Origin: Paraburkholderia sp. Tr-20389
GTDB taxonomy: Bacteria; Pseudomonadota; Gammaproteobacteria; Burkholderiales; Burkholderiaceae
DNA length: 64,000 nucleotides
Direction of reading: 5' to 3'
Assembly: GCF_017104565.1 (NCBI RefSeq)
Contig: NZ_JAAGPD010000028.1
Span: 62,001-126,000 of the forward strand
The notes beneath the pieces are model-generated. The model saw only the letters and a program-made list of their open reading frames with translations, was not told the origin of the DNA and did not search any database. The position numbers and the translations under genes are program-made. How positions within the stretch are numbered: position 1 is the stretch's first letter; each line of letters begins with the position of its first letter. Below are positions 1 to 64,000 of the stretch, one piece after another.

Positions 1-1351
1 CGTCGATAACGCCGATGATGTCCGCGATTTTCACTGAGGCGTTTTCGATCTCGCCCATTGTCGTCACGACTTCCGCGATCGCCTCGCCGCCGCGCGATGC
101 CACGCGCGACGCAAAAGCGGCGGTCGTGTCGGCCTCACGCGCAGCACTCGCAGATTGTCCCACGGTGGCGGTGATTTCTTCCATCGACGCGGCCGTCTGC
201 TCGAGACTCGCCGCTGCCGATTCTGTGCGGCCCGAAAGATCTATGTTGCCAGCAGCGATTTCATCTGATGCAACTCGTACGGATTCACTCGCTTCCCGAA
301 TCTCCAGCATCACGCAACGAAGCATGTCCATGAACGAATTGAACGCACGCGCAATCTGCGCTACTTCGTCACCGCCATCTGCCGGCAAGCGCTGTGTAAG
401 ATCACCTTCGCCTGCGCTTATTGCCTCCATCGCGTTGCGCACCTTGGCGAGACGTTGAAACGAAGCTGCCGTTACCGCCGCGACCACGCCCGCCGCCAAG
501 CAGCTAATCACGATAAGCGCAATCACTGATGCGTGCAGTAGCGATCGCATTCCCGACGTGGCATCCCACTTGTCGAGTGCGACCACGATACGCCAGTCGG
601 TTCCAGGGACCACCTCCGCTCGCACGAGTTTCGTGCTGCCGGCGATCTTTACATCCACTGGGAGTGCTGCATTGAGGGCTTCTGCGATCCGTTCGAGCGT
701 AAGATCGGGCGTAAGAACCGCAAGTGGCTTCAACGTCAGTTTCTCGTCCGGATGCGCGATGATTTGTCCGCTGCTGTCCACAAGCATGCCGAAACTGCCA
801 GGTGTCGGACGAATGGCCTTCACATTGGCGATCACGCTGTCCATTGCAACATCACCGGATACGACGGCCTTGACGACCCCGTCACGCACCACTGGGGCTG
901 CGAACGCCACCACGAGCTTGCCGGTAACAACATCGACATACGGAGGCGTGACTACTCCTCTGCCGGCCGCTGCAGCCTGTTTGTACCACGGTCGGCCAGT
1001 AGGATCGTAATCGGCAGGAACGCCTGCTGCATCCGAAAACCTCGCTGTCTTGTTGGCATAACCGACGTAGACATTAGTGAACCCTCCCGCAGCTGCGACA
1101 TGCTTGAGCGCGGGGACTGGATCGGATTGCAGCACCGCATCTTGCAGAGATCCGATCATCTGTCCGTGTATAGCCGCCCACTCAGCGATGGCATTGGTAT
1201 GACTTTCTTCGACGGCGACCAACGTACGGCTAACTGCATCAAGGTTGTAGCTGTTGGCAACATAGTAATTAAGGCCTGCATTTGCCATCAATGAGGCAAT
1301 TACGATGACGACACAAAGCGCGACGATACGGGCGCGGATTGACGTGAACAT
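1..1351 (-). CDS. methyl-accepting chemotaxis protein, C-terminus outside window
   Basis: Transmembrane chemoreceptor that passes ligand signals to CheA/CheW. Reading leftward from ATG at 1351, 450 codons are seen before the window edge. There is a TM helix at residues ~9-31, then a periplasmic Cache-type sensor (GRPWYKQA is typical of dCache_1) to ~270. TM2 is at ~272-295, HAMP at ~295-345, and the cytoplasmic signalling domain starts with GRTESAAASLEQTAASMEE. The kinase-contact tip and C-terminus lie off the left edge. The ligand cannot be told from the sequence; Cache receptors often sense amino or organic acids. It is transcribed in the same direction as the liv cluster but separated from it. 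Confidence 0.93.
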   Translation of the reverse strand, partial: MFTSIRARIVALCVVIVIASLMANAGLNYYVANSYNLDAVSRTLVAVEESHTNAIAEWAAIHGQMIGSLQDAVLQSDPVPALKHVAAAGGFTNVYVGYANKTARFSDAAGVPADYDPTGRPWYKQAAAAGRGVVTPPYVDVVTGKLVVAFAAPVVRDGVVKAVVSGDVAMDSVIANVKAIRPTPGSFGMLVDSSGQIIAHPDEKLTLKPLAVLTPDLTLERIAEALNAALPVDVKIAGSTKLVRAEVVPGTDWRIVVALDKWDATSGMRSLLHASVIALIVISCLAAGVVAAVTAASFQRLAKVRNAMEAISAGEGDLTQRLPADGGDEVAQIARAFNSFMDMLRCVMLEIREASESVRVASDEIAAGNIDLSGRTESAAASLEQTAASMEEITATVGQSASAAREADTTAAFASRVASRGGEAIAEVVTTMGEIENASVKIADIIGVID

Positions 1352-1835
1352 GGGTTAAGAGAACAAGGAAAAAAGTGGCTTCTTGAGATCTAACTACGAC
1401 ATTTCTTTAACTGACACCATTTCGTGCGCTCCTGATCCTGTTCAGGACAAACCCTGCGCACCTAGCCTTCCGTCGATCGGCACGATGCTTTCGCACTGCA
1501 GTCTGGCGCCTCCCTGGTCAGGCCGCGCGGCCACCCTCTCCCTCCAAGCTATTCCCGATGACGGTCTGGTCGATCAGTTGAAGAGATGAAGTCGGAAACG
1601 GTGTATCCGTCCGCCGATATCGACAGATCCATTACCAGCGCCGGGGACCCCGTCCAGCATCGAACACGGTCTGTACGAGCGGCGGCGCGCGCTGCACCGT
1701 CGTGCTCCGGGGAAACGACGGTTGCAGTGAGCGCCCCGGATAGTCTGGGGACGCGTACCGGCGCATGCGGGTGCGAACTTCGTCTTGAACGACAGCTCGC
1801 TACGTTGAGCAGCGGACTACACTGTAATGGCGCTG
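1352..1835. other. intergenic, no gene seen
   Basis: 484 bp upstream of the chemoreceptor start. The short open frames here have no recognisable family, poor start contexts and arginine/serine-rich shadow composition. The stretch presumably carries the receptor promoter, but no clear -35/-10 pair was found. Confidence 0.5.
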
Positions 1836-2309
1836 TTAGGCTTTAATGCCCTTATTCGCTTGAGCGCTTGCCTTGCGAACCACCAGCGTTACGCCTGCTC
1901 CTTTTTCGGCCGTGTTGAAGTAGGTAAAGCCGCTTCGATCGTCAAGACGCCCCGATCCAAGGAGGGGTAGACCTGCATCGACACCCTGCTGCTGGGCCGC
2001 ATCAACATCGTCAACCATGAATCCCAGATGGAACACACCTTCACCACACGTGCCCAGGAAGCGACGCTGCGGCGTATCGCCCTGCCCCGGTTGACACAGC
2101 TGAATTTGCACGTTGTCGCACGTCGCAAACTTGTAGCGCAGCTGCAGGAACGCTTCGCGGTTATAGCCGTTGAGTTCATAGGCATCCATCGGCGGGAAAT
2201 CTTTCCACGGACCCACACCGGTGGACTCATAAAACTTCACCGCATCCTCAATATCGCGCACGACGATGCAAACATCGTGCAACTGCCGAAAAATGCCAAG
2301 GTCTTTCAT
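1836..2309 (-). CDS. VOC (glyoxalase/dioxygenase fold) family protein
   Basis: 157-residue vicinal-oxygen-chelate protein with two beta-alpha-beta-beta-beta modules: an N-terminal part starting at LHDVCIVVRDIEDAVKFYE and a C-terminal part at FHLGFMVDDVDAAQQQGVD. The first-module H and the second-module H (VFHLGF) are plausible metal ligands. Start chosen at ATG 2309 because GGTGAGG lies 7 nt upstream; an upstream GTG at 2321 overlaps that ribosome site. The next gene upstream on the same strand is a quinone reductase. The substrate is unknown; glyoxalase-like or methylmalonyl-CoA-epimerase-like chemistry is possible. Confidence 0.85.
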   Translation of the reverse strand: MKDLGIFRQLHDVCIVVRDIEDAVKFYESTGVGPWKDFPPMDAYELNGYNREAFLQLRYKFATCDNVQIQLCQPGQGDTPQRRFLGTCGEGVFHLGFMVDDVDAAQQQGVDAGLPLLGSGRLDDRSGFTYFNTAEKGAGVTLVVRKASAQANKGIKA

Positions 2310-2383
2310 TCGCAACCTCACCTACGTTTAACCACAACGGTCGCACGCGCGAGCAGCGCGTGCATCGCCTCGTGATGATCAGT

Positions 2384-3190
2384 TCAGCCAGCGCTTGCGA
2401 ACTTGCGGGTGAATTCGTCAGCCGCTTCATCGTGCGCCTGCCCTGCACCAGGATTCCATTGAAAACCCGAGCGGGCGATCACACCGGGCTTCAGACGTTG
2501 GTCCGGACCGTAGTCAGCGAACGGGTGGAAGAACAGTGGGTCCGCGTTCTCGATTTGATGAAGGCGCGTCGCATAGGAGTCGAGATATGCCTGACGCTCG
2601 TCCGCCGACACCCGCGACGGCATCCACGATACGTGCGGAGGCAGGACCTCGAAACCGAGGTAGCGGAAGATACCATTGTGAATCGGCCAGAGAATGTGAT
2701 TGATCGCCCCATCGACGCCGTCGGGCTCATACAAGCTGGAGGCGGTGCCCGTCGTCGTCGATATCATCGCTTTCTTACCGTTGAACATCCCCGTGTCGTA
2801 CTTGCGGCCCGTGGCGTAGGCGAACCCGCGCGTCATCACGCGATCAACCCAGCCCTTCAGGATGGCAGGCATGCCGAACCACCACATCGGATACTGAAAA
2901 ATCACCATGTCGCACCAAAGCACCTTCTGCTGTTCCGCGTGAACATCGGGTGTTGGCGGTGTCGACGTCGTGAACATGTGTTCCTGTTCGACCGAGAGGT
3001 CGAGGAAGTCGTCGTTCAAACGTTCGCCTACGAAATCGTCGACGTTCAGCTCCGCGCGCCAGTTCAGCTTGTACAGATCACTGACCTGGACTTCGTGACC
3101 GAGCGACTCCAGTGTCGCGACGGCGGTGTCCTTGAGCGCGCCGTTGAACGACTTCGGTTCGGGGTGTGCAAATACGATGAGGACTTTCAT
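2384..3190 (-). CDS. NAD(P)H:quinone oxidoreductase, flavodoxin-2 fold
   Basis: 268-residue FMN/FAD-binding reductase of the NQO1/KefF/YwrO family, cytoplasmic, predicted to reduce quinones or similar acceptors by two electrons. The N-terminus VLIVFAHPEPKSFNGAL is the phosphate-binding loop. IFQYPMWWFGMPAILKGWVDRV is the family signature around the flavin ring, split here by ordinary residues. Length matches NQO1-type members. GGGAG sits 7 nt before the ATG. The VOC gene follows 74 bp downstream on the same strand, so the two may be co-transcribed. The physiological substrate is unknown. Confidence 0.88.
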   Translation of the reverse strand: MKVLIVFAHPEPKSFNGALKDTAVATLESLGHEVQVSDLYKLNWRAELNVDDFVGERLNDDFLDLSVEQEHMFTTSTPPTPDVHAEQQKVLWCDMVIFQYPMWWFGMPAILKGWVDRVMTRGFAYATGRKYDTGMFNGKKAMISTTTGTASSLYEPDGVDGAINHILWPIHNGIFRYLGFEVLPPHVSWMPSRVSADERQAYLDSYATRLHQIENADPLFFHPFADYGPDQRLKPGVIARSGFQWNPGAGQAHDEAADEFTRKFASAG

Positions 3191-3499
3191 CCGATAACTC
3201 CCGACTTTCTTCGTATTGGAGGCGAGTCATTAACGCTCGTCTTTCTTCATGTTTCTCGCCGAGGATGGCTCCCCGCTTTTCGAGCTTGTCGCGCAGCGAT
3301 GACGTCACCTCTTGATCGTCATTCTGCCCTGTTCACTGCTCTTCGGCTTGAACCGGTTCAAGGCTGGTGGTGCGGTATTCTGCACAATCGGCCACCGCAT
3401 GCTGACGGGACATCACCCAACGCTTTCGCCATGCCGTGCATGAGGCTTCGATGAGGATGCGGATATCCGCCGGATACCCGCATTTACCATGCCGCGAGG

Positions 3500-4225
3500 T
3501 CAGGCCGCGTCCAGCTGAGCCGTATCACCTTCCAGATAGGCTGCGCGCACCGCAGGGTTGGCGAGCAACTCGCTTCCCGAACCCTCCAGCGCGATTTCCC
3601 CATGCTGGAGAACATATCCGCGATGGGCTACGCGCAATGCGTGGTGTGCATTCTGTTCAACGAGCAGGATCGTCATGCCCATCTGCTCGTTCAACTCTTT
3701 GACCACGGAGAAGATCTTGCGGATGAAGAGCGGGGCAAGTCCGAGCGACGGCTCGTCAAGCAGCAGCAATCTCGGGTGAGACATGAGGGCCCGTCCGATA
3801 GCCAGCATCTGCTGCTCGCCTCCCGACAGGGTTCCCGCGCGCTGTGAGGCCCGGCTCTTCAGAATCGGAAACATCTCGTACATCCCATCGAGATCCTTCG
3901 CAGTCGTCCGCCGATCCGCCGTACAACCCATCAGCAAGTTCTCGAGGACAGTCATCCGCTGGAAAATGCGACGCCCTTCAGGCACCACCGCAATGTCTAG
4001 TCTCCCAATCGCATGCGATGGAAGCTTCGATATATCCTGCCCCTCGAACAGGATCCGGCCACCGCTCGCGCGCGGGACACCGAAGATCGAATTCATCAGC
4101 GTTGACTTTCCGGCGCCGTTAGCACCGATCAAGGTAACGACTTCGCCTTCGTTGACCTGGACGTTAACGCCGCGCAGCGCCTGAACGCTTCGATAGTGCG
4201 CGCTCACATTCTGAATTTCAAGCAT
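3500..4225 (-). CDS. livF: branched-chain amino-acid ABC transporter ATPase LivF
   Basis: 241-residue cytoplasmic ATPase of a HAAT-family importer. Walker A GANGAGKS, signature LSGGEQQ, Walker B LLLLDEPS and the switch H in ILLVEQNAHHAL are all intact. Start set at ATG 4225 (MLEIQNV), which overlaps the livG stop by 8 nt. This fits translational coupling and removes a 22-residue N-terminal extension unlike the family. It is the last gene of the livK-H-M-G-F order. The true substrate may be branched-chain amino acids, amides or aromatic compounds. Confidence 0.93.
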   Translation of the reverse strand: MLEIQNVSAHYRSVQALRGVNVQVNEGEVVTLIGANGAGKSTLMNSIFGVPRASGGRILFEGQDISKLPSHAIGRLDIAVVPEGRRIFQRMTVLENLLMGCTADRRTTAKDLDGMYEMFPILKSRASQRAGTLSGGEQQMLAIGRALMSHPRLLLLDEPSLGLAPLFIRKIFSVVKELNEQMGMTILLVEQNAHHALRVAHRGYVLQHGEIALEGSGSELLANPAVRAAYLEGDTAQLDAA

Positions 4226-5069
4226 GAGCCGACCTCTCATGGGACATCGGTTCGTCCGATGACGAATCATCGTCTTCGCCAAGATAGGCACTGATGACGT
4301 CCGGATTGGATTTGATCTCGGCCGGGCATCCTTCAGCGATCTTCTTCCCGTGATTCAGAACAACGATGTGGTCGGAAACCTTCATGACAACGCTCATGTC
4401 ATGCTCGATCAAAAGAATGCCGATGCCCTGCTCTTTTGCGAGCGACCTGAGAAGCGCCGTCAGTTCCGCGGATTCACGGGGATTCAGCCCAGCGGCAGGC
4501 TCATCAAGGCAAAGCAGGATTGGTCCAGCACACATGGCACGCGCAATCTCCACCCGGCGTTGCACGCCGTAGGGCATATCGCCGGCGGCCTTCTCGGCCA
4601 CGTCCCGTACACCGAGCCGCCCCAGCCACGTCAAGGCGTTGTCAATCGCCTGCTCACTCGCACGCCGGTACGATGCCAGGTTGAGCGCGCCCGCGATCGA
4701 GAAACGTGAGGCCTCCTGCAAAGTATTGTGCTGCGCGACCATAAGGTTTTCGAGCACCGTCATACGGGGAAACAGACGAATGTTCTGGAAGGTGCGGACA
4801 ACCTGCGCAGTGCGCGCCACATTGACGCTGCGCATCGTATCCAGACGCAGTTCACCACGCCGCGGATGAGACAAGGTGAGCGCGCCCCGTGTTGGCCGAT
4901 AAAACCCGGTCAGACAGTTAAAGAAGGTTGTCTTTCCCGCGCCGTTCGGACCGATCACGGACGTGACCTGAGCCGCTTGCGCGCGCATCGAAAGGTTCTC
5001 GATTGCGCGCAAACCGCCGAATTGCATGGTCAGTTCTTCAACGCGAAGCAAAGGATGATCGATTGTCAT
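4218..5069 (-). CDS. livG: branched-chain amino-acid ABC transporter ATPase LivG
   Basis: 283-residue ATPase paired with LivF. Walker A GPNGAGKT, a family-typical degenerate signature (MPYGVQRRVEIARAM), Walker B LLCLDEPAAGLN and the switch H in LLIEHDMSVV are intact. Its start overlaps the livM stop by 4 nt (ATGA). The length is normal, with a short acidic C-terminal tail (EDDDSSSDEP). Confidence 0.94.
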   Translation of the reverse strand: MTIDHPLLRVEELTMQFGGLRAIENLSMRAQAAQVTSVIGPNGAGKTTFFNCLTGFYRPTRGALTLSHPRRGELRLDTMRSVNVARTAQVVRTFQNIRLFPRMTVLENLMVAQHNTLQEASRFSIAGALNLASYRRASEQAIDNALTWLGRLGVRDVAEKAAGDMPYGVQRRVEIARAMCAGPILLCLDEPAAGLNPRESAELTALLRSLAKEQGIGILLIEHDMSVVMKVSDHIVVLNHGKKIAEGCPAEIKSNPDVISAYLGEDDDSSSDEPMSHERSAHA

Positions 5070-6349
5070 TGTTTTACCTCCGACGGCACGTTGATGGTGG
5101 CACGACGGTGGCTAATCAGCCCGCCCGGTCGCACTATCATGATCAGCACCATCGCCACGCCGAACGCGAGCATGCGGTATTCTGAAAAGTCACGTCCAAG
5201 TTCGGGCAATACCACCAGGACGGTCGCGGCAAACACCACGCCAAGTTGGCTGCCCATACCTCCGAGTACCACGATGGCCAGAATGGTGGCCGACTCCGGA
5301 AACGTGAAGCTCTCCGGCGAAATAAAACCCTGACGCGCAGCGAAAAATACGCCAGCGAATCCGGCAAGCATTGCGCCCGTCGCGAACGCTGAGAGCTTGA
5401 CGTTGGTCACATTGATGCCCATCGCCTTGCAGGCGATCTCGTCCTCGCGCACGGCCTCCCACGCTCGACCGACCGGCAACCGTCGAAGTCGGTTAACAAG
5501 CAGGCTGGTCAGAAGCGCCAGTCCGAGGATGAGGTAGTAAAGAAAGACGACTCGCTGTCCCGGGGTGTAATCGATTCCGAACACACTCGAAAAGGTCGCC
5601 CCCTCGGCGGAGGCGGCCATCGGCAACCCGAAAAACGTTGGCTTCGGAATCGACGAGATGCCGTTTGGCCCGCCGGTAAGATCGCCCCAATTCACCAACA
5701 CCAAACGGATAATTTCCCCAAAACCCAGCGTGACGATCGCCAGATAGTCGCCACGCAGCCGCAAGGTCGGATAGCCAAGTACCATACCGAACAATGCAGC
5801 GAGGGCACCAGCAACCGGGAGGGCCTCCCAGAAGCCAAATCCGAAGTGCGTCGACAGAAGCCCATAGGTATACGCACCGACGGCATAGAAGGCGACATAT
5901 CCCAAGTCGAGCAGCCCGGCAAGACCTACGACCACGTTTAATCCCCAGCCTAGCATCACGTAGATGAGTACCGTAGTAGCCGTATCGACCACGTATCTAT
6001 TACCTGCAAACAGTGCGGGTAACAAAACGGCAAACGCGACACATCCGGCGCCCACCCACGCGAGCGCACCATTACCCGCGACACTTGGAGCGGGACGTGT
6101 CGCTGCCCGTCGCTTCGGGACAAGGTTCAGCCGGTGCATCACGGTCTGGAGGGCGAACCGTCCCGCAAATGCGATCGCGATAAACGCTGCCAGCAGCGGC
6201 CAACGAGTCTCAACCTGTAATCCGTGCATGCCATCCCGTGTCGTGAGGCCAAGCAACGGAAGACCAATCAGTCCGGCAATGACGGATGCCCAGAGGGCAT
6301 CGCGTACCCTCAGTGACAGGCCAGATTCTTTCATGATGGTTGCGCTCAT
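5066..6349 (-). CDS. livM: branched-chain amino-acid ABC transporter permease LivM
   Basis: 427-residue multi-spanning inner-membrane permease. About the first 100 residues hold extra hydrophobic segments, as in enteric LivM. The core includes LAGLLDLGYVAFYAVGAYTY and LRGDYLAIVTLGFGEIIRL, typical of the family and of the coupling-helix region that contacts the ATPases. The start shares one base with the livH stop (TAATG), so translation is probably coupled. Confidence 0.93.
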   Translation of the reverse strand: MSATIMKESGLSLRVRDALWASVIAGLIGLPLLGLTTRDGMHGLQVETRWPLLAAFIAIAFAGRFALQTVMHRLNLVPKRRAATRPAPSVAGNGALAWVGAGCVAFAVLLPALFAGNRYVVDTATTVLIYVMLGWGLNVVVGLAGLLDLGYVAFYAVGAYTYGLLSTHFGFGFWEALPVAGALAALFGMVLGYPTLRLRGDYLAIVTLGFGEIIRLVLVNWGDLTGGPNGISSIPKPTFFGLPMAASAEGATFSSVFGIDYTPGQRVVFLYYLILGLALLTSLLVNRLRRLPVGRAWEAVREDEIACKAMGINVTNVKLSAFATGAMLAGFAGVFFAARQGFISPESFTFPESATILAIVVLGGMGSQLGVVFAATVLVVLPELGRDFSEYRMLAFGVAMVLIMIVRPGGLISHRRATINVPSEVKQ

Positions 6350-7266
6350 TACACTTTCTCCACTTCCGGGCGTCCAAGCAAACCTGAGGGACGAAACATC
6401 AGAACAATGATCAGGATGACGAACGTTGCAACGTCTTTGTACTCGGGCGAAAGATAAGCCGCCCAGAATGCTTCGATGAGTCCAATGATGACGCCACCAA
6501 GCATTGCTCCCGGCAGAGAACCGATGCCGCCCAGGACTGCGGCAGTGAACGCCTTGATGCCCGCCTGGAAGCCGATCGAGAAGTCCACTACACCGTAGTA
6601 GAGCGTCACCATCACACCAGCGACCGCTGCCAGGCCCGCACCGATCATGAAAGTCAACGCGATAATTCTGTCGACGTTGTAGCCGAGAAACTGCATCATG
6701 CGTTGGTCCTGTTCACACGCGCGCTGTTGCCGGCCGAACGGGGTTTTGTTGATAAAAAAGGTGAACCCGCACATCAGCAAAACCGTTACTGCGACGATCA
6801 GAATTTGCGTGTACGAAACGTACGCGGCATGATGACCTTCTTCGGCAATCAGGTTCACGCCACCCGTCACCAGCGGCTGGATTGATTTTACGCGTGCACC
6901 CTGTGTGATCTGCACTGCGTTCTGAAGGAAGATGGATATGCCGATAGATGAAATCAGCGGTGCCAGACGGCTCGAGCCGCGCAGCGGACGATAGCCGACC
7001 CGCTCGACCGTCCATCCAAATGCCGCTGTGAGTGCGATACAAACGACAAGCGTGATCGCGATACTCGCGACCACCGACGATATGCCGGAGCTCGCCACCA
7101 GTGTGAAGCAGGTCACGGCGATGAAGGCGCTGACCATATAGATGTCGCCGTGCGCAAAGTTGATCATGCCGATGATGCCGTACACCATCGTATAGCCGAT
7201 CGCAATCAAGCCATAGATGGCACCCAGGGTGATACCGTTAATCAGTTGTTGCAACGCCTGGCTCAT
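6349..7266 (-). CDS. livH: branched-chain amino-acid ABC transporter permease LivH
   Basis: 305-residue permease. The N-terminus LINGITLGAIYGLIAIGYTM and GMINFAHGDIYM are hallmark LivH segments, and the C-terminal coupling region reads AFTAAVLGGIGSLPGAMLGG. Start chosen at ATG 7266 with GGAG 6 nt upstream; an upstream in-frame start at 7305 would add 13 non-family residues. It sits 75 bp downstream of the binding-protein gene and heads the overlapping permease/ATPase block. Confidence 0.93.
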   Translation of the reverse strand: MSQALQQLINGITLGAIYGLIAIGYTMVYGIIGMINFAHGDIYMVSAFIAVTCFTLVASSGISSVVASIAITLVVCIALTAAFGWTVERVGYRPLRGSSRLAPLISSIGISIFLQNAVQITQGARVKSIQPLVTGGVNLIAEEGHHAAYVSYTQILIVAVTVLLMCGFTFFINKTPFGRQQRACEQDQRMMQFLGYNVDRIIALTFMIGAGLAAVAGVMVTLYYGVVDFSIGFQAGIKAFTAAVLGGIGSLPGAMLGGVIIGLIEAFWAAYLSPEYKDVATFVILIIVLMFRPSGLLGRPEVEKV

Positions 7267-7340
7267 GTCTACTCCGGTGAGGCTTGTTCGGAGGCGGCGC
7301 AACATACACGCACCGCCTTAATTCATGCCAGTCCAGGCGC

Positions 7341-8459
7341 CTACTTATTCACATACTCGTAGTTGTTGCCTTTCCATCGATAGACGGCGTAGCCAGGGCT
7401 TTTGAGATCGCCCTTCGCGTCGAAGTCGACCGGACCCACGACGGTGTTGAAGCTCGCGTTGTGCAGTTGTTTGACGACAGCCGCGTAATCCGTCGAGTTC
7501 GCGCGTTTCGCGGCGTCGGCGAAGACCTGCATGGCGGCGTACGAATACAGCATGTAGCCTTCCGGTTCGATCTTTTGCGCGCGCAATGCTTCCACGACTT
7601 TTGCCGCAGCAGCGTTCTTTCGCGGGTCTGGCGGGAAGGTGAAGATGACCTTGTTGATTTCGGGTCCCGCAGCATTGACCAATTCGTTGTTGGTCAGGGT
7701 ATCGCCACCGATCAGCGTCAGCTTCAGGCCCGCCTGCGCCGCCTGCCGCAGAATCAGCGCGACCTCCTGGTAGTAGCCACCATAGGCAAGAACCTCGACG
7801 CCGTTTGCCTTGAGCTTGCTAACGAGGCCCGAGTAGTCCTTCTCGCCTGCCGTGATCGATTGACGCAGAACGACGGAGGTCTGCTTTGCCGAAAGTTCCT
7901 TGGCAATTTCGTCAGCGAGACCACCGCCGTAGGCAGTCTTGTCGTCGACGACGGCGATCTTCTTCCCCTTGAAATTCGCGGCGATGTAGTCGCCCGCTAC
8001 CTGCCCTTGTTGATCGTCCCGGCCAGTAATGCGGAAGATGCCTTTGATGCCGCGCTCGGTGATTTTCGGGTTAGTCGAAACTGTCACCTGAGGGATTTGA
8101 GCATCGTTGTAGACATCCGATGCGGGCAACGTCGAACTAGAGCACCAGTGTCCGTCGACGAATGCAACCTTCTTGTTCACGAAGCTGTTGGCGACCGAGA
8201 CAGCCTGCTTGGGATCACACACATCGTCGCCCACGACCAGATCCACTTTCTGCCCAAGCAAGCCACCGGCCGCATTGATGTCCTTCACAGCCTGCTCGGC
8301 GCCTTTCCGGAACTGCTCGCCGCCCGACGCATATTCGCCCGTCATTGGACCCGCAACCCCTACAACGAGGTTTGCAGACGCGGCAACTGACCAGGTCAAC
8401 GCAAGGCCGCCCAACCCGATTCCCGCAACTATGTTCATTGAATTTTTCAGGCCGTTCAT
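7341..8459 (-). CDS. periplasmic branched-chain amino-acid-type binding protein
   Basis: 372-residue type I periplasmic binding protein that delivers substrate to LivHMGF. A signal peptide covers residues 1-29 (hydrophobic GLGGLALTWSVAASA). The mature protein starts near NLVVGVAGPMTGEYASGG, the LivJ/LivK signature. Start taken at ATG 8459 because GGAG is 6 nt upstream; ATG 8465 directly abuts that site. First gene of the importer operon. The ligand cannot be fixed from sequence. Confidence 0.92.
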   Translation of the reverse strand: MNGLKNSMNIVAGIGLGGLALTWSVAASANLVVGVAGPMTGEYASGGEQFRKGAEQAVKDINAAGGLLGQKVDLVVGDDVCDPKQAVSVANSFVNKKVAFVDGHWCSSSTLPASDVYNDAQIPQVTVSTNPKITERGIKGIFRITGRDDQQGQVAGDYIAANFKGKKIAVVDDKTAYGGGLADEIAKELSAKQTSVVLRQSITAGEKDYSGLVSKLKANGVEVLAYGGYYQEVALILRQAAQAGLKLTLIGGDTLTNNELVNAAGPEINKVIFTFPPDPRKNAAAAKVVEALRAQKIEPEGYMLYSYAAMQVFADAAKRANSTDYAAVVKQLHNASFNTVVGPVDFDAKGDLKSPGYAVYRWKGNNYEYVNK

Positions 8460-8898
8460 TCCCATCTCCAAGTGCACGCTTTCGATGCGGAAACGATCGG
8501 GGCTTGCTTCGATCGTCTCCTGTGGGGCCTCGTAAAACACGAGGTTACGTGGAGGTTGCCGAAGCCAAAAACCATCTGGAATTTGATTGTGCGAAAGTTG
8601 GGTTTAGGCCGCGCCTAATGATGCGAAAACCCTTCGCTCCATCCCGGAAAACTGCACATTCTGGCACTAAGGTTGCCCGATGGCGGCGTTTCTCAAGCTG
8701 CTAGTGAAAACCCCAAGACGCTGTGCTGGACAATGAATTGGGGGCGTGCGGGATCCGATGCAACTGAAACTTCCCTGTCGCCGAGGAGCGTCAACACATC
8801 CAATTACGCAGTCACTGAAACTGGTCCGTAATGGGACTCTTTTGAACCTTCCCGTCCTGGATAACCCATTCGACCGTTTTGTTCGATCGCGAGAGCAC
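8460..8898. other. intergenic, liv promoter region
   Basis: About 440 bp between the binding-protein start and the rraA relic. No credible gene. It holds the inverted repeat at 8604-8618 and presumably the importer promoter. Confidence 0.5.
8604..8618. promoter_or_regulatory. inverted repeat, possible operator of the liv operon
   Basis: TTAGGC-CGC-GCCTAA, perfect 6-bp arms with a 3-bp centre, 145 bp upstream of the binding-protein start. Symmetry of this size fits a dimeric regulator site. No regulator gene is adjacent, so this is only a candidate. Confidence 0.3.
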
Positions 8899-9268
8899 GC
8901 CGATATCAACGAGAGGATCGGCGGCTTCGTCGTCAATGGAGCAATTCGGGATGTATCCATCCATTCACCAAGATCGCCTGCCCGTGTTCGCGGCCGGTGC
9001 AACGCACCGCGGCCCCTACAAGGATGGCCCAGGTGCGATTAATGTCCCTGCTGCAGTATGGGGGATGTGCGTCGAACCCGGTGACCTCATAGTCGGCGAC
9101 GCGGATGGCCTGCTCTGCATCCCATTTGATCGGGTCGATCAGGTTCTTGCCGCCGCTCAGACGAAGAGCGCGGGCGAAGAAAAGACGCTCGCCGAGATCG
9201 CGGAGGGGCGACTCGACACGAGTTGGATCGATGAGCGGTTGCGGTCACAAGGCTGCGCAGGTATTTGA
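8899..9268 (+). pseudogene. rraA-like (RraA / HMG aldolase fold) fragment, frameshifted
   Basis: C-terminal part of a RraA-family protein. One frame reads IGGFVVNGAIRDVS up to ~8960. The reading then continues in the next frame as QDRLPVFAAGATHRGPYKDG, INVPAAVWGMCVEPGDLIVG and DADGLLCIPFDRVDQVL, ending at 9268 with WIDERLRSQG. The frame change at about 8953-8965 and the absence of the N-terminal half show a decayed gene. Functional family members are ~210-230 residues. Confidence 0.75.
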
Positions 9269-9289
9269 CCGGTCCGAACCTCTAAACGA

Positions 9290-9690
9290 GGACGCATTGA
9301 GTTCATCGCAAATGCAGCAGACGTGATTCTGACGTGCGCGCGTTGTTATGTGGCGTATCCGCTGAGCCTTTGACACCTGGAAGAGACGATGGCGGAGCGT
9401 GGAACCCCGGTCGACCAAAAGGCCTTTCGCCGCCATGAGAAAGCCGTCGGTCGGAGCTGGCGAATGGATGAAACGGATATCAACGTCCACGGCTAGTGGA
9501 ATTACTTGTACCGCGCAGTCGACGAAAGGAGGCTAACACGGTGGATTTTCTGCTGCGCCCCCATCGTGACAAAGCTGCCGCGCGACGCTATTTCGAAAAG
9601 TCAATCGAGCAAAACGGTGCCACTGTCAGCATGAAGCGACACGCCGTCATCCATAACAGCGTGCCCTGGCGACATCGTTCATCCAATTAG
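9290..9690 (+). pseudogene. IS6-family transposase relic
   Basis: The reading VILTCARCYVAYPLSL, a stop, then HLEETMAERGTPVDQ, and after a deletion KAFRRHEKAVGRSWRMDET, a stop, WNYLYRAVDE, matches the conserved order of IS6/IS26-type transposases (DVILxCVRWYL, RDLEEMMxERG, VGxSWRxDETY, WxYLYRAVD). Continuation in another frame gives VDFLLRPHRDKAAARRYFEK. At least two stop codons, one internal deletion and one frameshift make it non-functional. No inverted ends could be set. Confidence 0.7.
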
Positions 9691-9849
9691 TGATTCCGCA
9701 ACGCGTTGTTAGCTTTAGGTTAACGATTCTGTCGCTGGCGATCGAAATCAAAAGTGTTAGACGCGTTGAAACGCGCCGTTTTCGAATGGGGAATTCCCTC
9801 CGCTAGCGGTAGTGAGCAAACTTGTCACCAACATGATTCGAGGACGCTC

Positions 9850-9990
9850 TTGAAAATTTTGGTGCCAGTCAAACGTGTCATCGATTACAACCTGAAGGTG
9901 CGCGTGAAGTCGAACAACACGGGCGTCGACATTGCGAATGTGAAGACTTTCTTCCGCACGAAGTGTGCGCGTGAGGCAGTTGAAGGGATG
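9850..9990 (+). pseudogene. electron-transfer flavoprotein beta subunit (etfB) 5' relic
   Basis: From the TTG at 9850 the reading [20 protein letters not shown] followed by [12 protein letters not shown] is nearly identical to the start of proteobacterial EtfB ([20 protein letters not shown] type). After about 32 residues only a weak trace (AREAVEG) remains before similarity is lost. The start codon appears changed to TTG and the other ~215 residues are missing. A stray fragment left by rearrangement. Confidence 0.7.
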
Positions 9991-10409
9991 AACCAACGAA
10001 CTCTAAGGAGCAGGTCAATCATGAAATACGGTGCAGAGGTGCAGGATGCGGCCCGAGGCGATGACGGGCTGAATAATGCGCAGGACGGTCTAGACCGAGA
10101 CGGTCGCAATGTGCCGTCAGATTCGGTCAGAAACTGGGCGTGGACCACCTCGCACAGTCAGTACGATTGGATGGACTCACATGCGCCGTTCGCGTGCGTC
10201 GACTAGATTTTGAGTGCAGTGGTGTTCGCGGGTTTCTCGTGCCACCAGTGCCCGGGGCTTTCCCTATATTCACGCGGCATCCGCTTAATGGGGTTTTCCG
10301 TCCCGTTCGCATTGTAATCCTGAGTGGCTTTTGAGACCGTCGATCAATCGCCTGCCTAATGCCGCGCGACGCGTAGATGTAGTTTGCGTCCAAACAAACA
10401 GTGCTTATC
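9991..10409. other. intergenic upstream of pyruvate carboxylase
   Basis: About 420 bp with no recognisable gene; short frames on both strands lack family features. It should contain the promoter for the carboxylase gene, but no convincing promoter or Shine-Dalgarno site is visible. Confidence 0.45.
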
Positions 10410-13400
10410 ATGAACCAATCTCCAATCCGATCGTTGCTGATTGCCAACCGTTCTGAGATCGCGATTCGCGTATTGCGTGCGGCCGCCGAGATGGACATCC
10501 GCACTGTTGCGATCTACTCAAAGGAAGATCGCCTCGCGCTTCATCGCTTCAAGGCCGACGAAAGCTACTTGGTGGGCGAGGAGAAAAAGCCCTTAGCCGC
10601 ATACCTTGATATAGATGACATTCTGCGTATTGCGCGGTTGGCGAAAGTCGATGCCATACATCCGGGCTATGGCTTTCTTTCAGAGAATCCAGATTTTGCA
10701 CAAGCCGTTATCGATGCGGGCATACGTTGGATCGGACCGTCGCCGAAAGTCATGCGCATGCTTGGGAACAAGGTGGCTGCACGCAACGTTGCTATCTCTG
10801 CGGGCGTTCCGGTCATGCCTGCCTCGCCCCCCCTTCCTCGAGAACTCGACGAATGTAAGCGACTTGCGGTCGAAATCGGTTATCCACTGATGCTCAAGGC
10901 AAGCTGGGGCGGGGGTGGGCGCGGCATGAGGGTACTGGAAAGTGAACTCGAGCTTGAGTCAGCGATCGTCGGAGCCAGACGGGAGGCGCTAGCCGCGTTT
11001 GGTAGCGACGAGGTGTATCTGGAGAAGCTTGTGCGCAATGCCCGCCACGTCGAGGTGCAGGTGCTGGGCGATACACACGGAAACCTAGTGCATCTCTATG
11101 AACGCGACTGCACTGTTCAGCGGCGCAACCAGAAGGTCGTGGAGCGGGCTCCAGCGCCGTATCTCGATGACGGCGCCCGTGCAGTGCTCTGCGAGTCGGC
11201 ACTGCGTCTGGTGCGCGCTGTCGGCTATACGCATGCAGGGACGATTGAGTTTCTGATGGACGCAGACTCAGGCGAGTTCTACTTCATCGAAGTCAATCCG
11301 CGCATCCAGGTCGAACACACGGTAACCGAAGTCATTACCGGCGTCGATATCGTCAAGGCCCAAATCCGCGTCACTGAGGGCGGGGCCATAGGACTTGTGG
11401 ACGACGTCCTTGACCAAGATGGTGTGGTCGAACAACGTGCAGCGGGCGTGCCAGCACAAGCGGAGATCCCTCTGAACGGCCATGCCCTTCAGTGTCGCAT
11501 CACGACAGAGGACCCTGAAAACGGCTTTCTGCCCGACTACGGACGGCTGACCGCATACCGGGCAGCATCAGGATTTGGTGTCCGTCTCGATGCCGGCACA
11601 GCATACAGCGGAGCAGTTATCACGCCGTACTACGATTCACTGCTTGTCAAAGTGACGACTTGGGCGCCGACGGCAGCTGAATCAATCCGGCGGATGGACC
11701 GCGCGCTGCGCGAGTTTCGGATTCGCGGTGTCGCGTCGAACCTTCAATTTCTCGAGAATGTCATCAATCATCCCGCTTTTGCGCGAGGCGAACTAACGAC
11801 GCGCTTCATTGACCTGACACCGGAACTGCTCGCTTTTGCGAAACGCAGGGATCGCGCTTCGAAGCTGCTGCGCTATCTTGGTGAAGTGTGCGTCAACGGA
11901 CACCCGGAAATGAAGGGCCGTTCATTGCCCACGTTGCCGCTACCGCAACCGGTGCAACCAAAATTGGCCGCTGTCGGTACTATACCTGCGGGTACACGAG
12001 ATCGTCTTAAAGAATTGGGCGCTGAAGGATTTACGCGCTGGATGCTGGACGAAAAGCGGGTGCTACTTACCGATACCACGATGCGCGACGCGCATCAATC
12101 GCTCTTTGCCACGCGAATGCGCACGGCCGACATGCTACCGATCGCTCCGTTCTATGCCGGAGGGCTATCGGAGCTGTTTTCGATGGAGTGCTGGGGCGGA
12201 GCGACTTTTGACGTGGCACTCCGCTTTCTCAAGGAAGACCCATGGCAGCGTCTTGCGCAGTTGCGCGAGCGCGTGCCTAACATCCTGTTCCAGATGCTCC
12301 TGCGCGGCTCGAACGCCGTGGGCTACACGAACTACGCGGATAATGTTGTTCGCTTTTTCGTGCAGCAGGCGGCGGATGCTGGCGTCGACGTGTTTCGCGT
12401 GTTCGATTCGCTCAATTGGGTGAGCAATATGCGTGTCGCAATTGACGCTGTACGGGAAAGCGGAGCGCTGTGCGAAGGGGCAATCTGCTACACAGGCGAT
12501 CTGTTCGACGCTTCTCGCTCGAAGTACAACCTCAAATACTATGTCGGGATCGCCCGCGAATTACAGCGCGCCGGCGTGCACATTCTGGCCATCAAAGACA
12601 TGGCGGGCATCTGTCGTCCCCACGCTGCTGCGGCGCTCGTGAAGGCGTTCAAGGAGGAGACAGGCCTGCCCGTCCATTTCCATACGCACGACACCAGCGG
12701 CATTTCGGCCGCTTCGGCACTCGCCGCGATCAATGCCGGATGCGATGCCGTGGACGGCGCGCTCGATGCGATGAGCGGCCTCACGTCGCAACCGAACTTG
12801 TCGAGTATTGCTGCTGCACTGGCAGGGACCGAGCGTGATCCCGGGCTCAGTCTTGAGCGGCTGCACGAGGCGTCGACGTACTGGGAAGGCGTGCGCCGGT
12901 ACTATGCACCATTTGAATCAGAAATCAAGGCCGGCACGGCCGACGTCTACCGTCACGAAATGCCGGGCGGCCAGTACACGAACCTGCGCGAGCAGGCACG
13001 ATCGCTTGGAATTGAGCATCGCTGGACAGAGGTGTCGCGCGCGTACGCCGACATCAACCGGGCGTTCGGCGACATCGTAAAGGTCACGCCGACCTCTAAG
13101 GTGGTCGGTGATATGGCATTGATGATGGTGGCCAACGATCTGAGCGCTGCTGATGTCTGCGACCCCGCGAAGGAAATTGCTTTTCCTGAATCAGTGGTGT
13201 CCCTTTTCAAGGGAGAACTTGGGTTCCCCCCCGACGGATTTCCAGCGGAGCTGTCACGCAAGGTGCTGCGGGGCGACCCGCCCGTGCCATATCGTCCAGG
13301 AGATCAGCTTCCGGCAGTCGATCTGGAAGCGGCGCGCGCGCAGGGCGCGGTAGCCTGCGAACAACCGCTCGATGACCGTCAGCTCGCTTCGTACCTGATG

Positions 13401-13922
13401 TATCCGAAACAGACGGCCGACTACTATGCCCACCTGCATTCGTACAGCGACACTTCCGCACTGCCTACGGCTGCGTTCCTGTATGGCCTGCAACCGCAAG
13501 AAGAAGTTGGCATCGATATCGACGCCGGAAAAACGCTGCTTGTGTCGCTGCAGGGACATCACAAAGATGTCGACGAAGGGGTGGTGAAGGTCCAGTTCGA
13601 ACTGAACGGTCAGTCGCGCACGGCCGTCATCGAGCAACGTAATGCTGCGCAGACGGGGCCAACACGTAAGAGCCGCCCGATCGCCAACCCGGAAAATCGT
13701 TTGCATGTCGCCGCACCGATGCCGGGCCTGATCGTAACCGTGCCGGTTCAACCGGGGCAGCGCGTGTCGGCGGGCAGTACGCTCATCGCACTGGAGGCGA
13801 TGAAGATGGAGACGCATATCGCCGCAGAGCGCGACTGTGAGATCGCCAGCGTGCATGTGCAGCCGGGTGAACGCGTTGCAGCAAAGGACCTGTTGATCGA
13901 ATTGAAAACGCCAGCAGAATGA
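10410..13922 (+). CDS. pyc: pyruvate carboxylase
   Basis: 1170-residue cytoplasmic biotin enzyme converting pyruvate, bicarbonate and ATP to oxaloacetate (anaplerosis). Biotin carboxylase domain at ~8-460 with ATP-grasp loop KASWGGGGRGMRV and FYFIEVNPRIQVEHTVTE. Carboxyltransferase domain from ~545 with LTDTTMRDAHQSLFATRM and metal-site GLPVHFHTHDTSG. Biotinyl domain at the C-terminus with ALEAMKMETHI (biotinylated lysine near residue 1131). All three domains are on one chain, as in alpha-type Pyc. Start at ATG 10410 (MNQSPIRSLLIANRSEIAIR); a GTG at 10401 is possible. Flanked by relics on both sides. Confidence 0.95.
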   Translation: MNQSPIRSLLIANRSEIAIRVLRAAAEMDIRTVAIYSKEDRLALHRFKADESYLVGEEKKPLAAYLDIDDILRIARLAKVDAIHPGYGFLSENPDFAQAVIDAGIRWIGPSPKVMRMLGNKVAARNVAISAGVPVMPASPPLPRELDECKRLAVEIGYPLMLKASWGGGGRGMRVLESELELESAIVGARREALAAFGSDEVYLEKLVRNARHVEVQVLGDTHGNLVHLYERDCTVQRRNQKVVERAPAPYLDDGARAVLCESALRLVRAVGYTHAGTIEFLMDADSGEFYFIEVNPRIQVEHTVTEVITGVDIVKAQIRVTEGGAIGLVDDVLDQDGVVEQRAAGVPAQAEIPLNGHALQCRITTEDPENGFLPDYGRLTAYRAASGFGVRLDAGTAYSGAVITPYYDSLLVKVTTWAPTAAESIRRMDRALREFRIRGVASNLQFLENVINHPAFARGELTTRFIDLTPELLAFAKRRDRASKLLRYLGEVCVNGHPEMKGRSLPTLPLPQPVQPKLAAVGTIPAGTRDRLKELGAEGFTRWMLDEKRVLLTDTTMRDAHQSLFATRMRTADMLPIAPFYAGGLSELFSMECWGGATFDVALRFLKEDPWQRLAQLRERVPNILFQMLLRGSNAVGYTNYADNVVRFFVQQAADAGVDVFRVFDSLNWVSNMRVAIDAVRESGALCEGAICYTGDLFDASRSKYNLKYYVGIARELQRAGVHILAIKDMAGICRPHAAAALVKAFKEETGLPVHFHTHDTSGISAASALAAINAGCDAVDGALDAMSGLTSQPNLSSIAAALAGTERDPGLSLERLHEASTYWEGVRRYYAPFESEIKAGTADVYRHEMPGGQYTNLREQARSLGIEHRWTEVSRAYADINRAFGDIVKVTPTSKVVGDMALMMVANDLSAADVCDPAKEIAFPESVVSLFKGELGFPPDGFPAELSRKVLRGDPPVPYRPGDQLPAVDLEAARAQGAVACEQPLDDRQLASYLMYPKQTADYYAHLHSYSDTSALPTAAFLYGLQPQEEVGIDIDAGKTLLVSLQGHHKDVDEGVVKVQFELNGQSRTAVIEQRNAAQTGPTRKSRPIANPENRLHVAAPMPGLIVTVPVQPGQRVSAGSTLIALEAMKMETHIAAERDCEIASVHVQPGERVAAKDLLIELKTPAE

Positions 13923-14155
13923 AGCCGGACATTCGTTGAACGCCGATTTGCAGAGGCTTGACGCCCTCCCCGCCCTCAGCCTGCGGCTGCCGCGCATGGC
14001 GCGGAAAGGACGGGGATTCCTTCTGCAAGACGGCGACGTCCCGCCGCGAGAATGTTCACTGCCGCATTGACGCCGCACTGGTGATACGCGCCACATTCGA
14101 GACAGGCTCAATCCCTTATTCCAAGACCTTCCCGGCCCTTCGGGCCAGTGCGCCT
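13923..14155 (-). pseudogene. tnpB: tnpB (IS200/IS605-type) C-terminal relic
   Basis: On the minus strand from the IS3 end the reading PKGREGLGIRD, a stop, then ACLECGAYHQCGVNAAVNIL and AAGRRRLAEGIPVLS ends at a stop at 13976-13978. This is the RuvC/zinc-ribbon end of TnpB (CxxC, then xVNAAxNIL). A TGA replaces the tryptophan normally after GIRE, and the second ribbon cysteine pair is reduced. Only the last ~60 codons remain; the rest is cut off at the IS3 left end. The ~50 bp below the stop, next to pyc, corresponds to the element's 3' end, where a guide RNA is made in live elements. Confidence 0.7.
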
Positions 14156-14216
14156 AGAGGTGGCGCCGCTTGTTCGGACAGGGTTCCGAGATTTTTAAGT
14201 GGAATTGTTGGGGGAA

Positions 14217-15047
14217 TCAAGCTGCCGATTTTATCGCTGGCAGCGTGGCGAAGCATGCTTCATCCGGCGTCTGATCGGCTAGCCTCGAATGAGGTCGATT
14301 CTGGTTATACCAGTTCAGGTAATTGCCGATTGATCGACGCGCGTGACCTACCGAGTCGTACGCTTTCAAATAAACCTCTTCATATTTGACGCTGCGCCAC
14401 ACCTGTTCGACGAACACGTTGTCACGCCAGGCACCTTTTCCGTCCATCGACAGGAGAACCTTCCGGCCGAGAACCGCGTCGGTGAATTCGGCTGCAGTGA
14501 ACTGGCTTCCTTGATCCGTGTAGACGATCTCAGGCAGCCCGTATTTCGCAAATGCTTCCTCCAGCGCCTCGACAGCATGGCAGCTCTCCAGCGTGGTCGC
14601 CACCCGGTGCGCCAACACCCGGCGGCTCGCCCAGTCCACGACGGCCGTCAGATAGACGAAGCCCCGCGCCATCGGGATATAGCTCGTATCGAGCGCCCAG
14701 ACCTGATTGGCCCGATCGATTTTCCGGTTGCGCAGCAGGTACGGCCAGATCCTGTGGGCTGCATGCTTGCGGCTCGTATTTGGCTTGCGATACAACGCCT
14801 CGACGCCCATGCGCTTCATCAAGGTGCCGACGTGCCTGCGTCCGACTGAGATACCTTCGCGACGCAGTGGACGTGCCAACATTCGCGCCCCGGCAAATGG
14901 ATGCTCGAGGGGAAGCTCGTCAATCCGGCGCATCAATTTCAGATCCGCTTCGCTGACCCCACGCGGCTGATAATAGGCACTCGAGCGGCTTATGCCTAAC
15001 AGCCGGACCTGCTGCGCCACCAGCAGGGCGTGATCACGATCGATCAT
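14217..15047 (-). CDS. IS3-family transposase OrfB (DDE catalytic part)
   Basis: 276-residue rve-type integrase core. The catalytic residues are visible: D in VWALDTSYIPM, D in VYTDQGSQF and E in FVEQVWRSVKYEEVY, followed by the HxxYNxxRPH-like YNQNRPHS. The ATG overlaps the orfA stop by 4 nt. The active form is expected to be the OrfAB fusion made by -1 frameshifting at 15089-15095. Confidence 0.93.
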   Translation of the reverse strand: MIDRDHALLVAQQVRLLGISRSSAYYQPRGVSEADLKLMRRIDELPLEHPFAGARMLARPLRREGISVGRRHVGTLMKRMGVEALYRKPNTSRKHAAHRIWPYLLRNRKIDRANQVWALDTSYIPMARGFVYLTAVVDWASRRVLAHRVATTLESCHAVEALEEAFAKYGLPEIVYTDQGSQFTAAEFTDAVLGRKVLLSMDGKGAWRDNVFVEQVWRSVKYEEVYLKAYDSVGHARRSIGNYLNWYNQNRPHSRLADQTPDEACFATLPAIKSAA

Positions 15048-15352
15048 CGCTTTACGCCCAGCAGTCCCGCCTTGCTGAGCGCGCTTTCTAAAAAATCATT
15101 CTCCAACGTCAGCTGTCCGATCTTCGCGTGCAACACCTTCACGTCGATTGGCGGTGCAGCTGGGGTCGCGTTGCCCGCGTCGAACACATCGGCAACTCGC
15201 TCCTGCAACTGCTTCTTCCAGTCCGTGATCTGGTTCGGATGGACATCAAATTGCTGGGCCAACTCTGCCAGCGTCTTGTCGCCCTTGAGCGCCGCTAGTG
15301 CCACCTTTGCCTTGAATGCCGGTGAGTGTGTCCGTCGGTTTCGTTTCGTCAT
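15044..15352 (-). CDS. IS3-family transposase OrfA
   Basis: 102 residues. HTH at ~8-45 (YSPAFKAKVALAAL-type motif SPAFKAKVALAALKG, LAELAQQFDVHPNQITDWKK) binds the terminal repeats. A leucine-zipper-like segment follows at ~70-95 (IGQLTLENDFLESAL). Near the end the codons GAT TTT TTA form a T TTT TTA heptamer that allows a -1 shift into orfB. Confidence 0.92.
   Translation of the reverse strand: MTKRNRRTHSPAFKAKVALAALKGDKTLAELAQQFDVHPNQITDWKKQLQERVADVFDAGNATPAAPPIDVKVLHAKIGQLTLENDFLESALSKAGLLGVKR
15089..15095 (-). promoter_or_regulatory. programmed -1 frameshift heptamer (IS3)
   Basis: Minus-strand T TTT TTA in the correct zero frame inside orfA. Slipping back one base leads through an open stretch directly into the orfB frame, giving OrfAB. 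Confidence 0.6.
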
Positions 15353-15567
15353 CTTCTGGTTCCTTTGCCGGCATTATGCCAGGCTCACGCCCCAGCTTTT
15401 CCACTCAATGATCTGTCCGAATTTCCGGAGCCACCTCTCCGTTTTCCTATCGCCAACGCCGTGCTGTCTCGAAAACCGTCACGATGATCTGCGCCTCAGT
15501 AGGGGTAACAAACGCACGCACGTCACGAACCGTGGCGGACAGACGAAGCCAAGTGGGATGCTCCACG

Positions 15568-15846
15568 TCAGGCACCGTTCACCGCATCCTTGAACGCCTT
15601 GCCCGCCGTAAACTTCACCGTCCTCGCCGCGGCAATCTGGATTTCCGCACCGGTGGCGGGATTGCGGCCCGTCCGCGCGGCACGTTGACCCGTCGAAAAC
15701 GAGCCGAAGCCGATCAGCTGCACGGTCTCGCCCTGCGTGACGGCCGTGGTGATGGTGCCGATCAGTGCTTCGAGGGTGTCGGCGGCGGCGGCCTTGCTCG
15801 CGCCGGTTTCAGCGGCGACCGCGTCGATGAGGTCCTGCTTGTTCAT
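15568..15846 (-). CDS. HU-family DNA-binding protein
   Basis: 92-residue nucleoid protein starting [11 protein letters not shown]. It has the HU beta-arm signature [21 protein letters not shown] (split here) and a C-terminal [12 protein letters not shown]. The start at 15846 is preceded by AGGAG; an upstream frame to 15927 is not family-like. HU bends DNA and supports replication, recombination and phage integration. It lies between IS3 and the first phage gene. It is probably a host gene, but a prophage-edge location cannot be excluded. Confidence 0.93.
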
Positions 15847-16436
15847 GGGGGTGCTCCTGCTGGTTGTTATGGATGCCGTCACCCTACCCGATCCCTGCGC
15901 GTCCGCGCAATCCACGCGCGCTGACACGAGCGGAACGGCCGGACGCGCGTCCGGTGCTCACCCGACCGGCCGCCCCGTTAATCGAGTAATTGGTTAGCTA
16001 AAAAAATGTCCCGAAATGAAGGGTATACTATGGCCCTAATTATCTACCCCTTCATTTCGCCGTTCTTTACTTCCCCACCGGGGGGCTTTAATTGCCATCT
16101 TCCTTCAGCATGACCAGACGCCCGCTGAAAGGTATCGTGAACGCAACCAATCGCAAGGCGGCAGCCAAGCCGAGATAACTGCCTCATTATCACGGCCACC
16201 CCGCCCCGATGCGATCGACCATCCAATCGATGCCGCCCCTTCGCTATCGCACGACACCCGGCCATTTCAGTGTCTCTTGCCAAGGTTGAACCGCCGCTCG
16301 AATGACCATACGCGGACGTCAGCGAACGGCTGCCACTGGCCCGAGTATCGACGACGGACTTCAGGTCTCCTCGCCGGACTGAATCCGATAACTGCTCGAC
16401 CGTCGTCGCGACACGTTTGGATTTGGATCTCAGGGT
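15847..16436. other. probable left prophage junction region, no confident gene
   Basis: 590 bp between HU and the last gene of the leftward phage operon. Minus-strand frames at 16044-16283 and 16267-16539 are open but have no family features. The stretch contains the inverted repeat at 16012-16059. No tRNA or obvious attachment core can be named because the other prophage end is outside the window. Confidence 0.4.
16012..16059. repeat. 12-bp perfect inverted repeat with 24-nt spacer
   Basis: CGAAATGAAGGG at 16012-16023 and CCCTTCATTTCG at 16048-16059, enclosing an AT-rich 24-nt loop. It could be a regulator site, a terminator-like structure or part of an attachment region. Confidence 0.6.
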
Positions 16437-16721
16437 CTAGCGGCCCTTTTCCTGAAAGAGCCCGTCGGGCGACGATATGATCGTCCGAAAGGTCTCGCCC
16501 TTCAGATAGCGACGGTACGCGAGAATCGCAATATTCCAAATCTCGCGTGCGACCTCTGGGCCACTGTCCAGCACGTTGCCGTCTCGGTCAATGATAGCCA
16601 GCGTGGCGGGTTGACCGCGCTCGTCCATAAAGACGTAACGGTCCCAGGCTCGGGCGCTGACAATCGAGTGCTTCAGTATCGGCCCGCTCTCCGGGTCATG
16701 TTCGATCTGATCCTCTCGCAT
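16437..16721 (-). CDS. small phage protein of unknown function
   Basis: 94 residues starting MREDQIEHDPESGP. GGAG sits close before the ATG, and this start removes a low-complexity upstream stretch. The segment WDRYVFMDERGQPATLAIID followed by RDGNVLDSGPEVAREIW suggests a compact beta-rich fold. Last gene of the leftward early operon. No family recognised. Confidence 0.6.
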   Translation of the reverse strand: MREDQIEHDPESGPILKHSIVSARAWDRYVFMDERGQPATLAIIDRDGNVLDSGPEVAREIWNIAILAYRRYLKGETFRTIISSPDGLFQEKGR

Positions 16722-16942
16722 CTCCGTTCTCCCTCGGGTGTGATCCCGTTCGGCAGCGTGCTCCTCCGGAGCCGGCAGGCTCGCCCCACGTGTAGACGCA
16801 TCACTTGGTCCCGTCGTACACAATTACACCATCCGCCCATACTTTTCATACAGGCGATTCTCTGCATGCCTCGCAATGCCGAAATAGTCGCCCTCGCTTT
16901 TCGACGCTCACCGCATCGAATACGGACGCAGGCTCGGGCACC

Positions 16943-17494
16943 CTAAGATTCACACGTCACTTCACGTTCCGCGCAGCCATAGTCGACTCCCTTCGAAACG
17001 GGTTTGAGCTTCTTGAGATCGAACAGATACGTTGGCGCAACGAGCCGCATGATCTGGCGGCGCGTAGGCTTCACGACCGGCACCGGCTTAAGGCGTGCAT
17101 GGACGTCGACAACATCCGCGTGCAGGCGGAAGGCATATGCGATCTCACGCAGCGTCTGAGGCCATTCGGCGGGCAGGTTCGCGTCATGCATGCCCTGCAG
17201 GTCGCGTAGCAAAGGCATGTGGATGTAAAGGAAGCGTGCGAAGCGTCCCGCGTCGCCGCTTTCCGTGGCTAAACGCACAGCGATGTCGCGTACGCCGAAG
17301 AACTCAAGCGACTTCTCATAGACCTCGTCAGGTACCAGCCAGCCGATCGCGCAACGCTTCCCGTCCGGTGCGCGGTACATGCACTTCACGCCGTCAGCGG
17401 TGGCGCGCGCGTTCTGCCGGAGCATGGCGGTGGCCACGATATCGAAGACGTCCTGCGCGCTCAGGAGCGGTAGCATAGTGGTAGTGATTCGCAT
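16943..17494 (-). CDS. phage protein of unknown function
   Basis: 183 residues. AAGGAG lies 9 nt before the ATG. The centre carries CMYRAPDGKRCAIGWLVPDE, a pattern seen in small phage and host proteins of unknown role, followed by helical segments (LRDLQGMHDANLP). The C-terminus is basic. Part of the leftward early operon downstream of recombination genes. Confidence 0.7.
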   Translation of the reverse strand: MRITTTMLPLLSAQDVFDIVATAMLRQNARATADGVKCMYRAPDGKRCAIGWLVPDEVYEKSLEFFGVRDIAVRLATESGDAGRFARFLYIHMPLLRDLQGMHDANLPAEWPQTLREIAYAFRLHADVVDVHARLKPVPVVKPTRRQIMRLVAPTYLFDLKKLKPVSKGVDYGCAEREVTCES

Positions 17495-17507
17495 GATATT
17501 GGACTCC

Positions 17508-17675
17508 TTAATTTATGGGGCAAACTGCGAGAACCGCGAACAGCCACCGCACGATTGCCACGATACCCGCGAACGAACCGATGATCATCAGGCTAATCAG
17601 CCCGAGGCTCGCCAGCCCGATCAGCGCAACGACCGCGCGGGCGATCGGCGGCAGCGGGCGGCTCGGCTCAGTCAT
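17508..17675 (-). CDS. small membrane protein
   Basis: 55 residues starting MTEPSRPLPPIARAVVALIG. Two hydrophobic segments at ~11-32 and ~36-52 (LISLMIIGSFAGIVAIV, WLFAVLAV). It starts 7 nt after the previous gene stops, in the same operon. Function unknown; small phage membrane proteins may act on host physiology or lysis timing. Confidence 0.6.
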   Translation of the reverse strand: MTEPSRPLPPIARAVVALIGLASLGLISLMIIGSFAGIVAIVRWLFAVLAVCPIN

Positions 17676-17682
17676 GGTCGTC

Positions 17683-18186
17683 CTACTCGTCGGTGTAGAA
17701 CGCGTTCGTCATGTCGACCGTAGCGGGCACCTCGTGCTTGAGCAGGCCGACGAGCTTTGCGGTTTCGTCTGGTGTGGGAAGCACCTGCGCACGCGCCACG
17801 CAGGCGCAAGTGCCGCCTTCCTTCGGGGTGACCGTGAGCTTGCCGAACTTCGACTCGATGAACAACAGGTCGCCCTTGCCGCGTCCGTTGCCAAGATGCA
17901 GGTGCAGGCTCACCGACTCGAACTCACCGGCCCACCTGAGCGTGCCGAGCTGCGGATAGCGCACATGCGTGAGGTGATCGTCATCGGTCCCCGGCACCGG
18001 CATGTTCCGGTCGTCAGGCGGCGAATAGAGTGCACCGCGCAGCCCGAAGGCGAGCGAGTCGAGATAGCGGTTCGGCACATCAAAACCGAGCTTGATGTCA
18101 ACGGCGGTCTTTTCTTGGTCGCCATGCAGTTCGCTTCTGACGTTCAGGCGCAGAATTTGTACGGGATGCTTCTGTAGCGCGATCAT
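17683..18186 (-). CDS. phage protein of unknown function
   Basis: 167 residues starting MIALQKHPVQILRLNVR, with GGAG six nt upstream of the ATG. The reading has regular beta-strand pattern (TAVDIKLGFDVPNRYLDSL, FESVSLHLHLGNGRG). The C-terminal part carries two cysteines (GGTCACVARAQ). An upstream extension of the frame is arginine-rich shadow and was dropped. No family recognised. Confidence 0.7.
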   Translation of the reverse strand: MIALQKHPVQILRLNVRSELHGDQEKTAVDIKLGFDVPNRYLDSLAFGLRGALYSPPDDRNMPVPGTDDDHLTHVRYPQLGTLRWAGEFESVSLHLHLGNGRGKGDLLFIESKFGKLTVTPKEGGTCACVARAQVLPTPDETAKLVGLLKHEVPATVDMTNAFYTDE

Positions 18187-18214
18187 CGGGTTCTCCTCGC
18201 GATCATGGTGCGGA

Positions 18215-18442
18215 TCAGAGCGAAGCGCCGAAACGGTGCGACTCAATGTGAAGCCCTTCGAGTTCGAGCACCGCGCTCGCCTCGTCGAGTTCGGCGATCT
18301 CAAGGTTCGCATCAAGCATGGCCTTAAAGCCCGCGTAAAAAGCGATACGCAGGTCATGCACGACCGCGGGCGATGCATAGGCGATGTGACGCGCGGAGAA
18401 GTCGTTCCAGCGCGCGTCGATCGACTTGACGCCGGGCTTCAT
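18215..18442 (-). CDS. small phage protein of unknown function
   Basis: 75 residues (MKPGVKSIDARWNDFSAR...). It overlaps the stop of the upstream annealing-protein gene by 4 nt (ATGA), which supports it as a real co-translated gene. Mixed helical content; no recognised family. Confidence 0.65.
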   Translation of the reverse strand: MKPGVKSIDARWNDFSARHIAYASPAVVHDLRIAFYAGFKAMLDANLEIAELDEASAVLELEGLHIESHRFGASL

Positions 18443-19512
18443 GACTGCGCTCCCTCGAACTCGGCCATTCGTGCGCGGAACAGTCCTTCGAGTTCGACTC
18501 GCTGCTTCTGGTCCTTGACATACCGGATGAGGTCTGCCGCTTCGTTTGCAGCGTCGGGGCCGGTCGCAGCGTTCAGCGCATCGGCCACCTCGGCATAGGT
18601 AACCATGCGCTCGTCGCTGCCTTTGTTCTTCTTCGCACTCGCCTTCATGCGACTCTTGACGGCAGCGGTGCCGCCCCCCTTGCCGTCTGGCGGCGCACCA
18701 TCAGCATCAGCCGGTTCAGCCGCTTCCTCACTACCCGTCTCAAACCATTCCGACGCCTCGCTCATCTCGTCCCGCAGCGATGCATAGATACGCTTCAGGC
18801 TGACCACCTGTGCGGGCGTGATCGCATCGAGCCTGCGCTGGATGCGCTTCTCGATCTGCTCTTTCGTGACGCTGAAGTGCGCGAACGCCTCGACCATCTT
18901 GCCCATCGCCTCGGCGCTGGTGTCGGCCCTCGCCTTGAGCGTCGCGTCGGCCTGCGCCATCGCCGCGTCGACCACGTCGCCCGGTATCACGGCTTCGAGG
19001 CACGCACGCACCCGGCGCTGCGCCATGTTTGCGCACAACTCGTAGACGTCGCGCTCGTCCTTGAGCGCGTAGCCCCCCTGTTTCGTGTCGCGCCAGTGCG
19101 AAACAACGAAGCCGATGCGTTTGCGCGTGCGAGTCTGCATGTCGACCGCGACCGCCTCGACTTCGGAGTACGGGATACCGCGGGCGTCGACGCCGCGTGA
19201 ACGGATGCGCCATGCAGCATCGACGTTTTCCCACTCTGCGGCGATCGCCTCCATTGCCTTGATCGACGGGCCGCGAATGTCGGTGCCACCCCGCGCATAC
19301 TGGTACTGACTCTTCTCCGCGAGCGTGGTGCGCGTGAAGGCGTTCAGGATGCGGTCCATTGCCTTGACGGGATCACGCGGGAAGCGCTGCGCCATCATGA
19401 ACACGACCTGCATTTCGGCCATTTCGCGGCTCTGGTCCTGCCGCGCGCCGGCCGACTCGGTGACATCCTTGCGCGGGCCGCCGCCGAACGGGGACTCGAC
19501 GAGATCACTCAT
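18439..19512 (-). CDS. putative single-strand DNA annealing (phage recombination) protein
   Basis: 357 residues, start MSDLVESPFGGG at 19512. The conserved core (GPSIKAMEAIAAEWENVDAA, FVVSHWRDTKQGGYALKDER, NMAQRRVRACLEAVIPGDVV) is a widespread phage family lying next to YqaJ exonuclease genes. The exonuclease gene overlaps its start by 8 nt. By lambda Exo/Beta analogy, its partner should anneal single strands. That role is inferred mainly from context. The C-terminal ~90 residues are charged and low-complexity (SEEAAEPADADGAPP), then a helical tail. Confidence 0.65.
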   Translation of the reverse strand: MSDLVESPFGGGPRKDVTESAGARQDQSREMAEMQVVFMMAQRFPRDPVKAMDRILNAFTRTTLAEKSQYQYARGGTDIRGPSIKAMEAIAAEWENVDAAWRIRSRGVDARGIPYSEVEAVAVDMQTRTRKRIGFVVSHWRDTKQGGYALKDERDVYELCANMAQRRVRACLEAVIPGDVVDAAMAQADATLKARADTSAEAMGKMVEAFAHFSVTKEQIEKRIQRRLDAITPAQVVSLKRIYASLRDEMSEASEWFETGSEEAAEPADADGAPPDGKGGGTAAVKSRMKASAKKNKGSDERMVTYAEVADALNAATGPDAANEAADLIRYVKDQKQRVELEGLFRARMAEFEGAQS

Positions 19513-20410
19513 TCGTTGCTCCTTTCTTTGCAGAAAAGCGGAAGTCGATGTACCGCATCGCCGCCACCTCGTATGCCTTGCGGTCGATAACCTTGCGCGT
19601 GTAGCCACCGCCGTTCGGCAGCAGGCCCACGCTCGCCTGACCCATCATCTGCAACAGCCGCGCACGCGCCGCGTCCGAGCCGGCATTCATGAGCTTTTCC
19701 TGCTCGTCGAAATCGAGCTTCGCGTAGTGCATGGCCTCGGCCTCGGCCGGAAGGCGGATCGTTTCGCCATTGGTGCCGTGATACAGACGTTTCATGAAAC
19801 CGATCGCGGTGGCGTGATTGAAGTCGAGTTCGGGCGGCTCGCGCTTCTCGACGTGTTGCCAGAACCGATGCTCGCCCTCGACCAGCATTTCCTCGAGTTC
19901 GAGATCGCGCACAAGGTGATAGACCACGAGCCGGTTGCCACCGACACAGGCGGCAAGGTCCCACTCGGGATAGTCGAGCGTGGCCATGTAGTGCGCCGTC
20001 TGCAGCAGGTAGGCAGTCGGCACCTGATCCGATCCTGGCTCACCCCATTCGTCGTTGAAGCGATAGGCGATGCTGTCGACATTCTTGATCTCGACGCCAC
20101 GCTTCTTGCCTTCGATCAGCCGGTCGACGTTGGCGAGCATCCACGGATGCTTCGGGTGACGGATGATCGCGTTGCGCCGTCGCAGCTTCACGTCGAAGCA
20201 CCGCGCGTACTGCGCCGCGATCACGTTTTCCATCAGCCTGCCGAAGTCAGTGCGCTCGTCGTCCGTATCACGCGGTGCGAACGGAGTGCCGAGCTTGATG
20301 TGATAAAGCTCCAGCGCGGTCATGTGCGGGCTCTGCCCCAGCGCAGCGGCGGCGTCGGAACCACCGATGCCCGTCTTGCGCTGTTCGAGCCACTCTTCGC
20401 GCGCGTTCAT
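19505..20410 (-). CDS. YqaJ-family viral recombinase / exonuclease
   Basis: 301 residues starting MNAREEWLEQRKTGIGGSDA. The motif WLEQRKTGIGGSDAAAALG is the YqaJ/lambda-Exo N-terminal signature. The PD-(D/E)XK core is visible as the E after DFGRLME, D in WMLANVDRLIE and EIK in GVEIKNVDS. It degrades one strand of double-stranded ends for phage recombination, together with the annealing protein that overlaps it downstream by 8 nt. Confidence 0.88.
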   Translation of the reverse strand: MNAREEWLEQRKTGIGGSDAAAALGQSPHMTALELYHIKLGTPFAPRDTDDERTDFGRLMENVIAAQYARCFDVKLRRRNAIIRHPKHPWMLANVDRLIEGKKRGVEIKNVDSIAYRFNDEWGEPGSDQVPTAYLLQTAHYMATLDYPEWDLAACVGGNRLVVYHLVRDLELEEMLVEGEHRFWQHVEKREPPELDFNHATAIGFMKRLYHGTNGETIRLPAEAEAMHYAKLDFDEQEKLMNAGSDAARARLLQMMGQASVGLLPNGGGYTRKVIDRKAYEVAAMRYIDFRFSAKKGATNE

Positions 20411-20853
20411 GACTGTGCTCCCTGCTCGCGCGAGGCCGCGCGTGCGAGCCGGTAACGCTGCAGTTCGGCAGCATGCTCGAAGCAACCGGTGCCCATTACG
20501 GTGAGTTCGGCTTCCTTCTCCGCAATCTGCTCGTCGGTCATATCGTCAATCGGGATCGAAACGGTAACGCCTTCTTCCTCGATCAGATATTCCTTCTGGA
20601 CGCGCGTGAAACCCGGCAGCACCAGTTGCTCGTCGGGCACGATCGCGGTCGACAGCTTCGCCCGACCGAGCCGCTTGCCGACCATCGAGCGCACATACCC
20701 GCGTGCGCACACGAGGTAAAAATCCCGGTCCTCACCATCGGGCTGGTTATGCCGTTGCATGACGACCTCGGTAATCCAGTCGGGGGGCTTCTTTCCCACC
20801 GTGGCCTCGATCACTTCATCGATCTCACAGTTCAGGTCGTTCGCGTTGAACAT
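20407..20853 (-). CDS. phage protein of unknown function (early operon)
   Basis: 148 residues starting MFNANDLNCEIDEVIEATV, GGAG upstream. It overlaps the YqaJ gene start by 4 nt. Acidic, with PDEQLVLPGFTRVQKEYLIE and an acidic DDMTDEQIAEKEAEL stretch. Its place between unknown and exonuclease genes suggests an accessory role in recombination. No family recognised. Confidence 0.7.
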   Translation of the reverse strand: MFNANDLNCEIDEVIEATVGKKPPDWITEVVMQRHNQPDGEDRDFYLVCARGYVRSMVGKRLGRAKLSTAIVPDEQLVLPGFTRVQKEYLIEEEGVTVSIPIDDMTDEQIAEKEAELTVMGTGCFEHAAELQRYRLARAASREQGAQS

Positions 20854-20858
20854 GCTTG

Positions 20859-21581
20859 CTACTCCGGCAGATTGACGACGAACCTGTCGAGCCACGCATC
20901 AATGACCGCGATGCGATCGCGCAGGGCCTGCCGCTCGTGCGGCTTGAACGCGCGTGCGATGCGCGCGGGATCGTGTGCGGCGCAGTAGTCGGCCAGCCTG
21001 TTGAGCGCGCCTTGCGCCTGCGTCGCGCTGGCAAAGTCGGCGGGGTCGATGCCTTCAAGGTCGACCAGCGGTCGCACCTTCTTTCCCTGTTGCGTGAGCG
21101 TTGTCACGGTCGGCGGCGCGTCGCTCTCGACCTGCCGCTCGAAGTCAGCCTTCGGCACGGCAGCAACACGCAGCGCAGCCTTGATTTGTCCCGTGCTCAT
21201 GTTGGCATCGTGACCAGCCGCGTAAATTCCATCGACGCGCTTCAAGCCGTCTGTAACGAATTCGCTCGAAGGACTACTTGGATTGACGCCTGCCCGAGTA
21301 GCTTTGTGCGTCGGGCTACCGCCCGGATTGCGTGGCACGCTCGCGAGCAGTTCGCCGCACCGGCGCGTGGCGCGCGCCTGAATGCGGATTGCCATCTTGT
21401 GCAGCCGGTCGTCGCGTGACTGTCGTGCATAGGATGCGAGCGCCATCGCCTTGTCGGCCCACGACTGGCACTCGTCGATCGCGGTGGCCTGCTCCAGCGC
21501 GGTGACCGCGTGCTGGTATGTGTCGGGCAGGCGCGCCTCGCTGATCGTGGGTAGCGTCGCCATCATGAGTGGCGTGTTCAT
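20859..21581 (-). CDS. phage protein of unknown function (early operon)
   Basis: 240 residues starting MNTPLMMATLPTISEARLP. Its ATG overlaps the stop of the 54-residue gene upstream (ATGA). Helical N-terminus, then a basic proline/serine linker (PRNPGGSPTHKATRAGVNPS) and a helical C-terminus (LNRLADYCAAHDPARIARAF). The N-terminal part looks like proteins often called ParB/DNA-binding associated in prophages, but I cannot assign a family. Confidence 0.65.
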   Translation of the reverse strand: MNTPLMMATLPTISEARLPDTYQHAVTALEQATAIDECQSWADKAMALASYARQSRDDRLHKMAIRIQARATRRCGELLASVPRNPGGSPTHKATRAGVNPSSPSSEFVTDGLKRVDGIYAAGHDANMSTGQIKAALRVAAVPKADFERQVESDAPPTVTTLTQQGKKVRPLVDLEGIDPADFASATQAQGALNRLADYCAAHDPARIARAFKPHERQALRDRIAVIDAWLDRFVVNLPE

Positions 21582-21742
21582 GCATGCCACCCGGCATCGC
21601 CATGCATGCGCCTAATCGCGACGCGCGGCTCGGGATAGCGCCAGCGCATCGACCACCACCTGCGGCGCAGCGCCTTCGGCATCGAGCGCAGCATCGCGCG
21701 ATAGCTGAACGGTGAGCGGCTCGTGAAACGATAGCAGTTCAT
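21578..21742 (-). CDS. small basic phage protein
   Basis: 54 residues starting MNCYRFTSRSPFSYRAMLRS, rich in Arg and Trp. Its start shares one base with the upstream stop (TGATG) and its stop overlaps the next start (ATGA), so both junctions indicate coupled translation. GGAGG lies just upstream. Function unknown; the strong positive charge suggests nucleic-acid contact. Confidence 0.6.
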   Translation of the reverse strand: MNCYRFTSRSPFSYRAMLRSMPKALRRRWWSMRWRYPEPRVAIRRMHGDAGWHA

Positions 21743-21966
21743 CACGCCTCCTCCGCGCGCAGCGTATGACCGGCCTGATGCATCGCGTGCTGAATGTCAC
21801 GGATCGATCGCGGGCCAATGCCGGGGAACTTGCGCAGGTCACTCGCGCGACACGCACGCAGATCTCGCACGCGCAGGATGCCTTCCGAACCGAGCCGGTT
21901 CAGGATTCGCAGGTTCAGGTCCAGCGTGTCAAGCCACGTGTCGATATCCACCGCGGTTTCATCCAT
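21742..21966 (-). CDS. RNA polymerase alpha-CTD-like phage protein
   Basis: 74 residues that align over nearly their whole length with the C-terminal domain of bacterial RpoA: LDTLDLNLRILNRLGSEGI, then LRACRASDLRKFPGIGPRSI. In E. coli numbering the DNA-contact residues R265, N268, G296 and S299 have identical counterparts, while C269 and K298 differ (R, R). It lacks the alpha N-terminal domain, so it cannot assemble as alpha. It is the first gene of the leftward operon, directly behind the predicted leftward promoter. A transcription-modulating role is inferred. Confidence 0.75.
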   Translation of the reverse strand: MDETAVDIDTWLDTLDLNLRILNRLGSEGILRVRDLRACRASDLRKFPGIGPRSIRDIQHAMHQAGHTLRAEEA

Positions 21967-22014
21967 GACTGCCTCGCCACGAAATTTGAAAACTTCAATC
22001 GGCTATCTCGCGTT

Positions 22015-22044
22015 TTTGTATTTTTCGATTAAGCGGGATCGCAA
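22015..22044 (-). promoter_or_regulatory. predicted leftward early promoter
   Basis: Minus strand TTGCGA (22044-22039), 18-bp spacer, TACAAA (22020-22015), about 50 nt upstream of the alpha-CTD-like gene. The TTCGATTAA repeats lie inside the spacer and just upstream of the -35. Confidence 0.4.
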
Positions 22045-22054
22045 TTTCGATTAA
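22024..22054. repeat. paired TTCGATTAA sites, 22 bp apart
   Basis: TTCGATTAA at 22024-22032 and 22046-22054, with a partial TTCGATT at 22064-22070. The 22-bp spacing is two helical turns. Placement around the leftward promoter fits operator sites for a phage repressor. Confidence 0.45.
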
Positions 22055-22201
22055 TCGTAGCCATTCGATTTTTCTTCGCAAGGGGCGTTATGTCGACAGT
22101 GCGGATTAACGAGTGGAATATTGTGTCTGCATTAAGTTCGCGATATCGTTTATTAAGTGATTTGAGAATGTCTTGTGCCGTAAGGGCCAGGAGGAAATTC
22201 T

Positions 22202-22251
22202 CGCCAGCAGTTCGCCATCTGCGCGCCACGAACTTCGCCAGCGCTTCGCCA
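22202..22251. repeat. five phased CGCCA direct repeats (11-12 bp period)
   Basis: CGCCA begins at 22202, 22213, 22224, 22236 and 22247. Three of the five are preceded by TT. The near-constant one-turn spacing places every site on the same DNA face. It lies between the divergent early promoters, outside any confident gene. Confidence 0.65.
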
Positions 22252-22316
22252 CCCAGAAGAAAAACCCTGATCGGGTTTACTCTACTTGTCGCCGCTACTT
22301 GACACAAAAGTCGATG

Positions 22317-22346
22317 TTGGCAACGGGCGCATCAAGGGTCTACACT
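22317..22346 (+). promoter_or_regulatory. predicted rightward early promoter
   Basis: TTGGCA at 22317-22322, 18-bp spacer, TACACT at 22341-22346, 45 nt before the start of the Cro/YdaS-like gene. A nearby TTGACA at 22299 lacks a good -10 at proper distance. Confidence 0.45.
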
Positions 22347-22390
22347 CACCTGACGTTTCCCTCACGTCCACGGTCTGGAGGCCAGCGGAA

Positions 22391-22684
22391 ATGGGTTTCG
22401 GTCGAAAGGTGAGTCGTGTGCCGCAGCAGCTAGAGCCGCTGCAGAGGGCGATCGCGATCTGTGGATCGCGGCGCGAGCTTGCGCGTCGCCTGCGTCATTA
22501 CGAGCCATGCACGTCGGGCAGGATCGATATGTGGTTCACCCGCGATACGGTCGTGCCACTCCACATGGCCCCGCTCATTTCGGCGGCGGTCGAAGGGCAG
22601 GTCTCGGTTGAGGAGCTTGAGAAGGCAACTCAGCGTCACCTCAGAAAGCGAGAGCGGGGTCGAGGTTTAAACACCTCTGATTGA
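22391..22684 (+). CDS. YdaS/Cro-like HTH regulator
   Basis: 97 residues starting MGFGRKVSRVPQQLEPL, GGAGG nine nt upstream. A single HTH is at ~15-60: LQRAIAICGSRRELARRLRH, then a recognition segment ending VVPLHMAPLISAAVEGQVS, the YdaS/Cro arrangement. First gene of the rightward operon, where Cro-type regulators sit in lambdoid phages. Highly basic C-terminus. No CI-like partner is found opposite it. Confidence 0.75.
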   Translation: MGFGRKVSRVPQQLEPLQRAIAICGSRRELARRLRHYEPCTSGRIDMWFTRDTVVPLHMAPLISAAVEGQVSVEELEKATQRHLRKRERGRGLNTSD

Positions 22685-22780
22685 GGGACCCGGCATCTCC
22701 TAATTACTCGAATAAAGCGGGTTTCAGTGCCAAGTAATTGACTAGGCGTGGGCTTTCTTTCGCCTTTTGTCCTGAAAAGA

Positions 22781-22813
22781 AAGACACCGGAGGAGCTAAC
22801 TCCGGTGTCTTTT
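22781..22813. terminator. strong intrinsic terminator
   Basis: Perfect 12-bp stem AAGACACCGGAG / CTCCGGTGTCTT with a 7-nt loop, flanked by A-run upstream (GAAAAGA) and TTTT downstream, so it can act on both strands. It separates the Cro-like gene from the ParB-like gene and may be a target for early antitermination. Confidence 0.8.
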
Positions 22814-22927
22814 GAGCCTTCCCGTTTGTTAACCGGGAGAGAGGACGAGCGAAAAGTATCACGTTGGACTTAAAAAGCAAAACCGGGGGAACGCTTAACC
22901 CGATATCTAGATACGAGGACAGTTAAA

Positions 22928-23635
22928 TTGCACGCCGATATCTTTTACCTCGAGGGCGCTGAGGTGGGTTCGCTGGAAACACACCCTCTCAGCGAGTTTG
23001 CGCCGGTCAGCACAAAGGTGGACGTGCGCGGCGAAATCAGGAATCCGATCGTGCTTCTCGACGGTCGGGTGTTCGATGGTCGTGCGCGCGTCGCCGCCGC
23101 CGCTCGGGACGGCCTGCGTTGCCCATGCGTGCGCTACCAGGAACGCGATCGCCATCCCGCGATGGTCATCGCGAATACGGCTGCCGCCCGTCTGTCGAAG
23201 CAGCAATGTGCGGTGCAGGCGGTGCGCATGCTGGCGCTGTTTGCGAGCCGTCCGGAGTGGCTGAGCCGGCTCGACCCTTCGATGCCTGACCGCGTCACAC
23301 GCACGCACGAGGGCCGCGTGCTGGTGCTGGACGCCTTCGGCGTGTCTGAGCGCAATTACCAGCGTGCGAAGGCACTGCCCGACGATCTGCTTGACGCGGT
23401 TTTCGATCATTGCGCCTCGCTGCCGAACGCTTTCTCCATGCGCGATCTTCCATCGGCCACCCGTCGCCGCGTCCTCGGACATGCGCTTCCCGATCAGCGC
23501 ACCGCGATCAATCGCGCGCTCGCCAAGCACAGGAAGCCCGTTATGGCGCGGAAGTGGATCAAGAACTTCGACGCCGCCGAGATCGCAGCTTTCCTCGAAA
23601 AGCAGATGGGCCACGTTCGCAAATTCAAACCGTGA
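22928..23635 (+). CDS. ParB-like phage protein
   Basis: 235 residues. TTG start at 22928 with GAGGA 8 nt upstream. The N-terminal ~80 residues follow the ParB/Srx layout (HPLSEFAPVS, EIRNPIVLLDGRVFDGRARVAAA). A helical DNA-binding part follows with LDAFGVSERNYQRAKALPDD. It may act in replication or as a regulator; partition is unlikely because no ParA is near. A second, different ParB-N domain occurs at 35400. Confidence 0.7.
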   Translation: MHADIFYLEGAEVGSLETHPLSEFAPVSTKVDVRGEIRNPIVLLDGRVFDGRARVAAAARDGLRCPCVRYQERDRHPAMVIANTAAARLSKQQCAVQAVRMLALFASRPEWLSRLDPSMPDRVTRTHEGRVLVLDAFGVSERNYQRAKALPDDLLDAVFDHCASLPNAFSMRDLPSATRRRVLGHALPDQRTAINRALAKHRKPVMARKWIKNFDAAEIAAFLEKQMGHVRKFKP

Positions 23636-23663
23636 GCGGCGCGGCGTCTAACCGGAGACAACG

Positions 23664-23915
23664 ATGGATAAGCACGTAAGGATCAGCTTCGAGATTAAGG
23701 CCTCGCCTGCTGCGGGCCGCGATGCATGGCTGGCAGCGACCCGCGAGCTACGCGCCCACGGCGTGCTCGACGCATGCCGTCGCCATTCGATTGTCGACCC
23801 GGGACATACCCACGGTCGCGAGTGGCTTTATGCAGACTCCCATGTGGATCCACAGCGCGAGATGATGGCGCGCAACCTGATGAAGGTGCGGCGCTTGCCG
23901 TGTGATCGCGAGTAG
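23664..23915 (+). CDS. small phage protein of unknown function
   Basis: 83 residues (MDKHVRISFEIKASPAAGRD...). CCGGAG precedes the ATG. Contains HTHGREWLYADSHVDPQ and a basic C-terminus. Located in the rightward early operon between the ParB-like and replication genes. Confidence 0.6.
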   Translation: MDKHVRISFEIKASPAAGRDAWLAATRELRAHGVLDACRRHSIVDPGHTHGREWLYADSHVDPQREMMARNLMKVRRLPCDRE

Positions 23916-23929
23916 GCCGGAGCGCGATC

Positions 23930-24970
23930 ATGCCTATGAACTACCCGAACAAGGCGCGCGGTCGCTTTCGCACGATCTACATGCGCATGTGGGGCGACGA
24001 GAAGTTCCGCAAGCTCTCACCGATCCCGGCGTGCGGACAGGGCCTGTGGGTGTATCTGCTCACAGGACCTCACACCGGGCCGATTCCCGGCATTTTCGAA
24101 AGCGGTCGCGCCGCGATGGCCGAATCACTTGGCTGGACCTTCGAAGACTTCGATAAAGCCTTGGGGGAAGTCTTGTCGCAAGGCCTCTGCGAGGTGGACT
24201 GGGACGCGCGAATGGTATGGGTTCCGAAAGCTGTCGAGTACAACAAACCGCAGTCACCGAATGTCGTGCTGTCGTGGCTGGCCGAGTGGGAAAAGCTGCC
24301 CGAATGTGATCTCAAGTGGCGCGCGTGCGAAGCGCTCAGAGCCTTTATCTGCGGGCTAGGAGAAGGCTATAAGGAAGCCTTCGCGCAGGCTTTCGGGGAG
24401 ACTAGGCATAAGCCTTCCCGAAAGACTATCGGGAAGTCGCGCGCGCGTGGAGAACAGGAACAGGAACAGGAACAGGAACAGGAACAGGAACAGGAAGAGA
24501 GTCAAAACCATATGTCGACCTCGTCGCACGCGACGACGCTCGACCACGCGAACGGACACGACGAGATCGCCAAAATTTTTGCGTACTGGCAGGAGCGCAT
24601 GCGCTCGCCACGCTCGGGTCTGAGCGACAAACGCAGGCGGCTGATCTCGACCGCGCTCAAGGCGCACAGTCCAGCCGACCTGTGCAGGGCCATTCGTGGC
24701 TGCTCCAAGGACGCATGGCATATGGGCACGAACGATCGCGGCAGGCCGTTCAACTCGATCGAACTGATCCTGCGCGACGAAAAGCACATCGATCAGTTCA
24801 TGGCTTACGACGAGAACGCGCCGCTGCCGGTGCGCAATGCCGGCCCCGTCTCGCGGCAGGATCGACGCCGCAAGACTGCTGAGGCGTTCGGCTTCGTGCC
24901 GCATGCACCTGACGAGTCGATCGTTGATCTGCCACCGGAGGACGTCCATGTCGTCGACGTCAAGCACTGA
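23930..24970 (+). CDS. phage replication initiation-type protein
   Basis: 346 residues. The N-terminal ~130 residues form a winged-helix-like domain typical of phage replisome organisers (FRTIYMRMWGDEKFRKLS, GLWVYLLTGPHTGPIPG). A basic linker carries a pure Glu-Gln repeat coded by a GAACAG hexamer (24452-24496). The C-terminal ~110-residue domain (FAYWQERMRSPRSGLSDKRR, NSIELILRDEKHIDQF) resembles primosomal DnaT/DnaD-like tails that bind ssDNA or loader. The next gene overlaps by 23 nt and probably encodes the loader. Confidence 0.75.
   Translation: MPMNYPNKARGRFRTIYMRMWGDEKFRKLSPIPACGQGLWVYLLTGPHTGPIPGIFESGRAAMAESLGWTFEDFDKALGEVLSQGLCEVDWDARMVWVPKAVEYNKPQSPNVVLSWLAEWEKLPECDLKWRACEALRAFICGLGEGYKEAFAQAFGETRHKPSRKTIGKSRARGEQEQEQEQEQEQEQEESQNHMSTSSHATTLDHANGHDEIAKIFAYWQERMRSPRSGLSDKRRRLISTALKAHSPADLCRAIRGCSKDAWHMGTNDRGRPFNSIELILRDEKHIDQFMAYDENAPLPVRNAGPVSRQDRRRKTAEAFGFVPHAPDESIVDLPPEDVHVVDVKH
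24452..24496 (+). repeat. in-frame GAACAG hexanucleotide tract
   Basis: Seven GAACAG units plus GAA, encoding (Glu-Gln)7 in the linker of the replication protein. Length changes by slippage would alter linker length without breaking the frame. Confidence 0.9.
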
Positions 24971-25478
24971 ATCGCGCGGCGCATGGCTGTGGCGAAAGAT
25001 GATGCAGGTCTACGGCGCGCGTTTCCTCGACATGTGGGAAGGCGTCGACGTCGACGAGATGCAGGTGACGTGGACCGAGGGTCTGCGCGGCCTGTCGCGC
25101 GAAGCGATTCAGCGTGGCATCGCAGCGCTATTCCACGCAAAGCATCCGCCGACGCTGCCCGAGTTCATCGCGCTATGCGACCCGCCGTCGACCATGCACC
25201 AGCAGCATCCGCTCGTGCTCACAGCGGAGAACCGCACGTCGCCCGAGCAGGCACGCGAGCAGCTTGCAAAGGTGCGGGAGGTTGCGCAATCGATCCTGCG
25301 TGATCCGGGCGCGCCTTGCAACGGCATCGCGTGGGCACACCGACTGGTCGAGCGGGCCGAGCGCGGCGAGCACGTGACGCTGCAGCAGATCAACTGCGCG
25401 AAGGCCGCAATCGAGCTGTGGCAGATCACCCACGGCACGATGCGCCACGAGCGCGAACCCGGCAGCGACGACGAATGA
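24948..25478 (+). CDS. putative helicase-loader / replication P-like protein
   Basis: 176 residues starting MSSTSSTESRGAWLWRKM; GGAGG is 8 nt before the ATG. The core WLWRKMMQVYGARFLDMWEG and LPEFIALCDPP resembles phage replication P-type proteins that load DnaB. It overlaps the preceding initiator gene. Function inferred from position and this motif; no ATPase motif is present, unlike DnaC. Confidence 0.6.
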   Translation: MSSTSSTESRGAWLWRKMMQVYGARFLDMWEGVDVDEMQVTWTEGLRGLSREAIQRGIAALFHAKHPPTLPEFIALCDPPSTMHQQHPLVLTAENRTSPEQAREQLAKVREVAQSILRDPGAPCNGIAWAHRLVERAERGEHVTLQQINCAKAAIELWQITHGTMRHEREPGSDDE

Positions 25479-25489
25479 GGATGAGCACC

Positions 25490-25987
25490 ATGCGAATCGA
25501 GTTCACGATCTACGGGCAGCCCGCCTCGAAGGCGAACTCGCGGAAGATTGTTCCGCGCAAGATCCACAGCAAGACGACCGGCGAACTCGTCACGCGCCCC
25601 ATGTCCATCAAGAGCGAAGCCGCGCGCGAATACGAAACGACCGTTCTCAAGCAGGTTCCACCGAAGGCCCGCCAGCGCCTCGAAGGTCCGGTGCGTGTCG
25701 CAATCCGTATCTGGTACGCGAGCGAGCGGCCCGATCTCGACGAGAGCGTGATCCTCGATTGCCTGCAGGACCGCTACGACTGGGTCAAACGTGGCACCGG
25801 CGAAAAAAAGGTGCTCGTGCATCGAGGCGTCTATCGCAATGACCGGCAGGTTCGGCAGAAGGTGATCCTGCATGGCATCGATCGCACGAACCCACGCGCT
25901 CATATCGTCGTCGAGCCGCTTCACGCGCAGCAGATGCAACTGGCGCTGCTCGACTCCACTGACCCGTTTGCAATGATCGAAAAATGA
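25490..25987 (+). CDS. RusA-family Holliday junction resolvase
   Basis: 165 residues, start MRIEFTIYGQPASKANSRKI with GAGG nine nt upstream; an ATG at 25481 is less well spaced. The family shows conserved acidic residues around the metal site, here RPDLDESVILDCLQDRYDWV, with D residues on the expected helix. It cuts four-way junctions in phage replication/recombination intermediates. The 3' end overlaps the next gene by 4 nt. Confidence 0.85.
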   Translation: MRIEFTIYGQPASKANSRKIVPRKIHSKTTGELVTRPMSIKSEAAREYETTVLKQVPPKARQRLEGPVRVAIRIWYASERPDLDESVILDCLQDRYDWVKRGTGEKKVLVHRGVYRNDRQVRQKVILHGIDRTNPRAHIVVEPLHAQQMQLALLDSTDPFAMIEK

Positions 25988-26208
25988 ATCGCAACCAGTT
26001 GAAGACCCGCGCGTTGCATGATCACAAGCGCGCATCGCACCTCGCTCACGACAACGATCGTATGCGCGAGGCCCTCGCCACGATTGCCGACATGGCCGAG
26101 CACACCACCAGCGCGCTTACCATGACCGATATCGCGCGCATCGCACGCTCGGCGCTCGTCGGTGGCCCGCCCGCAGACCCGACGCTTCAACATCCCAAAG
26201 GAGCGTGA
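25984..26208 (+). CDS. small phage protein of unknown function
   Basis: 74 residues (MNRNQLKTRALHDHKRASHL...), ATGA overlap with the rusA stop. Predominantly helical, with a predicted coiled segment (NDRMREALATIADMAEHT). Its conserved place after rusA supports a real gene. No function assignable. Confidence 0.6.
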   Translation: MNRNQLKTRALHDHKRASHLAHDNDRMREALATIADMAEHTTSALTMTDIARIARSALVGGPPADPTLQHPKGA

Positions 26209-26210
26209 AC

Positions 26211-26567
26211 ATGGGCTACGCCATCCAGCATCAGATCGCCTTATCAACGATCACCTGCTGCTCGTGCGGTGTCGTGTTCGCCATGCCCGATCAGTTGAAG
26301 AACCAGCTTCGTCAAAGTGGTGACTGGTTCTTCTGCCCGAATGGCCATCGCCAGCACTTCGCGCAGACCGAAGCCGATCGCTTGCGCGCACTGCTCGAAC
26401 AGGCGAACCGGCGCAACACCGACCTCGTCGACGAGGTCGCGCGCGTGCAGCGCGAGAAGAAGCGCATCGAGCGGCGCGTGAATGCAGGCGTGTGTCCCTG
26501 CTGCAATCGCACGTTCGTCAATCTCGCGCGCCACATGGTCTCGAAGCACCAGGACGCGAAACCATGA
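26211..26567 (+). CDS. zinc-ribbon / coiled-coil phage protein
   Basis: 118 residues starting MGYAIQHQIALS at ATG 26211, with AAGGAG 7 nt upstream. Two metal sites: an N-terminal CCSCG ... FFCPNGH and a C-terminal CPCCNRTFVNLARHMVSKH that looks like a C2H2-type finger. A coiled coil (LRALLEQANRRNTDLVDEVA) lies between. Likely nucleic-acid binding; exact role unknown. Confidence 0.7.
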   Translation: MGYAIQHQIALSTITCCSCGVVFAMPDQLKNQLRQSGDWFFCPNGHRQHFAQTEADRLRALLEQANRRNTDLVDEVARVQREKKRIERRVNAGVCPCCNRTFVNLARHMVSKHQDAKP

Positions 26568-26785
26568 GCCACCGCTGCCGTTGGCCAGGATGCACGGCGA
26601 TCGTCGGCAATGACCTGTGGGGCTGCAAACCTCACTGGCGTGCGCTGCCCGACAGCCTGCGAGCATGGATAGGTCGCTCGTATCGCTACGGCATGGATAC
26701 CGATACGCACCCCACCGCCAGCTACGTTCGCGCACATCGTGCGGCGATCGCTTTTGCCAGGGAGGTCGAACGTGGACGCCATTGA
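26564..26785 (+). CDS. small Cys/His-containing phage protein
   Basis: 73 residues starting MSHRCRWPGCTAIVGNDLWG. The pattern CRWPGC ... WGCKPHW suggests a zinc site. Its ATG overlaps the previous stop by 4 nt and it overlaps the antiterminator gene. Similar small proteins sit just upstream of Q-type genes in other prophages. Confidence 0.65.
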   Translation: MSHRCRWPGCTAIVGNDLWGCKPHWRALPDSLRAWIGRSYRYGMDTDTHPTASYVRAHRAAIAFAREVERGRH

Positions 26786-27170
26786 TCGCCTGCTGCTCGA
26801 CTGGCACGAGTGGAACCTCGGATGGGAACTCGTTCCCGGCTATCCGCGTGATGCTGGCCTTGGGGGCTTCCAGAGCAGCAGGCAATGGATGGACCTTGAC
26901 GACCTCAACGATGAAGTCGATCGGCGTATCATCGAAGGCCACGCCCGCGTGATCGATCCACTCGTGCTCGCGCTCGATGAGCGCCTGCGCGTCGCCGTCA
27001 ACATTGCCATGCTCAACCTTGCTGCCGGTGTTGAGGTATGTCGCAACCCGCGCTGGCCAGCAACGCAGGATGCCGACTATCAGCGCGCGAAAGAGGTGCT
27101 CGAACCGCAGTTGATCCAGCGTGGCCTTCTTGATCCGGGTATATACGACATACAACATCCGGTCCGTTAG
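26772..27170 (+). CDS. probable late antiterminator (Q-like)
   Basis: 132 residues from GTG 26772 with GGAGG 6 nt upstream. Helical layout with RQWMDLDDLNDEVDRRI and RLRVAVNIAMLNLAAGVEV, then a C-terminal LVQRGLLD-like QLIQRGLLDPG. This resembles phage Q-type antiterminators that act on RNA polymerase at the late promoter. It is the last gene of the rightward early operon, the expected place. In lambda the late promoter follows directly; here 7.7 kb including foreign cargo separates it from the packaging genes. Confidence 0.55.
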   Translation: MDAIDRLLLDWHEWNLGWELVPGYPRDAGLGGFQSSRQWMDLDDLNDEVDRRIIEGHARVIDPLVLALDERLRVAVNIAMLNLAAGVEVCRNPRWPATQDADYQRAKEVLEPQLIQRGLLDPGIYDIQHPVR

Positions 27171-27187
27171 GATGTGATCTTTTTAGG

Positions 27188-29371
27188 CTAGCCAGCAGAC
27201 CACGCGTCGTCGAGATAGAACCCATCTGGATCTTTGCCTTCTCTGATCCGTTGCATGCCTTTTAGATATCGATTGATCGCAGCCCGTTGACGAACAGTCA
27301 GGTCGTTTCGGGCTTGCAGGGAGAGAATTCGAGGCTCAATTTCCTCCAGGTTCATCACCGCACCTAGCGTCGCCATCGAAAGATGGTAGGTTTCAGAGAA
27401 CTTCTTCCCCGTCTGACTCGATCCCGTCCTTAGGAACTTTTCGAGCAGGAGTAACAAACGATCGTCATCGACTGCAGGTTGGAAAATAGCTCGCATTCGA
27501 TCGGGATCTCCCCATACCTTCCATCGATCAACGAGGTGATCCAACTCGCCCATAGACAACAGTTCTTCGAGAGAAGCTTGATTGAGTCTCGATCCGAGTT
27601 TGGCCGCAAGAGATTCCGGAAAGCCTTCCTCGAGATCAAGCAAACCCTTTGGCGCCTTTGCTGGATCTTTTTTTGCGTCTAGTGCTAGGTCAGCAAGAAA
27701 CACGAGTCCCGTTAGGGCTGGCGACTGTTCCGCGAGACTCATTAACAACTTCTGTCGATCTGACGATTCAATTCGCTCCAGCAGCGCGGTTATCAAAAAG
27801 ATGATTCGCCAACGATTCGGAAACGTAAGAAAGCCGCGCTCGTCGTCTCGACGTAGCAAGACGTCCGATACAGAGATGAGGGCAGTGATCAACTTGGATG
27901 CTTGCGCTGCATCGAGGTCGTCAAAATCATGGAGACGATCGATTAGATCTCGAGCCTTCGAATGGCCGTCAGGAAAGATAAAATCTTTCGAGTCTCGTAG
28001 CAAAGCAGCCATCTCTTCCGAAGTATCACTGTTCACAAGACGTTCCAGTTCGGCTCGCGTGACATGTCCCTGTGGGACGCCAAACTGAAAATACACGTCG
28101 AAGCATTCAGGACTGCACGGTCGAAGCTCTTTTCTCCACTCTTCTTCTCGTCCTCCTGACGATGTCCAAGAATCACGAAGTATTTGGTTTACTTTGGGAA
28201 ATAGCCTGCCCACCAACGACACGACCCTCTCCCTTTTTTCTTCGGGCAAAGACTGCTTCCATTTCTCGAAGCTCTTCTTCTCCGCATCCTTCCGATAATC
28301 GACGTTCGTCGGACGCCCGCAAAAGAATTCTTTACCATCTCGAATACTTGCATAAGCCGAGGGTTCAAATAAACGCAGAAACTCCAGCGCGATCAGATCT
28401 ACAGGATTAACCTCACCAGCGAGCGGCGGGTACACAACCGAAATCGCGTTTAGGACACGGACGATATCCCTAGGCTTCTCGATGCATCTGTCGAGCCCGT
28501 TGGAAAACACCTCTACCCAGCGGCTCTGATCAAATGGAAACGGCATAGGTCGCGATTCGAGAATCGCGTCGAGACCCTTGAACAGTTTGAGCTGCAATCT
28601 ACCTTTGTCGACAGCGGGCAAATGAAATGGGGCTTGGATGATTTTTTCAAGGTACGCTTCACCGTTCATTTTCAGCGAGGAGCTTAATGCGTCGGCGACC
28701 TCATCGCGATCGAAGAAAAGAACATAGACGACCTCTGGAAAATCGGCCAGTGCCTTGATCGCGCGGAACAGATCTCTTGCCTCGTCCGGTGTGAGTCGAT
28801 CAATGTCATCTACAAAAAAAACAAAGCGCTTGCCGCTTGCCTTCAAAGCGGCAGCGACTTTCTTTTTTACCTGCGGCACGCCCGTCTTTTCGGTCAAAAA
28901 CTTCAGTCCTGGAATTTTTCCAAGCGCCCACGACAAGGGACCTTTTATCCATGACGTCCCGGAGTAATCTGCGGCAACCGAAGCGATCTGCTTGGAGTAC
29001 GTCGCGACAAGTTTGGCAAGCGTACGAACATGCTTCAGTCTGTCCGGTAACTGCGCGGAGAACTGCTCAAGAAGCTGCGTGGCAATCTGCTCCCGACCTT
29101 CGAACCACCAAGGGTTGAAATCTATCAAGATTGGCCGAGCGCTCTCCGGCAACTCTTTAAGGTCATGCTTGATAAAGTTCATGAGGCTAGACTTTCCACT
29201 GCCCCACTTCCCATGAACGGCTAGAACTAACCCTTGCGGATTGCTGTTTTCGACTATGGCCTTACCGAGCTGGGAAGCGAACGGCGCGTACCCAAATTCA
29301 TCACTTGCGGGGTCAATTAGCGGCAGATCCGATCCCAAGTCCCAGTTGTTTGTGGCGGTCGCTTCAACCAT
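27188..29371 (-). CDS. KAP-family P-loop NTPase, predicted defence protein
   Basis: 727 residues. Start at ATG 29371 (MVEATATNNWDLGSDLPLID) with AAGGA 9 nt upstream; a GTG at 29404 is weaker. Walker A AVHGKWGSGKSSLMNF at ~52-67, an insert of ~100 residues with a hydrophobic stretch (WIKGPLSWALGKIPGLKFL), then Walker B FVFFVDDIDRLTPDEARDLF and sensor region FDRDEVADALSSS. This is KAP architecture (STAND-related NTPases, several in phage defence). The long helical C-terminal half may be a sensor. Convergent with the late antiterminator and lower in GC than its neighbours. Confidence 0.85.
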   Translation of the reverse strand: MVEATATNNWDLGSDLPLIDPASDEFGYAPFASQLGKAIVENSNPQGLVLAVHGKWGSGKSSLMNFIKHDLKELPESARPILIDFNPWWFEGREQIATQLLEQFSAQLPDRLKHVRTLAKLVATYSKQIASVAADYSGTSWIKGPLSWALGKIPGLKFLTEKTGVPQVKKKVAAALKASGKRFVFFVDDIDRLTPDEARDLFRAIKALADFPEVVYVLFFDRDEVADALSSSLKMNGEAYLEKIIQAPFHLPAVDKGRLQLKLFKGLDAILESRPMPFPFDQSRWVEVFSNGLDRCIEKPRDIVRVLNAISVVYPPLAGEVNPVDLIALEFLRLFEPSAYASIRDGKEFFCGRPTNVDYRKDAEKKSFEKWKQSLPEEKRERVVSLVGRLFPKVNQILRDSWTSSGGREEEWRKELRPCSPECFDVYFQFGVPQGHVTRAELERLVNSDTSEEMAALLRDSKDFIFPDGHSKARDLIDRLHDFDDLDAAQASKLITALISVSDVLLRRDDERGFLTFPNRWRIIFLITALLERIESSDRQKLLMSLAEQSPALTGLVFLADLALDAKKDPAKAPKGLLDLEEGFPESLAAKLGSRLNQASLEELLSMGELDHLVDRWKVWGDPDRMRAIFQPAVDDDRLLLLLEKFLRTGSSQTGKKFSETYHLSMATLGAVMNLEEIEPRILSLQARNDLTVRQRAAINRYLKGMQRIREGKDPDGFYLDDAWSAG

Positions 29372-29587
29372 CAAAGCACATCCTTTTAGTTGACTTATGT
29401 TCACTCAGGTGGCCGCGGTCGTGGGCCACAAACGGCATCCCGGTGTCGTAGCCGCCAATATCTTCAAGTTTTCGTACGCTCGGCCATCATCGACACCGCC
29501 CATAACATCCGCGCGCGAACTAGTTGTACAGCGATCGCTGTCAAATAAGCCAATCAGCGCGCGGAGGCTGGACGTACAAGGTTGCCT

Positions 29588-30925
29588 CTACGAACTGACA
29601 GAACTACTGCCCTCTGCGCCCTTTTTGTGACGCAGCTTTCTGAAGAGTTCTGCAAAATCAATCTCTTCGCAAGACTCACGAGCTATCCTCAAATCTTCCA
29701 ACTCTTGCGCATAAACGCCGCGGAAATCGCTCAGCAGATCACCTTGTCCTAAAACGGAAAGCGCGCGCTCAACGAGGTCGGGCCGATCAGAGACGCGCCT
29801 TGCTAGATAATCGGGTGCTCGTTCGAGATCGAACTGAATAGCAGCATCCTCGTCGGTCGGTCGAGGTATCAAGAATGACTCGAACTGCTCCGGATAGACG
29901 GTAGGCGAACCGACCTGCAAGAGCCCAAAGACTGCTGAACGTTCCTCGAGATCCAGGGACGCCAAGGCGCCCTGAGATCCGGTCGAGGCGCTATGCAGGC
30001 GCACAAAGGTGTCCCGCTTTAGAGCGTCGATCGGGATAGACTTGCCGATAAAGCGGGCGAGTGCTCTTTTTTCCTGAATGATGTCGCAAGCTTTTTGAAA
30101 GTCCCTGGACAAAAGTTGGTAGGAGCTGCGAATATTCGTTCTGGCCTCATCAAACGAAGGACTTCCCCATTGATCGCGAGGCGGCAACAGCTTTGCGATC
30201 TCCACAAGCTGATCGCGATTCAGCTTGCTTGTAAAGCTGCCCATAGAATATTCAACGACCAGAGCGTTGAGGCGCAGCTGTAGCTCCTCAAGTAGTGCGC
30301 ACACTTCTGCGTATCCTTCCGCGAAGTACTGGAGATTTATATGAGATGTACCGCTTAAATGAGCACTTGAATCTTCGGCATTCGACGCATACCTGAATGT
30401 TTGTCCAGATCTGTCAATTTGATCTATATCAATGACGTACGGCTTTAGGTTTTTCACGAGTACACTAAGCCTCGGATCTGCGGTTTTTTCGCAGATTGCG
30501 TCGAGGTTCGACCATACGTCAAGTACGCTATGCGTGAGTTCGTTTTGACGCGGCTCTGATAGGCCGTGCGAGTCGTTCGGCGATCGCATCTTGAAGATTC
30601 TCCAAGCCCGTGGAACGGCTCGCTTCAGTGCCAGTTCTACATGATGTCGGGCGGAATAGCAGATCGGATAGACGAGAGTATCGATTAGCAGGTCTGATCC
30701 CCAATTCTCGTCAGCTGCGGCTGGTTTATCCACGTTCAAGAGCCTCAGCATCAATTCGGCAGCAGCCTTAAACCCTTCGGCGTATCCATATGAGTTATCT
30801 GAAGACCCAGTGTTGCTGCCAACGCATGCGTTGAGATGCCAGTTGTCACCAGGGCTCATATAGCCTTTGATCAATTTGTTGCTTATGTTCGTGCTAACGG
30901 ACGATGTGCTCGAAGTGTTGTCCAT
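29588..30925 (-). CDS. HEPN-like protein paired with KAP NTPase
   Basis: 445 residues from ATG 30925 (MDNTSSTSS); earlier in-frame starts lack a ribosome site. The N-terminal ~200 residues contain YPICYSARHHVELALKRAVP, then HGLSEPRQNELTHSVLDVW. That is the 'RHxxELxLK ... HxLxxLW' pattern of HEPN-like helical domains, some of which are toxic RNases. The rest is helical with no recognised motif. It lies upstream of the KAP gene on the same strand (216 bp apart), so the two may work together. Nuclease activity is inference. Confidence 0.5.
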   Translation of the reverse strand: MDNTSSTSSVSTNISNKLIKGYMSPGDNWHLNACVGSNTGSSDNSYGYAEGFKAAAELMLRLLNVDKPAAADENWGSDLLIDTLVYPICYSARHHVELALKRAVPRAWRIFKMRSPNDSHGLSEPRQNELTHSVLDVWSNLDAICEKTADPRLSVLVKNLKPYVIDIDQIDRSGQTFRYASNAEDSSAHLSGTSHINLQYFAEGYAEVCALLEELQLRLNALVVEYSMGSFTSKLNRDQLVEIAKLLPPRDQWGSPSFDEARTNIRSSYQLLSRDFQKACDIIQEKRALARFIGKSIPIDALKRDTFVRLHSASTGSQGALASLDLEERSAVFGLLQVGSPTVYPEQFESFLIPRPTDEDAAIQFDLERAPDYLARRVSDRPDLVERALSVLGQGDLLSDFRGVYAQELEDLRIARESCEEIDFAELFRKLRHKKGAEGSSSVSS

Positions 30926-31095
30926 ATCTATATATCCAGGCATGAAAGCATTGTGGTGAATAACACAGGGAAAGACGACGCTTTCCCGCACGTTTTTTTC
31001 GACTACCGGATTGTAGCTATTTCGCCACTACAACTCAGTGCAGTGATGCAAGCACTGGCGACCCACGAAACGGGTTGTGCTTCCTCGATTTTTGT

Positions 31096-31175
31096 GCTCT
31101 ATCGTCCTCGATGACGTCTCGCTCGTCCGCAAAACTCGACGGCCCGCTCAGGTAACTGCTGCGCCTTTCACTTCC
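31096..31175 (+). repeat. late promoter-terminator module, degenerate copy A
   Basis: TGACGTCTCGCTCGTCCGC and CGGCCCGCTCAGGTAACTG match the leader of modules B and C, but the hairpin arm and the -10 are decayed. It lies between the defence pair and the lipoprotein gene. Confidence 0.55.
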
Positions 31176-31451
31176 CTCCCCGCAGCCGCAACCGACTCGG
31201 CGTCACTGTCATGTGACTGCCCAGCGCCACACACAGTCCGGATACGGGGAAAGGGTTTGGATCTCTCCTTAGCAGTTCGATGACGCGACTCAATGCTTTG
31301 TTGGTCACCCCACACAACAAGCGCGTGAAACTTGTCAAAACCGCTGAACGCGTATATCGACTGGAATAGCAAACAGCATTCGAGGCGATCGCTGTTAAGG
31401 CGCTCAGATCCCGAGTGCGCACATACCAAGTCAATAACGACGGAACCCGCC

Positions 31452-32690
31452 ATGATGAGAATTGCTTTGGCTGCGCCGATTGTCGTACTTTTACACGCCT
31501 GTACATCCACCGATCCTGGTAGCGCAGCAGGAATCGATTATCATTTCCCAAGGACCGATGTCAAAGTCACACTCGGCGTCGATGTGACCCAATGCGACCC
31601 GAAGGTCGAAGTCGAACTATCGCTTAAGGCTGATGCCGTGGCGAGCGCTGACACAACATCGAGGCACCGCATCGATGGTGCTCAATTATTGTCTAGCGTG
31701 ACAAAGCGCGGGCTCACCATCGATGTCGATGACAACGGCGTCATCTCATCCGTCAACATGACGGCGACGGATCAGGGTACGGTCATCTTAGGCAGCGCGG
31801 TCAAATTGATTAGTACGGTGGTCGGTGGGGTCACGTTATTCGATCTAAATACTGGCAACGTGAAATTCACGTGCAAGACAGATACACGTAGTGCCCTGCA
31901 ACAGCTCCAACATGCGAAGCGGGAGCTCGCTGATGTCAAACAAGCTTCGTTGACTAGCGGAAAGGGACAGTCGGCCATCGACACACAGAAGAAGATCAAT
32001 GCTCTTGCTTCAATGATTGCTAGCCTGAAGGAGGCGCTTCACCGCGACTTGACTGCTACCGTTGACCCAAAGGTCGTCGCCGACAAAGGAACCTATGATG
32101 TTCCGTTCGGCTTCAAACCACTCGATGAACTACTCGACCCTGAGCCAATGAATAACATGGCCGCCATCCTGAATGATACGGATGCGCAAACGGAAGTCGC
32201 TCATAGCTTCGGCATAGAGGCAAGCCTCGCTAGTCCACCCGCATCGATCACCGATAGCACGATAGCAGGAAATTGCGATCAATCAATTTGGATGCCCGAC
32301 GCTGTTCCCGTGACCATGAAGTTCACTTCGTCGATGAAGGATCGGAAAGTCGAGAAGGAGGTTTCGGTTGACCTTTATGCCAGCCAGCTATCGCCGAAAG
32401 GCCGTCCGCTTTGCATCTCCGCTGGCTTCGGCGAGAACCGGGTCGTCGGTCTAAAGTTAGATAAGTTCGGCAGAGTCACAGAATTCACATGGACTTCAGA
32501 CGCGCGAGCTGCCAACGTCGCCGCGGCGTTCGCCGGCGCCGCACCGGATGCGACAAGCGCATATAAATCCATCCGCGACGCGGGCATTAGTAAGGACAAG
32601 GCAGAACTGGACAAGCTGACGACGGAACAAGCGCTGCGCAAGGCAAGACAATGCCAAGCAATTCTTGATGCGGGTGGAACATCGTGTTAG
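31452..32690 (+). CDS. predicted lipoprotein (cargo gene)
   Basis: 412 residues. The signal peptide MMRIALAAPIVVLLHACTST has a lipobox LHAC, so the mature protein should be lipid-anchored at the outer or inner membrane. No conserved domain recognised. A helical segment (LQQLQHAKRELADVKQ ... INALASMIASLKEAL) lies at ~150-200, with mostly beta pattern elsewhere, ending CQAILDAGGTSC. Placed between promoter-terminator modules A and B in late orientation. Possible lysogenic-conversion or superinfection-exclusion factor; not shown. Confidence 0.7.
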   Translation: MMRIALAAPIVVLLHACTSTDPGSAAGIDYHFPRTDVKVTLGVDVTQCDPKVEVELSLKADAVASADTTSRHRIDGAQLLSSVTKRGLTIDVDDNGVISSVNMTATDQGTVILGSAVKLISTVVGGVTLFDLNTGNVKFTCKTDTRSALQQLQHAKRELADVKQASLTSGKGQSAIDTQKKINALASMIASLKEALHRDLTATVDPKVVADKGTYDVPFGFKPLDELLDPEPMNNMAAILNDTDAQTEVAHSFGIEASLASPPASITDSTIAGNCDQSIWMPDAVPVTMKFTSSMKDRKVEKEVSVDLYASQLSPKGRPLCISAGFGENRVVGLKLDKFGRVTEFTWTSDARAANVAAAFAGAAPDATSAYKSIRDAGISKDKAELDKLTTEQALRKARQCQAILDAGGTSC

Positions 32691-32713
32691 CGAATGAGCC
32701 ATTTCCCTTGTGC

Positions 32714-32740
32714 TTGCGTTTTTCAGCATTCTGGTATTGA
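32714..32740 (+). promoter_or_regulatory. predicted late promoter, module B
   Basis: TTGCGT at 32714-32719, 15-bp spacer, extended -10 TGG-TATTGA ending 32740. The same layout occurs in module C. Placed 40 nt before the terminator of the same module. Confidence 0.4.
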
Positions 32741-32780
32741 ATCCATCTAGAGGACGTTTCGCTCGTCCAAAGGATTCAAG

Positions 32781-32817
32781 AGGCTCGGTCAGGTAACTGT
32801 CCGGGCCTTTTGTTTTT
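32781..32817 (+). terminator. intrinsic terminator, module B
   Basis: AGGCTCGG (32781-32788) pairs with CCGGGCCT (32801-32808) with one G-U, followed by TTTGTTTTT. Same position as in module C. Confidence 0.7.
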
Positions 32818-32852
32818 GCATCTCGCCGCGCCCTACTACCCGATCGTAGACC

Positions 32853-33147
32853 ATGTCCGCACCTACGCCTCGCACGGTCGGGAGCAGGTGGAGGGTTATC
32901 CGTGCACGTCAGCTTCGGCACCATCGCTCTGCGCAGAGTGTGCCTGCGTCATAGTCACGTCACCGAGGCAACCGAAGTGGATCACATCATCCGGCTTGAG
33001 GAAGGCGGCACCGACGCCGACGCGAACCTCCAGTCGCTTTGCCACGACTGCCACGCACGCAAGACCGCAAAGGAAAACGGCACGCGTCCTCGCGGCTGCG
33101 ACGTCAATGGCACGCCCACCGACCCGGAGCATCCGTGGTCACGGTGA
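32853..33147 (+). pseudogene. HNH endonuclease, frameshifted copy
   Basis: Starts MSAPTPRTVGSRWRVIRARQ like the intact copy at 34905. A single C is missing near 32924 (CACCATCGC versus CACCATCCGC), which throws the frame into a stop. The rest reads on in the other frame with the full HNH core (ATEVDHIIRLEEGG, LQSLCHDCHARK). A restart at 32902 could yield a truncated protein. Confidence 0.85.
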
Positions 33148-33685
33148 CGCCCTCGCCCCCTCGCCCGCTCCTCGCCGGGGACGCGTCTCAGGGAGGATTG
33201 TGTAAATTATTCGCAACGCTTCGCTTCACCCCACCATCACCTTGCAAGTCGTTGGGTCGCGATTCATAGACACGCCTCGATTCAACATCTAAATTCAGAA
33301 ATATGTCGCGAAGTAGATTTCCGGTTTGCAGTCGAACTCCGGCCTAGGAAACAGGCTGAATGCGTCCCGAGCGGGCGTCATTTGGATTGGATTCGTAACC
33401 GGGTGCATATTTGACACTTCCCTGATGCCCATGACACCCGCAGATCCATCACGTCGGCTTAGCATCAAACCCGCACCAGTAGCGCGTCGATTCTAAAGCA
33501 ACGTGTGTCACGTGCTTTTTCAAAAAAAGTGAGACCTAGCGGAACATTCAATACGAACCTCATTTGAACATCTGTCAACCGGACAATTGTGATTTACTTT
33601 CCAGAATGTGCACGCCTGCTCTTCGAACCATCTTCTACGCTCAAAGACGCCGAACCACAATCTTCTGACAAAAACGGGCCTAAAC
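33148..33685. other. intergenic between broken HNH and membrane gene
   Basis: About 540 bp. The first ~95 bp belong to direct repeat B; the rest is unique, lower in GC, with no gene seen. It may carry the promoter of the membrane-protein gene. Confidence 0.5.
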
Positions 33686-34492
33686 ATGAAAGTCGCAAAC
33701 ATCTCGACATTTCGCCGGCGAACGAGGAAGCCCGACCAATCATCGGAACCCGCCGAGGTGGACTTCTCCCTAGCAATTCAGAAACTAAGGATCCGCGCAA
33801 AACATTCCCGCAGGAGTCTCAGCGTTGTTGCTTTCATCGTGACAATGGTGATCACGTTTTCTGCAAGCTTTATCTTCCTTCGGCTGACGCATGCGAGTGC
33901 AAGCGAAGAGATGGAAAAAGCCCAACTGAATATGGAAGCCGCCATGTACCGCTACCAAGAAAAAGAAGAGCCTCTCTCGCCGCGCTTGCTCATTCTCCCG
34001 CGCATCGAATCTCTGCTTCATCAGATTTACCCCGAGCCGATTCTAAAGTACGATCGTGCGGGAAAAATCGTTTCGAACACTCCAAGCCCCTTGCTTCCAC
34101 CGCAGGACGCGAACGCGCGCGTGAACGATATAAACCAGCTCGTGACAATCTACGAAAAGCTGCAGAAGGCTAGTCCAGCCGATAAGCGGGAGACGTCGGA
34201 AAAGGACTATGCGCCTGTGATCGCGACGATAGCCTTTTCGGCCGGCGCCGTGGCATTCGTCATTCTCGCAATCCAGATTTCCGTGATGTTCATGCGCTAC
34301 TACGCTCAACTGGCCGAATTGTACGAAGCTCAAGCGGTCGCCCTCGAAGCATCGGGCGGCAACGTCCAGACTGCAATTAAGTTTATGGAAAGCTTTTCGC
34401 CGAATACGATACAGCTCGGCAGAGCACCAATAACTCTTTTCGAGAAATCTCTTGAAGCGGTAACGGAAGTAGCGAAATCAAAAGCCAAGTAG
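33686..34492 (+). CDS. two-TM membrane protein (cargo gene)
   Basis: 268 residues starting MKVANISTFRRRTRKPDQSS. TM1 at ~44-67 (SVVAFIVTMVITFSASFIF), an extra-membrane domain of ~110 residues with a coiled region (SEEMEKAQLNMEAAMYRYQE), TM2 at ~178-202 (FSAGAVAFVILAIQISVMF), and a C-terminal cytoplasmic segment. No family recognised. Framed by the two ~500-bp direct repeats, so it is an inserted cassette. Possible exclusion or defence function. Confidence 0.65.
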   Translation: MKVANISTFRRRTRKPDQSSEPAEVDFSLAIQKLRIRAKHSRRSLSVVAFIVTMVITFSASFIFLRLTHASASEEMEKAQLNMEAAMYRYQEKEEPLSPRLLILPRIESLLHQIYPEPILKYDRAGKIVSNTPSPLLPPQDANARVNDINQLVTIYEKLQKASPADKRETSEKDYAPVIATIAFSAGAVAFVILAIQISVMFMRYYAQLAELYEAQAVALEASGGNVQTAIKFMESFSPNTIQLGRAPITLFEKSLEAVTEVAKSKAK

Positions 34493-34764
34493 CACGTATG
34501 TCAAGCCAATCGCACTCCGTACACACAAAATGATCGCACCTTCTTTTTGCGACGGGATGTTTCAGATAGCAGTTTGCACGGACTATGGCCGCAAAAGCTT
34601 TGCGCGAGTATCTGCGTTGCACAAATCGAAAAGTCGAAAGCCAGCCCTTAACGTCTTCTCAACGTGAATTAGACAACGACACATGGAGGCATCGATACTG
34701 TTTGAAACTGCGCGTTTATGGCACTCTCCATTGCCCACTCCTGATTCAATCAGTTCTGGCAAGG

Positions 34765-34791
34765 TTGCATTTTCAGTTTTTTTGGTATTCA
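34765..34791 (+). promoter_or_regulatory. predicted late promoter, module C
   Basis: TTGCAT at 34765-34770, 15-bp spacer, extended -10 TGG-TATTCA ending 34791, followed 40 nt later by an intrinsic terminator. A promoter closely followed by a terminator is the Q-dependent late arrangement of lambdoid phages. Confidence 0.45.
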
Positions 34792-34830
34792 ATCGTTTCC
34801 GAGGACATTTCGCTCGTCCGCAGAAATCGT

Positions 34831-34868
34831 AAGGCCCGGTCAGATAACTGCCCGGGCCTTTTGTTTTT
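34831..34868 (+). terminator. intrinsic terminator, module C
   Basis: Perfect 9-bp stem AAGGCCCGG / CCGGGCCTT (34831-34839, 34852-34860) followed by TTGTTTTT. It precedes all head genes, so late expression would need antitermination. Confidence 0.8.
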
Positions 34869-34904
34869 ACGTCTAGCCGCGCACTACTATCCGATCGCCA
34901 AGCT

Positions 34905-35198
34905 ATGTCCTTACCCACGCCTCGCACTGTCGGAAGCCGGTGGAGGGCCATCCGCGCGCGCCAGCTTCGACACCATCCGCTCTGCGCAGAGTGTCTGCGG
35001 CTCGGTCACATCACCGAAGCCACCGAGGTCGATCACATTCTCCGGCTGGAAGAAGGCGGCACCGACGCCGATGCCAATCTGCAAAGCCTTTGCCATGACT
35101 GTCACGCGCGCAAGACTGCGAAGGAGAATGGCGCGCGTCCTCGCGGCTGCGACGCTAATGGCATGCCCATCGATCCGGAGCACCCGTGGTCACGCTGA
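34905..35198 (+). CDS. HNH endonuclease (packaging-associated)
   Basis: 97 residues. HNH core: CAEC, VDHILRLEEGGTDADANLQS, then LCHDCHARKTAKE, with the H of VDH as general base and Cys pairs for structural zinc. Small HNH proteins of this type adjoin terminase genes in HK97-like phages and assist DNA cleavage during packaging. The intact partner of the broken copy at 32853. Confidence 0.88.
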   Translation: MSLPTPRTVGSRWRAIRARQLRHHPLCAECLRLGHITEATEVDHILRLEEGGTDADANLQSLCHDCHARKTAKENGARPRGCDANGMPIDPEHPWSR

Positions 35199-35399
35199 CG
35201 CACTTGCCGCCGCAGGTGCCCACTCGCCGGGGATGGCCTCGGGGGGGATTGTGTGAGTTTTTGGCAACACTTCCCGTCACCCCGTGGCCTCCTTTTTTTT
35301 CAGAAATCCACATCTCCGTTCGGGGGTCGTCACAGGCCGGCAACGGGCCACGCGGGTCCACGTACCGGCGCACGTGCCAACACAGACGGGAGGTCGGCT

Positions 35400-36821
35400 A
35401 TGTGGGCTGACGTAATTGAGCAGCGGCCTGTGGCGGCGCTGAACGCCTACGCGAAGAACGCGCGCACGCACTCCGAGGCGCAGCTCACGCAGCTTTGCGA
35501 ATCGATGCGGGAGTGGGGGTTCACGATCCCGGTTCTCGTCACGGAGGAAGGGACGATCATCGCCGGTCACGGCCGGGTCGAGGCGGCGAAGCGGCTCGGT
35601 TACGAGGCGGTGCCGGTGATCGTTGCGCGCGGTTGGACCGCGCAGCAGATTCGCGCCTACGTGCTCGCGGACAACCGTCTAGCGGAGTACGCTGGGTGGG
35701 ACGACGCGCTGCTGCTCTCCGAACTTGAAGCCCTCACGCTCGACGGTTTCACGATCGGGCTGGCTGGCTTTTCCGACTCCGACATGGACCGGCTTTTGCG
35801 CGGCACGCGCGGCCAGGACGACGAGGACGATATACCTGAGGCCCCGTCGAACCCGGTCACGGTCGAGGGCGACGTGTGGTTCCTCGGCGGGCACCGACTC
35901 GTTTGTGGCGACTCGACCAATGCCGACGTGGCGAAATCGGCACTCGCCGGCGTGCGCCCCTCACTGATGATCACCGACCCGCCCTATGGCGTCGACTATG
36001 ACGCCGACTGGCGAAATCGGGTCGTGATGGTCGAAGGCGAACGACGCGGCGCGCACGGCTCCCGCTCCACCGGCAAGGTGCTCAATGACACCCGCGCCGA
36101 CTGGCGCGAGGCATGGGCACACTTTTCGGGCGACGTCGCCTACGTGTGGCACGCGGGCATCTACGCTGACACCGTCGCTGCCTCGCTGCGCGCGTGCGGC
36201 TTCGATATTCGTGCGCAGATCATCTGGGGAAAGCCCCGTTTCGTCGTCTCGCGCGGGCACTACCACTGGCAGCACGAGCCCTGCTGGTACGCAGTGCGCG
36301 AAGGCAAGACGGCTGGCTGGACGGGTGATCGCTCGCAATCGACGCTCTGGCAGATCGATCACCGCCGCAGCGAGTCGGGTCACTCGACGCAAAAACCTGT
36401 CGAGGCCATGCGCCGGCCGATCGAAAACCATACCTCTCCCGGGCAGGCCGTCTATGAGCCCTTCTCCGGGTCAGGCACGACAATCGTTGCCGCCGAATCT
36501 GTGGGCCGCACGTGCCACGCCATTGAATTGAATCCCGCCTACTGCGACGTGGCGATCCTGCGCTGGCAGGCCGCGACGCCACAGCAGGCAGTCCGTGAGC
36601 GCGACGGACTCACTTTCGCGCAGGCCGCAGAGGCCGCAGGCATCGAGGTCAGCAATGGCAAGGACACGACCACCGCTTCCCACGGAACTGAAGCTGGTGC
36701 AAGGGACGCTGCGCCCGTCCCGAGCAAACAGGCGGGAAGCAAAGCCGCAAAAGGCGATGCCAACAACGCCCGCGCATCTCGGCGAGATCGCAAAAACCGA
36801 GTGGAAGCGCATGGCACGTGA
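35400..36821 (+). CDS. ParB-domain / DNA adenine methyltransferase fusion
   Basis: 473 residues, start MWADVIEQRPVAALNAY with GGGAGG 7 nt upstream. The ParB-N domain at ~1-110 (NARTHSEAQLTQLCESMREW, GHGRVEAAKRLGYEAVPV) is joined to an N4/N6 DNA methyltransferase at ~150-430 with catalytic DPPYGVDYD and SAM-site PFSGSGTTIVAAE. Such fusions are common beside phage terminases and may protect phage DNA from restriction. The C-terminal ~56 codons overlap the small-terminase gene in another frame. Confidence 0.9.
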   Translation: MWADVIEQRPVAALNAYAKNARTHSEAQLTQLCESMREWGFTIPVLVTEEGTIIAGHGRVEAAKRLGYEAVPVIVARGWTAQQIRAYVLADNRLAEYAGWDDALLLSELEALTLDGFTIGLAGFSDSDMDRLLRGTRGQDDEDDIPEAPSNPVTVEGDVWFLGGHRLVCGDSTNADVAKSALAGVRPSLMITDPPYGVDYDADWRNRVVMVEGERRGAHGSRSTGKVLNDTRADWREAWAHFSGDVAYVWHAGIYADTVAASLRACGFDIRAQIIWGKPRFVVSRGHYHWQHEPCWYAVREGKTAGWTGDRSQSTLWQIDHRRSESGHSTQKPVEAMRRPIENHTSPGQAVYEPFSGSGTTIVAAESVGRTCHAIELNPAYCDVAILRWQAATPQQAVRERDGLTFAQAAEAAGIEVSNGKDTTTASHGTEAGARDAAPVPSKQAGSKAAKGDANNARASRRDRKNRVEAHGT

Positions 36822-37149
36822 GCTCTTCGATCTCGGGCTGCTCACACGCGTGGATCGCGCCGCGCTCGCTGCCTACTGTATGGCCTACGAGCGGTGGGTG
36901 CTGGCCGAGCAGGCGCTCGCGAGGATGGCAGCGCGCGACCTGCTCACCGGTGGCCTGATGATCAAGACCACCAACGGCAACGCGATCCAGAACCCGCTGG
37001 TCGGCACCGCGAACAAGGCGATGCTGGTGATGGTTCGCATTGCCACCGAGTTCGGCATGACGCCCGCCGCACGCGCCAGCATCGAGGCGGGTGTGCCCGG
37101 AGACGGTGATGGCAAGCAAGGCGACGTCCGCCAGAAGTACGGCTTCTGA
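36655..37149 (+). CDS. phage terminase small subunit (P27 family)
   Basis: 164 residues starting MARTRPPLPTELKLVQGTLR, the usual P27 N-terminus, GAGG upstream. Core: PAHLGEIAKTEWKRMARELF, LLTRVDRAALAAYCMAYERW. It recognises the packaging site and recruits the large subunit. The first 167 nt overlap the methyltransferase gene, and the last 41 nt overlap the large subunit. Confidence 0.88.
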   Translation: MARTRPPLPTELKLVQGTLRPSRANRREAKPQKAMPTTPAHLGEIAKTEWKRMARELFDLGLLTRVDRAALAAYCMAYERWVLAEQALARMAARDLLTGGLMIKTTNGNAIQNPLVGTANKAMLVMVRIATEFGMTPAARASIEAGVPGDGDGKQGDVRQKYGF

Positions 37150-38920
37150 TCCGGCGACGCAGTACGCGCGCGCCGTGGTCGAAGGCCGGATCGTCGCTGG
37201 CCCCGACGTGCGCAATGCCTGCAAGCGCCACCTCGACGACCTCGCGAGTTGCGCCGCGCGTGGATTCACATGGCATCCCGAAGTCGCGCAGCGCGTCATC
37301 GACTTCTTCCCCGATGTGCTCTTCCTGAACGGCGGCGACTTTGAAGGCGAGCCGTTCCACCTGCTCGACTGGCAGAAGTTCATCGTCGGTTCGTTGTTCG
37401 GCTGGCTGCGCGCGGACGGCTCGCGCCGCTTCCGCGAGTCATATGTCGAAGGCGGCAAGGGCTGCGGGAAATCGCCGCTCGCGGCAGGTATCGGGCTTTA
37501 CATGATGCTCGCCGATGGCGAGCAGCGTGCCGAGGTCTATGCAGCGGCGACGCGCCGCGATCAGGCAATGATCCTGTTCCGCGACGCCGTGGCGATGGTG
37601 CAGCTTTCTCCGAAACTGCGCGAGGCCACGTCCACGCAGGGCCGCGACGATCGCGTGTGGAACATCGGCCATCGGAGGAGCGGATCGTTCTTTCGTCCGA
37701 TCGCAAGCGACGAGTCCGGGCAGAGCGGCCCGCGTCCTCACTGCGGCCTGATCGACGAAATCCACGAGCACCGCAACGGGACCGTCATCAACATCATGCG
37801 CGCAGGCAAGAAGGGGCGCCGCCAACCGCTGATCTTCATGATCACGAACTCGGGTTTCGATCGCACCTCGGTCTGCTATGAGCAGCACGAGTACGCGATC
37901 CGCGTCGCGGGTGGTGCGCTGGACGACGACAGCTTCTTCGCCTTTGTGTGCTCGCTCGACGAGGCTGATGATCCCTTCGACAACGAGGTTTGCTGGATCA
38001 AGGCCAACCCCTCGCTCGGCCAAACGATCAAACCGGACTATCTTCGCGCCCTGGTGCATCAGGCGCGCGGCATGCCTTCGCTCGCATCGACCGTGAGGCG
38101 CCTCAACTTCTGCCAGTGGGTCGACGCCGAAGATCCGTGGATCGAAGGGCCGCTCTGGTTCGCCTGCGAGGTGGGTCGCCCGCCCGAGTCGGGCGACGTG
38201 CTGCGCGGCGAGACCGATGCGCACGTCCTCATGGCCCGGGCCGAGGCTGCGCGCCGTGACATGCGCCTCGCGTTCAAGGGAAAGAAGGTCTCCGGTGGCC
38301 TCGACCTCTCGGGTACGCAGGATTTGACCGCTGCCGCGTTCGTGACGGTCAACGAGGACGAGACGGTCGACGCCTTCGTCGACTTCTGGACTCCCGGTGA
38401 AACCATGATCGAGCGCGGCAACCGCGACAAGGTCGGATACGACGCTTGGGACCGCACGGGCTTCATCCATGCCACCGATGGACGATCGGTCGCCTATCGC
38501 GAGGTCGCACGCGGCCTTGCCTCGCTCGATGCCGAGATGGAGATCGAAGGCATCGCCTGCGACCCGTATCGCATGAAGGACTTCGAACGCGAATGCGATG
38601 CCGAGGGCATAACGCTGCCGTTCGTGACCCACGGACAAGGCTTCGGACGCTCGTCCGAGTCGGGCCTGTGGATGCCGCGCTCGATCGAACTGGTCGAGCA
38701 GCTCATCTTCGAGGGCAGGCTGCGCGTGGTGTTCAACCCATGTCTGCGCTGGAACGTGTCGAACGCTGTCGTCGAGGCTGACGCAAAAGAAAACCGCATC
38801 TTCCGCAAACGCAAGGCGATCGGACGTATCGACGGCCTCGTCGCTCTCACGATGGCAGTGGGCCTCGCACTCAACAGGAGCGCCGAGCGCGAACCCGAAT
38901 ACCAGATGTATTTCCTCTGA
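37109..38920 (+). CDS. phage terminase large subunit
   Basis: 603 residues. ATPase domain with Walker A VEGGKGCGKSPLAAG, Walker B-like CGLIDEIHEH and coupling region FMITNSGFDRTSVCYEQH. The C-terminal RNase H-type nuclease has acidic residues in SGGLDLSGTQDLTAAAF and IACDPYRMKDF. Terminase_1-type family that packages DNA into HK97-like heads. Start ATG 37109 with GGAG upstream. Confidence 0.93.
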   Translation: MASKATSARSTASDPATQYARAVVEGRIVAGPDVRNACKRHLDDLASCAARGFTWHPEVAQRVIDFFPDVLFLNGGDFEGEPFHLLDWQKFIVGSLFGWLRADGSRRFRESYVEGGKGCGKSPLAAGIGLYMMLADGEQRAEVYAAATRRDQAMILFRDAVAMVQLSPKLREATSTQGRDDRVWNIGHRRSGSFFRPIASDESGQSGPRPHCGLIDEIHEHRNGTVINIMRAGKKGRRQPLIFMITNSGFDRTSVCYEQHEYAIRVAGGALDDDSFFAFVCSLDEADDPFDNEVCWIKANPSLGQTIKPDYLRALVHQARGMPSLASTVRRLNFCQWVDAEDPWIEGPLWFACEVGRPPESGDVLRGETDAHVLMARAEAARRDMRLAFKGKKVSGGLDLSGTQDLTAAAFVTVNEDETVDAFVDFWTPGETMIERGNRDKVGYDAWDRTGFIHATDGRSVAYREVARGLASLDAEMEIEGIACDPYRMKDFERECDAEGITLPFVTHGQGFGRSSESGLWMPRSIELVEQLIFEGRLRVVFNPCLRWNVSNAVVEADAKENRIFRKRKAIGRIDGLVALTMAVGLALNRSAEREPEYQMYFL

Positions 38921-38931
38921 GGACGCCCATC

Positions 38932-39513
38932 ATGGAACGTGCTTACTCGCTGCTCACAGTACGCAGCGCGGATGATGCTGCCCGCGTGATCGAGGGTATT
39001 GCCTCGACACCTTCGCCTGATCGTTACGGCGATATCGTCGAACCGCTCGGCGCGAAGTTCAGGACGCCGATGCCGCTGCTCTGGCAGCACGACGCGCGAG
39101 CGCCCGTGGGCCAGGTTGAGTTCGCCAAGGCGACCACGGACGGCATCCCCTTCCGCGCGTCCATCGCGAGCGTCGACGAACCCGGCACGCTGAAGGATCG
39201 CCTCGACGAAGCATGGCAAAGCGTGAAGGCGCAACTGGTGCGCGCCGTCTCGATCGGCTTTCGCGCCATCGAATACTCGTTCATGGAGGACGGCGGCATT
39301 CACTACCTCGAATGGGAGTGGCTCGAACTCTCACTCGTCACGATCCCCGCGAACAGCGAAGCAACGATTCAGACCATCAAGTCAATCGATACGACCACCC
39401 GCGCCGCGCTCGGCATCGGTGGGGGTCATGTCGTACGCCTTGAACAACCCGCGCGCGCTCGCGCATCCAAAGCGTTCGTCATTCAGACGATCCATCGGGA
39501 GAACCAGCAATGA
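38932..39513 (+). CDS. prohead protease (HK97 family)
   Basis: 193 residues. Peptidase U35-type: LLWQHDARAPVGQ with catalytic H, VRAVSIGFRAIEY with catalytic S and LELSLVTIPANSEA are the family blocks. It cleaves the capsid delta domain and scaffold during maturation. The capsid gene start overlaps its stop by 4 nt. Confidence 0.92.
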   Translation: MERAYSLLTVRSADDAARVIEGIASTPSPDRYGDIVEPLGAKFRTPMPLLWQHDARAPVGQVEFAKATTDGIPFRASIASVDEPGTLKDRLDEAWQSVKAQLVRAVSIGFRAIEYSFMEDGGIHYLEWEWLELSLVTIPANSEATIQTIKSIDTTTRAALGIGGGHVVRLEQPARARASKAFVIQTIHRENQQ

Positions 39514-40913
39514 AACCCACTATTGCAGAACAGATCGCCGCGTTCGAAGCGAAGCGCGCGGCATCGTGCGCGCGCATGGCCGAAATCATGGATGCCGCTG
39601 CCGCCGAAGGCGCGACACTCGACGCCGCACAGCAGGAAGAGTTCGACACGCTCGAAAAGGACATCGAGTCGATCGACGGCCACCTGCGCCGTCTGAAGAC
39701 CATCGAGTCGCAGATCGTGAAGGACGCTACGCCCGTCAACGGCGACAACCCGCAACGCTCCAGCGTGTCGCGTGCGGTCGGTGCAGGCCCAAACCCGATC
39801 ATCACGGTTCGCGCCAACGTGCCCAAAGGCACCGCCTTCACCCGATACGCAATCGCACTCGCCCGCTCGCAGGGCAACCTCATGCAGGCCGTCGAGATCG
39901 CGAAGCACTGGCACGAGTCAACGCCGGAAGTCGAGAGCATTCTGCGCGCAGCGGTCGCCGCAGGCACTACCACTGATCCCGCATGGGCAGCACCGCTCGT
40001 CGAGTATCAGAACATGACACAGGAGTTCATCGAACTCCTGCGTCCTGCGACGATCATCGGTCGCATCAACGGTTTCCGCCGCGTGCCATTCAACGTGGCC
40101 ATGCCCGCGCAGACCTCGGCCTCCTCCGCGCAGTGGGTCGGTGAAGGCAAGGCAAAGCCCGTCAGCGTGCTCGGCTTCGAGACGATGCGACTCGGCTTCG
40201 CGAAGGTCGCGGGCATCGTCGTACTGACCGACGAGCTTGTGCGCTTCTCGAACCCGTCGGCAGAGCCAATCGTGCGGCAAGACCTGATCGATACGATCAC
40301 GCAGCTCATTGATCACGACTTCGTCGACCCCGACAAGGCCGAGGTCAAGGACGTGTCGCCCGAATCGATCACGCATAACGCGACGTATATCGACGCGACG
40401 GGCACCGACGCCGACGCGCTGCGCAATGATGTGCGCGCACTCTTCGCGGCCTTCACTGCAAACAACGTCTCGGTCGCGGGTGCCTACTGGATCATCGACC
40501 CGGTGATGGCGCTGACCATCGGCATGATGCAGAACGCCCTCGGCCAGCCCGAGTTCCCAGGCATCGACATGAACGGCGGCACCTTCTTTGGCCTGCCGGT
40601 TGTCTGCTCGACCAACATCCCGAAGGACGCGAGCGACCTGACGCGGATCATCCTCGTCCAGCCGCGCGAGGTGCTCATGGCCGACGACGGCGGCGTGACG
40701 CTCGATGCGTCACGTGAAGCGTCGCTGCAGATGAGCGATTCGCCAACCGGCGACGGCACTAACCTCGTATCGCTCTGGCAACAAAACATGGTCGCGCTGC
40801 GTGCCGAGCGGTTCATCAACTGGAAGCCACGTCGCATGCTTGCGTGCGCGTATATCCGTGGTGCGAACTATGGCGCGCCTCCGGCTGATGACACTGGCGG
40901 TGGAGGAGCGTGA
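39510..40913 (+). CDS. major capsid protein (HK97 fold)
   Basis: 467 residues. The N-terminal ~70 residues form a coiled delta-type scaffold (TLDAAQQEEFDTLEKDIESI). The mature part has P-domain and A-domain features, such as VPFNVAMPAQTSASSAQWVG, KVAGIVVLTDELVRFSNP and a C-terminal NMVALRAERFINWKP. ATGA overlap with the protease. A glycine-rich C-terminus (DDTGGGGA) ends it. Confidence 0.92.
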   Translation: MKPTIAEQIAAFEAKRAASCARMAEIMDAAAAEGATLDAAQQEEFDTLEKDIESIDGHLRRLKTIESQIVKDATPVNGDNPQRSSVSRAVGAGPNPIITVRANVPKGTAFTRYAIALARSQGNLMQAVEIAKHWHESTPEVESILRAAVAAGTTTDPAWAAPLVEYQNMTQEFIELLRPATIIGRINGFRRVPFNVAMPAQTSASSAQWVGEGKAKPVSVLGFETMRLGFAKVAGIVVLTDELVRFSNPSAEPIVRQDLIDTITQLIDHDFVDPDKAEVKDVSPESITHNATYIDATGTDADALRNDVRALFAAFTANNVSVAGAYWIIDPVMALTIGMMQNALGQPEFPGIDMNGGTFFGLPVVCSTNIPKDASDLTRIILVQPREVLMADDGGVTLDASREASLQMSDSPTGDGTNLVSLWQQNMVALRAERFINWKPRRMLACAYIRGANYGAPPADDTGGGGA

Positions 40914-40982
40914 TGGGCTCTTTGTACTGACATGGGTGGGACCCTTCGCGGGTCCGCCCGCTTTCGTAAGGAGCGCACCACC

Positions 40983-41264
40983 ATGAAGATGATTGCGACA
41001 AAGAGCTTTAGCTATGGCGGCAGGTCACGTAGGCCCGGCGATGAATTCGAGGTCGCCGATCGCGATGTGAAGCTGCTCGCCGCAGTCAAACGCGCCAAGC
41101 CCGCCCCGCCATCACCGCCACCACCCTTAACAGAGCCAACGCCGGTCGCTCGCGACATGCCGGCGGATCAGCCCGTTACAACGGAGGCTGACGAAGGCAA
41201 GCCACGCAAGGGCCGGTATCGACGCCGCGACGTCCGTGCCGAAGACGACACGACGGACGAGTAA
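40983..41264 (+). CDS. small head-region protein
   Basis: 93 residues starting MKMIATKSFSYGGRSRRPGD, AAGGAG nine nt upstream. The N-terminal ~40 residues look like a small SH3-like beta fold, then a proline-rich segment (PAPPSPPPPLTEPTP) and a charged tail. It sits between capsid and portal. Comparable small proteins occur in head modules; function unknown. Confidence 0.65.
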   Translation: MKMIATKSFSYGGRSRRPGDEFEVADRDVKLLAAVKRAKPAPPSPPPPLTEPTPVARDMPADQPVTTEADEGKPRKGRYRRRDVRAEDDTTDE

Positions 41265-41268
41265 CGTC

Positions 41269-42741
41269 GTGCGCATCTTCGGCCTTCAGATCACGCGGGC
41301 TGCGCCGCGTGCACCCGTCGCGCAGAACGCGTCGCCGGTCAGTGCATACGGCGGCAACGGTGGCTGGTGGCCGTTGATCGTTCGCGAGCCCTCCTCGGGG
41401 GCGTGGCAGCAGAACCGCGAACTCGCGCCCGAGACCCTGCTCGCCTACTACGCAGTCTATGCATGCGTTACGTTGATCAGCGCGGACATCGGCAAGCTGC
41501 AGGTCAACCTCATGCAGCGCGAGCCGTCCGATATCTGGAGCAAGGCACAGAGCGCCGCGTTCTCGCCCGTCCTGCAGAAGCCGAATGCCTACCAGACGCA
41601 CATCCAGTTCATCGAGAACTGGGTCATGTCGAAGCTCACGCGAGGCAACACCTACGTGCTCAAGGATCGCGATGCGCGCGGTGTGGTGAACGCGATGTAC
41701 GTGCTCGATCCTTCGCGCGTGACGGTGCTGGTGGCCGACGATGGATCGGTCTATTACCGGCTGAGTTCCGACAAGCTCGCAGGCATCCCCGATGCCGATA
41801 GCGACGTGACGGTCCCGGCCAGTGAGATCATCCACGACCGGATGAACTGCCTGTTCCATCCGCTCGTCGGCACCTCGCCGCTGTTCGCGTGCGCGCTCGC
41901 CGCACGGCAGGGGCTCGCTATCCAGAACAACAGTGCGTCGTTCTTCGAGAACGGTGCGCAACCGGGCGGCATCCTCGTTGCGCCCGGTGCGATCAGCGAC
42001 GAAACCGCGAAGCGCCTCAAGGACAAGTGGGAGGAGAACTTCGGTGGTGTGAATCGCGGTCGGCTCGCGGTGCTCGGCGACGGCCTGAAGTACGAGGCGC
42101 TTACGATGAACGCGGTTGATGCGCAGTTGATCGAGCAGCAGAAGATGACCGCGGAGATCGTGTGCTCGGTGTATCACGTGCCGCAGTATATGGTCGGCGT
42201 CGGCACCGCGCCCACTTATAACAACATCGAGGCGCTCTCGCAGAACTACTACTCGCAGTGCCTGCAGTCGCTGATCGAATCGATGGAACTGTGCCTCGAT
42301 GAGGGGCTGGCGCTGCCGAAGGACTACCGCACCGAACTCGATCTCGACGGACTGCTGCGCATGGACACCGCTTCGTTGATGAAGACGCTCACTGATGGCG
42401 TCGGCGGCGGCATCGTTGCGCCGAACGAGGCGCGCCGAAAGATCAACCTCAAGCCGGTCAAGGGTGGCGCGTCGCCATATCTTCAGCAGCAGAACTACTC
42501 CCTTGCGGCACTGGCCGAGCGCGATGCGAACGAACCGTTCTCAAAGCCCACCGCGACGACGCTTACTGATGCAGGCAATCCAAACGCCGAACCGAGCGAC
42601 GATCCGAACCCGGATCCATCCATCGGCCAGCCATCCGGGGAGAAGGCGCTCAACATTCAGGACATCGAGCGTGAAGCGCAACAGCTGATGTCCGCGGCCA
42701 TTGCCGAAGCACAACGATCAGCGGTGCGCGAGCAATGCTGA
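41269..42741 (+). CDS. phage portal protein (HK97 family)
   Basis: 490 residues. ACVTLISADIGKLQVNLMQR, FIENWVMSKLTRGNTYVLKD, SASFFENGAQPGGILVAPG and VPQYMVGVGTAPTYNNIEA are HK97 portal blocks. The dodecameric ring is the DNA channel. Start taken at GTG 41269; GTG 41236, overlapping the previous gene, is possible. It lies after the capsid gene, whereas portals normally precede protease and capsid. Confidence 0.9.
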   Translation: MRIFGLQITRAAPRAPVAQNASPVSAYGGNGGWWPLIVREPSSGAWQQNRELAPETLLAYYAVYACVTLISADIGKLQVNLMQREPSDIWSKAQSAAFSPVLQKPNAYQTHIQFIENWVMSKLTRGNTYVLKDRDARGVVNAMYVLDPSRVTVLVADDGSVYYRLSSDKLAGIPDADSDVTVPASEIIHDRMNCLFHPLVGTSPLFACALAARQGLAIQNNSASFFENGAQPGGILVAPGAISDETAKRLKDKWEENFGGVNRGRLAVLGDGLKYEALTMNAVDAQLIEQQKMTAEIVCSVYHVPQYMVGVGTAPTYNNIEALSQNYYSQCLQSLIESMELCLDEGLALPKDYRTELDLDGLLRMDTASLMKTLTDGVGGGIVAPNEARRKINLKPVKGGASPYLQQQNYSLAALAERDANEPFSKPTATTLTDAGNPNAEPSDDPNPDPSIGQPSGEKALNIQDIEREAQQLMSAAIAEAQRSAVREQC

Positions 42742-44423
42742 CCAAAAACGATATCGCCGCACTCGTACGCGGCCTGCTGCCCTCCGTGACGCGTTACGTC
42801 GACGGGGCGGTCGCCACCATGACTGCGCGCATGAAGGCCGTCGAAGAACGCCAGCCCGAGCGAGGCATCGATGGCGTCGATGGTCGCGACGGAAAGGACG
42901 GGACCGATGGCCGCAATGGCTTCGATGGCAAGGACGGACGCGACGGCATTGATGGCAAGGATGGTGAGCCCGGGCCAGGCGGTGTCGACGGCAAGGACGG
43001 TAATGACGGCCGTAATGGCGTCGACGGCAAGGACGGTCGGGACGGCATTGATGGCAAGGATGGCGAACGCGGGTCCGACGGTGTCGACGGCAAGGACGGA
43101 AATGACGGCCGCAATGGCGTCGACGGCAAGGACGGACGCGACGGCGTCGATGGCAAGGATGGTGAGCCCGGGCCAGGCGGTGTCGACGGCAAGGACGGTA
43201 ATGACGGCCGTAATGGCGTCGACGGCAAGGACGGTCGGGACGGCATTGATGGCAAGGATGGTGACCCCGGGCCTGGTGGCGTCGACGGTAGGGACGGAAA
43301 CGACGGCCGCAATGGCGTGGATGGCAGGGATGGACGCGACGGCACCGATGGCGAACCCGGGTCCGACGGTATCGACGGCAAGGACGGAAATGACGGCCGC
43401 AACGGCGTCGACGGCAAGGACGGTCGGGACGGCATTGATGGCAAGGATGGCGAACGCGGGTCCGACGGTGTCGACGGCAGGGACGGAAACGACGGCCGCA
43501 ATGGCGTGGATGGCAGGGATGGACGCGACGGCACCGATGGCGAACCCGGGTCCGATGGTATCGACGGCAAGGACGGAAATGACGGCCGCAACGGCGTCGA
43601 CGGCAAAGACGGACGCGACGGCGCCGATGGCAAGGACGGCGAACCCGGGTCCGATGGTGTCGACGGCAAGGACGGCATCGACGGCATCGACGGTCGCAAT
43701 GGCGTCGACGGACGGGATGGCACCGATGGCAAGGATGGTGATCCCGGGCCTGGTGGCGTCGACGGCAAGGACGGCAAGGACGGCATCGACGGTCGCAATG
43801 GCGTCGACGGACGGGACGGCACCGATGGCAAGGATGGTGACCCCGGGCCTGGTGGCGTCGACGGCAGGGACGGAAACGATGGCCGCAATGGCGTCGACGG
43901 CAAGGACGGCATCGATGGCAAGGATGGTCGCGACGGCCGGGACGGTCGCGATGGGATCGACGGGCGTGACGCGTCCGATCTCGATGTGCTGCCCGCGATC
44001 GACTTCAGCAAGGTCTACGGGCGCGGCACGCTAGCCAGTCACAAGGGCGGATTGTGGCGCGCCTTCACCAACACAGATGGCGAGCATGGCTGGGCCTGCA
44101 TCGTGGATGGCGTGGACGGCATCGTGATCGAAGCAGAAGGACGTGGCTTCGTGATCAGCATTACGCGCTCCACGAGTGCGGTGCAAACGTTCCGTTGCGG
44201 CCTGCCGGTGATGATCTATCGCGGCGTCTACGAATATGGCCGGCGCTATGAGGCAGGCGACGTAGTGACCTTCGGCGGCTCTGTGTGGCACTGCAATGCG
44301 GACACCGGGGCCAAGCCCGACGAACACACCGACGGCGCGATCAAGCCGTGGACGCTAGCGGTCAAGCGTGGGCGTGACAGCAAGGACGCCCAGGCCCGCA
44401 TCACTCAGGGAGAGCGCACATGA
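42735..44423 (+). CDS. collagen-like phage structural protein
   Basis: 562 residues. N-terminal ~43 residues are helical (MLTKNDIAALVRGLLPSVTR). Residues ~44-412 are about 123 uninterrupted Gly-X-Y triplets, dominated by GKD, GRD, GND, GVD and GRN, with periodic GEPGPG. The C-terminal ~150 residues are a globular domain with VYEYGRRYEAGDVVTFGGSV and WHCNADTGAKPD, resembling carbohydrate-binding CBM5/12-type modules. The ATG overlaps the portal stop by 7 nt. It is probably a trimeric head or connector fibre that binds a surface glycan; no phage enzyme motif seen. Confidence 0.85.
   Translation: MLTKNDIAALVRGLLPSVTRYVDGAVATMTARMKAVEERQPERGIDGVDGRDGKDGTDGRNGFDGKDGRDGIDGKDGEPGPGGVDGKDGNDGRNGVDGKDGRDGIDGKDGERGSDGVDGKDGNDGRNGVDGKDGRDGVDGKDGEPGPGGVDGKDGNDGRNGVDGKDGRDGIDGKDGDPGPGGVDGRDGNDGRNGVDGRDGRDGTDGEPGSDGIDGKDGNDGRNGVDGKDGRDGIDGKDGERGSDGVDGRDGNDGRNGVDGRDGRDGTDGEPGSDGIDGKDGNDGRNGVDGKDGRDGADGKDGEPGSDGVDGKDGIDGIDGRNGVDGRDGTDGKDGDPGPGGVDGKDGKDGIDGRNGVDGRDGTDGKDGDPGPGGVDGRDGNDGRNGVDGKDGIDGKDGRDGRDGRDGIDGRDASDLDVLPAIDFSKVYGRGTLASHKGGLWRAFTNTDGEHGWACIVDGVDGIVIEAEGRGFVISITRSTSAVQTFRCGLPVMIYRGVYEYGRRYEAGDVVTFGGSVWHCNADTGAKPDEHTDGAIKPWTLAVKRGRDSKDAQARITQGERT
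42864..43970 (+). repeat. Gly-X-Y coding repeat with ~99-nt higher-order unit
   Basis: GC-rich 9-nt units (GACGGCAAG-type) arranged in blocks of about 33 residues, such as GKDGNDGRNGVDGKDGRDG followed by IDGKDGEPGPG. Repeats are in frame, so copy number can change without frame loss. Long open frames on other strands here are a by-product of the repeat. Confidence 0.85.
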
Positions 44424-44740
44424 GCACATCCAGAAGCTACGAGATCGTCACTATCGATCAGGCGAAGGTCTGGCTTCGCGTCGATGGCACAGCGATGGAC
44501 GCCGATATCGAACTCGCGATCGCGGGCGCGACAGCCTCTGTCTATGCGTATCTGAAGCGGCCCGAACCGTACTCAGAATCGGACCCAGCTCCCGCCAACG
44601 TCGTGCAAGCGATTGTTTTGCTGGCCGGCATGTTCATTCGAGATCCAGATATCGCAGACGCCTCATCGTGGCAGGCAGGCTATCCGCCCTCGCCCGTCGT
44701 CTCGATCCTGTATCCGCTTCGCGACCCCGCGATCTCATGA
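44420..44740 (+). CDS. head-tail connector (gp6-like)
   Basis: 106 residues: MSTSRSYEIVTIDQAKVWLR, DADIELAIAGATASVYAYLK, VVQAIVLLAGMFIRDPD. This matches HK97 gp6/phage_connect adaptors that sit below the portal. ATGA overlaps at both ends of the gene. Confidence 0.85.
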   Translation: MSTSRSYEIVTIDQAKVWLRVDGTAMDADIELAIAGATASVYAYLKRPEPYSESDPAPANVVQAIVLLAGMFIRDPDIADASSWQAGYPPSPVVSILYPLRDPAIS

Positions 44741-45138
44741 TCAGGCAAAGCGGCATCAAGGCTGGTCCGCTGAACCAGCGCGTCACGATCCAGCGGCCCA
44801 TCGTGATGGTCGATAGCGATTCGGGCGAGCCGGTCGTAACCGCGTGGGAGGACTTGCCCGCCGACCCGGAGGTGTGGGCCGCGATCGAAACGATGAAGGG
44901 CATGGAGTACCTCGCTTCCGCCGAGTTCCGTTCGGGCGTGACTACACGCATCCGCGTGCGCTGGCGCGACGACCTTAACTCGGCCATGCGCGTGTTGTTC
45001 CGGCTGATGAAAAGCGACGGTACCCTGGTGCGCGAGACGGTGTACGAAATCCAGTCGGTCCTTCCGCAGTACCAGTCCATGTCCGAGGTGCATCTGATGT
45101 GCGCCGATGGCGTGATCACCGAGGGAGGTCAGCCTTGA
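44737..45138 (+). CDS. head closure protein (gp7 / SPP1 gp16-like)
   Basis: 133 residues, MIRQSGIKAGPLNQRVTIQR start (RVTIQRP is the typical beta strand of this family), with VWAAIETMKGMEYLASAEF and VYEIQSVLPQYQSM. It closes the head after packaging. The ATG overlaps the previous stop by 4 nt. Confidence 0.85.
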   Translation: MIRQSGIKAGPLNQRVTIQRPIVMVDSDSGEPVVTAWEDLPADPEVWAAIETMKGMEYLASAEFRSGVTTRIRVRWRDDLNSAMRVLFRLMKSDGTLVRETVYEIQSVLPQYQSMSEVHLMCADGVITEGGQP

Positions 45139-45638
45139 AGATCGATCTCGAGGTCAAGGGTCTCAAGGAGATCGAGCAGTTCCTGGCGACGCTGCCCGAC
45201 GAGGTGTCGCGAAAGATGCTCTATGGCGCGCTGATGGGTGGTGCGAAACCGATCATGGATCAGGCCAGGGAGAATGTGCTGCGCAACTTCGGCAATTCAG
45301 CGCGCTTCACGCACACGCTCGAAGAGTCACTCGTCCGTGGTCGGGTTCGCAAGACGGGCCTCGCCGCACGCGTCGACGTGAAGATCAGGAAGGGCAAGGT
45401 CCGCGATCGCATGATCAAGAACGGCGTCATCAAGCCGCACGGCGACGACGCGTTCTACGGTCGTTTCCTCGAGTTCGGCACCTCGAAGATGCCCGCCTAC
45501 CCCTTCCTCAAACCCGCCGCCGATGCGAAGGCTGGCGAATCTATCAAACGCTTCAACGGCACGCTCATGAAACGCATGGCGAAGTGGTGCAAGGAGAACG
45601 GCGTGGTCTATCGCTCGCCGGGAGGCATGACGTCATGA
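45135..45638 (+). CDS. HK97 gp10-type head-tail joining protein
   Basis: 167 residues from TTG 45135, which overlaps the previous stop (TTGA) and follows GAGGGAGG. MKIDLEVKGLKEIEQFLATL and YGRFLEFGTSKMPAYPFLKP are diagnostic of HK97 gp10. The unusual start codon is needed to include the N-terminal strand. Confidence 0.88.
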   Translation: MKIDLEVKGLKEIEQFLATLPDEVSRKMLYGALMGGAKPIMDQARENVLRNFGNSARFTHTLEESLVRGRVRKTGLAARVDVKIRKGKVRDRMIKNGVIKPHGDDAFYGRFLEFGTSKMPAYPFLKPAADAKAGESIKRFNGTLMKRMAKWCKENGVVYRSPGGMTS

Positions 45639-45994
45639 CGGGCGACGAACTCTTTGCGCTGCTCGATCAGGCGCTGCCCGGTCGGGTGTTCAAGGCGCTC
45701 GCGCCTCAGGGCACCGCCGAGCCGTATGTGATCTATGCACTGACCTCGGGTATGCCGCGCAACACGATGTGCGGCAACGCCCACTGCACGCAGATGAGTT
45801 ACCGCGTGGACTCCTATGCGAAGACACAGCGCGATGCGTTTGCCGCGATCGATGCGATCGGCGTGCTGGTCGACGCGTGCGAGGGCGATCCGCTCATCGA
45901 GAACCGGCAGGACATGTACGAGCAAGACACGCGCATCCACCGTGTGAGCGTGGTTCTTTCAACCTGGCAGCTTGACGACGAGGTGCTGAAATGA
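45635..45994 (+). CDS. tail completion protein (DUF3168-like)
   Basis: 119 residues starting MTGDELFALLDQALPGRVFK, with PYVIYALTSGMPRNTMCGN and YRVDSYAKTQRDAFAAIDAI. This matches the small tail-terminator/completion proteins placed between gp10 and tail tube. ATGA junctions on both sides. Confidence 0.82.
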   Translation: MTGDELFALLDQALPGRVFKALAPQGTAEPYVIYALTSGMPRNTMCGNAHCTQMSYRVDSYAKTQRDAFAAIDAIGVLVDACEGDPLIENRQDMYEQDTRIHRVSVVLSTWQLDDEVLK

Positions 45995-47199
45995 AGAAGG
46001 CTATCAGCGCGCAGAAAACGCGCATGTATCTGGAGAACCCCGATGCGTCCGCCGCTGCAACGGGCCTTCTCAAGGGTGGATCGAAGTCGAAGCCCTGCGT
46101 GGTGATCTTCAACGACGCATCGAAACTGCGCAATGGTGCTGCGATCCTGCTTATCGGCACCGGGTGGGCGAGCCTCGACGGCGGCACGTGGGTCTTGCAG
46201 AACATCGACTTCGATGCCAAGACCGCCGAGCTTGCGAACAGCGACACGAGCGCCGAGACGGAGAACTTCGGTTCAAACGCCGCGTGGGTACTGCACGCCT
46301 ATATCGACGTCTGTGCAGTCTCCTATCAGATCAACCAGAACGCCGCCGCCGATATCGACACGACGACGCTCTGCGACGAAGAAAAGACCTCGCTAGTCGG
46401 CTTCGGGGACCCCGGCACGCTTACGTTCGACTTCTTCATCGATCCGACCGACCCGGACTATCAGGCGCTGCGCGACGCGCAGAAGGACGGCAAGACGCGC
46501 ATGTTCGAGATCGTCTACCGCAACAAGGCGGTCCGTACGCTGCCAGTGATCGTACAGTCGGTCAACGAGTCGGGTGGTGTCGATCAGGCGGTGCAAGGCT
46601 CAGCCACGCTGAAGATCACCGGCCCCGATGTGCTCACCATGCCGCCCGGCCAGACGACCGATAACTACGTGCTGATCCCGGTGCTCTCGCCGACCGAGGG
46701 TCCGCAGCCGCTCGAAGTCACGCTCACGCTCAACGAGGCAGGCGGTCAGGCCACCAGGTTCGCGATCGACTGGAGGGACGGCGGCTCACCCGAATATGTG
46801 ACCACGCATCAGGCGAAGCACACCTACGACAAGGCAGGCACCTTCATGCCGTCCGTGATCGCAACTGTCGCTGGCTCGCTCACGGCACCCTTTAAAGCAC
46901 AGAACGCGGTCACGGTCGCGGCTCCACCTTATGTGCTGACCGCCTCAGTCGTCCCGACCGATGGAGTCGCGCCGCTTGCCGTGACGCTCACGCTCGACGA
47001 AGCGAACGGCACTGCCGATTACTTCGACGTCGATTGGGGCGAAGGCGGGTCCGCCCAGCGCGTAAGCGATCTCACGCAGCAGCATTCCTACGCGAACGCG
47101 GGCGGTCCCTATGCGGTGTCTGTCACGCCGACCGTCGGCGGTGTGTCGGGTGCGGCGGTCGCGGCGGGCAGCGTGACCGTGACGGCTGCGGGAGGTTGA
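45991..47199 (+). CDS. major tail tube protein with PKD/Ig-like domains
   Basis: 402 residues. The N-terminal ~225 residues form the tail tube fold (SLVGFGDPGTLTFDFFIDPT, FEIVYRNKAVRTLPVIVQSV). Two tandem PKD-like domains follow at ~230-315 and ~318-400: FAIDWRDGGSPEYVTTHQAK with HTYDKAGTF, and FDVDWGEGGSAQRVSDLTQQ with HSYANAGG. Surface Ig-like domains on tail tubes are thought to promote weak attachment to carbohydrates. Confidence 0.85.
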   Translation: MKKAISAQKTRMYLENPDASAAATGLLKGGSKSKPCVVIFNDASKLRNGAAILLIGTGWASLDGGTWVLQNIDFDAKTAELANSDTSAETENFGSNAAWVLHAYIDVCAVSYQINQNAAADIDTTTLCDEEKTSLVGFGDPGTLTFDFFIDPTDPDYQALRDAQKDGKTRMFEIVYRNKAVRTLPVIVQSVNESGGVDQAVQGSATLKITGPDVLTMPPGQTTDNYVLIPVLSPTEGPQPLEVTLTLNEAGGQATRFAIDWRDGGSPEYVTTHQAKHTYDKAGTFMPSVIATVAGSLTAPFKAQNAVTVAAPPYVLTASVVPTDGVAPLAVTLTLDEANGTADYFDVDWGEGGSAQRVSDLTQQHSYANAGGPYAVSVTPTVGGVSGAAVAAGSVTVTAAGG

Positions 47200-47200
47200 C

Positions 47201-47533
47201 ATGAACGATCGGCTTCCTGCCCCGCAGCGCGAGAAACTCTTTGTCGTCCAGCCGAAGGAGACGGTCGTCGAAACGGACTCCTTCGGCGCGGTCACGCTGC
47301 GCGCGATGAACGTGCGGCGCTTCCGCGAGCTATCGCAGAAGCTCAATGACGAGCGGCCCGAGGACTTCGGTTACGACATTTTGTGCGAGATGGCGCGAGG
47401 CCCGAACGGCGAACGCTTCACCCCATCTGCGATCGCGGGCCTGCCCGCCCACGTGCTGCCCGATCTGCGCAAGCTGGTCGACGCGGCGGTGCTGCTGTGT
47501 GGTCACAAGCCTGCCGATGCAAAAAAAGGCTGA
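47201..47533 (+). CDS. tail assembly chaperone (gpG-like)
   Basis: 110 residues, MNDRLPAPQREKLFVVQPKE start. It sits between tail tube and tape measure, the lambda G position. It ends GHKPADAKKG right after a run of seven A, where a -1 shift yields the longer GT-type product. Confidence 0.8.
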   Translation: MNDRLPAPQREKLFVVQPKETVVETDSFGAVTLRAMNVRRFRELSQKLNDERPEDFGYDILCEMARGPNGERFTPSAIAGLPAHVLPDLRKLVDAAVLLCGHKPADAKKG

Positions 47534-47721
47534 CCGACCCGGTGATGCGCCTCGTCTTTGCGGTGGCCTCACACCTGCATATGACGGCCGGGGAAGTCGA
47601 AGCGCGCATGGATTCGGACGAGCTTTTCATGTGGGCGAACGTTCTCTTCGGGTGGGGCAACGTCCCCGGCGACGATGCCGAGGTGCTCTCTGTCGAGGAT
47701 GAAATAGCAGCATGGAGGTAA
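47201..47721 (+). CDS. tail assembly chaperone, -1 frameshift product (gpGT-like)
   Basis: After slipping at 47521-47527 the reading continues KRLTDPVMRLVFAVASHLHM, TAGEVEARMDSDELFMWANV and ends VLSVEDEIAAWR at 47721, total 173 residues. The T-like extension has no start of its own with a ribosome site. As in lambda, the two forms in a fixed ratio would coat the tape measure protein during tail assembly. Confidence 0.8.
47521..47527 (+). promoter_or_regulatory. programmed -1 frameshift heptamer A AAA AAA
   Basis: Zero-frame codons AAA AAA preceded by A, followed by GGC TGA. Correct phase for tandem slippage into the T frame. Confidence 0.8.
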
Positions 47722-47725
47722 GGCA

Positions 47726-49822
47726 ATGGCATCCGCCGGTTCGCTGATCTTCGAACTCGCCGCAGACGTGGCACACCTTCGTCAGGACATGGCGAAGGCG
47801 AACGACACAATCACGTCATCGCTCAAGGGCATATCGAACTCTGTCGCGGGCATTGCGGCCCTTCAGGGCGCGCAGTTCGCGATGTCTTTCGCGAAGGGCT
47901 TCGCGGACAAGGTTAAGGAAGCCATCGACGAGATGGATGCGCTCGGCAAGCTGGCGCAGCGCATCGGCACCACCACCGCCGAGATCTCCGCGCTCGCCTA
48001 TGCCGGTCAGTTCGCAGGCGTGGGCCTCGACGATCTGACGACCGCGTTCAAGGGCCTAAACAAGTCCCTGCTCGAATCGCGCGATCCGTTGAGCGATAGT
48101 GCTGCCGCGTTCAAGGCGCTCGGCCTGAACGCTGAAGAGTTACGCAAGATGGACCCAGGCAAGGCGTTCGAAGAGATCGCTGCCGTCTTTCCCCAGTTTG
48201 CGGACGGAGCCGAGAAGGCCGCGGTAGCGACGCAGCTTTTCGGCAAGCAGGGGCAGGCGCTGATCCCGCTGCTGAACGGCGGCAAGGACGGCATCGAGGC
48301 GATGCGTAAAGAGGCCGAGGACATGGGCCTCATTGTGTCGACCTCGACCGCCAAGGCGATGGGCGATCTGAACGACGACCTCACGCGCATCAGCAATCTC
48401 GGCAAGGGGGCAGCCGCCGTGATGGCGACCGAGATGCAGCCCGCCATTGCCGAGGTGGTCAAGATTCTCAAGGACGCCGCCACCGAGGGCACCGTGTGGA
48501 ACGGCGTGCTCGAAGCGATCGTCGGCACCGCGAAGGTTGCCATGCAGGTGATCGTCGGTCTGACGGGCACCCTCTCCGCGTTCGCGAAGCTGGCCTCTGC
48601 AGTCGGCACCGCGCTCAATCAGCCGGCCTCGCTCGAAGGCATGAAGAACGCCGCGAATATCGTATCGGACGCGTGGAATCAGGCGCGCGACGATCTCACG
48701 AAGGTTCACGACGCGCAGGTGCGTATCGGCAAGTCCGCCTCCGAGTCCGAGAAAGCGACGAAGGCCGAGGCCGATGCGGTGAAGTCGATCGACTCGCGGC
48801 CCGTCCTCCAGTTCACTGCGAACCTCGATGCGAACGCGAAGGCGGCAAAGAAGGCAAAGAAGGAGGTCGACGAGTACGCGAACATGCTCCAGTCGCTGCA
48901 GGAGCAATACCGCTCCGCGCAGGCGAACGGCGACGAGATGCTCATGCTGCTCACCGATCCGAAGTTCGCCAAATTCACCGCCGAGCAGCAACGCAACCTC
49001 ACCGACATCAGGCAGGCCACGCTCGATCTGACCGCGGCAAACGAAGCGGCGAAGAAGGCAGAGGAGGATTTGCAGAAGGTGCGCGACGACGCCGACAAGG
49101 CCGAGATCGCGCGTGTCGAAGGGCTGCGCACGCTGGCCGATACGACGCTCGATGCGCTCGATCCGACGCGCGAATACGTGCGCACGATGACCGACCTCGT
49201 TGCTGCGCAGCAGGCCGGGTTTCTCTCGACCGAGCAGCTTGCCGCCGCGCAGGAGGTGCAGGCGAAAAAACTGCAGGAGGCAATGGACAAGACCGATCCG
49301 ATGAAGGATCAGATCAAGTCGCTGCAGCAGGCGATCGAAGGCTTCGGCAAGAATTCGAGCGACGCCCTCGTGGACTTCATGTTCAGCACCAAGGACGCGA
49401 GCGTGAGCTTTGGCGAGATGGTGACGGCAATGCTGAAAGACCTCGCCAAACTGCTCGTCTATAAAAACGTCTTTGAGCCGCTCGTCGGCAGCATCAACAG
49501 CAGCGGCTGGACGAGCGTGCTGGCGGGCGTCTTCTCCGGCAATCGCATGGCCGGTGGCCCGGTGCAGCCTGGCTCGATGTATCGCGTCAACGAGACGCCG
49601 CTGCGCGGCGAGTACTTCGTGCCGAACGCACCCGGTCGCATCACGACTGGCGACGCCAGCGGCGGCGGCACCTCGATCGTCATCAACGTCAACGCCGACT
49701 CAGGCGCGGTCACCGCCGATGGCGACGGCGCGAAGGCGATCGAACTCGCCAAACGCATCGCCCTGATCGTCAAGCAGGTCATCGCCAACGAGAAACGGAC
49801 GGGAGGTCTGCTTGCATCATGA
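47726..49822 (+). CDS. tail tape measure protein
   Basis: 698 residues, long helices throughout. Tape-measure blocks: LGKLAQRIGTTTAEISALAY, FKGLNKSLLESRDPLSDSAA, FGKQGQALIPLLNGGKDGI. The coiled coil is at ~365-500, and the C-terminus (KTDPMKDQIKSLQQAIEGFG, RMAGGPVQPGSMYRVNE) is typical of lambda-like tape proteins. It is short, implying a short tail for a siphovirus of this type. Confidence 0.9.
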   Translation: MASAGSLIFELAADVAHLRQDMAKANDTITSSLKGISNSVAGIAALQGAQFAMSFAKGFADKVKEAIDEMDALGKLAQRIGTTTAEISALAYAGQFAGVGLDDLTTAFKGLNKSLLESRDPLSDSAAAFKALGLNAEELRKMDPGKAFEEIAAVFPQFADGAEKAAVATQLFGKQGQALIPLLNGGKDGIEAMRKEAEDMGLIVSTSTAKAMGDLNDDLTRISNLGKGAAAVMATEMQPAIAEVVKILKDAATEGTVWNGVLEAIVGTAKVAMQVIVGLTGTLSAFAKLASAVGTALNQPASLEGMKNAANIVSDAWNQARDDLTKVHDAQVRIGKSASESEKATKAEADAVKSIDSRPVLQFTANLDANAKAAKKAKKEVDEYANMLQSLQEQYRSAQANGDEMLMLLTDPKFAKFTAEQQRNLTDIRQATLDLTAANEAAKKAEEDLQKVRDDADKAEIARVEGLRTLADTTLDALDPTREYVRTMTDLVAAQQAGFLSTEQLAAAQEVQAKKLQEAMDKTDPMKDQIKSLQQAIEGFGKNSSDALVDFMFSTKDASVSFGEMVTAMLKDLAKLLVYKNVFEPLVGSINSSGWTSVLAGVFSGNRMAGGPVQPGSMYRVNETPLRGEYFVPNAPGRITTGDASGGGTSIVINVNADSGAVTADGDGAKAIELAKRIALIVKQVIANEKRTGGLLAS

Positions 49823-50229
49823 TCACTTCCACCTTCGACGAATGGCTGGCGCGCTGGAAGAACCCATCGCTCAAGGCCAGCGGCCTGATCTTTGACTGGT
49901 GCGTGACGAGCGCGCAGGCGGACGTCGAGCCGCGCGTGCGCATTGCGCAGTTCGGTGATGGTTATGCCCAGCGCCGCCCCGCAGGTATTAACACGCAGGA
50001 TCAGATGTGGAGCGTGTCGCTGAACAACGTCACCGAGTCGAAGGCGCAGGCCGTGCTCGACTTCCTCTCGGCGCGCAATGGCGTCGACGTGTTTAACTGG
50101 ACGCCGCCGCGCACTGACGTTGCGCTCGATGTGATCTGTGCGTCATGGTCGTGGACGTATGGCGACATGCTCCTTGACGGCGCGCGCACGATGAACGTGA
50201 GCGCCAGGTTCCAGCAGGTGCATCAATGA
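49819..50229 (+). CDS. minor tail protein gpM-like
   Basis: 136 residues. VEPRVRIAQFGDGYAQRRPA and FLSARNGVDVFNWTPPR are the conserved gpM features. Located directly after the tape measure with ATGA overlaps on both sides. Part of the tail tip. Confidence 0.88.
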   Translation: MITSTFDEWLARWKNPSLKASGLIFDWCVTSAQADVEPRVRIAQFGDGYAQRRPAGINTQDQMWSVSLNNVTESKAQAVLDFLSARNGVDVFNWTPPRTDVALDVICASWSWTYGDMLLDGARTMNVSARFQQVHQ

Positions 50230-50924
50230 GCACGATCCAGGGCGCGGCACAGTCGCTGAACCCCGGTGCCGAGATTGCGCTGTACGTGCTCGACCTTTCC
50301 CGCTTCGGCGCGCAGACGGTCTACATGCACGCGGGCACCAACGCGCTCGACGGCGACGTGGTGTGGCAGGGCATCACCTACCAGCGTTATCCCGTCGCCG
50401 CGACCGGTTTCGAGATGAAGGGACAAGGCCCGCTGCCGCGCCCGAAGCTGGCGGTGTCGAACGTGACCGGGATCATGTCGGCGCTGTGCCGCCTCTACGG
50501 CGATCTCGTCGGGGCGAAGGTGATCCGCAGGCGCACATTGATGCGCTACCTCGATGCCGTCAACTTCCCGGGCGGTGTGAATCCCGACGCGGACCCGAAC
50601 GCGTACTTCCCTGACGACCTGTTCTTCGTCAACCAGAAGACGCATGAAGACCCGACCACGATCGAGTTCGAACTCGCGGTGGCCTTCGACGTACAAGGCG
50701 TGCAACTGCCTCGGCGCCAGATCATTCGCAACTCGTGTCCGTGGCGCTATCGCGGCGACGGCTGCGGCTATGCAGGGCCTCCCGTTGCGGACGTCAACGA
50801 CAACCCGACCACCGATGCGAACAGGGACGTCTGCGGCAAGCGGCTCAAGTCCTGCAAGCTGCGCTTCGGTGATGCGGGCTGGCTTCCCTTTGGCGCGTTT
50901 CCGGGCGCGTCCGCCTACCGATAG
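50226..50924 (+). CDS. minor tail protein gpL-like (Fe-S type)
   Basis: 232 residues. N-terminal lambda L fold (VYMHAGTNALDGDVVWQGIT). The C-terminal part has four conserved cysteines, CPWRYRGDGCGYAGPP and DVCGKRLKSC, which in lambda L bind an oxygen-sensitive 4Fe-4S cluster. Tail-tip assembly. Confidence 0.9.
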   Translation: MSTIQGAAQSLNPGAEIALYVLDLSRFGAQTVYMHAGTNALDGDVVWQGITYQRYPVAATGFEMKGQGPLPRPKLAVSNVTGIMSALCRLYGDLVGAKVIRRRTLMRYLDAVNFPGGVNPDADPNAYFPDDLFFVNQKTHEDPTTIEFELAVAFDVQGVQLPRRQIIRNSCPWRYRGDGCGYAGPPVADVNDNPTTDANRDVCGKRLKSCKLRFGDAGWLPFGAFPGASAYR

Positions 50925-50944
50925 CCGAGGTGAGGAGATACGGG

Positions 50945-51727
50945 ATGAACACACCCACGCCCGACTTCACTGCGGTGCTGCCAATGATCCAGCTTCACGC
51001 TGACGCCGTGGCCCCGCGCGAGTGCTGCGGCCTCGTGGTGCGCAAGCCCGATGGCGCGTTGGAGTACATGCCATGCCGCAACGTCGCGCACGCCGACGAC
51101 CAGTTCACGATCTGCCCCGAGGACGCGGCGCACGCCGAGGATACAGGCGTGGTCGTCGCCTATGCGCACTCGCATGTGTTCGTGCCGCCCACCCCCACCG
51201 ACGCCGATCGCGCGTCGATGGCGGCGACTGGCCTGCCGTGGATCATCGTCAACCACCCGCTCGGCTCGTACACGGTCAACCAGCCGTTGCCATTTTTGGC
51301 ACCGTTTGTCGGGCGCGCGTTCGTGCATGGCGTGCATGACTGCTACGGCATCGTGCGTGACTGGTATGCGGGCGAACTCGGCATCACGCTCAACGATTAC
51401 CCGAGGCAGTACGGCTGGTGGGATCGCGAGGACGGCCCCGACCTCTATCGCGAGAACTTCGGGCACGAGGGTTTCGTCGTCGTGCATGAAGGCGCACTCG
51501 ACGCGGCGTCGCTCGGCTCGCTACGCCCGCACGATCTGCTGCTCATGCGCATCCGCGCCAAGCGCGACAACCACATGGCGGTCTACGTGGGTGGCAACGT
51601 GATCCTCCATCACCTCGTCGACCAGCTGTCGCGCCGCGAGACATTGCAGGAGTTCTATCAGCGCCGCACCACCGCCGTTCTACGGCATCGCTCGATGCTC
51701 GACCTCAAGGAGGAGGTGCAATGCTGA
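50945..51727 (+). CDS. tail tip protein gpK-like (JAMM plus NlpC/P60)
   Basis: 260 residues, start MNTPTPDFTAVLPMIQLHAD with GAGGAG 8 nt upstream. JAMM metallopeptidase motif AYAHSHVFVPPTPTDAD (HxH...D) at ~75-90. NlpC/P60 peptidase at ~120-240 with catalytic C in HGVHDCYGIVRDWY and H in KRDNHMAVYVGG. Likely cleaves peptidoglycan or processes tail tip during entry. Confidence 0.9.
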   Translation: MNTPTPDFTAVLPMIQLHADAVAPRECCGLVVRKPDGALEYMPCRNVAHADDQFTICPEDAAHAEDTGVVVAYAHSHVFVPPTPTDADRASMAATGLPWIIVNHPLGSYTVNQPLPFLAPFVGRAFVHGVHDCYGIVRDWYAGELGITLNDYPRQYGWWDREDGPDLYRENFGHEGFVVVHEGALDAASLGSLRPHDLLLMRIRAKRDNHMAVYVGGNVILHHLVDQLSRRETLQEFYQRRTTAVLRHRSMLDLKEEVQC

Positions 51728-52281
51728 CCGTGCGCTTCTACGGCGATCTGCGTCGCCGCTTCGGCGGGGAATGGACACTCGCGGCACGCAGCCCGCGCGA
51801 GGCGCTGCACGCGCTGATGACACAGCTACCCGGCCTGCGCGGCTATTTCCGCAAGCACGCCACGCGCTCGTTCCTCGTGCGCGGCAAGGATCAGGACTAC
51901 GACGGGCACGACCTGCACTACCCCCTCGTAACGGGCGTGCTGAAGGTGGTGCCGCTCGTTCAGGGCGCAGGCGCCTTCGGCAAGATTCTCGCGGGCGTCG
52001 TGATCGCGGCGGTCGGCGTGTTCGTGCCAGTGGTCGGCACGGCGATGATCAGCCTCGGCGCGTCGCTCGCGCTCTCCGGTATTGCGCAACTGCTCGCGCC
52101 GCGGCCGAAGGCGACGGCCACGCCCGAGAAGGCCGACAACGAGCCGTCACTCGCGTTCGATGGCGCGGTCAACACGATGGGACAAGGTGGGCCGGTGCCC
52201 CTGGGCTATGGGCGACTGCTGGTCGGCAGTGCGATCGTGAGCGTGGGCTTCTCGACCAATAACGAGATCGTGGTGAACTGA
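51721..52281 (+). CDS. tail assembly protein gpI-like
   Basis: 186 residues. The N-terminus LTVRFYGDLRRRFGGEW is ubiquitin-like, followed by a glycine/alanine-rich hydrophobic middle (ILAGVVIAAVGVFVPVVG) and C-terminal GGPVPLGYGRLLVGSAIVS. Overlaps both neighbours; needed for tail initiation. Confidence 0.88.
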   Translation: MLTVRFYGDLRRRFGGEWTLAARSPREALHALMTQLPGLRGYFRKHATRSFLVRGKDQDYDGHDLHYPLVTGVLKVVPLVQGAGAFGKILAGVVIAAVGVFVPVVGTAMISLGASLALSGIAQLLAPRPKATATPEKADNEPSLAFDGAVNTMGQGGPVPLGYGRLLVGSAIVSVGFSTNNEIVVN

Positions 52282-55200
52282 TGGGTTCGCGCAACCTTGT
52301 TCCTCTCATCCCTTCCGCACCGCGCGATCTCGTGCCCGTCACTGGCGCGGGCGGCGGTGGCGGCAAGGGTGGTGGCGGCAGTTCGCGCTCGCCCGTCGAG
52401 GCACCGGATTCGCTGCGCTCGACGCAGTACGCGCGCGTCATCAACCTGATCTGCGAGGGCGAGGTCGAGGGCATCGTCGGTGATGCGATGGGCATCTATG
52501 TCGACGACACGCCGTTGCAGAACGCGGACGGCTCGTGGAACTTCGTCGGCGCAGGCATCGAGTGGCGCAACGGCGCGGCCACGCAGGCACCGATCAACGG
52601 CTTCTCCACCACCGAATCCGAATCGAGCGTGGGCGTCACGGTCACGCAGGCCGCGCCCGTGGTGCGCAGCGTGACGAACCCGAACCTGAACTCGGTGCGC
52701 GTGACGCTCGGTTTCCCGAGCCTTTCCTTTACCGATACGACGACCGGCGACGTGTCGGGCACGAGCGTGCAGCTTGCGATCGACGTCCAGAAAGACGGCG
52801 GCGGATTCCAGCAGGTCTACGTCGACACAGTCACCGGCAAGACCACGAGCCGCTACCAGCGCAGCTATCGCATCAGCCTCGCGCGCTTCGGTACGGTCGG
52901 CGGTACCTACGATATCCGCGTGCGCCGCCTCACAGACGACTCGACCACGCCGTATCTGGTCAACGCGTTCCAATGGGAGACGATGACAGAGATCGTCGAA
53001 TCGAATCTGATGCACCCATACTCCGCGATCTGCGGGGTGCAGGTCGACGCATCGACGTTCCGGCAGATTCCGAAGCTGTCGTTCGATATCAGGATGCGGC
53101 GCATTCAGGTGCCGTCGAACTATGACCCGGCGACGCGCACCTATAGCGGTACGTGGGACGGCACCTTCAGGATCGCATGGAGCGATAACCCGGCATGGGT
53201 GCTCCACGACATCGCGACCACCGAACGATTCGGCCTCGGCGGCTATGTGACGCCCGAGATGATCGACAAATGGACGCTCTATACCATCGCGCAATACTGC
53301 GACGGCAGCGTTCCCGATGGCTTCGGTGGCTACGAGCCGCGCTACACGTGCAGTGTCTACCTGCAAACGCGCGAGGACGCGATCACGCTGCTCCAGCAGA
53401 TTGCCGCGATCTTCAACGGCATGATCTTCTGGTCGGGCGGCATGTTGACGGTGAGCGCCGACATGCCGGGCGACCCCGTGATGGAGTACACCGCCGCGAA
53501 CATCCTCGACGGCATCTTTATCTATCAGGGTACGCCGCTGAACCAGCGCCACACCGTTGCGCTCGTGACGTGGAACAACCCGGCGAACCGCTACCAGCAG
53601 GAGATCGAGTACGTCGAGGATGCCGACGCGATCATCCAGTGGGGCATGCGCGAGATCGCGGTGACGGCGCTCGGCTGCACCTCACGCGGGCAGGCGCACC
53701 GCGTGGGCCGGTGGCTGCTACTCACCGAGCAGATGCTGTCGGAGACCGTCTCGTTCAAGACGGGCATTGGCGCGGCCTTCACGCGCCCGGGCGATATCTT
53801 CTACACCGCCGACGAGACGCGCTCGGGCTATCGCACAGGCGGGCGCATCCTTGACGGGGATATCGACTGGCTCCAGCTTGACGCGCCTTTCGAGTTCAGC
53901 CCCTCAATCAATTACACGATCGGCGTGCTGCTGCCCGATGGCTCACTACAGCGCGTGGACGTGATGAACCCGGGCACGGTCTCGACCGACCAGATCGTGT
54001 TGCAGACGGCGCTGCGTATGGCACCCACGCGCATGTGCGTGTGGTCGATCAGCGCGACGAACGCGGTCAATGAGCAATGGCGTTGCATCAGCGTGGTCGA
54101 AGACGGGGACGACAACGTCGAGGTGCAGGGCGTCGCCTACCGGCCCGACAAGTTCGCGGCCATCGAGTACAACCTCACGCTCGAGTCTCTGCCGACCGGC
54201 GTCATCGATCCGTTCTCGATCGGCCCTTGCACGGAACTGAACGTCACCGAGTCGAAGTATCAGATCAGCCCGGTCGTGGTCGGCGCACGCGCGACCTTCT
54301 CGTGGCTCGCGCCGATTGGCGCGGTGCGCTATGCGGTCGCCTACCAGTTTGAGGATGACTCGCCCGTCTATGTCGACGCGTTCATGTCGAGCATCGATAT
54401 CCAGCCCACGCAGGAAGGCTCATGGACCTTCACCGTGTGGGCGATCAACGCGCTCGGCATCCGCAGCTCGCCCGCGACGATCAATGTTCAACTGCTCGGC
54501 CTCAGTCAGCCGCCGGATGATGTGCGCGGCTTCCAGCTTGACATCTATAACGACGCGGCGAACCTGCAGTGGATTCAGAGCGGCTCGCTCGATGTGATCG
54601 TCGGCGGCCAGGTCGTGATCCGCTTCTCGACGCGCATGTCGACTGAAGTGTCGTGGGAGGAAGCGAACGAGATTCAACGCTTCGCGGGCGGGTCGACGAA
54701 CGGTTTCGTGCCGCTGATGAAGGGCACCTACTTTGCCAAGTTCGCGAACTCGTCGGGCAAGTACTCGACGAACCCAGCGATGGTGATCAGCACCACCGGG
54801 CCGTTACGCGATTACAACCTCGTGGCGGACATGGTCCAGCAGCCGACCTTCGCGGGCGAGAAGCTATATACCGAGGTGCGTACCGGTGTGCTGTACCTCT
54901 CGCAGGACTCGCACGGCTTTGTCAAGTCGACGACCGGCGCGTATTACTTCGATCATGTGATCGACCTCGGCAAGGTATACACAGTGCGCTGCACGTCTTA
55001 TGTCGAGGGCGCGGCCTATGACTTCTTCAACGATGTGGACACGTGGCCCGATTGGGATGCGGTGCTCGACGTCGACGGCACCAAGATCGACGAAGGCGGT
55101 GCGCTCGTGCTGGCGTCGCTGACGAACGTCGATCCCGCCACGGTGACCGACGACGACTGGAGTCCCTACACGCGGCTCGTCGCCGCCGATCTCACGTTCC

Positions 55201-55637
55201 GCGCCGCGCGCTTCATGTGCGCGCTGCATGTGAAGGACAACACGCAGGGCATCGGTATCACGACGCTCGGCGTGACTGTCGATGTACCCGATCGCATCGA
55301 GTCGCGTAACAACGTGCCGGTCGATGCGGCGGGCACCGTGATCACATTCAGCGTGCCGTTCAAGGACACGCCTGCGATCGCGATCGTCGCGCAGGGTCTG
55401 CAGACGGGCGACAAGTGGTTCATCGACCAGCAGTCGGCCTCTGGCTTTCGCATCAGGTTTCAGGATTCGACGGGCGCAGGCATCGCCAAGACGTGCGACT
55501 GGATCGCGCGCGGCTACGGCTACGAACACACCGATCTTGACGGCCTCGGCTTCGCGAGGCTCGCACGGTTCGACTCACCGCTGATCACGGCGATGCGTGA
55601 GCGTATTGGACCGAAGCGCCTGAAGGCGACCCTCTAA
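52281..55637 (+). CDS. host-specificity tail tip protein gpJ-like
   Basis: 1118 residues. A glycine-rich N-terminus (GAGGGGGKGGGGSS) leads to conserved hub domains (YARVINLICEGEVEGIVGDA, WVLHDIATTERFGLGGYVTP), fibronectin-type regions in the middle (~690-790), and a divergent C-terminal ~300 residues. That C-terminal region is the usual receptor-binding part in lambda J. Confidence 0.92.
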   Translation: MGSRNLVPLIPSAPRDLVPVTGAGGGGGKGGGGSSRSPVEAPDSLRSTQYARVINLICEGEVEGIVGDAMGIYVDDTPLQNADGSWNFVGAGIEWRNGAATQAPINGFSTTESESSVGVTVTQAAPVVRSVTNPNLNSVRVTLGFPSLSFTDTTTGDVSGTSVQLAIDVQKDGGGFQQVYVDTVTGKTTSRYQRSYRISLARFGTVGGTYDIRVRRLTDDSTTPYLVNAFQWETMTEIVESNLMHPYSAICGVQVDASTFRQIPKLSFDIRMRRIQVPSNYDPATRTYSGTWDGTFRIAWSDNPAWVLHDIATTERFGLGGYVTPEMIDKWTLYTIAQYCDGSVPDGFGGYEPRYTCSVYLQTREDAITLLQQIAAIFNGMIFWSGGMLTVSADMPGDPVMEYTAANILDGIFIYQGTPLNQRHTVALVTWNNPANRYQQEIEYVEDADAIIQWGMREIAVTALGCTSRGQAHRVGRWLLLTEQMLSETVSFKTGIGAAFTRPGDIFYTADETRSGYRTGGRILDGDIDWLQLDAPFEFSPSINYTIGVLLPDGSLQRVDVMNPGTVSTDQIVLQTALRMAPTRMCVWSISATNAVNEQWRCISVVEDGDDNVEVQGVAYRPDKFAAIEYNLTLESLPTGVIDPFSIGPCTELNVTESKYQISPVVVGARATFSWLAPIGAVRYAVAYQFEDDSPVYVDAFMSSIDIQPTQEGSWTFTVWAINALGIRSSPATINVQLLGLSQPPDDVRGFQLDIYNDAANLQWIQSGSLDVIVGGQVVIRFSTRMSTEVSWEEANEIQRFAGGSTNGFVPLMKGTYFAKFANSSGKYSTNPAMVISTTGPLRDYNLVADMVQQPTFAGEKLYTEVRTGVLYLSQDSHGFVKSTTGAYYFDHVIDLGKVYTVRCTSYVEGAAYDFFNDVDTWPDWDAVLDVDGTKIDEGGALVLASLTNVDPATVTDDDWSPYTRLVAADLTFRAARFMCALHVKDNTQGIGITTLGVTVDVPDRIESRNNVPVDAAGTVITFSVPFKDTPAIAIVAQGLQTGDKWFIDQQSASGFRIRFQDSTGAGIAKTCDWIARGYGYEHTDLDGLGFARLARFDSPLITAMRERIGPKRLKATL

Positions 55638-55651
55638 CCAGCGAGCAAATC

Positions 55652-56455
55652 ATGACGCAACCTTCCTCTTCGTATCAGGTGCCTGCGCATCCGTCCGGTC
55701 TGGACATGCGCACGCAACTCAACGAGATCGTGCTCTCGGTGCTCGGGGACAACTGCGGGGCGACCGAACCGCCCGAAACCTACCCGGGCATGATGTGGGG
55801 CGACACGACTGCCGTGCGTCTGAAGCGTCGAACCAACGCGAACGATGGATGGGTCGACATCGGCCCGCTCGATGACTTCCTCGCGGACGTGCGCAACTCG
55901 ATCAAGGCGGCGGTGCCGAAGAACACGATCATCATGTGGTTCGGTGACGGCAACAATCCGCCGGTCGGCTACGTGAAGTGCGATGGCACCAATGGCACGC
56001 CCGATATGCGCGACACGTTTCCCTGCGGCGCGGGCGGATCGCTCGCATCAGGCGCGCGAGCCGGTGCGAACTCCCGCGTGCTCGACGCCAATAACCTGCC
56101 GGTTCACGCGCACGGCGTCTATGACCCGAGCCACGCGCATAGCGTCGCGGACGGGGGGCATGCTCACGGCGTGGGCGATCCGGGCCACGCCCACAGCATC
56201 CCAAACTACGGCTCGGTGCAGGCGGGTGCCGACAACGGCGGCGCGCAATGTCCGGTCTCGACCGGCTACAGTTCGGGACGCGGGCAGAACAACGTCAATG
56301 CGGGCGGCACCGGCATCTGGATCGGCGCGAGCGGAACCGGCATCGGCATCTACGGCGCGGGCACCGGCATCGGCATCTATAACGCCGGCGGAAGCACTGC
56401 GTTCGACAACCGGCCTGCGTGCGTGGGGCTGTGGTTCCTCATGAAGACGACCTGA
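55652..56455 (+). CDS. tail fibre / phage collar-domain protein
   Basis: 267 residues. The central PVGYVKCDGTNGTPDMRDTF is the phage tail collar signature. An HxH-rich segment follows: VHAHGVYDPSHAHSVADGG and HAHGVGDPGHAHSIP, which in T4 gp12-type fibres coordinates metal on the trimer axis. Then come Gly-Ile-rich beta-helix-like repeats (GTGIWIGASGTGIGIYGAG). Probable receptor-binding tip. Confidence 0.88.
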   Translation: MTQPSSSYQVPAHPSGLDMRTQLNEIVLSVLGDNCGATEPPETYPGMMWGDTTAVRLKRRTNANDGWVDIGPLDDFLADVRNSIKAAVPKNTIIMWFGDGNNPPVGYVKCDGTNGTPDMRDTFPCGAGGSLASGARAGANSRVLDANNLPVHAHGVYDPSHAHSVADGGHAHGVGDPGHAHSIPNYGSVQAGADNGGAQCPVSTGYSSGRGQNNVNAGGTGIWIGASGTGIGIYGAGTGIGIYNAGGSTAFDNRPACVGLWFLMKTT

Positions 56456-56457
56456 TC

Positions 56458-56703
56458 ATGCGCGCGCTATCCGGCACCCTCGCGATCGCGGCGCTCGCCG
56501 CGTGCAGCACCGTCCCCTCCGATCAGATGCGGGCGGGACACAACACGACGTTCCCTCCGTTGCCCGCCTGTCTCTTCTTCTGCTTTGCGCGGGTCGACTC
56601 AACGATCGACACGACCAACTCGATCAACCGGCAGACGAAGGCCGGAAGCTCGAAGCCCGCGAGCGCAGCGCCCCCTTTGCCCGGCCCCAAGGAGCATCCG
56701 TGA
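56458..56703 (+). CDS. small predicted lipoprotein
   Basis: 81 residues. MRALSGTLAIAALAACSTVP has a lipobox LAAC. The short mature chain holds FPPLPACLFFCFARVD and a Pro/Ala-rich end. Position right after the fibre gene is where lysis genes often start, and a Rz1-like role is possible, but no holin, endolysin or Rz partner is seen beside it. Confidence 0.65.
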   Translation: MRALSGTLAIAALAACSTVPSDQMRAGHNTTFPPLPACLFFCFARVDSTIDTTNSINRQTKAGSSKPASAAPPLPGPKEHP

Positions 56704-57011
56704 GTGTTGATGCTACGAGCGGTGCAGCCGATCCAGAGTCGAACCAGTCCGGCTAAGGAGCGATCAGTGACTTGTCCAACAGCTCCAATAGCGTCGCTAT
56801 CGTCGCGTCCGGCATGACCTCACTTAGCGCGCCACCGTAGATCCTGCGGCAAACGGCTCCGTATTCGAGCGTAAGATCGCTGAACTCGATCACCGCTTGC
56901 TGGGCGTTTCGCCCCGCGCGTCATGTAGCTGTCTGGGTCTGTGAATTTGATAGCGAAAGCTGCTTGCTTCCTGACCGAGGCTATAGTCAGCCGCTGCCCA
57001 ATGGCCCGCAT
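56704..57011. other. intergenic, end of late operon
   Basis: About 300 bp, no gene supported. The GC content drops after 56760, marking the change from phage core to accessory cargo. Confidence 0.4.
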
Positions 57012-57287
57012 ATGGCATTTTCCTTCAATCTACGTCGGAATGCTTTCATAACCTATATTTTTGCCGATCCCCGTACACTTCTGGAAGGCAAGGCACATCC
57101 CGAGTTTCTAGACAAGGTGCTTGCTGATCGAAAGTCGCTTCCCCTTAAGCAAATCGATGTTCAATTTATGCGTAACAACCGCGAGCTGCTTGCCATCTAT
57201 AACGGCCACGTCGTCTACCAGTGTCACGAACGGGTATTTTGTGCGACCGAAGATGGACTCGTCCTGCCTCAAGCTAGCCGCGAATGA
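57012..57287 (+). CDS. small hypothetical protein
   Basis: 91 residues starting MAFSFNLRRNAFITYIFADP. Reads as a compact alpha/beta chain (LPLKQIDVQFMRNNRELLAI, YNGHVVYQCHERVFCATED). No recognised family, and the ribosome site is weak. Kept because its composition is protein-like and it stands alone in the gap. Confidence 0.4.
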   Translation: MAFSFNLRRNAFITYIFADPRTLLEGKAHPEFLDKVLADRKSLPLKQIDVQFMRNNRELLAIYNGHVVYQCHERVFCATEDGLVLPQASRE

Positions 57288-57361
57288 CCCCAATGTAATT
57301 GGATGCGCCAATCGAGTGTCCATCGTCGGCATTGGATGACTGACAGCTGATGTGTAGCGTG

Positions 57362-58504
57362 CTAACTTGGGATGTCGGACGTATCGGGGACGGTCGAACG
57401 CTGAAAGAATGCGGTAGCGACGCGTGAAACCATGTCTTCGCTCGGGTGGGCAATTTTGGGGTGTTTGTGCTGCGTTTTCAGGTACCAGAGTGCAGCTTGT
57501 GCGGGATGTACGAATTCTTCGAGAAAGTAGTGCGTTGGATCGTTTGTGAATATCACAGCATTGGAAGGAAAATCATCTTTGTCGAAACCATGGTTTTCGC
57601 AGTCTTCGAGTGTCGCCTTTAGCTCAGCTAGCCAGCTACGATATTCGTCGTTGTCTTTAGGCGCAGGTAGATTCACGTCAACGAAAACGTAGTAGGGGAT
57701 TTCCGTATCGAGCGACAGAGCGTCGTGCAATAGGCGACGCACGTCTATGAATTGTCCCGATGCCCATTCCTTTCCGCTTGCGTGGCCGTGAACTCCAAGT
57801 CGATGGCGACTTTTCGCTTCGACGGCAATGCGTAGGCCGGTCTTCGGGTCGCACGCGACGAATTCAGGGTGATCTCGGGTATTGTCCGTTTCGTCTTCGA
57901 ATTCAATCTCAAATCCTGCTGCGATAAAGCTGGCCGTTACACAAAGTTCGTACAGTGCGCCTTGAAATTGATCGCGCGATTTTAAACGCGCGAGAATCCT
58001 TTTGGACAGGCTGGCATTGTTGCGAATTGTGAATAGATCATATGACATGCGGAGCCAAGTTCCTTTGGCTCCTATTGGTGCGAAACCTTCAGGCTTTTGG
58101 GGCCGTTGCGGGTCTTGGTTGTGACGATCGATAACGTCGAGCCAGTTGACGAGTTGGTGTCGGTCTTCTACTGGCTTCTCTCGTTCGGCTTCGATCCAAT
58201 CGAAGCCGATTGTCGAAATGGCAAGACGGTCGATGAAGTCAGGGAAGCCACCAGCTTCGATCATGTGGATCTCGTTTCCGACGGCAAAGGCGTGCCCATT
58301 GTTGAATGGCGTGTGAACGGGTATGCGTCCGGTGCCGTGGCGTTCCTTGAAGTCCGCAAGCTTCATTTGCTGAAGGTTAAAAAATTCTCGAACTTGCCTG
58401 AATTGCTCTTGCGAGGGCGAGTCTGCTATGAGGGCATGGCAATTCTTGTACTTCCGCCCACTGCCGCACGCACAGCGAAGCTTTGCGTCGGATTTGTTTG
58501 TCAT
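57362..58504 (-). CDS. SEC-C zinc knuckle protein with predicted PD-(D/E)XK nuclease
   Basis: 380 residues from ATG 58504 (MTNKSDAKLRCACGSGRKYK), AGGA 8 nt upstream; ATG 58513 adds three residues. The SEC-C motif CACGSGRKYKNCH is at ~11-23. A second domain at ~200-320 has FVACDPKTGLRIAVEAKSRH, whose EAK fits a PD-(D/E)XK active site. Opposite orientation to the late genes and lower GC, so it is likely cargo. Could be a restriction-type defence nuclease. Confidence 0.6.
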   Translation of the reverse strand: MTNKSDAKLRCACGSGRKYKNCHALIADSPSQEQFRQVREFFNLQQMKLADFKERHGTGRIPVHTPFNNGHAFAVGNEIHMIEAGGFPDFIDRLAISTIGFDWIEAEREKPVEDRHQLVNWLDVIDRHNQDPQRPQKPEGFAPIGAKGTWLRMSYDLFTIRNNASLSKRILARLKSRDQFQGALYELCVTASFIAAGFEIEFEDETDNTRDHPEFVACDPKTGLRIAVEAKSRHRLGVHGHASGKEWASGQFIDVRRLLHDALSLDTEIPYYVFVDVNLPAPKDNDEYRSWLAELKATLEDCENHGFDKDDFPSNAVIFTNDPTHYFLEEFVHPAQAALWYLKTQHKHPKIAHPSEDMVSRVATAFFQRSTVPDTSDIPS

Positions 58505-59155
58505 CTCGTTCATCCTGGTTGGGGCATTGCATAGAACGTACGAGTGTGTTTGTAACAGATTGCCAAAGAATCGCGTACCAGGATTTCGTCTCTTTCCTAT
58601 TGATTCGGCGAAGGAACGGGCGGCAGACACTCCGCGCAGTTGCGCGGCCCCGAAAGGGGTTGCAAAGTTCGATTCGCACCGACTCAGTTACGGCCGGAAA
58701 CACGACTATCGCGATACGAAGGCCTATCGCAATAACGACGTTTTCAGGCGCGTCCGTAGGGGCGCGCCCCTCTCGAACGAGCGGGCGGCAACGAATGACT
58801 GTACATGGACGCCACGGGCGTTTGCCGACCCTCAGCCGACAGTCGCACCTTCAGCGGTTCACGGCCGGTATCGGATGTCGAGCAGTCGTCGCAACTGCGC
58901 GCAATCTGCAAGCGCTTGTCGAAACTAGAGCGGTACGGCGGTACCCGTCCATAGAGCTTCCCTCCTCACACCGGCCGCGTTGGACCCGTTTGGAGAGTTT
59001 GTAGTTGGCAAAACACAAGCACTACGGCTGAAACTTGTGCGACTCTCATCTGTTCGAAAGATTTCAAAAGGCTGGCCGCGATAGGTAACATAGCGAATCG
59101 GAAAATAACGAGATGGGCAGCGCTCGCTGCTCGACCACATCGCGAATCGGGAATT
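58505..59155. other. intergenic between two predicted nuclease genes
   Basis: 650 bp between divergently transcribed genes. Several short frames are present, none with family features. It must carry both promoters; no specific element could be fixed. Confidence 0.45.
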
Positions 59156-60247
59156 ATGGAACTCACGGGAAAGCAAGTCTGGCAGCATGCCGGAGGCGAG
59201 CCGCGGCGAAACTACGTCAGCATATGCCTAGAATGGGGCGTCATTCTAAATGGCCCGGGGTCTGCGGGTCGGTTGCCGGAGGCTGCCAAGACGCTGCGGG
59301 AGGACGGCTGGTCTGCACGGAAGATCACCGACTTGAAGCGATTCAGCGAAATAATGCGCCCTGGCGATATTGTCGTGCTTCGTATCGGCACCAACCAGGT
59401 GTATGGGGTGGGCGAAGTCGTCGGTTCGTACGAGTGGCACGACGAGTTCGGCGACATTGACGGATGGGATCTGCAGCATGTTCGTCGCGTAAAGTGGCTT
59501 TGGAAGGCGACGACGGGGCCGAAGCGCTTTGACACCTATGCAATGAAACAGGGCGATACCACTCAATTGCTTAACGAGGGTCCTGTGATGGATTGGCTTA
59601 ACACGCTCACCCCTTCAGCCGACGCCATAAACGCACTACTGCCCGAATTGCCACAGCAAGGCGAGAGATCGATTTCGCTATCGGCGATATCTGCTTATTT
59701 GTTTGATCATGGCGTCGCCAGTTCGTCGATCACAAATCTCATGGGCGAAATCGGTGAACTTACTCGGATTGCGGAATGGTACACGCGGACCAAAAAACCG
59801 TCGGAACATGAGACCGTGGCATATCTGGTCGTGCCTTTGCTGCGAGCTCTGGGATGGACGCCACAGCGAATGGCGGTCGAATGGAACTTCGTGGATATAG
59901 CACTTTTCGAACGTCTGCCTCGCCAAGATGAGAATCTTTGTGCGGTTGTGGAAGCGAAAAAAATGGAGGACTCTTGTCTAACTGCGATGTCGCAGGCGTT
60001 GGGATACGCGAAGTCGCGATCCGCATGCCATCGGCTGATCGTGACCGATGGACTGCGTTACGGCGTGTACACGCGCCCGGACGGGGAAGAATTCAAGCTC
60101 TATGCGTACTTTAACCTCACTCGACTTCGAACGGACTACCCAGCCTATCGAAGCAAGGGTGCATGTGAGGCTATGCTTGCACTAGCTCCTGAATGGCGTC
60201 CAGGCGCAGAAATCAGACCTGTTGAATCGGCCGAGGAGTTTGCTTGA
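59156..60247 (+). CDS. predicted restriction nuclease: EVE/PUA-like plus HsdR_N domain
   Basis: 363 residues. The N-terminal ~115 residues carry PGDIVVLRIGTNQVYGVGEV and a following strand/basic segment (LQHVRRVKWLW), resembling EVE/PUA-type pockets that read modified bases. The C-terminal ~150 residues are HsdR_N-like: EHETVAYLVVPLLRALGWTP, VDIALFERLPRQDENLCAVV then EAKK, and HRLIVTDGLRYGVY. D and ExK form the nuclease core. No helicase is attached. A modification-sensing restriction enzyme is the best guess. Confidence 0.6.
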   Translation: MELTGKQVWQHAGGEPRRNYVSICLEWGVILNGPGSAGRLPEAAKTLREDGWSARKITDLKRFSEIMRPGDIVVLRIGTNQVYGVGEVVGSYEWHDEFGDIDGWDLQHVRRVKWLWKATTGPKRFDTYAMKQGDTTQLLNEGPVMDWLNTLTPSADAINALLPELPQQGERSISLSAISAYLFDHGVASSSITNLMGEIGELTRIAEWYTRTKKPSEHETVAYLVVPLLRALGWTPQRMAVEWNFVDIALFERLPRQDENLCAVVEAKKMEDSCLTAMSQALGYAKSRSACHRLIVTDGLRYGVYTRPDGEEFKLYAYFNLTRLRTDYPAYRSKGACEAMLALAPEWRPGAEIRPVESAEEFA

Positions 60248-60696
60248 TGAGGGGTTGGCGGGGACGGTTGATGCTGCCTTGATATGGTCGCTCTTGTATT
60301 GCACTGCGCCTCCGAAGTTGGCGCCCGCAAACTCGACGCTCCGGAGATTGGCTCCAGACGAGTCTCCCAGCCCTGCTGCTAGTTTTCCCACTCTCGTTAT
60401 CTGGCCACGCGAGCCAGCGGGGGTGAAGTCGTCCGCTGAATGACCGCTCCGCCAACTCGCAACCGACGTTCGTATCGCGAGACTAACTCGCAAACGAACG
60501 TCGCTTCTTGGGCCGCATTTGGCCGTCCGCCGAACTATTTTGCTTCAGTGTAGGCTCCGTCACTCGGTCTGGCAGCTCTGCTAGCCCTTCCGCGAAAAGC
60601 ACCGTCATGAATTGTTAGCGTCGGTATGCGAGCTGCGGACCGGCACACATGCCGACCACAACCAGTCCAACGAAAAGCGCAGTCACGCATCGCTGA
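60248..60696. other. intergenic, contains large palindrome
   Basis: 450 bp without a supported gene. Minus-strand text near 60290-60350 reads GANLRSVEFAGANFGGA, reminiscent of pentapeptide repeats, but too short to call. Confidence 0.4.
60464..60503. repeat. long imperfect palindrome
   Basis: CGACGTTCGT (60464-60473) and ACGAACGTCG (60494-60503) are perfect 10-bp arms. An inner GCGAG/CTCGC pair surrounds a 5-nt ACTAA loop. It could form a strong hairpin between the nuclease gene and the leftward macro-domain genes. Confidence 0.65.
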
Positions 60697-61230
60697 TCAT
60701 TGATGCGACTCGGCGGGCACGAGGCCCATTTGCTCGTCCCAAGCGCGGCGCATTTGACGCGCGCTCTCCTGCGGGACCATCCGGCCCGTCAGCGTCGCGA
60801 GGCCCGGGCAGATCACCACCTGCAGATTCGAGTGCCGCACCGCGCGCAGCACCGCGCGGAACGCGAGATAGGCGTTCTCGGTGTGCGCCACGTTGCTCGG
60901 CACCATCATCGTCGGCGCGGCGATCATGAGTGGAATCTCCCGATAGCCGGTCCAGACGATCATCGCCTCACCGACCGCCAGCAGTTTCGTCGGCAGCCTC
61001 GCGATCAGGTCTTGCAGTTCGCGCTCGATCTGCGGGCCGAATCGATAGCGATAGACGGCATCGATGCCGCGGTCCATCCAGCCGTGCGAGTTCGCGGGCG
61101 ACACGATCGCATCGGCGGGCGCGCCGTCAAACACGTCTGCGCACTTGACGTCGATCGCAGGGATACCGGCGAAGGCGGTGACGACTGCCTCCGTTACCTG
61201 CGGGTTCAGGTCGCGGAAGCGCAGCTTCAT
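60697..61230 (-). CDS. macro-domain protein
   Basis: 177 residues. ADAIVSPANSHGWMDRGIDA is the macro-domain ADP-ribose loop, and VVICPGLATLTGRMVPQES follows the fold's second loop. It may bind or remove ADP-ribose; phages use such proteins in NAD/ADP-ribosyl conflicts. Its start overlaps the next gene's stop by 4 nt, so it is co-translated with the 187-residue gene upstream. Confidence 0.75.
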   Translation of the reverse strand: MKLRFRDLNPQVTEAVVTAFAGIPAIDVKCADVFDGAPADAIVSPANSHGWMDRGIDAVYRYRFGPQIERELQDLIARLPTKLLAVGEAMIVWTGYREIPLMIAAPTMMVPSNVAHTENAYLAFRAVLRAVRHSNLQVVICPGLATLTGRMVPQESARQMRRAWDEQMGLVPAESHQ

Positions 61231-61790
61231 TGCATGGCCTGCTTGGCGAGCACGACGTCAGCGAGCGCGGCGAACTGCGCCGCGAGCATCTCAGTCTCGG
61301 CGCGCGCGTAGTCATAGGTCCGATACTCGGCGGGCGTGCGAAAGACCTGCGCGGCCTGCTCGGGGTCAGTCTGATACGCCTGAATGGTCATTGGGTCGAG
61401 CGGCTTGAAGTCCCACTGATGCCCGCACATGAAGCCGTAGAACCACAGGCCGGGATAGTTATCGCCCACCACGCCTGTGTTCCAGATGCCGCCGTGGACG
61501 TCGATCACGACCGAGAGTGGCAGCGCGATATCGGCTTCAAGTGTGCGTGGCACCACGCCACGCAGGTCTGCTGCGGCCACGCGCGTGCTGTTCAGTTCGC
61601 GTCCCGCGACCGAGGTCGGGACGATGATCAGCACATCGCGGCGCTGGCCGTGGAGCGCGTGCGACTTCGGCACGCCCGCATAGCCGTTCCAAACGCCGTT
61701 GTGATCGCGGCGCATCACGCAGACGAGTTCGGACGCCTCGAAAGTATCTGCATCCGGTTCGTTATCCCAGGGGTGTGCAACATTCGACAT
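61227..61790 (-). CDS. phage protein of unknown function
   Basis: 187 residues from ATG 61790 (MSNVAHPWDNEPDADTFEAS), AGGAGG 8 nt upstream. Contains GVWNGYAGVPKSHALHG, LPLSVVIDVHGGIWN and YPGLWFYGFMCGHQWDF. This pattern is seen in small phage proteins of unknown role. Operon with the macro-domain gene suggests a joint function. Confidence 0.7.
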   Translation of the reverse strand: MSNVAHPWDNEPDADTFEASELVCVMRRDHNGVWNGYAGVPKSHALHGQRRDVLIIVPTSVAGRELNSTRVAAADLRGVVPRTLEADIALPLSVVIDVHGGIWNTGVVGDNYPGLWFYGFMCGHQWDFKPLDPMTIQAYQTDPEQAAQVFRTPAEYRTYDYARAETEMLAAQFAALADVVLAKQAMQ

Positions 61791-61891
61791 GAAAACGCCC
61801 TCCTGAAGGTGTCCTGCAAAGTTTAGGATAGTAGCGAGGCACTGATAAGCACCGCGCCTCACGATCACAGTTCTAACCAATGGAGTGCAAC

Positions 61892-62077
61892 ATGAAAGTC
61901 GTGATCATGAACGAAGGTGAGAACCCGATCCGGGTGATCGTCGACGGCGACAACGTCGACGACTCGACGCTACAACCGGGCGAGGACGCTGCGCTGGAAT
62001 CCCGGCAGGAAGGCGTGATCGAGCTACGCGAACTCGGCGGGCTGCAGGCAGAGCGCTCCGGCGAGGCGGCAACCTGA
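61892..62077 (+). CDS. small phage protein of unknown function
   Basis: 61 residues starting MKVVIMNEGENPIRVIVDGD, GGAG 7 nt upstream. Acidic, all-beta pattern, then an acidic C-terminal half. Divergent from the 187-residue gene. No family recognised. Confidence 0.55.
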   Translation: MKVVIMNEGENPIRVIVDGDNVDDSTLQPGEDAALESRQEGVIELRELGGLQAERSGEAAT

Positions 62078-62089
62078 ATCACGCGGGCG

Positions 62090-62117
62090 AAAAAAAGCCC
62101 GCCGTCGAGAGGCGGGC
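62090..62117 (-). terminator. intrinsic terminator, minus strand
   Basis: Reading leftward: GCCCGCC, 7-nt loop, GGCGGGC, then seven T (A run at 62090-62096). It may also back-terminate the small plus-strand gene. Confidence 0.7.
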
Positions 62118-62293
62118 GGCGACAAGTGCCTATGAGTGTCCGCGCGTCGAGGGCCTTGCCTTGCGACGGACGAGTCAATTCTAGCCCGCACAACGGGCCG
62201 GCACAACGCGGGCGCGGTGGTTGCAATGACTACGGCGCGCCGGCGGCACGTGCGCCCTGATTCCGGCCTCGCCGCGCATTTTCGAATGACGAG

Positions 62294-62316
62294 CAAAAGC
62301 CCGCTCGGGGCGGGCT
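62294..62316 (-). terminator. intrinsic terminator, minus strand
   Basis: AGCCCGC / GCGGGCT stem with a short loop, followed on the minus strand by TTTTG. It lies 30-50 bp after the stop of the 66-residue gene, ending the leftward operon. Confidence 0.65.
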
Positions 62317-62342
62317 TGGAGTTCGGGTCTTGGCGGAGGCCC

Positions 62343-62543
62343 CTACGGAAGGACAATTTCCACGAGCGTGTGCGCGGGCATGTCCTCGACCGTCACGTTG
62401 TCGGGTTTTCCTAACTGGTACGTCTTGATCTCAACCCGGCCTGCGGGCCTGCCGATGGGCGTCACGCTGACGACCACATGGCGGCTGATTCCGGCGCGCA
62501 ACAGCACGTCCCCGGGCTTGAGGTCTTGCGCTTCTTTCGTCAT
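62343..62543 (-). CDS. small phage protein of unknown function
   Basis: 66 residues (MTKEAQDLKPGDVLLRAGIS...). A small beta-barrel-like pattern (GDVLLRAGISRHVVVSV, GRVEIKTYQLGKPDNVTVE). Starts 5 nt after the superinfection-immunity-type gene, so both are in one leftward unit. Confidence 0.6.
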   Translation of the reverse strand: MTKEAQDLKPGDVLLRAGISRHVVVSVTPIGRPAGRVEIKTYQLGKPDNVTVEDMPAHTLVEIVLP

Positions 62544-62548
62544 GTCGG

Positions 62549-62722
62549 TTACTCCTTAAACGCCCAGATCATCGCGATACCCCATCCGACGAAGGTCCAG
62601 CCGAACAGGATACTGCAGACGCCGATCGCGGTCGCATTGCGATGCTTGCGGCGGACAGCAACGAGGCCGGGGAGGAAATACAGAACAACGAACGTGATCA
62701 GGATCAGGGTGCCAATGGTCAT
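62549..62722 (-). CDS. superinfection-immunity-type membrane protein
   Basis: 57 residues: MTIGTLILITFVVLYFLPGL, basic loop VRRKHRNA, then IGVCSILFGWTFVGWGIAMI and WAFKE. Two TM helices with the FLPxxxAxxRxHxNxxxIxxxNxxxGWTxxGW layout match the Imm_superinfect family, whose T4 member blocks DNA entry of later phages at the inner membrane. Confidence 0.75.
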   Translation of the reverse strand: MTIGTLILITFVVLYFLPGLVAVRRKHRNATAIGVCSILFGWTFVGWGIAMIWAFKE

Positions 62723-62764
62723 GGCGTTTCTCCATGCGGCCCGCTTGATGCCGGCCAGCGATGT

Positions 62765-63118
62765 TTAAAGATAGTGGTGTGGCAACACAAGGCGGCGCAC
62801 AAAGCTGCGATATGTTTTGGTCAGGCTGGCGCGCTGCTCGTCGCCCGGATTCCCGACGAAGGCATCGAGGTCCGCGTCCAGCTTGTCCATGAACGCTTCG
62901 TGCTTCGCGTTTAGCACCTTGCGGTGTTCGTCGTCCGCGATCACCTGCCGCGAAAGCAGGAGGTCGACCCACCCGGCGCGCAGAATGTCGCGCTCCGTTT
63001 CGCTCGCGGCCACATACCCGCCGAGAAGCTCGCGCGCTTCGGCCTCACGCTTGCGGCGCGCCGCCTCGAAGATGAAGCCCGCGTCGTCCGTTACCCATTC
63101 GATCGTGTTCGCGTCCAT
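62765..63118 (-). CDS. phage protein of unknown function
   Basis: 117 residues, start MDANTIEWVTDDAGFIFEAA with GAGGA 8 nt upstream. Fully helical and charged (ARRKREAEARELLGGYVAAS), likely coiled. Lies just upstream of the superinfection-immunity gene. Confidence 0.6.
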   Translation of the reverse strand: MDANTIEWVTDDAGFIFEAARRKREAEARELLGGYVAASETERDILRAGWVDLLLSRQVIADDEHRKVLNAKHEAFMDKLDADLDAFVGNPGDEQRASLTKTYRSFVRRLVLPHHYL

Positions 63119-63157
63119 TTCCATGTCCTCGTTACCTGTCAGAAAAAATCAGTTCAC

Positions 63158-63328
63158 TTACTCGGGCCGTACCACACCCACCGGCCCCGGCTCAAGCATC
63201 ATGTCCAGTCGGTCGGCAATCTGGTGCGCATTCGCCTCGCTTTCAAACCACACCGTCATGTAGAAGGTGCCGTCGCGCCGCCAAAGCTCAAACGCCTGCA
63301 CCTCGGCGCGCGGTTCAAAATCGTCCAT
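63158..63328 (-). CDS. small phage protein of unknown function
   Basis: 56 residues starting MDDFEPRAEVQAFELWRRDG, GAGGA upstream. Beta-alpha pattern (FYMTVWFESEANAHQIADRL). Overlapping spacing with neighbours indicates an operon of small leftward genes. Confidence 0.55.
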   Translation of the reverse strand: MDDFEPRAEVQAFELWRRDGTFYMTVWFESEANAHQIADRLDMMLEPGPVGVVRPE

Positions 63329-63329
63329 C

Positions 63330-63575
63330 TCAGTCCTCATCCCCAAAGCTCAGATCGTCGGCAAGCCAGAAACGCAGCGCGTCGCCTTGCGCCCGATACT
63401 CCGTGACCGGCTTGCCCGTCCTTACGTTCGTGCCCACCTTGCCGCTTGCAACGTAGTGCTCGCCTGCGTGATGCACCGCGTACACCGTGCCGTCGCTGCG
63501 GCGCTCGATCCCGATCGGAATCGCGCCCTTGCTGCGCCCGTTGGTATCGGTGATCCTGATCGTTACCGTTTCCAT
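63330..63575 (-). CDS. small phage protein of unknown function
   Basis: 81 residues (METVTIRITDTNGRSKGAIP...). All-beta pattern (GIERRSDGTVYAVHHAGEHY). One of a run of small leftward genes with 1-3 nt gaps. No function assignable. Confidence 0.6.
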   Translation of the reverse strand: METVTIRITDTNGRSKGAIPIGIERRSDGTVYAVHHAGEHYVASGKVGTNVRTGKPVTEYRAQGDALRFWLADDLSFGDED

Positions 63576-63578
63576 CCC

Positions 63579-63788
63579 TCACTCCGTCTCAATGCGATAG
63601 AGGCCGTAGGGCATCGTGTACCGCGTGTCGACCGCCCCGTTTCCGTCCTCGGTGTACACCACCAGCCAAGCCTTGTTCCCCGGGGCAACGGGCATGGCGC
63701 TGACCGCCTCCTGCACCGCTGCGTGATCCGTCTCACCGTACCCGTACCGGGTCTCGCCACCGTCGCGAAGTTTCGCCACGTAGTTCAT
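63579..63788 (-). CDS. small phage protein of unknown function
   Basis: 69 residues (MNYVAKLRDGGETRYGYGET...), GGAG before the ATG. Compact beta pattern with AWLVVYTEDGNGAVDTRYTM. Three nt from the next gene. Confidence 0.6.
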   Translation of the reverse strand: MNYVAKLRDGGETRYGYGETDHAAVQEAVSAMPVAPGNKAWLVVYTEDGNGAVDTRYTMPYGLYRIETE

Positions 63789-63883
63789 CGTTTGCTCCTT
63801 GCTTCGTTCGGCCGGGCCCTTCCCCTGCCGTCAGAACCATGATCACTCTGCTGCCCGCGCAGAAGTCGCGATGGTTCGTCGCA

Positions 63884-64000
63884 TCAGAAACCGATCAGTC
63901 GCGCGCGCCGTCCGAACTTGCCGATCACCGGGCCATCGTCGTCGGCCTGCTCAAGCATGCGCACCTGAAGCATCACCTCGCGGCCCTCGCGGGTGTTCAC
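63884..64000 (-). CDS. phage gene, C-terminal fragment at window edge
   Basis: The last ~38 codons of a leftward gene enter from the right edge and read EVMLQVRMLEQADDDGPVIG then KFGRRARLIGF, stop at 63884-63886. Nothing more can be said; the body is outside the window. Confidence 0.5.
   Translation of the reverse strand: MNTREGREVMLQVRMLEQADDDGPVIGKFGRRARLIGF

Follow-up and report, generated by a model that had tools for sequence, protein, structure and literature searches.

A PifA-like KAP NTPase gene and a HEPN-like gene as putative separate antisense anti-phage cargo in a variable prophage slot of Paraburkholderia sp. Tr-20389

Several described defence systems resemble the proteins, or the gene arrangement, considered in this study. 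The KAP NTPase PifA, which excludes phage T7, is described as an abortive-infection system carried by the F plasmid; membrane depolarisation was suggested as its mode of action by earlier work, and T7 sensitivity depends on Gp1.2 (PMC8594841). In HEPN proteins, the Rx4-6H motif is conserved, strictly or in part, in nearly every family and the acidic residue of E-x3-[KR] is conserved in many, while AbiV typically does not have the motif histidine and has another conserved histidine, placed in an insert between helices 2 and 3 (PMC3710099). Systems with HEPN domains include the lactococcal abortive-infection protein AbiV (201 aa), a single protein (PMC3231927), HepT of the MntA-HepT toxin-antitoxin system, with an Rx4HxY motif (PMC7641770), and Tha of Staphylococcus aureus, a prophage-borne single-protein HEPN defence with a canonical R265-H270 in its C-terminal HEPN domain (PMC11087260). 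With regard to gene arrangement, Tab is a minus-strand prophage defence gene, which has its own promoter and is located between the terminase genes (PMC10884400).

The DNA analysed here (the window) is a stretch of 64,000 nucleotides, part of contig 22 of a 9.0 Mb genome. A sequence-only reading of it had pointed to two minus-strand genes, for a KAP P-loop NTPase and a HEPN-like protein of 445 residues, as a prophage-borne defence pair interrupting the phage gene order between a late antiterminator and the late operon. Both open reading frames were confirmed (Table 1). The KAP frame (27188-29404, minus strand) encodes 738 aa from a GTG start or 727 aa from an internal ATG at 29371, and the HEPN-like frame (29588-30991, minus strand) opens with a GTG and yields the protein of 445 aa when read from an ATG at 30925. 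Each of them is open along its whole length.

Table 1 Features of the prophage slot and its edges (positions in the window).
Feature	Position	Strand	Basis
Conserved phage gene, upstream edge of the slot, late-antiterminator position	26772..27170	+	11 of 96 searched genomes (own included) have homologues
KAP P-loop NTPase, PifA-like, 727 aa	27188..29371	-	Pfam KAP_NTPase and PADLOC PifA
Gap between the KAP gene (from its ATG) and the HEPN-like gene, 216 nt; contains a nearly perfect palindrome (about 29524-29545)	29372..29587	.	Sequence
HEPN-like gene, 445 aa; predicted N-terminal HEPN-like domain (about 30-230) and all-helical C-terminal part	29588..30925	-	Open reading frame, AlphaFold2, structure comparison
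R1, copy of the intergenic element	31089..31138	.	Repeat family D3
Second cargo gene; lipoprotein-signal-like N-terminus (by eye)	31452..32690	+	Open reading frame 31332-32690
R2 and shortened copy of the HNH endonuclease gene	32714..33232	+	Repeat families D1-D5; HNH phrog_2323, E 2.9e-20 for 32902-33147
Third cargo gene, two hydrophobic segments (hydropathy 2.57 and 2.52)	33608..34492	+	phrog_2611, unknown function, E 6.5e-8
R3, hairpin before a T-run, followed by the complete HNH endonuclease gene (34905-35198)	34765..35198	+	Repeats D2 and D3, inverted repeat I8; phrog_2323, E 3.3e-30
ParB/DNA methyltransferase gene and genes for the small and large terminase subunits	35331..38920	+	phrog_498, phrog_83, phrog_9

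The identification of the first protein as a KAP NTPase proved correct. Its translation contains both Walker motifs named earlier (A, GKWGSGKSS; B, FFVDDIDRL), and Pfam family PF07693 (KAP_NTPase) matches residues 39-326 of 738 (E 3.5e-48, 164.8 bits against a cut-off of 20), which is far above chance level. The PADLOC model of PifA, for which there is no curated cut-off, was matched by residues 23-706 of 738 (E 2.5e-105, 351.7 bits), with positions 5-708 of the 720 in the model covered, and this near full-length match is what likens the protein to PifA. Its identity with the NTPase adjoining pifC on pKPN5 is 24% over 740 columns. In contrast to PifA, the gene in the window sits in a prophage and its neighbours are not pifC. 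Identification of the protein as QatA was rejected (66.4 bits against the NCBIfam cut-off of 600), and a PDB sequence search gave one weak match (E 0.3). A transmembrane insert between Walker A and Walker B is typical, though not universal, in KAP NTPases. Judged by hydropathy only, the protein has no strongly membrane-spanning segment (best 19-residue value of 1.36), and the same measure gave 1.76-2.47 for relatives in five of the surveyed loci (designated by L-numbers: L017, L018, L111, L112 and L115). KAP relatives turned up in 14 of the 399 genomes searched from the order (the window's own genome among them; E<=1e-20), in 15 viral loci (by alignment search) and in 1038 plasmid records at E<=1e-10, a count which also takes in distant KAP proteins. 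By analogy with PifA, a role in defence may be ascribed to this gene.

The second protein was recognised by none of four family libraries. No Pfam family (HEPN and AbiV models included) matched it at E<=1, a PDB sequence search gave no match, and 66 members of its family produced only weak, scattered Pfam matches, with no HEPN or AbiV model among the best 25 of 55 families. The proposed HEPN-like fold was nevertheless borne out by the predicted structure (AlphaFold2; pLDDT 86.5, pTM 0.81). When the isolated domain was compared with known structures, 11 of the best 14 entries were HEPN or HEPN-toxin proteins by title, and the remaining three (1ufb, 1ylm and 2q00) are ones which we take to be HEPN. 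For the full-length model, the first four entries were toxin-antitoxin structures with HepT. Foldseek without a second aligner gave no match at E<=0.001. By prediction, the protein therefore has the HEPN helical fold, and the HEPN call rests on this predicted fold and on conservation, not on the motif alone. As for the motif that had been proposed, its first half (RHxxELxLK) is present as RHHVELALK, while the second half (HxLxxLW) is absent, the actual residues being HSVLDVW (H132 to W138).

A survey of this HEPN-like family yielded 101 further loci: 10 on plasmids (of 267 matching records), 67 in genomes, 22 viral and two from the order search. The closest relatives, L019 and L001, share 42-45% identity with the window protein, and the family includes short forms of about 200 aa. 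Neither the KAP nor the HEPN-like gene was found by tblastn in 50,697 phage records. In viral contigs, searches with the single proteins gave nothing, and alignment searches found members of both families.

Alignment of 102 HEPN-like sequences (window included) revealed a set of nearly invariant residues. R178 is present in all 102, E97 and D171 each in 101, H132 in 100, K101 in 99, and H189 and W138 each in 95; the spacing between R178 and H189 is 9 residues in 92 sequences and 10 in three. An Rx4-6H motif occurs somewhere in the aligned region 30-230 in 48 of the 102 sequences, but it is unconserved, being found in at most eight at any one position, and the suggestion that the protein is an RNase effector is thereby weakened. 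An alternative site in place of Rx4-6H is plausible. E97 and K101 form an E-x3-[KR] pattern inside the predicted helix 78-114, and H132 lies between this helix and the predicted helix 134-148. This combination would fit the site proposed for AbiV, for which PMC3710099 gives an alternative histidine before helix 3 and no canonical motif histidine, and R178 may be the motif arginine. AbiV is also a single protein (PMC3231927), and its size is matched by the short forms of the family, while the window protein differs from it in having an additional C-terminal helical part and no Pfam HEPN match. The HepT motif (PMC7641770) is unconserved in the family, and in Tha the HEPN domain is C-terminal (PMC11087260), whereas the HEPN-like domain of the window protein is predicted to be N-terminal.

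A different reading of the same residues is that the HEPN-like protein is non-catalytic and controls the mobile element itself (lysogeny, integration or the exclusion of related elements) instead of acting as an RNase. This would agree with the missing conservation of Rx4-6H and with the position of the short single-domain forms, which in L012 and L013 adjoin genes annotated as tyrosine recombinase or integrase; the gene cluster including these genes lies within 8 kb of the HEPN-like gene in eight loci. We regard this reading as unlikely, as the charged and polar residues are very strongly conserved, inactive HEPN domains are expected to be those without any such residues (PMC3710099), and HEPN-like genes are found on plasmids as well as in prophages of unlike types. 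The near-invariant polar residues speak for a working site.

The claim that the two genes form a defence pair did not survive a survey of their co-occurrence. Profiles of both families were built from the loci at hand, and the open reading frames of the 101 HEPN-like loci, 71 of which had at least 3 kb on both sides, were searched with the KAP profile (E<=1e-3). In none of the 101 loci was a KAP gene found within 3 kb of the HEPN-like gene, the nearest being 3.5 kb (L002) and 8.3 kb (L095) away, and there was none in the examined stretches of the closest relatives, L019 and L001. Conversely, the HEPN-like profile had no match in the 15 viral KAP loci, nor in five plasmid and 13 genome KAP loci (the genome flanks were short, and eight were re-examined with longer flanks). 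These sets include nearly identical contigs and so the counts are not all independent events. A KAP-HEPN pair was rejected as a conserved feature in these loci, and among the open-access papers retrieved for such a pairing none was about it by title. Most likely, the adjacency in the window is a neighbourhood of convenience.

It might still be that, in this particular prophage, the KAP protein senses infection and the HEPN-like protein is the effector of a working two-part system. The genes share a strand, with the HEPN-like gene first and a gap of 216 nt between them, and phage defence systems are often built from an NTPase and an effector. With no adjacency in either the HEPN-like or the viral KAP loci and no KAP match in the stretches of the two closest relatives, such a system appears decidedly unlikely. 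Within the gap, the palindrome pattern matches both strands without mismatch; since a search with the pattern gave five matches against 3.4 expected (at most two mismatches), only the palindrome spot itself is notable.

The prophage location and the antisense orientation of the two separate genes were upheld, and the place assigned to them was confirmed in part. They do lie ahead of HNH endonuclease, ParB/methyltransferase and terminase genes (from 34905), with RusA-like and replication-initiation genes upstream of the slot, but the gene at the upstream edge matches no antiterminator family. Its product gave no Pfam or PHROG match at E<=1 (a single PHROG, of unknown function, appeared at E 1.2), and its 15 homologues matched five PHROGs that lack a description (E 0.022-0.058, one member each), none of which is the Q family phrog_79. 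The term late antiterminator is thus a positional label only for this gene. The phage gene order is indeed interrupted, and the interruption is larger than the two genes: G+C content is 0.48-0.59 in every 500-base step between 27.0 and 35.0 kb, against mostly 0.59-0.67 outside (although it is also low, 0.53, at 22.0-23.0 kb, outside the slot), and besides two further plus-strand genes this region contains an intergenic element in three copies (at 31089, 32714 and 34765). As the element is present three times, with an HNH copy after two of them, stepwise growth of the slot by duplication is suggested.

Comparison with related prophages revealed that the slot is variable. In L162, there is no cargo, the homologue of the upstream gene running straight into a hairpin with a T-run (judged by eye), after which comes the HNH gene, and in L142 and L161, whose late genes are 88% identical to those of the window, the slot is occupied by a different, single minus-strand gene of 228 aa. 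Because L162 lacks cargo and L142 and L161 carry another one, the 7.7 kb of the window can be seen as an addition to a variable slot relative to L162. DNA searches of phage records with the upstream flank found none, and those with the downstream flank found 30 records with 60-80% identity, the 20 listed ones matching near the terminase region. Neither the second nor the third cargo gene product had a PADLOC match at E<=0.01 (nor, for the second, a Pfam match above the cut-off), and of ten proteins searched against PADLOC (from the slots and flanks of relatives and the window cargo) none matched at E<=0.01 except for one weak match (E 4e-4).

Antisense placement recurs in other prophages. In nine loci (L031, L086, L088-L092, L096 and L102, several of them nearly identical), the HEPN-like gene, unaccompanied by KAP, is 68-93 nt away from an opposite-strand gene of an antitermination-Q-like cluster, an assignment checked by PHROGs match for L096 (E 5.6e-28) and made by clustering for the others. 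On the other side of the HEPN-like gene, seven of the nine have a gene of a cluster including the terminase large subunit (checked in L102). In the P2-like prophages L093, L097, L103 and L105, the HEPN-like gene is antisense between relatives of P2 genes S and V and/or W (with further small open reading frames there in L093 and L097), and in L186 the S-V slot is occupied by a KAP gene. The same place in P2 is the site of the nonessential antisense orf30. In most of the 22 viral HEPN-like loci, though with exceptions, the gene runs against its neighbours. The HEPN-like and KAP genes behave as separate antisense cargo.

In being antisense accessory genes in a defined late-region slot, the window genes resemble P2 orf30 and Tab (PMC10884400). 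Tab and the P2 accessory proteins (Orf30, Fun(Z), Tin and Old) belong to other protein families than those of the window, and the four P2 proteins showed no relationship to either the HEPN-like or the KAP family (at most 3.7 bits). The P2 hotspot described in PMC9122126 is located between genes A and Q, not between S and V. In the surroundings of the HEPN-like genes, PADLOC families numbered 196 from near genes (134 of 185 listed) and 122 from far genes (122 of 161 listed), with 25 families listed in each case; these tallies count families, not distinct proteins, and speak neither for nor against an enrichment of defence genes nearby. The near set left out six rows (L065 and L076) and the far set 18 rows (L054, L065, L070, L071, L072, L074, L078 and L080).

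The cargo could also serve the host in another way (in stress or fitness) with no effect on phages, and the second and third cargo genes, having no PADLOC match at the threshold used, would be in line with this, as would the undecided neighbour tallies. Such a role is highly improbable in view of the relationship of the KAP gene to PifA and of the behaviour of the slot, which resembles that of known prophage defence cargo.

We consider it fairly likely that the prophage slot carries two separate anti-phage cargo genes, a HEPN factor with a site other than Rx4-6H and a PifA-like KAP protein, both antisense and expressed in the lysogen. Each of them probably acts against viruses independently of the other; for the HEPN-like gene, the predicted fold and the slot behaviour point to this role. 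Both lie in the slot that separates an early gene from the late HNH-terminase operon, and their location on the opposite strand would make expression in the lysogen possible. The 727-aa protein, being PifA-like, would recognise a phage product by its KAP NTPase and halt the growth of the infected cell. The 445-aa protein may be a single-protein HEPN defence factor, as Tha is (PMC11087260), with a HEPN domain that would be released on infection to act on RNA and a helical C-terminal half that would sense or restrain. Its putative site would consist of E97 and K101 in helix 2, H132 in the segment joining helices 2 and 3, R178 and perhaps H189, replacing Rx4-6H. In this scheme we infer the expression in the lysogen, the defence activity, the RNA target, the trigger and the role of each residue. 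More tentatively, and with chances slightly short of even, the 445-aa protein may found a so far unnamed family of HEPN defence proteins whose site is non-canonical (E-x3-K, H132, R178 and H189), a single-gene cargo traded by plasmids and unlike temperate phages via fixed antisense slots, where a PifA-like KAP gene can replace it.

What is new here is the HEPN-like family with its unusual conserved residues, and not the combination of genes. The two antisense slots (from Q to terminase, and S-V of P2-like phages) are places in which to seek prophage defence genes, with the warning that adjacency within them does not imply partnership. The family itself is a defined, testable candidate with a clear residue set, and, if active, the 445-aa protein would show HEPN function without Rx4-6H, as was proposed for AbiV in PMC3710099.

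Within the slot, the variable cargo site of the prophage, an intergenic element that is present three times separates the cargo genes from one another; an HNH gene follows two of its copies and is shortened in one case. It looks as if the late control region had been duplicated here. The cargo gene at window 33608-34492 encodes two strong hydrophobic segments (hydropathy) and is related to phrog_2611 of unknown function. The slot gene of the related prophage (L142/L161) gave no match in Pfam or PADLOC and only a weak PHROG match of unknown function (E 0.062).

Coordinates of slot features and of features in comparison loci
Feature	Locus	Position	Strand	Remark
Intergenic element	window	31089-31138		repeat analysis
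Intergenic element	window	32714-33232		repeat analysis; span includes HNH gene
Intergenic element	window	34765-35283		repeat analysis; span includes HNH gene
228-aa slot gene	L142	13548-14234	-	related prophage
228-aa slot gene	L161	548-1234	-	related prophage
Near-perfect palindrome	window	29524-29545		between HEPN-like and KAP genes; pattern search
Short HEPN-like form before recombinase or integrase gene	L012	4923-6529		~200 aa, single domain; plasmid
Short HEPN-like form before recombinase or integrase gene	L013	4974-6432		~200 aa, single domain; plasmid
KAP gene and three further genes in a row	L176	1103-7163	-	

The palindrome is a possible operator. One of its half-sites recurs, with one mismatch, at window 31385.

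In profile searches the HEPN-like family matched twice within each of three loci (L011, L065 and L076), and these are tandem or split copies. The short plasmid forms lie immediately ahead of a gene annotated as a tyrosine recombinase or as an integrase. The KAP gene row of L176 is possibly a larger conflict system; by eye, two of the three further genes start with P-loop-like motifs.

Four more homologues of the slot-marking gene (window 26772-27170, +) were found in the same genome, on contigs C57, C9, C51 and C35, and this one genome therefore carries several related prophages or remnants.
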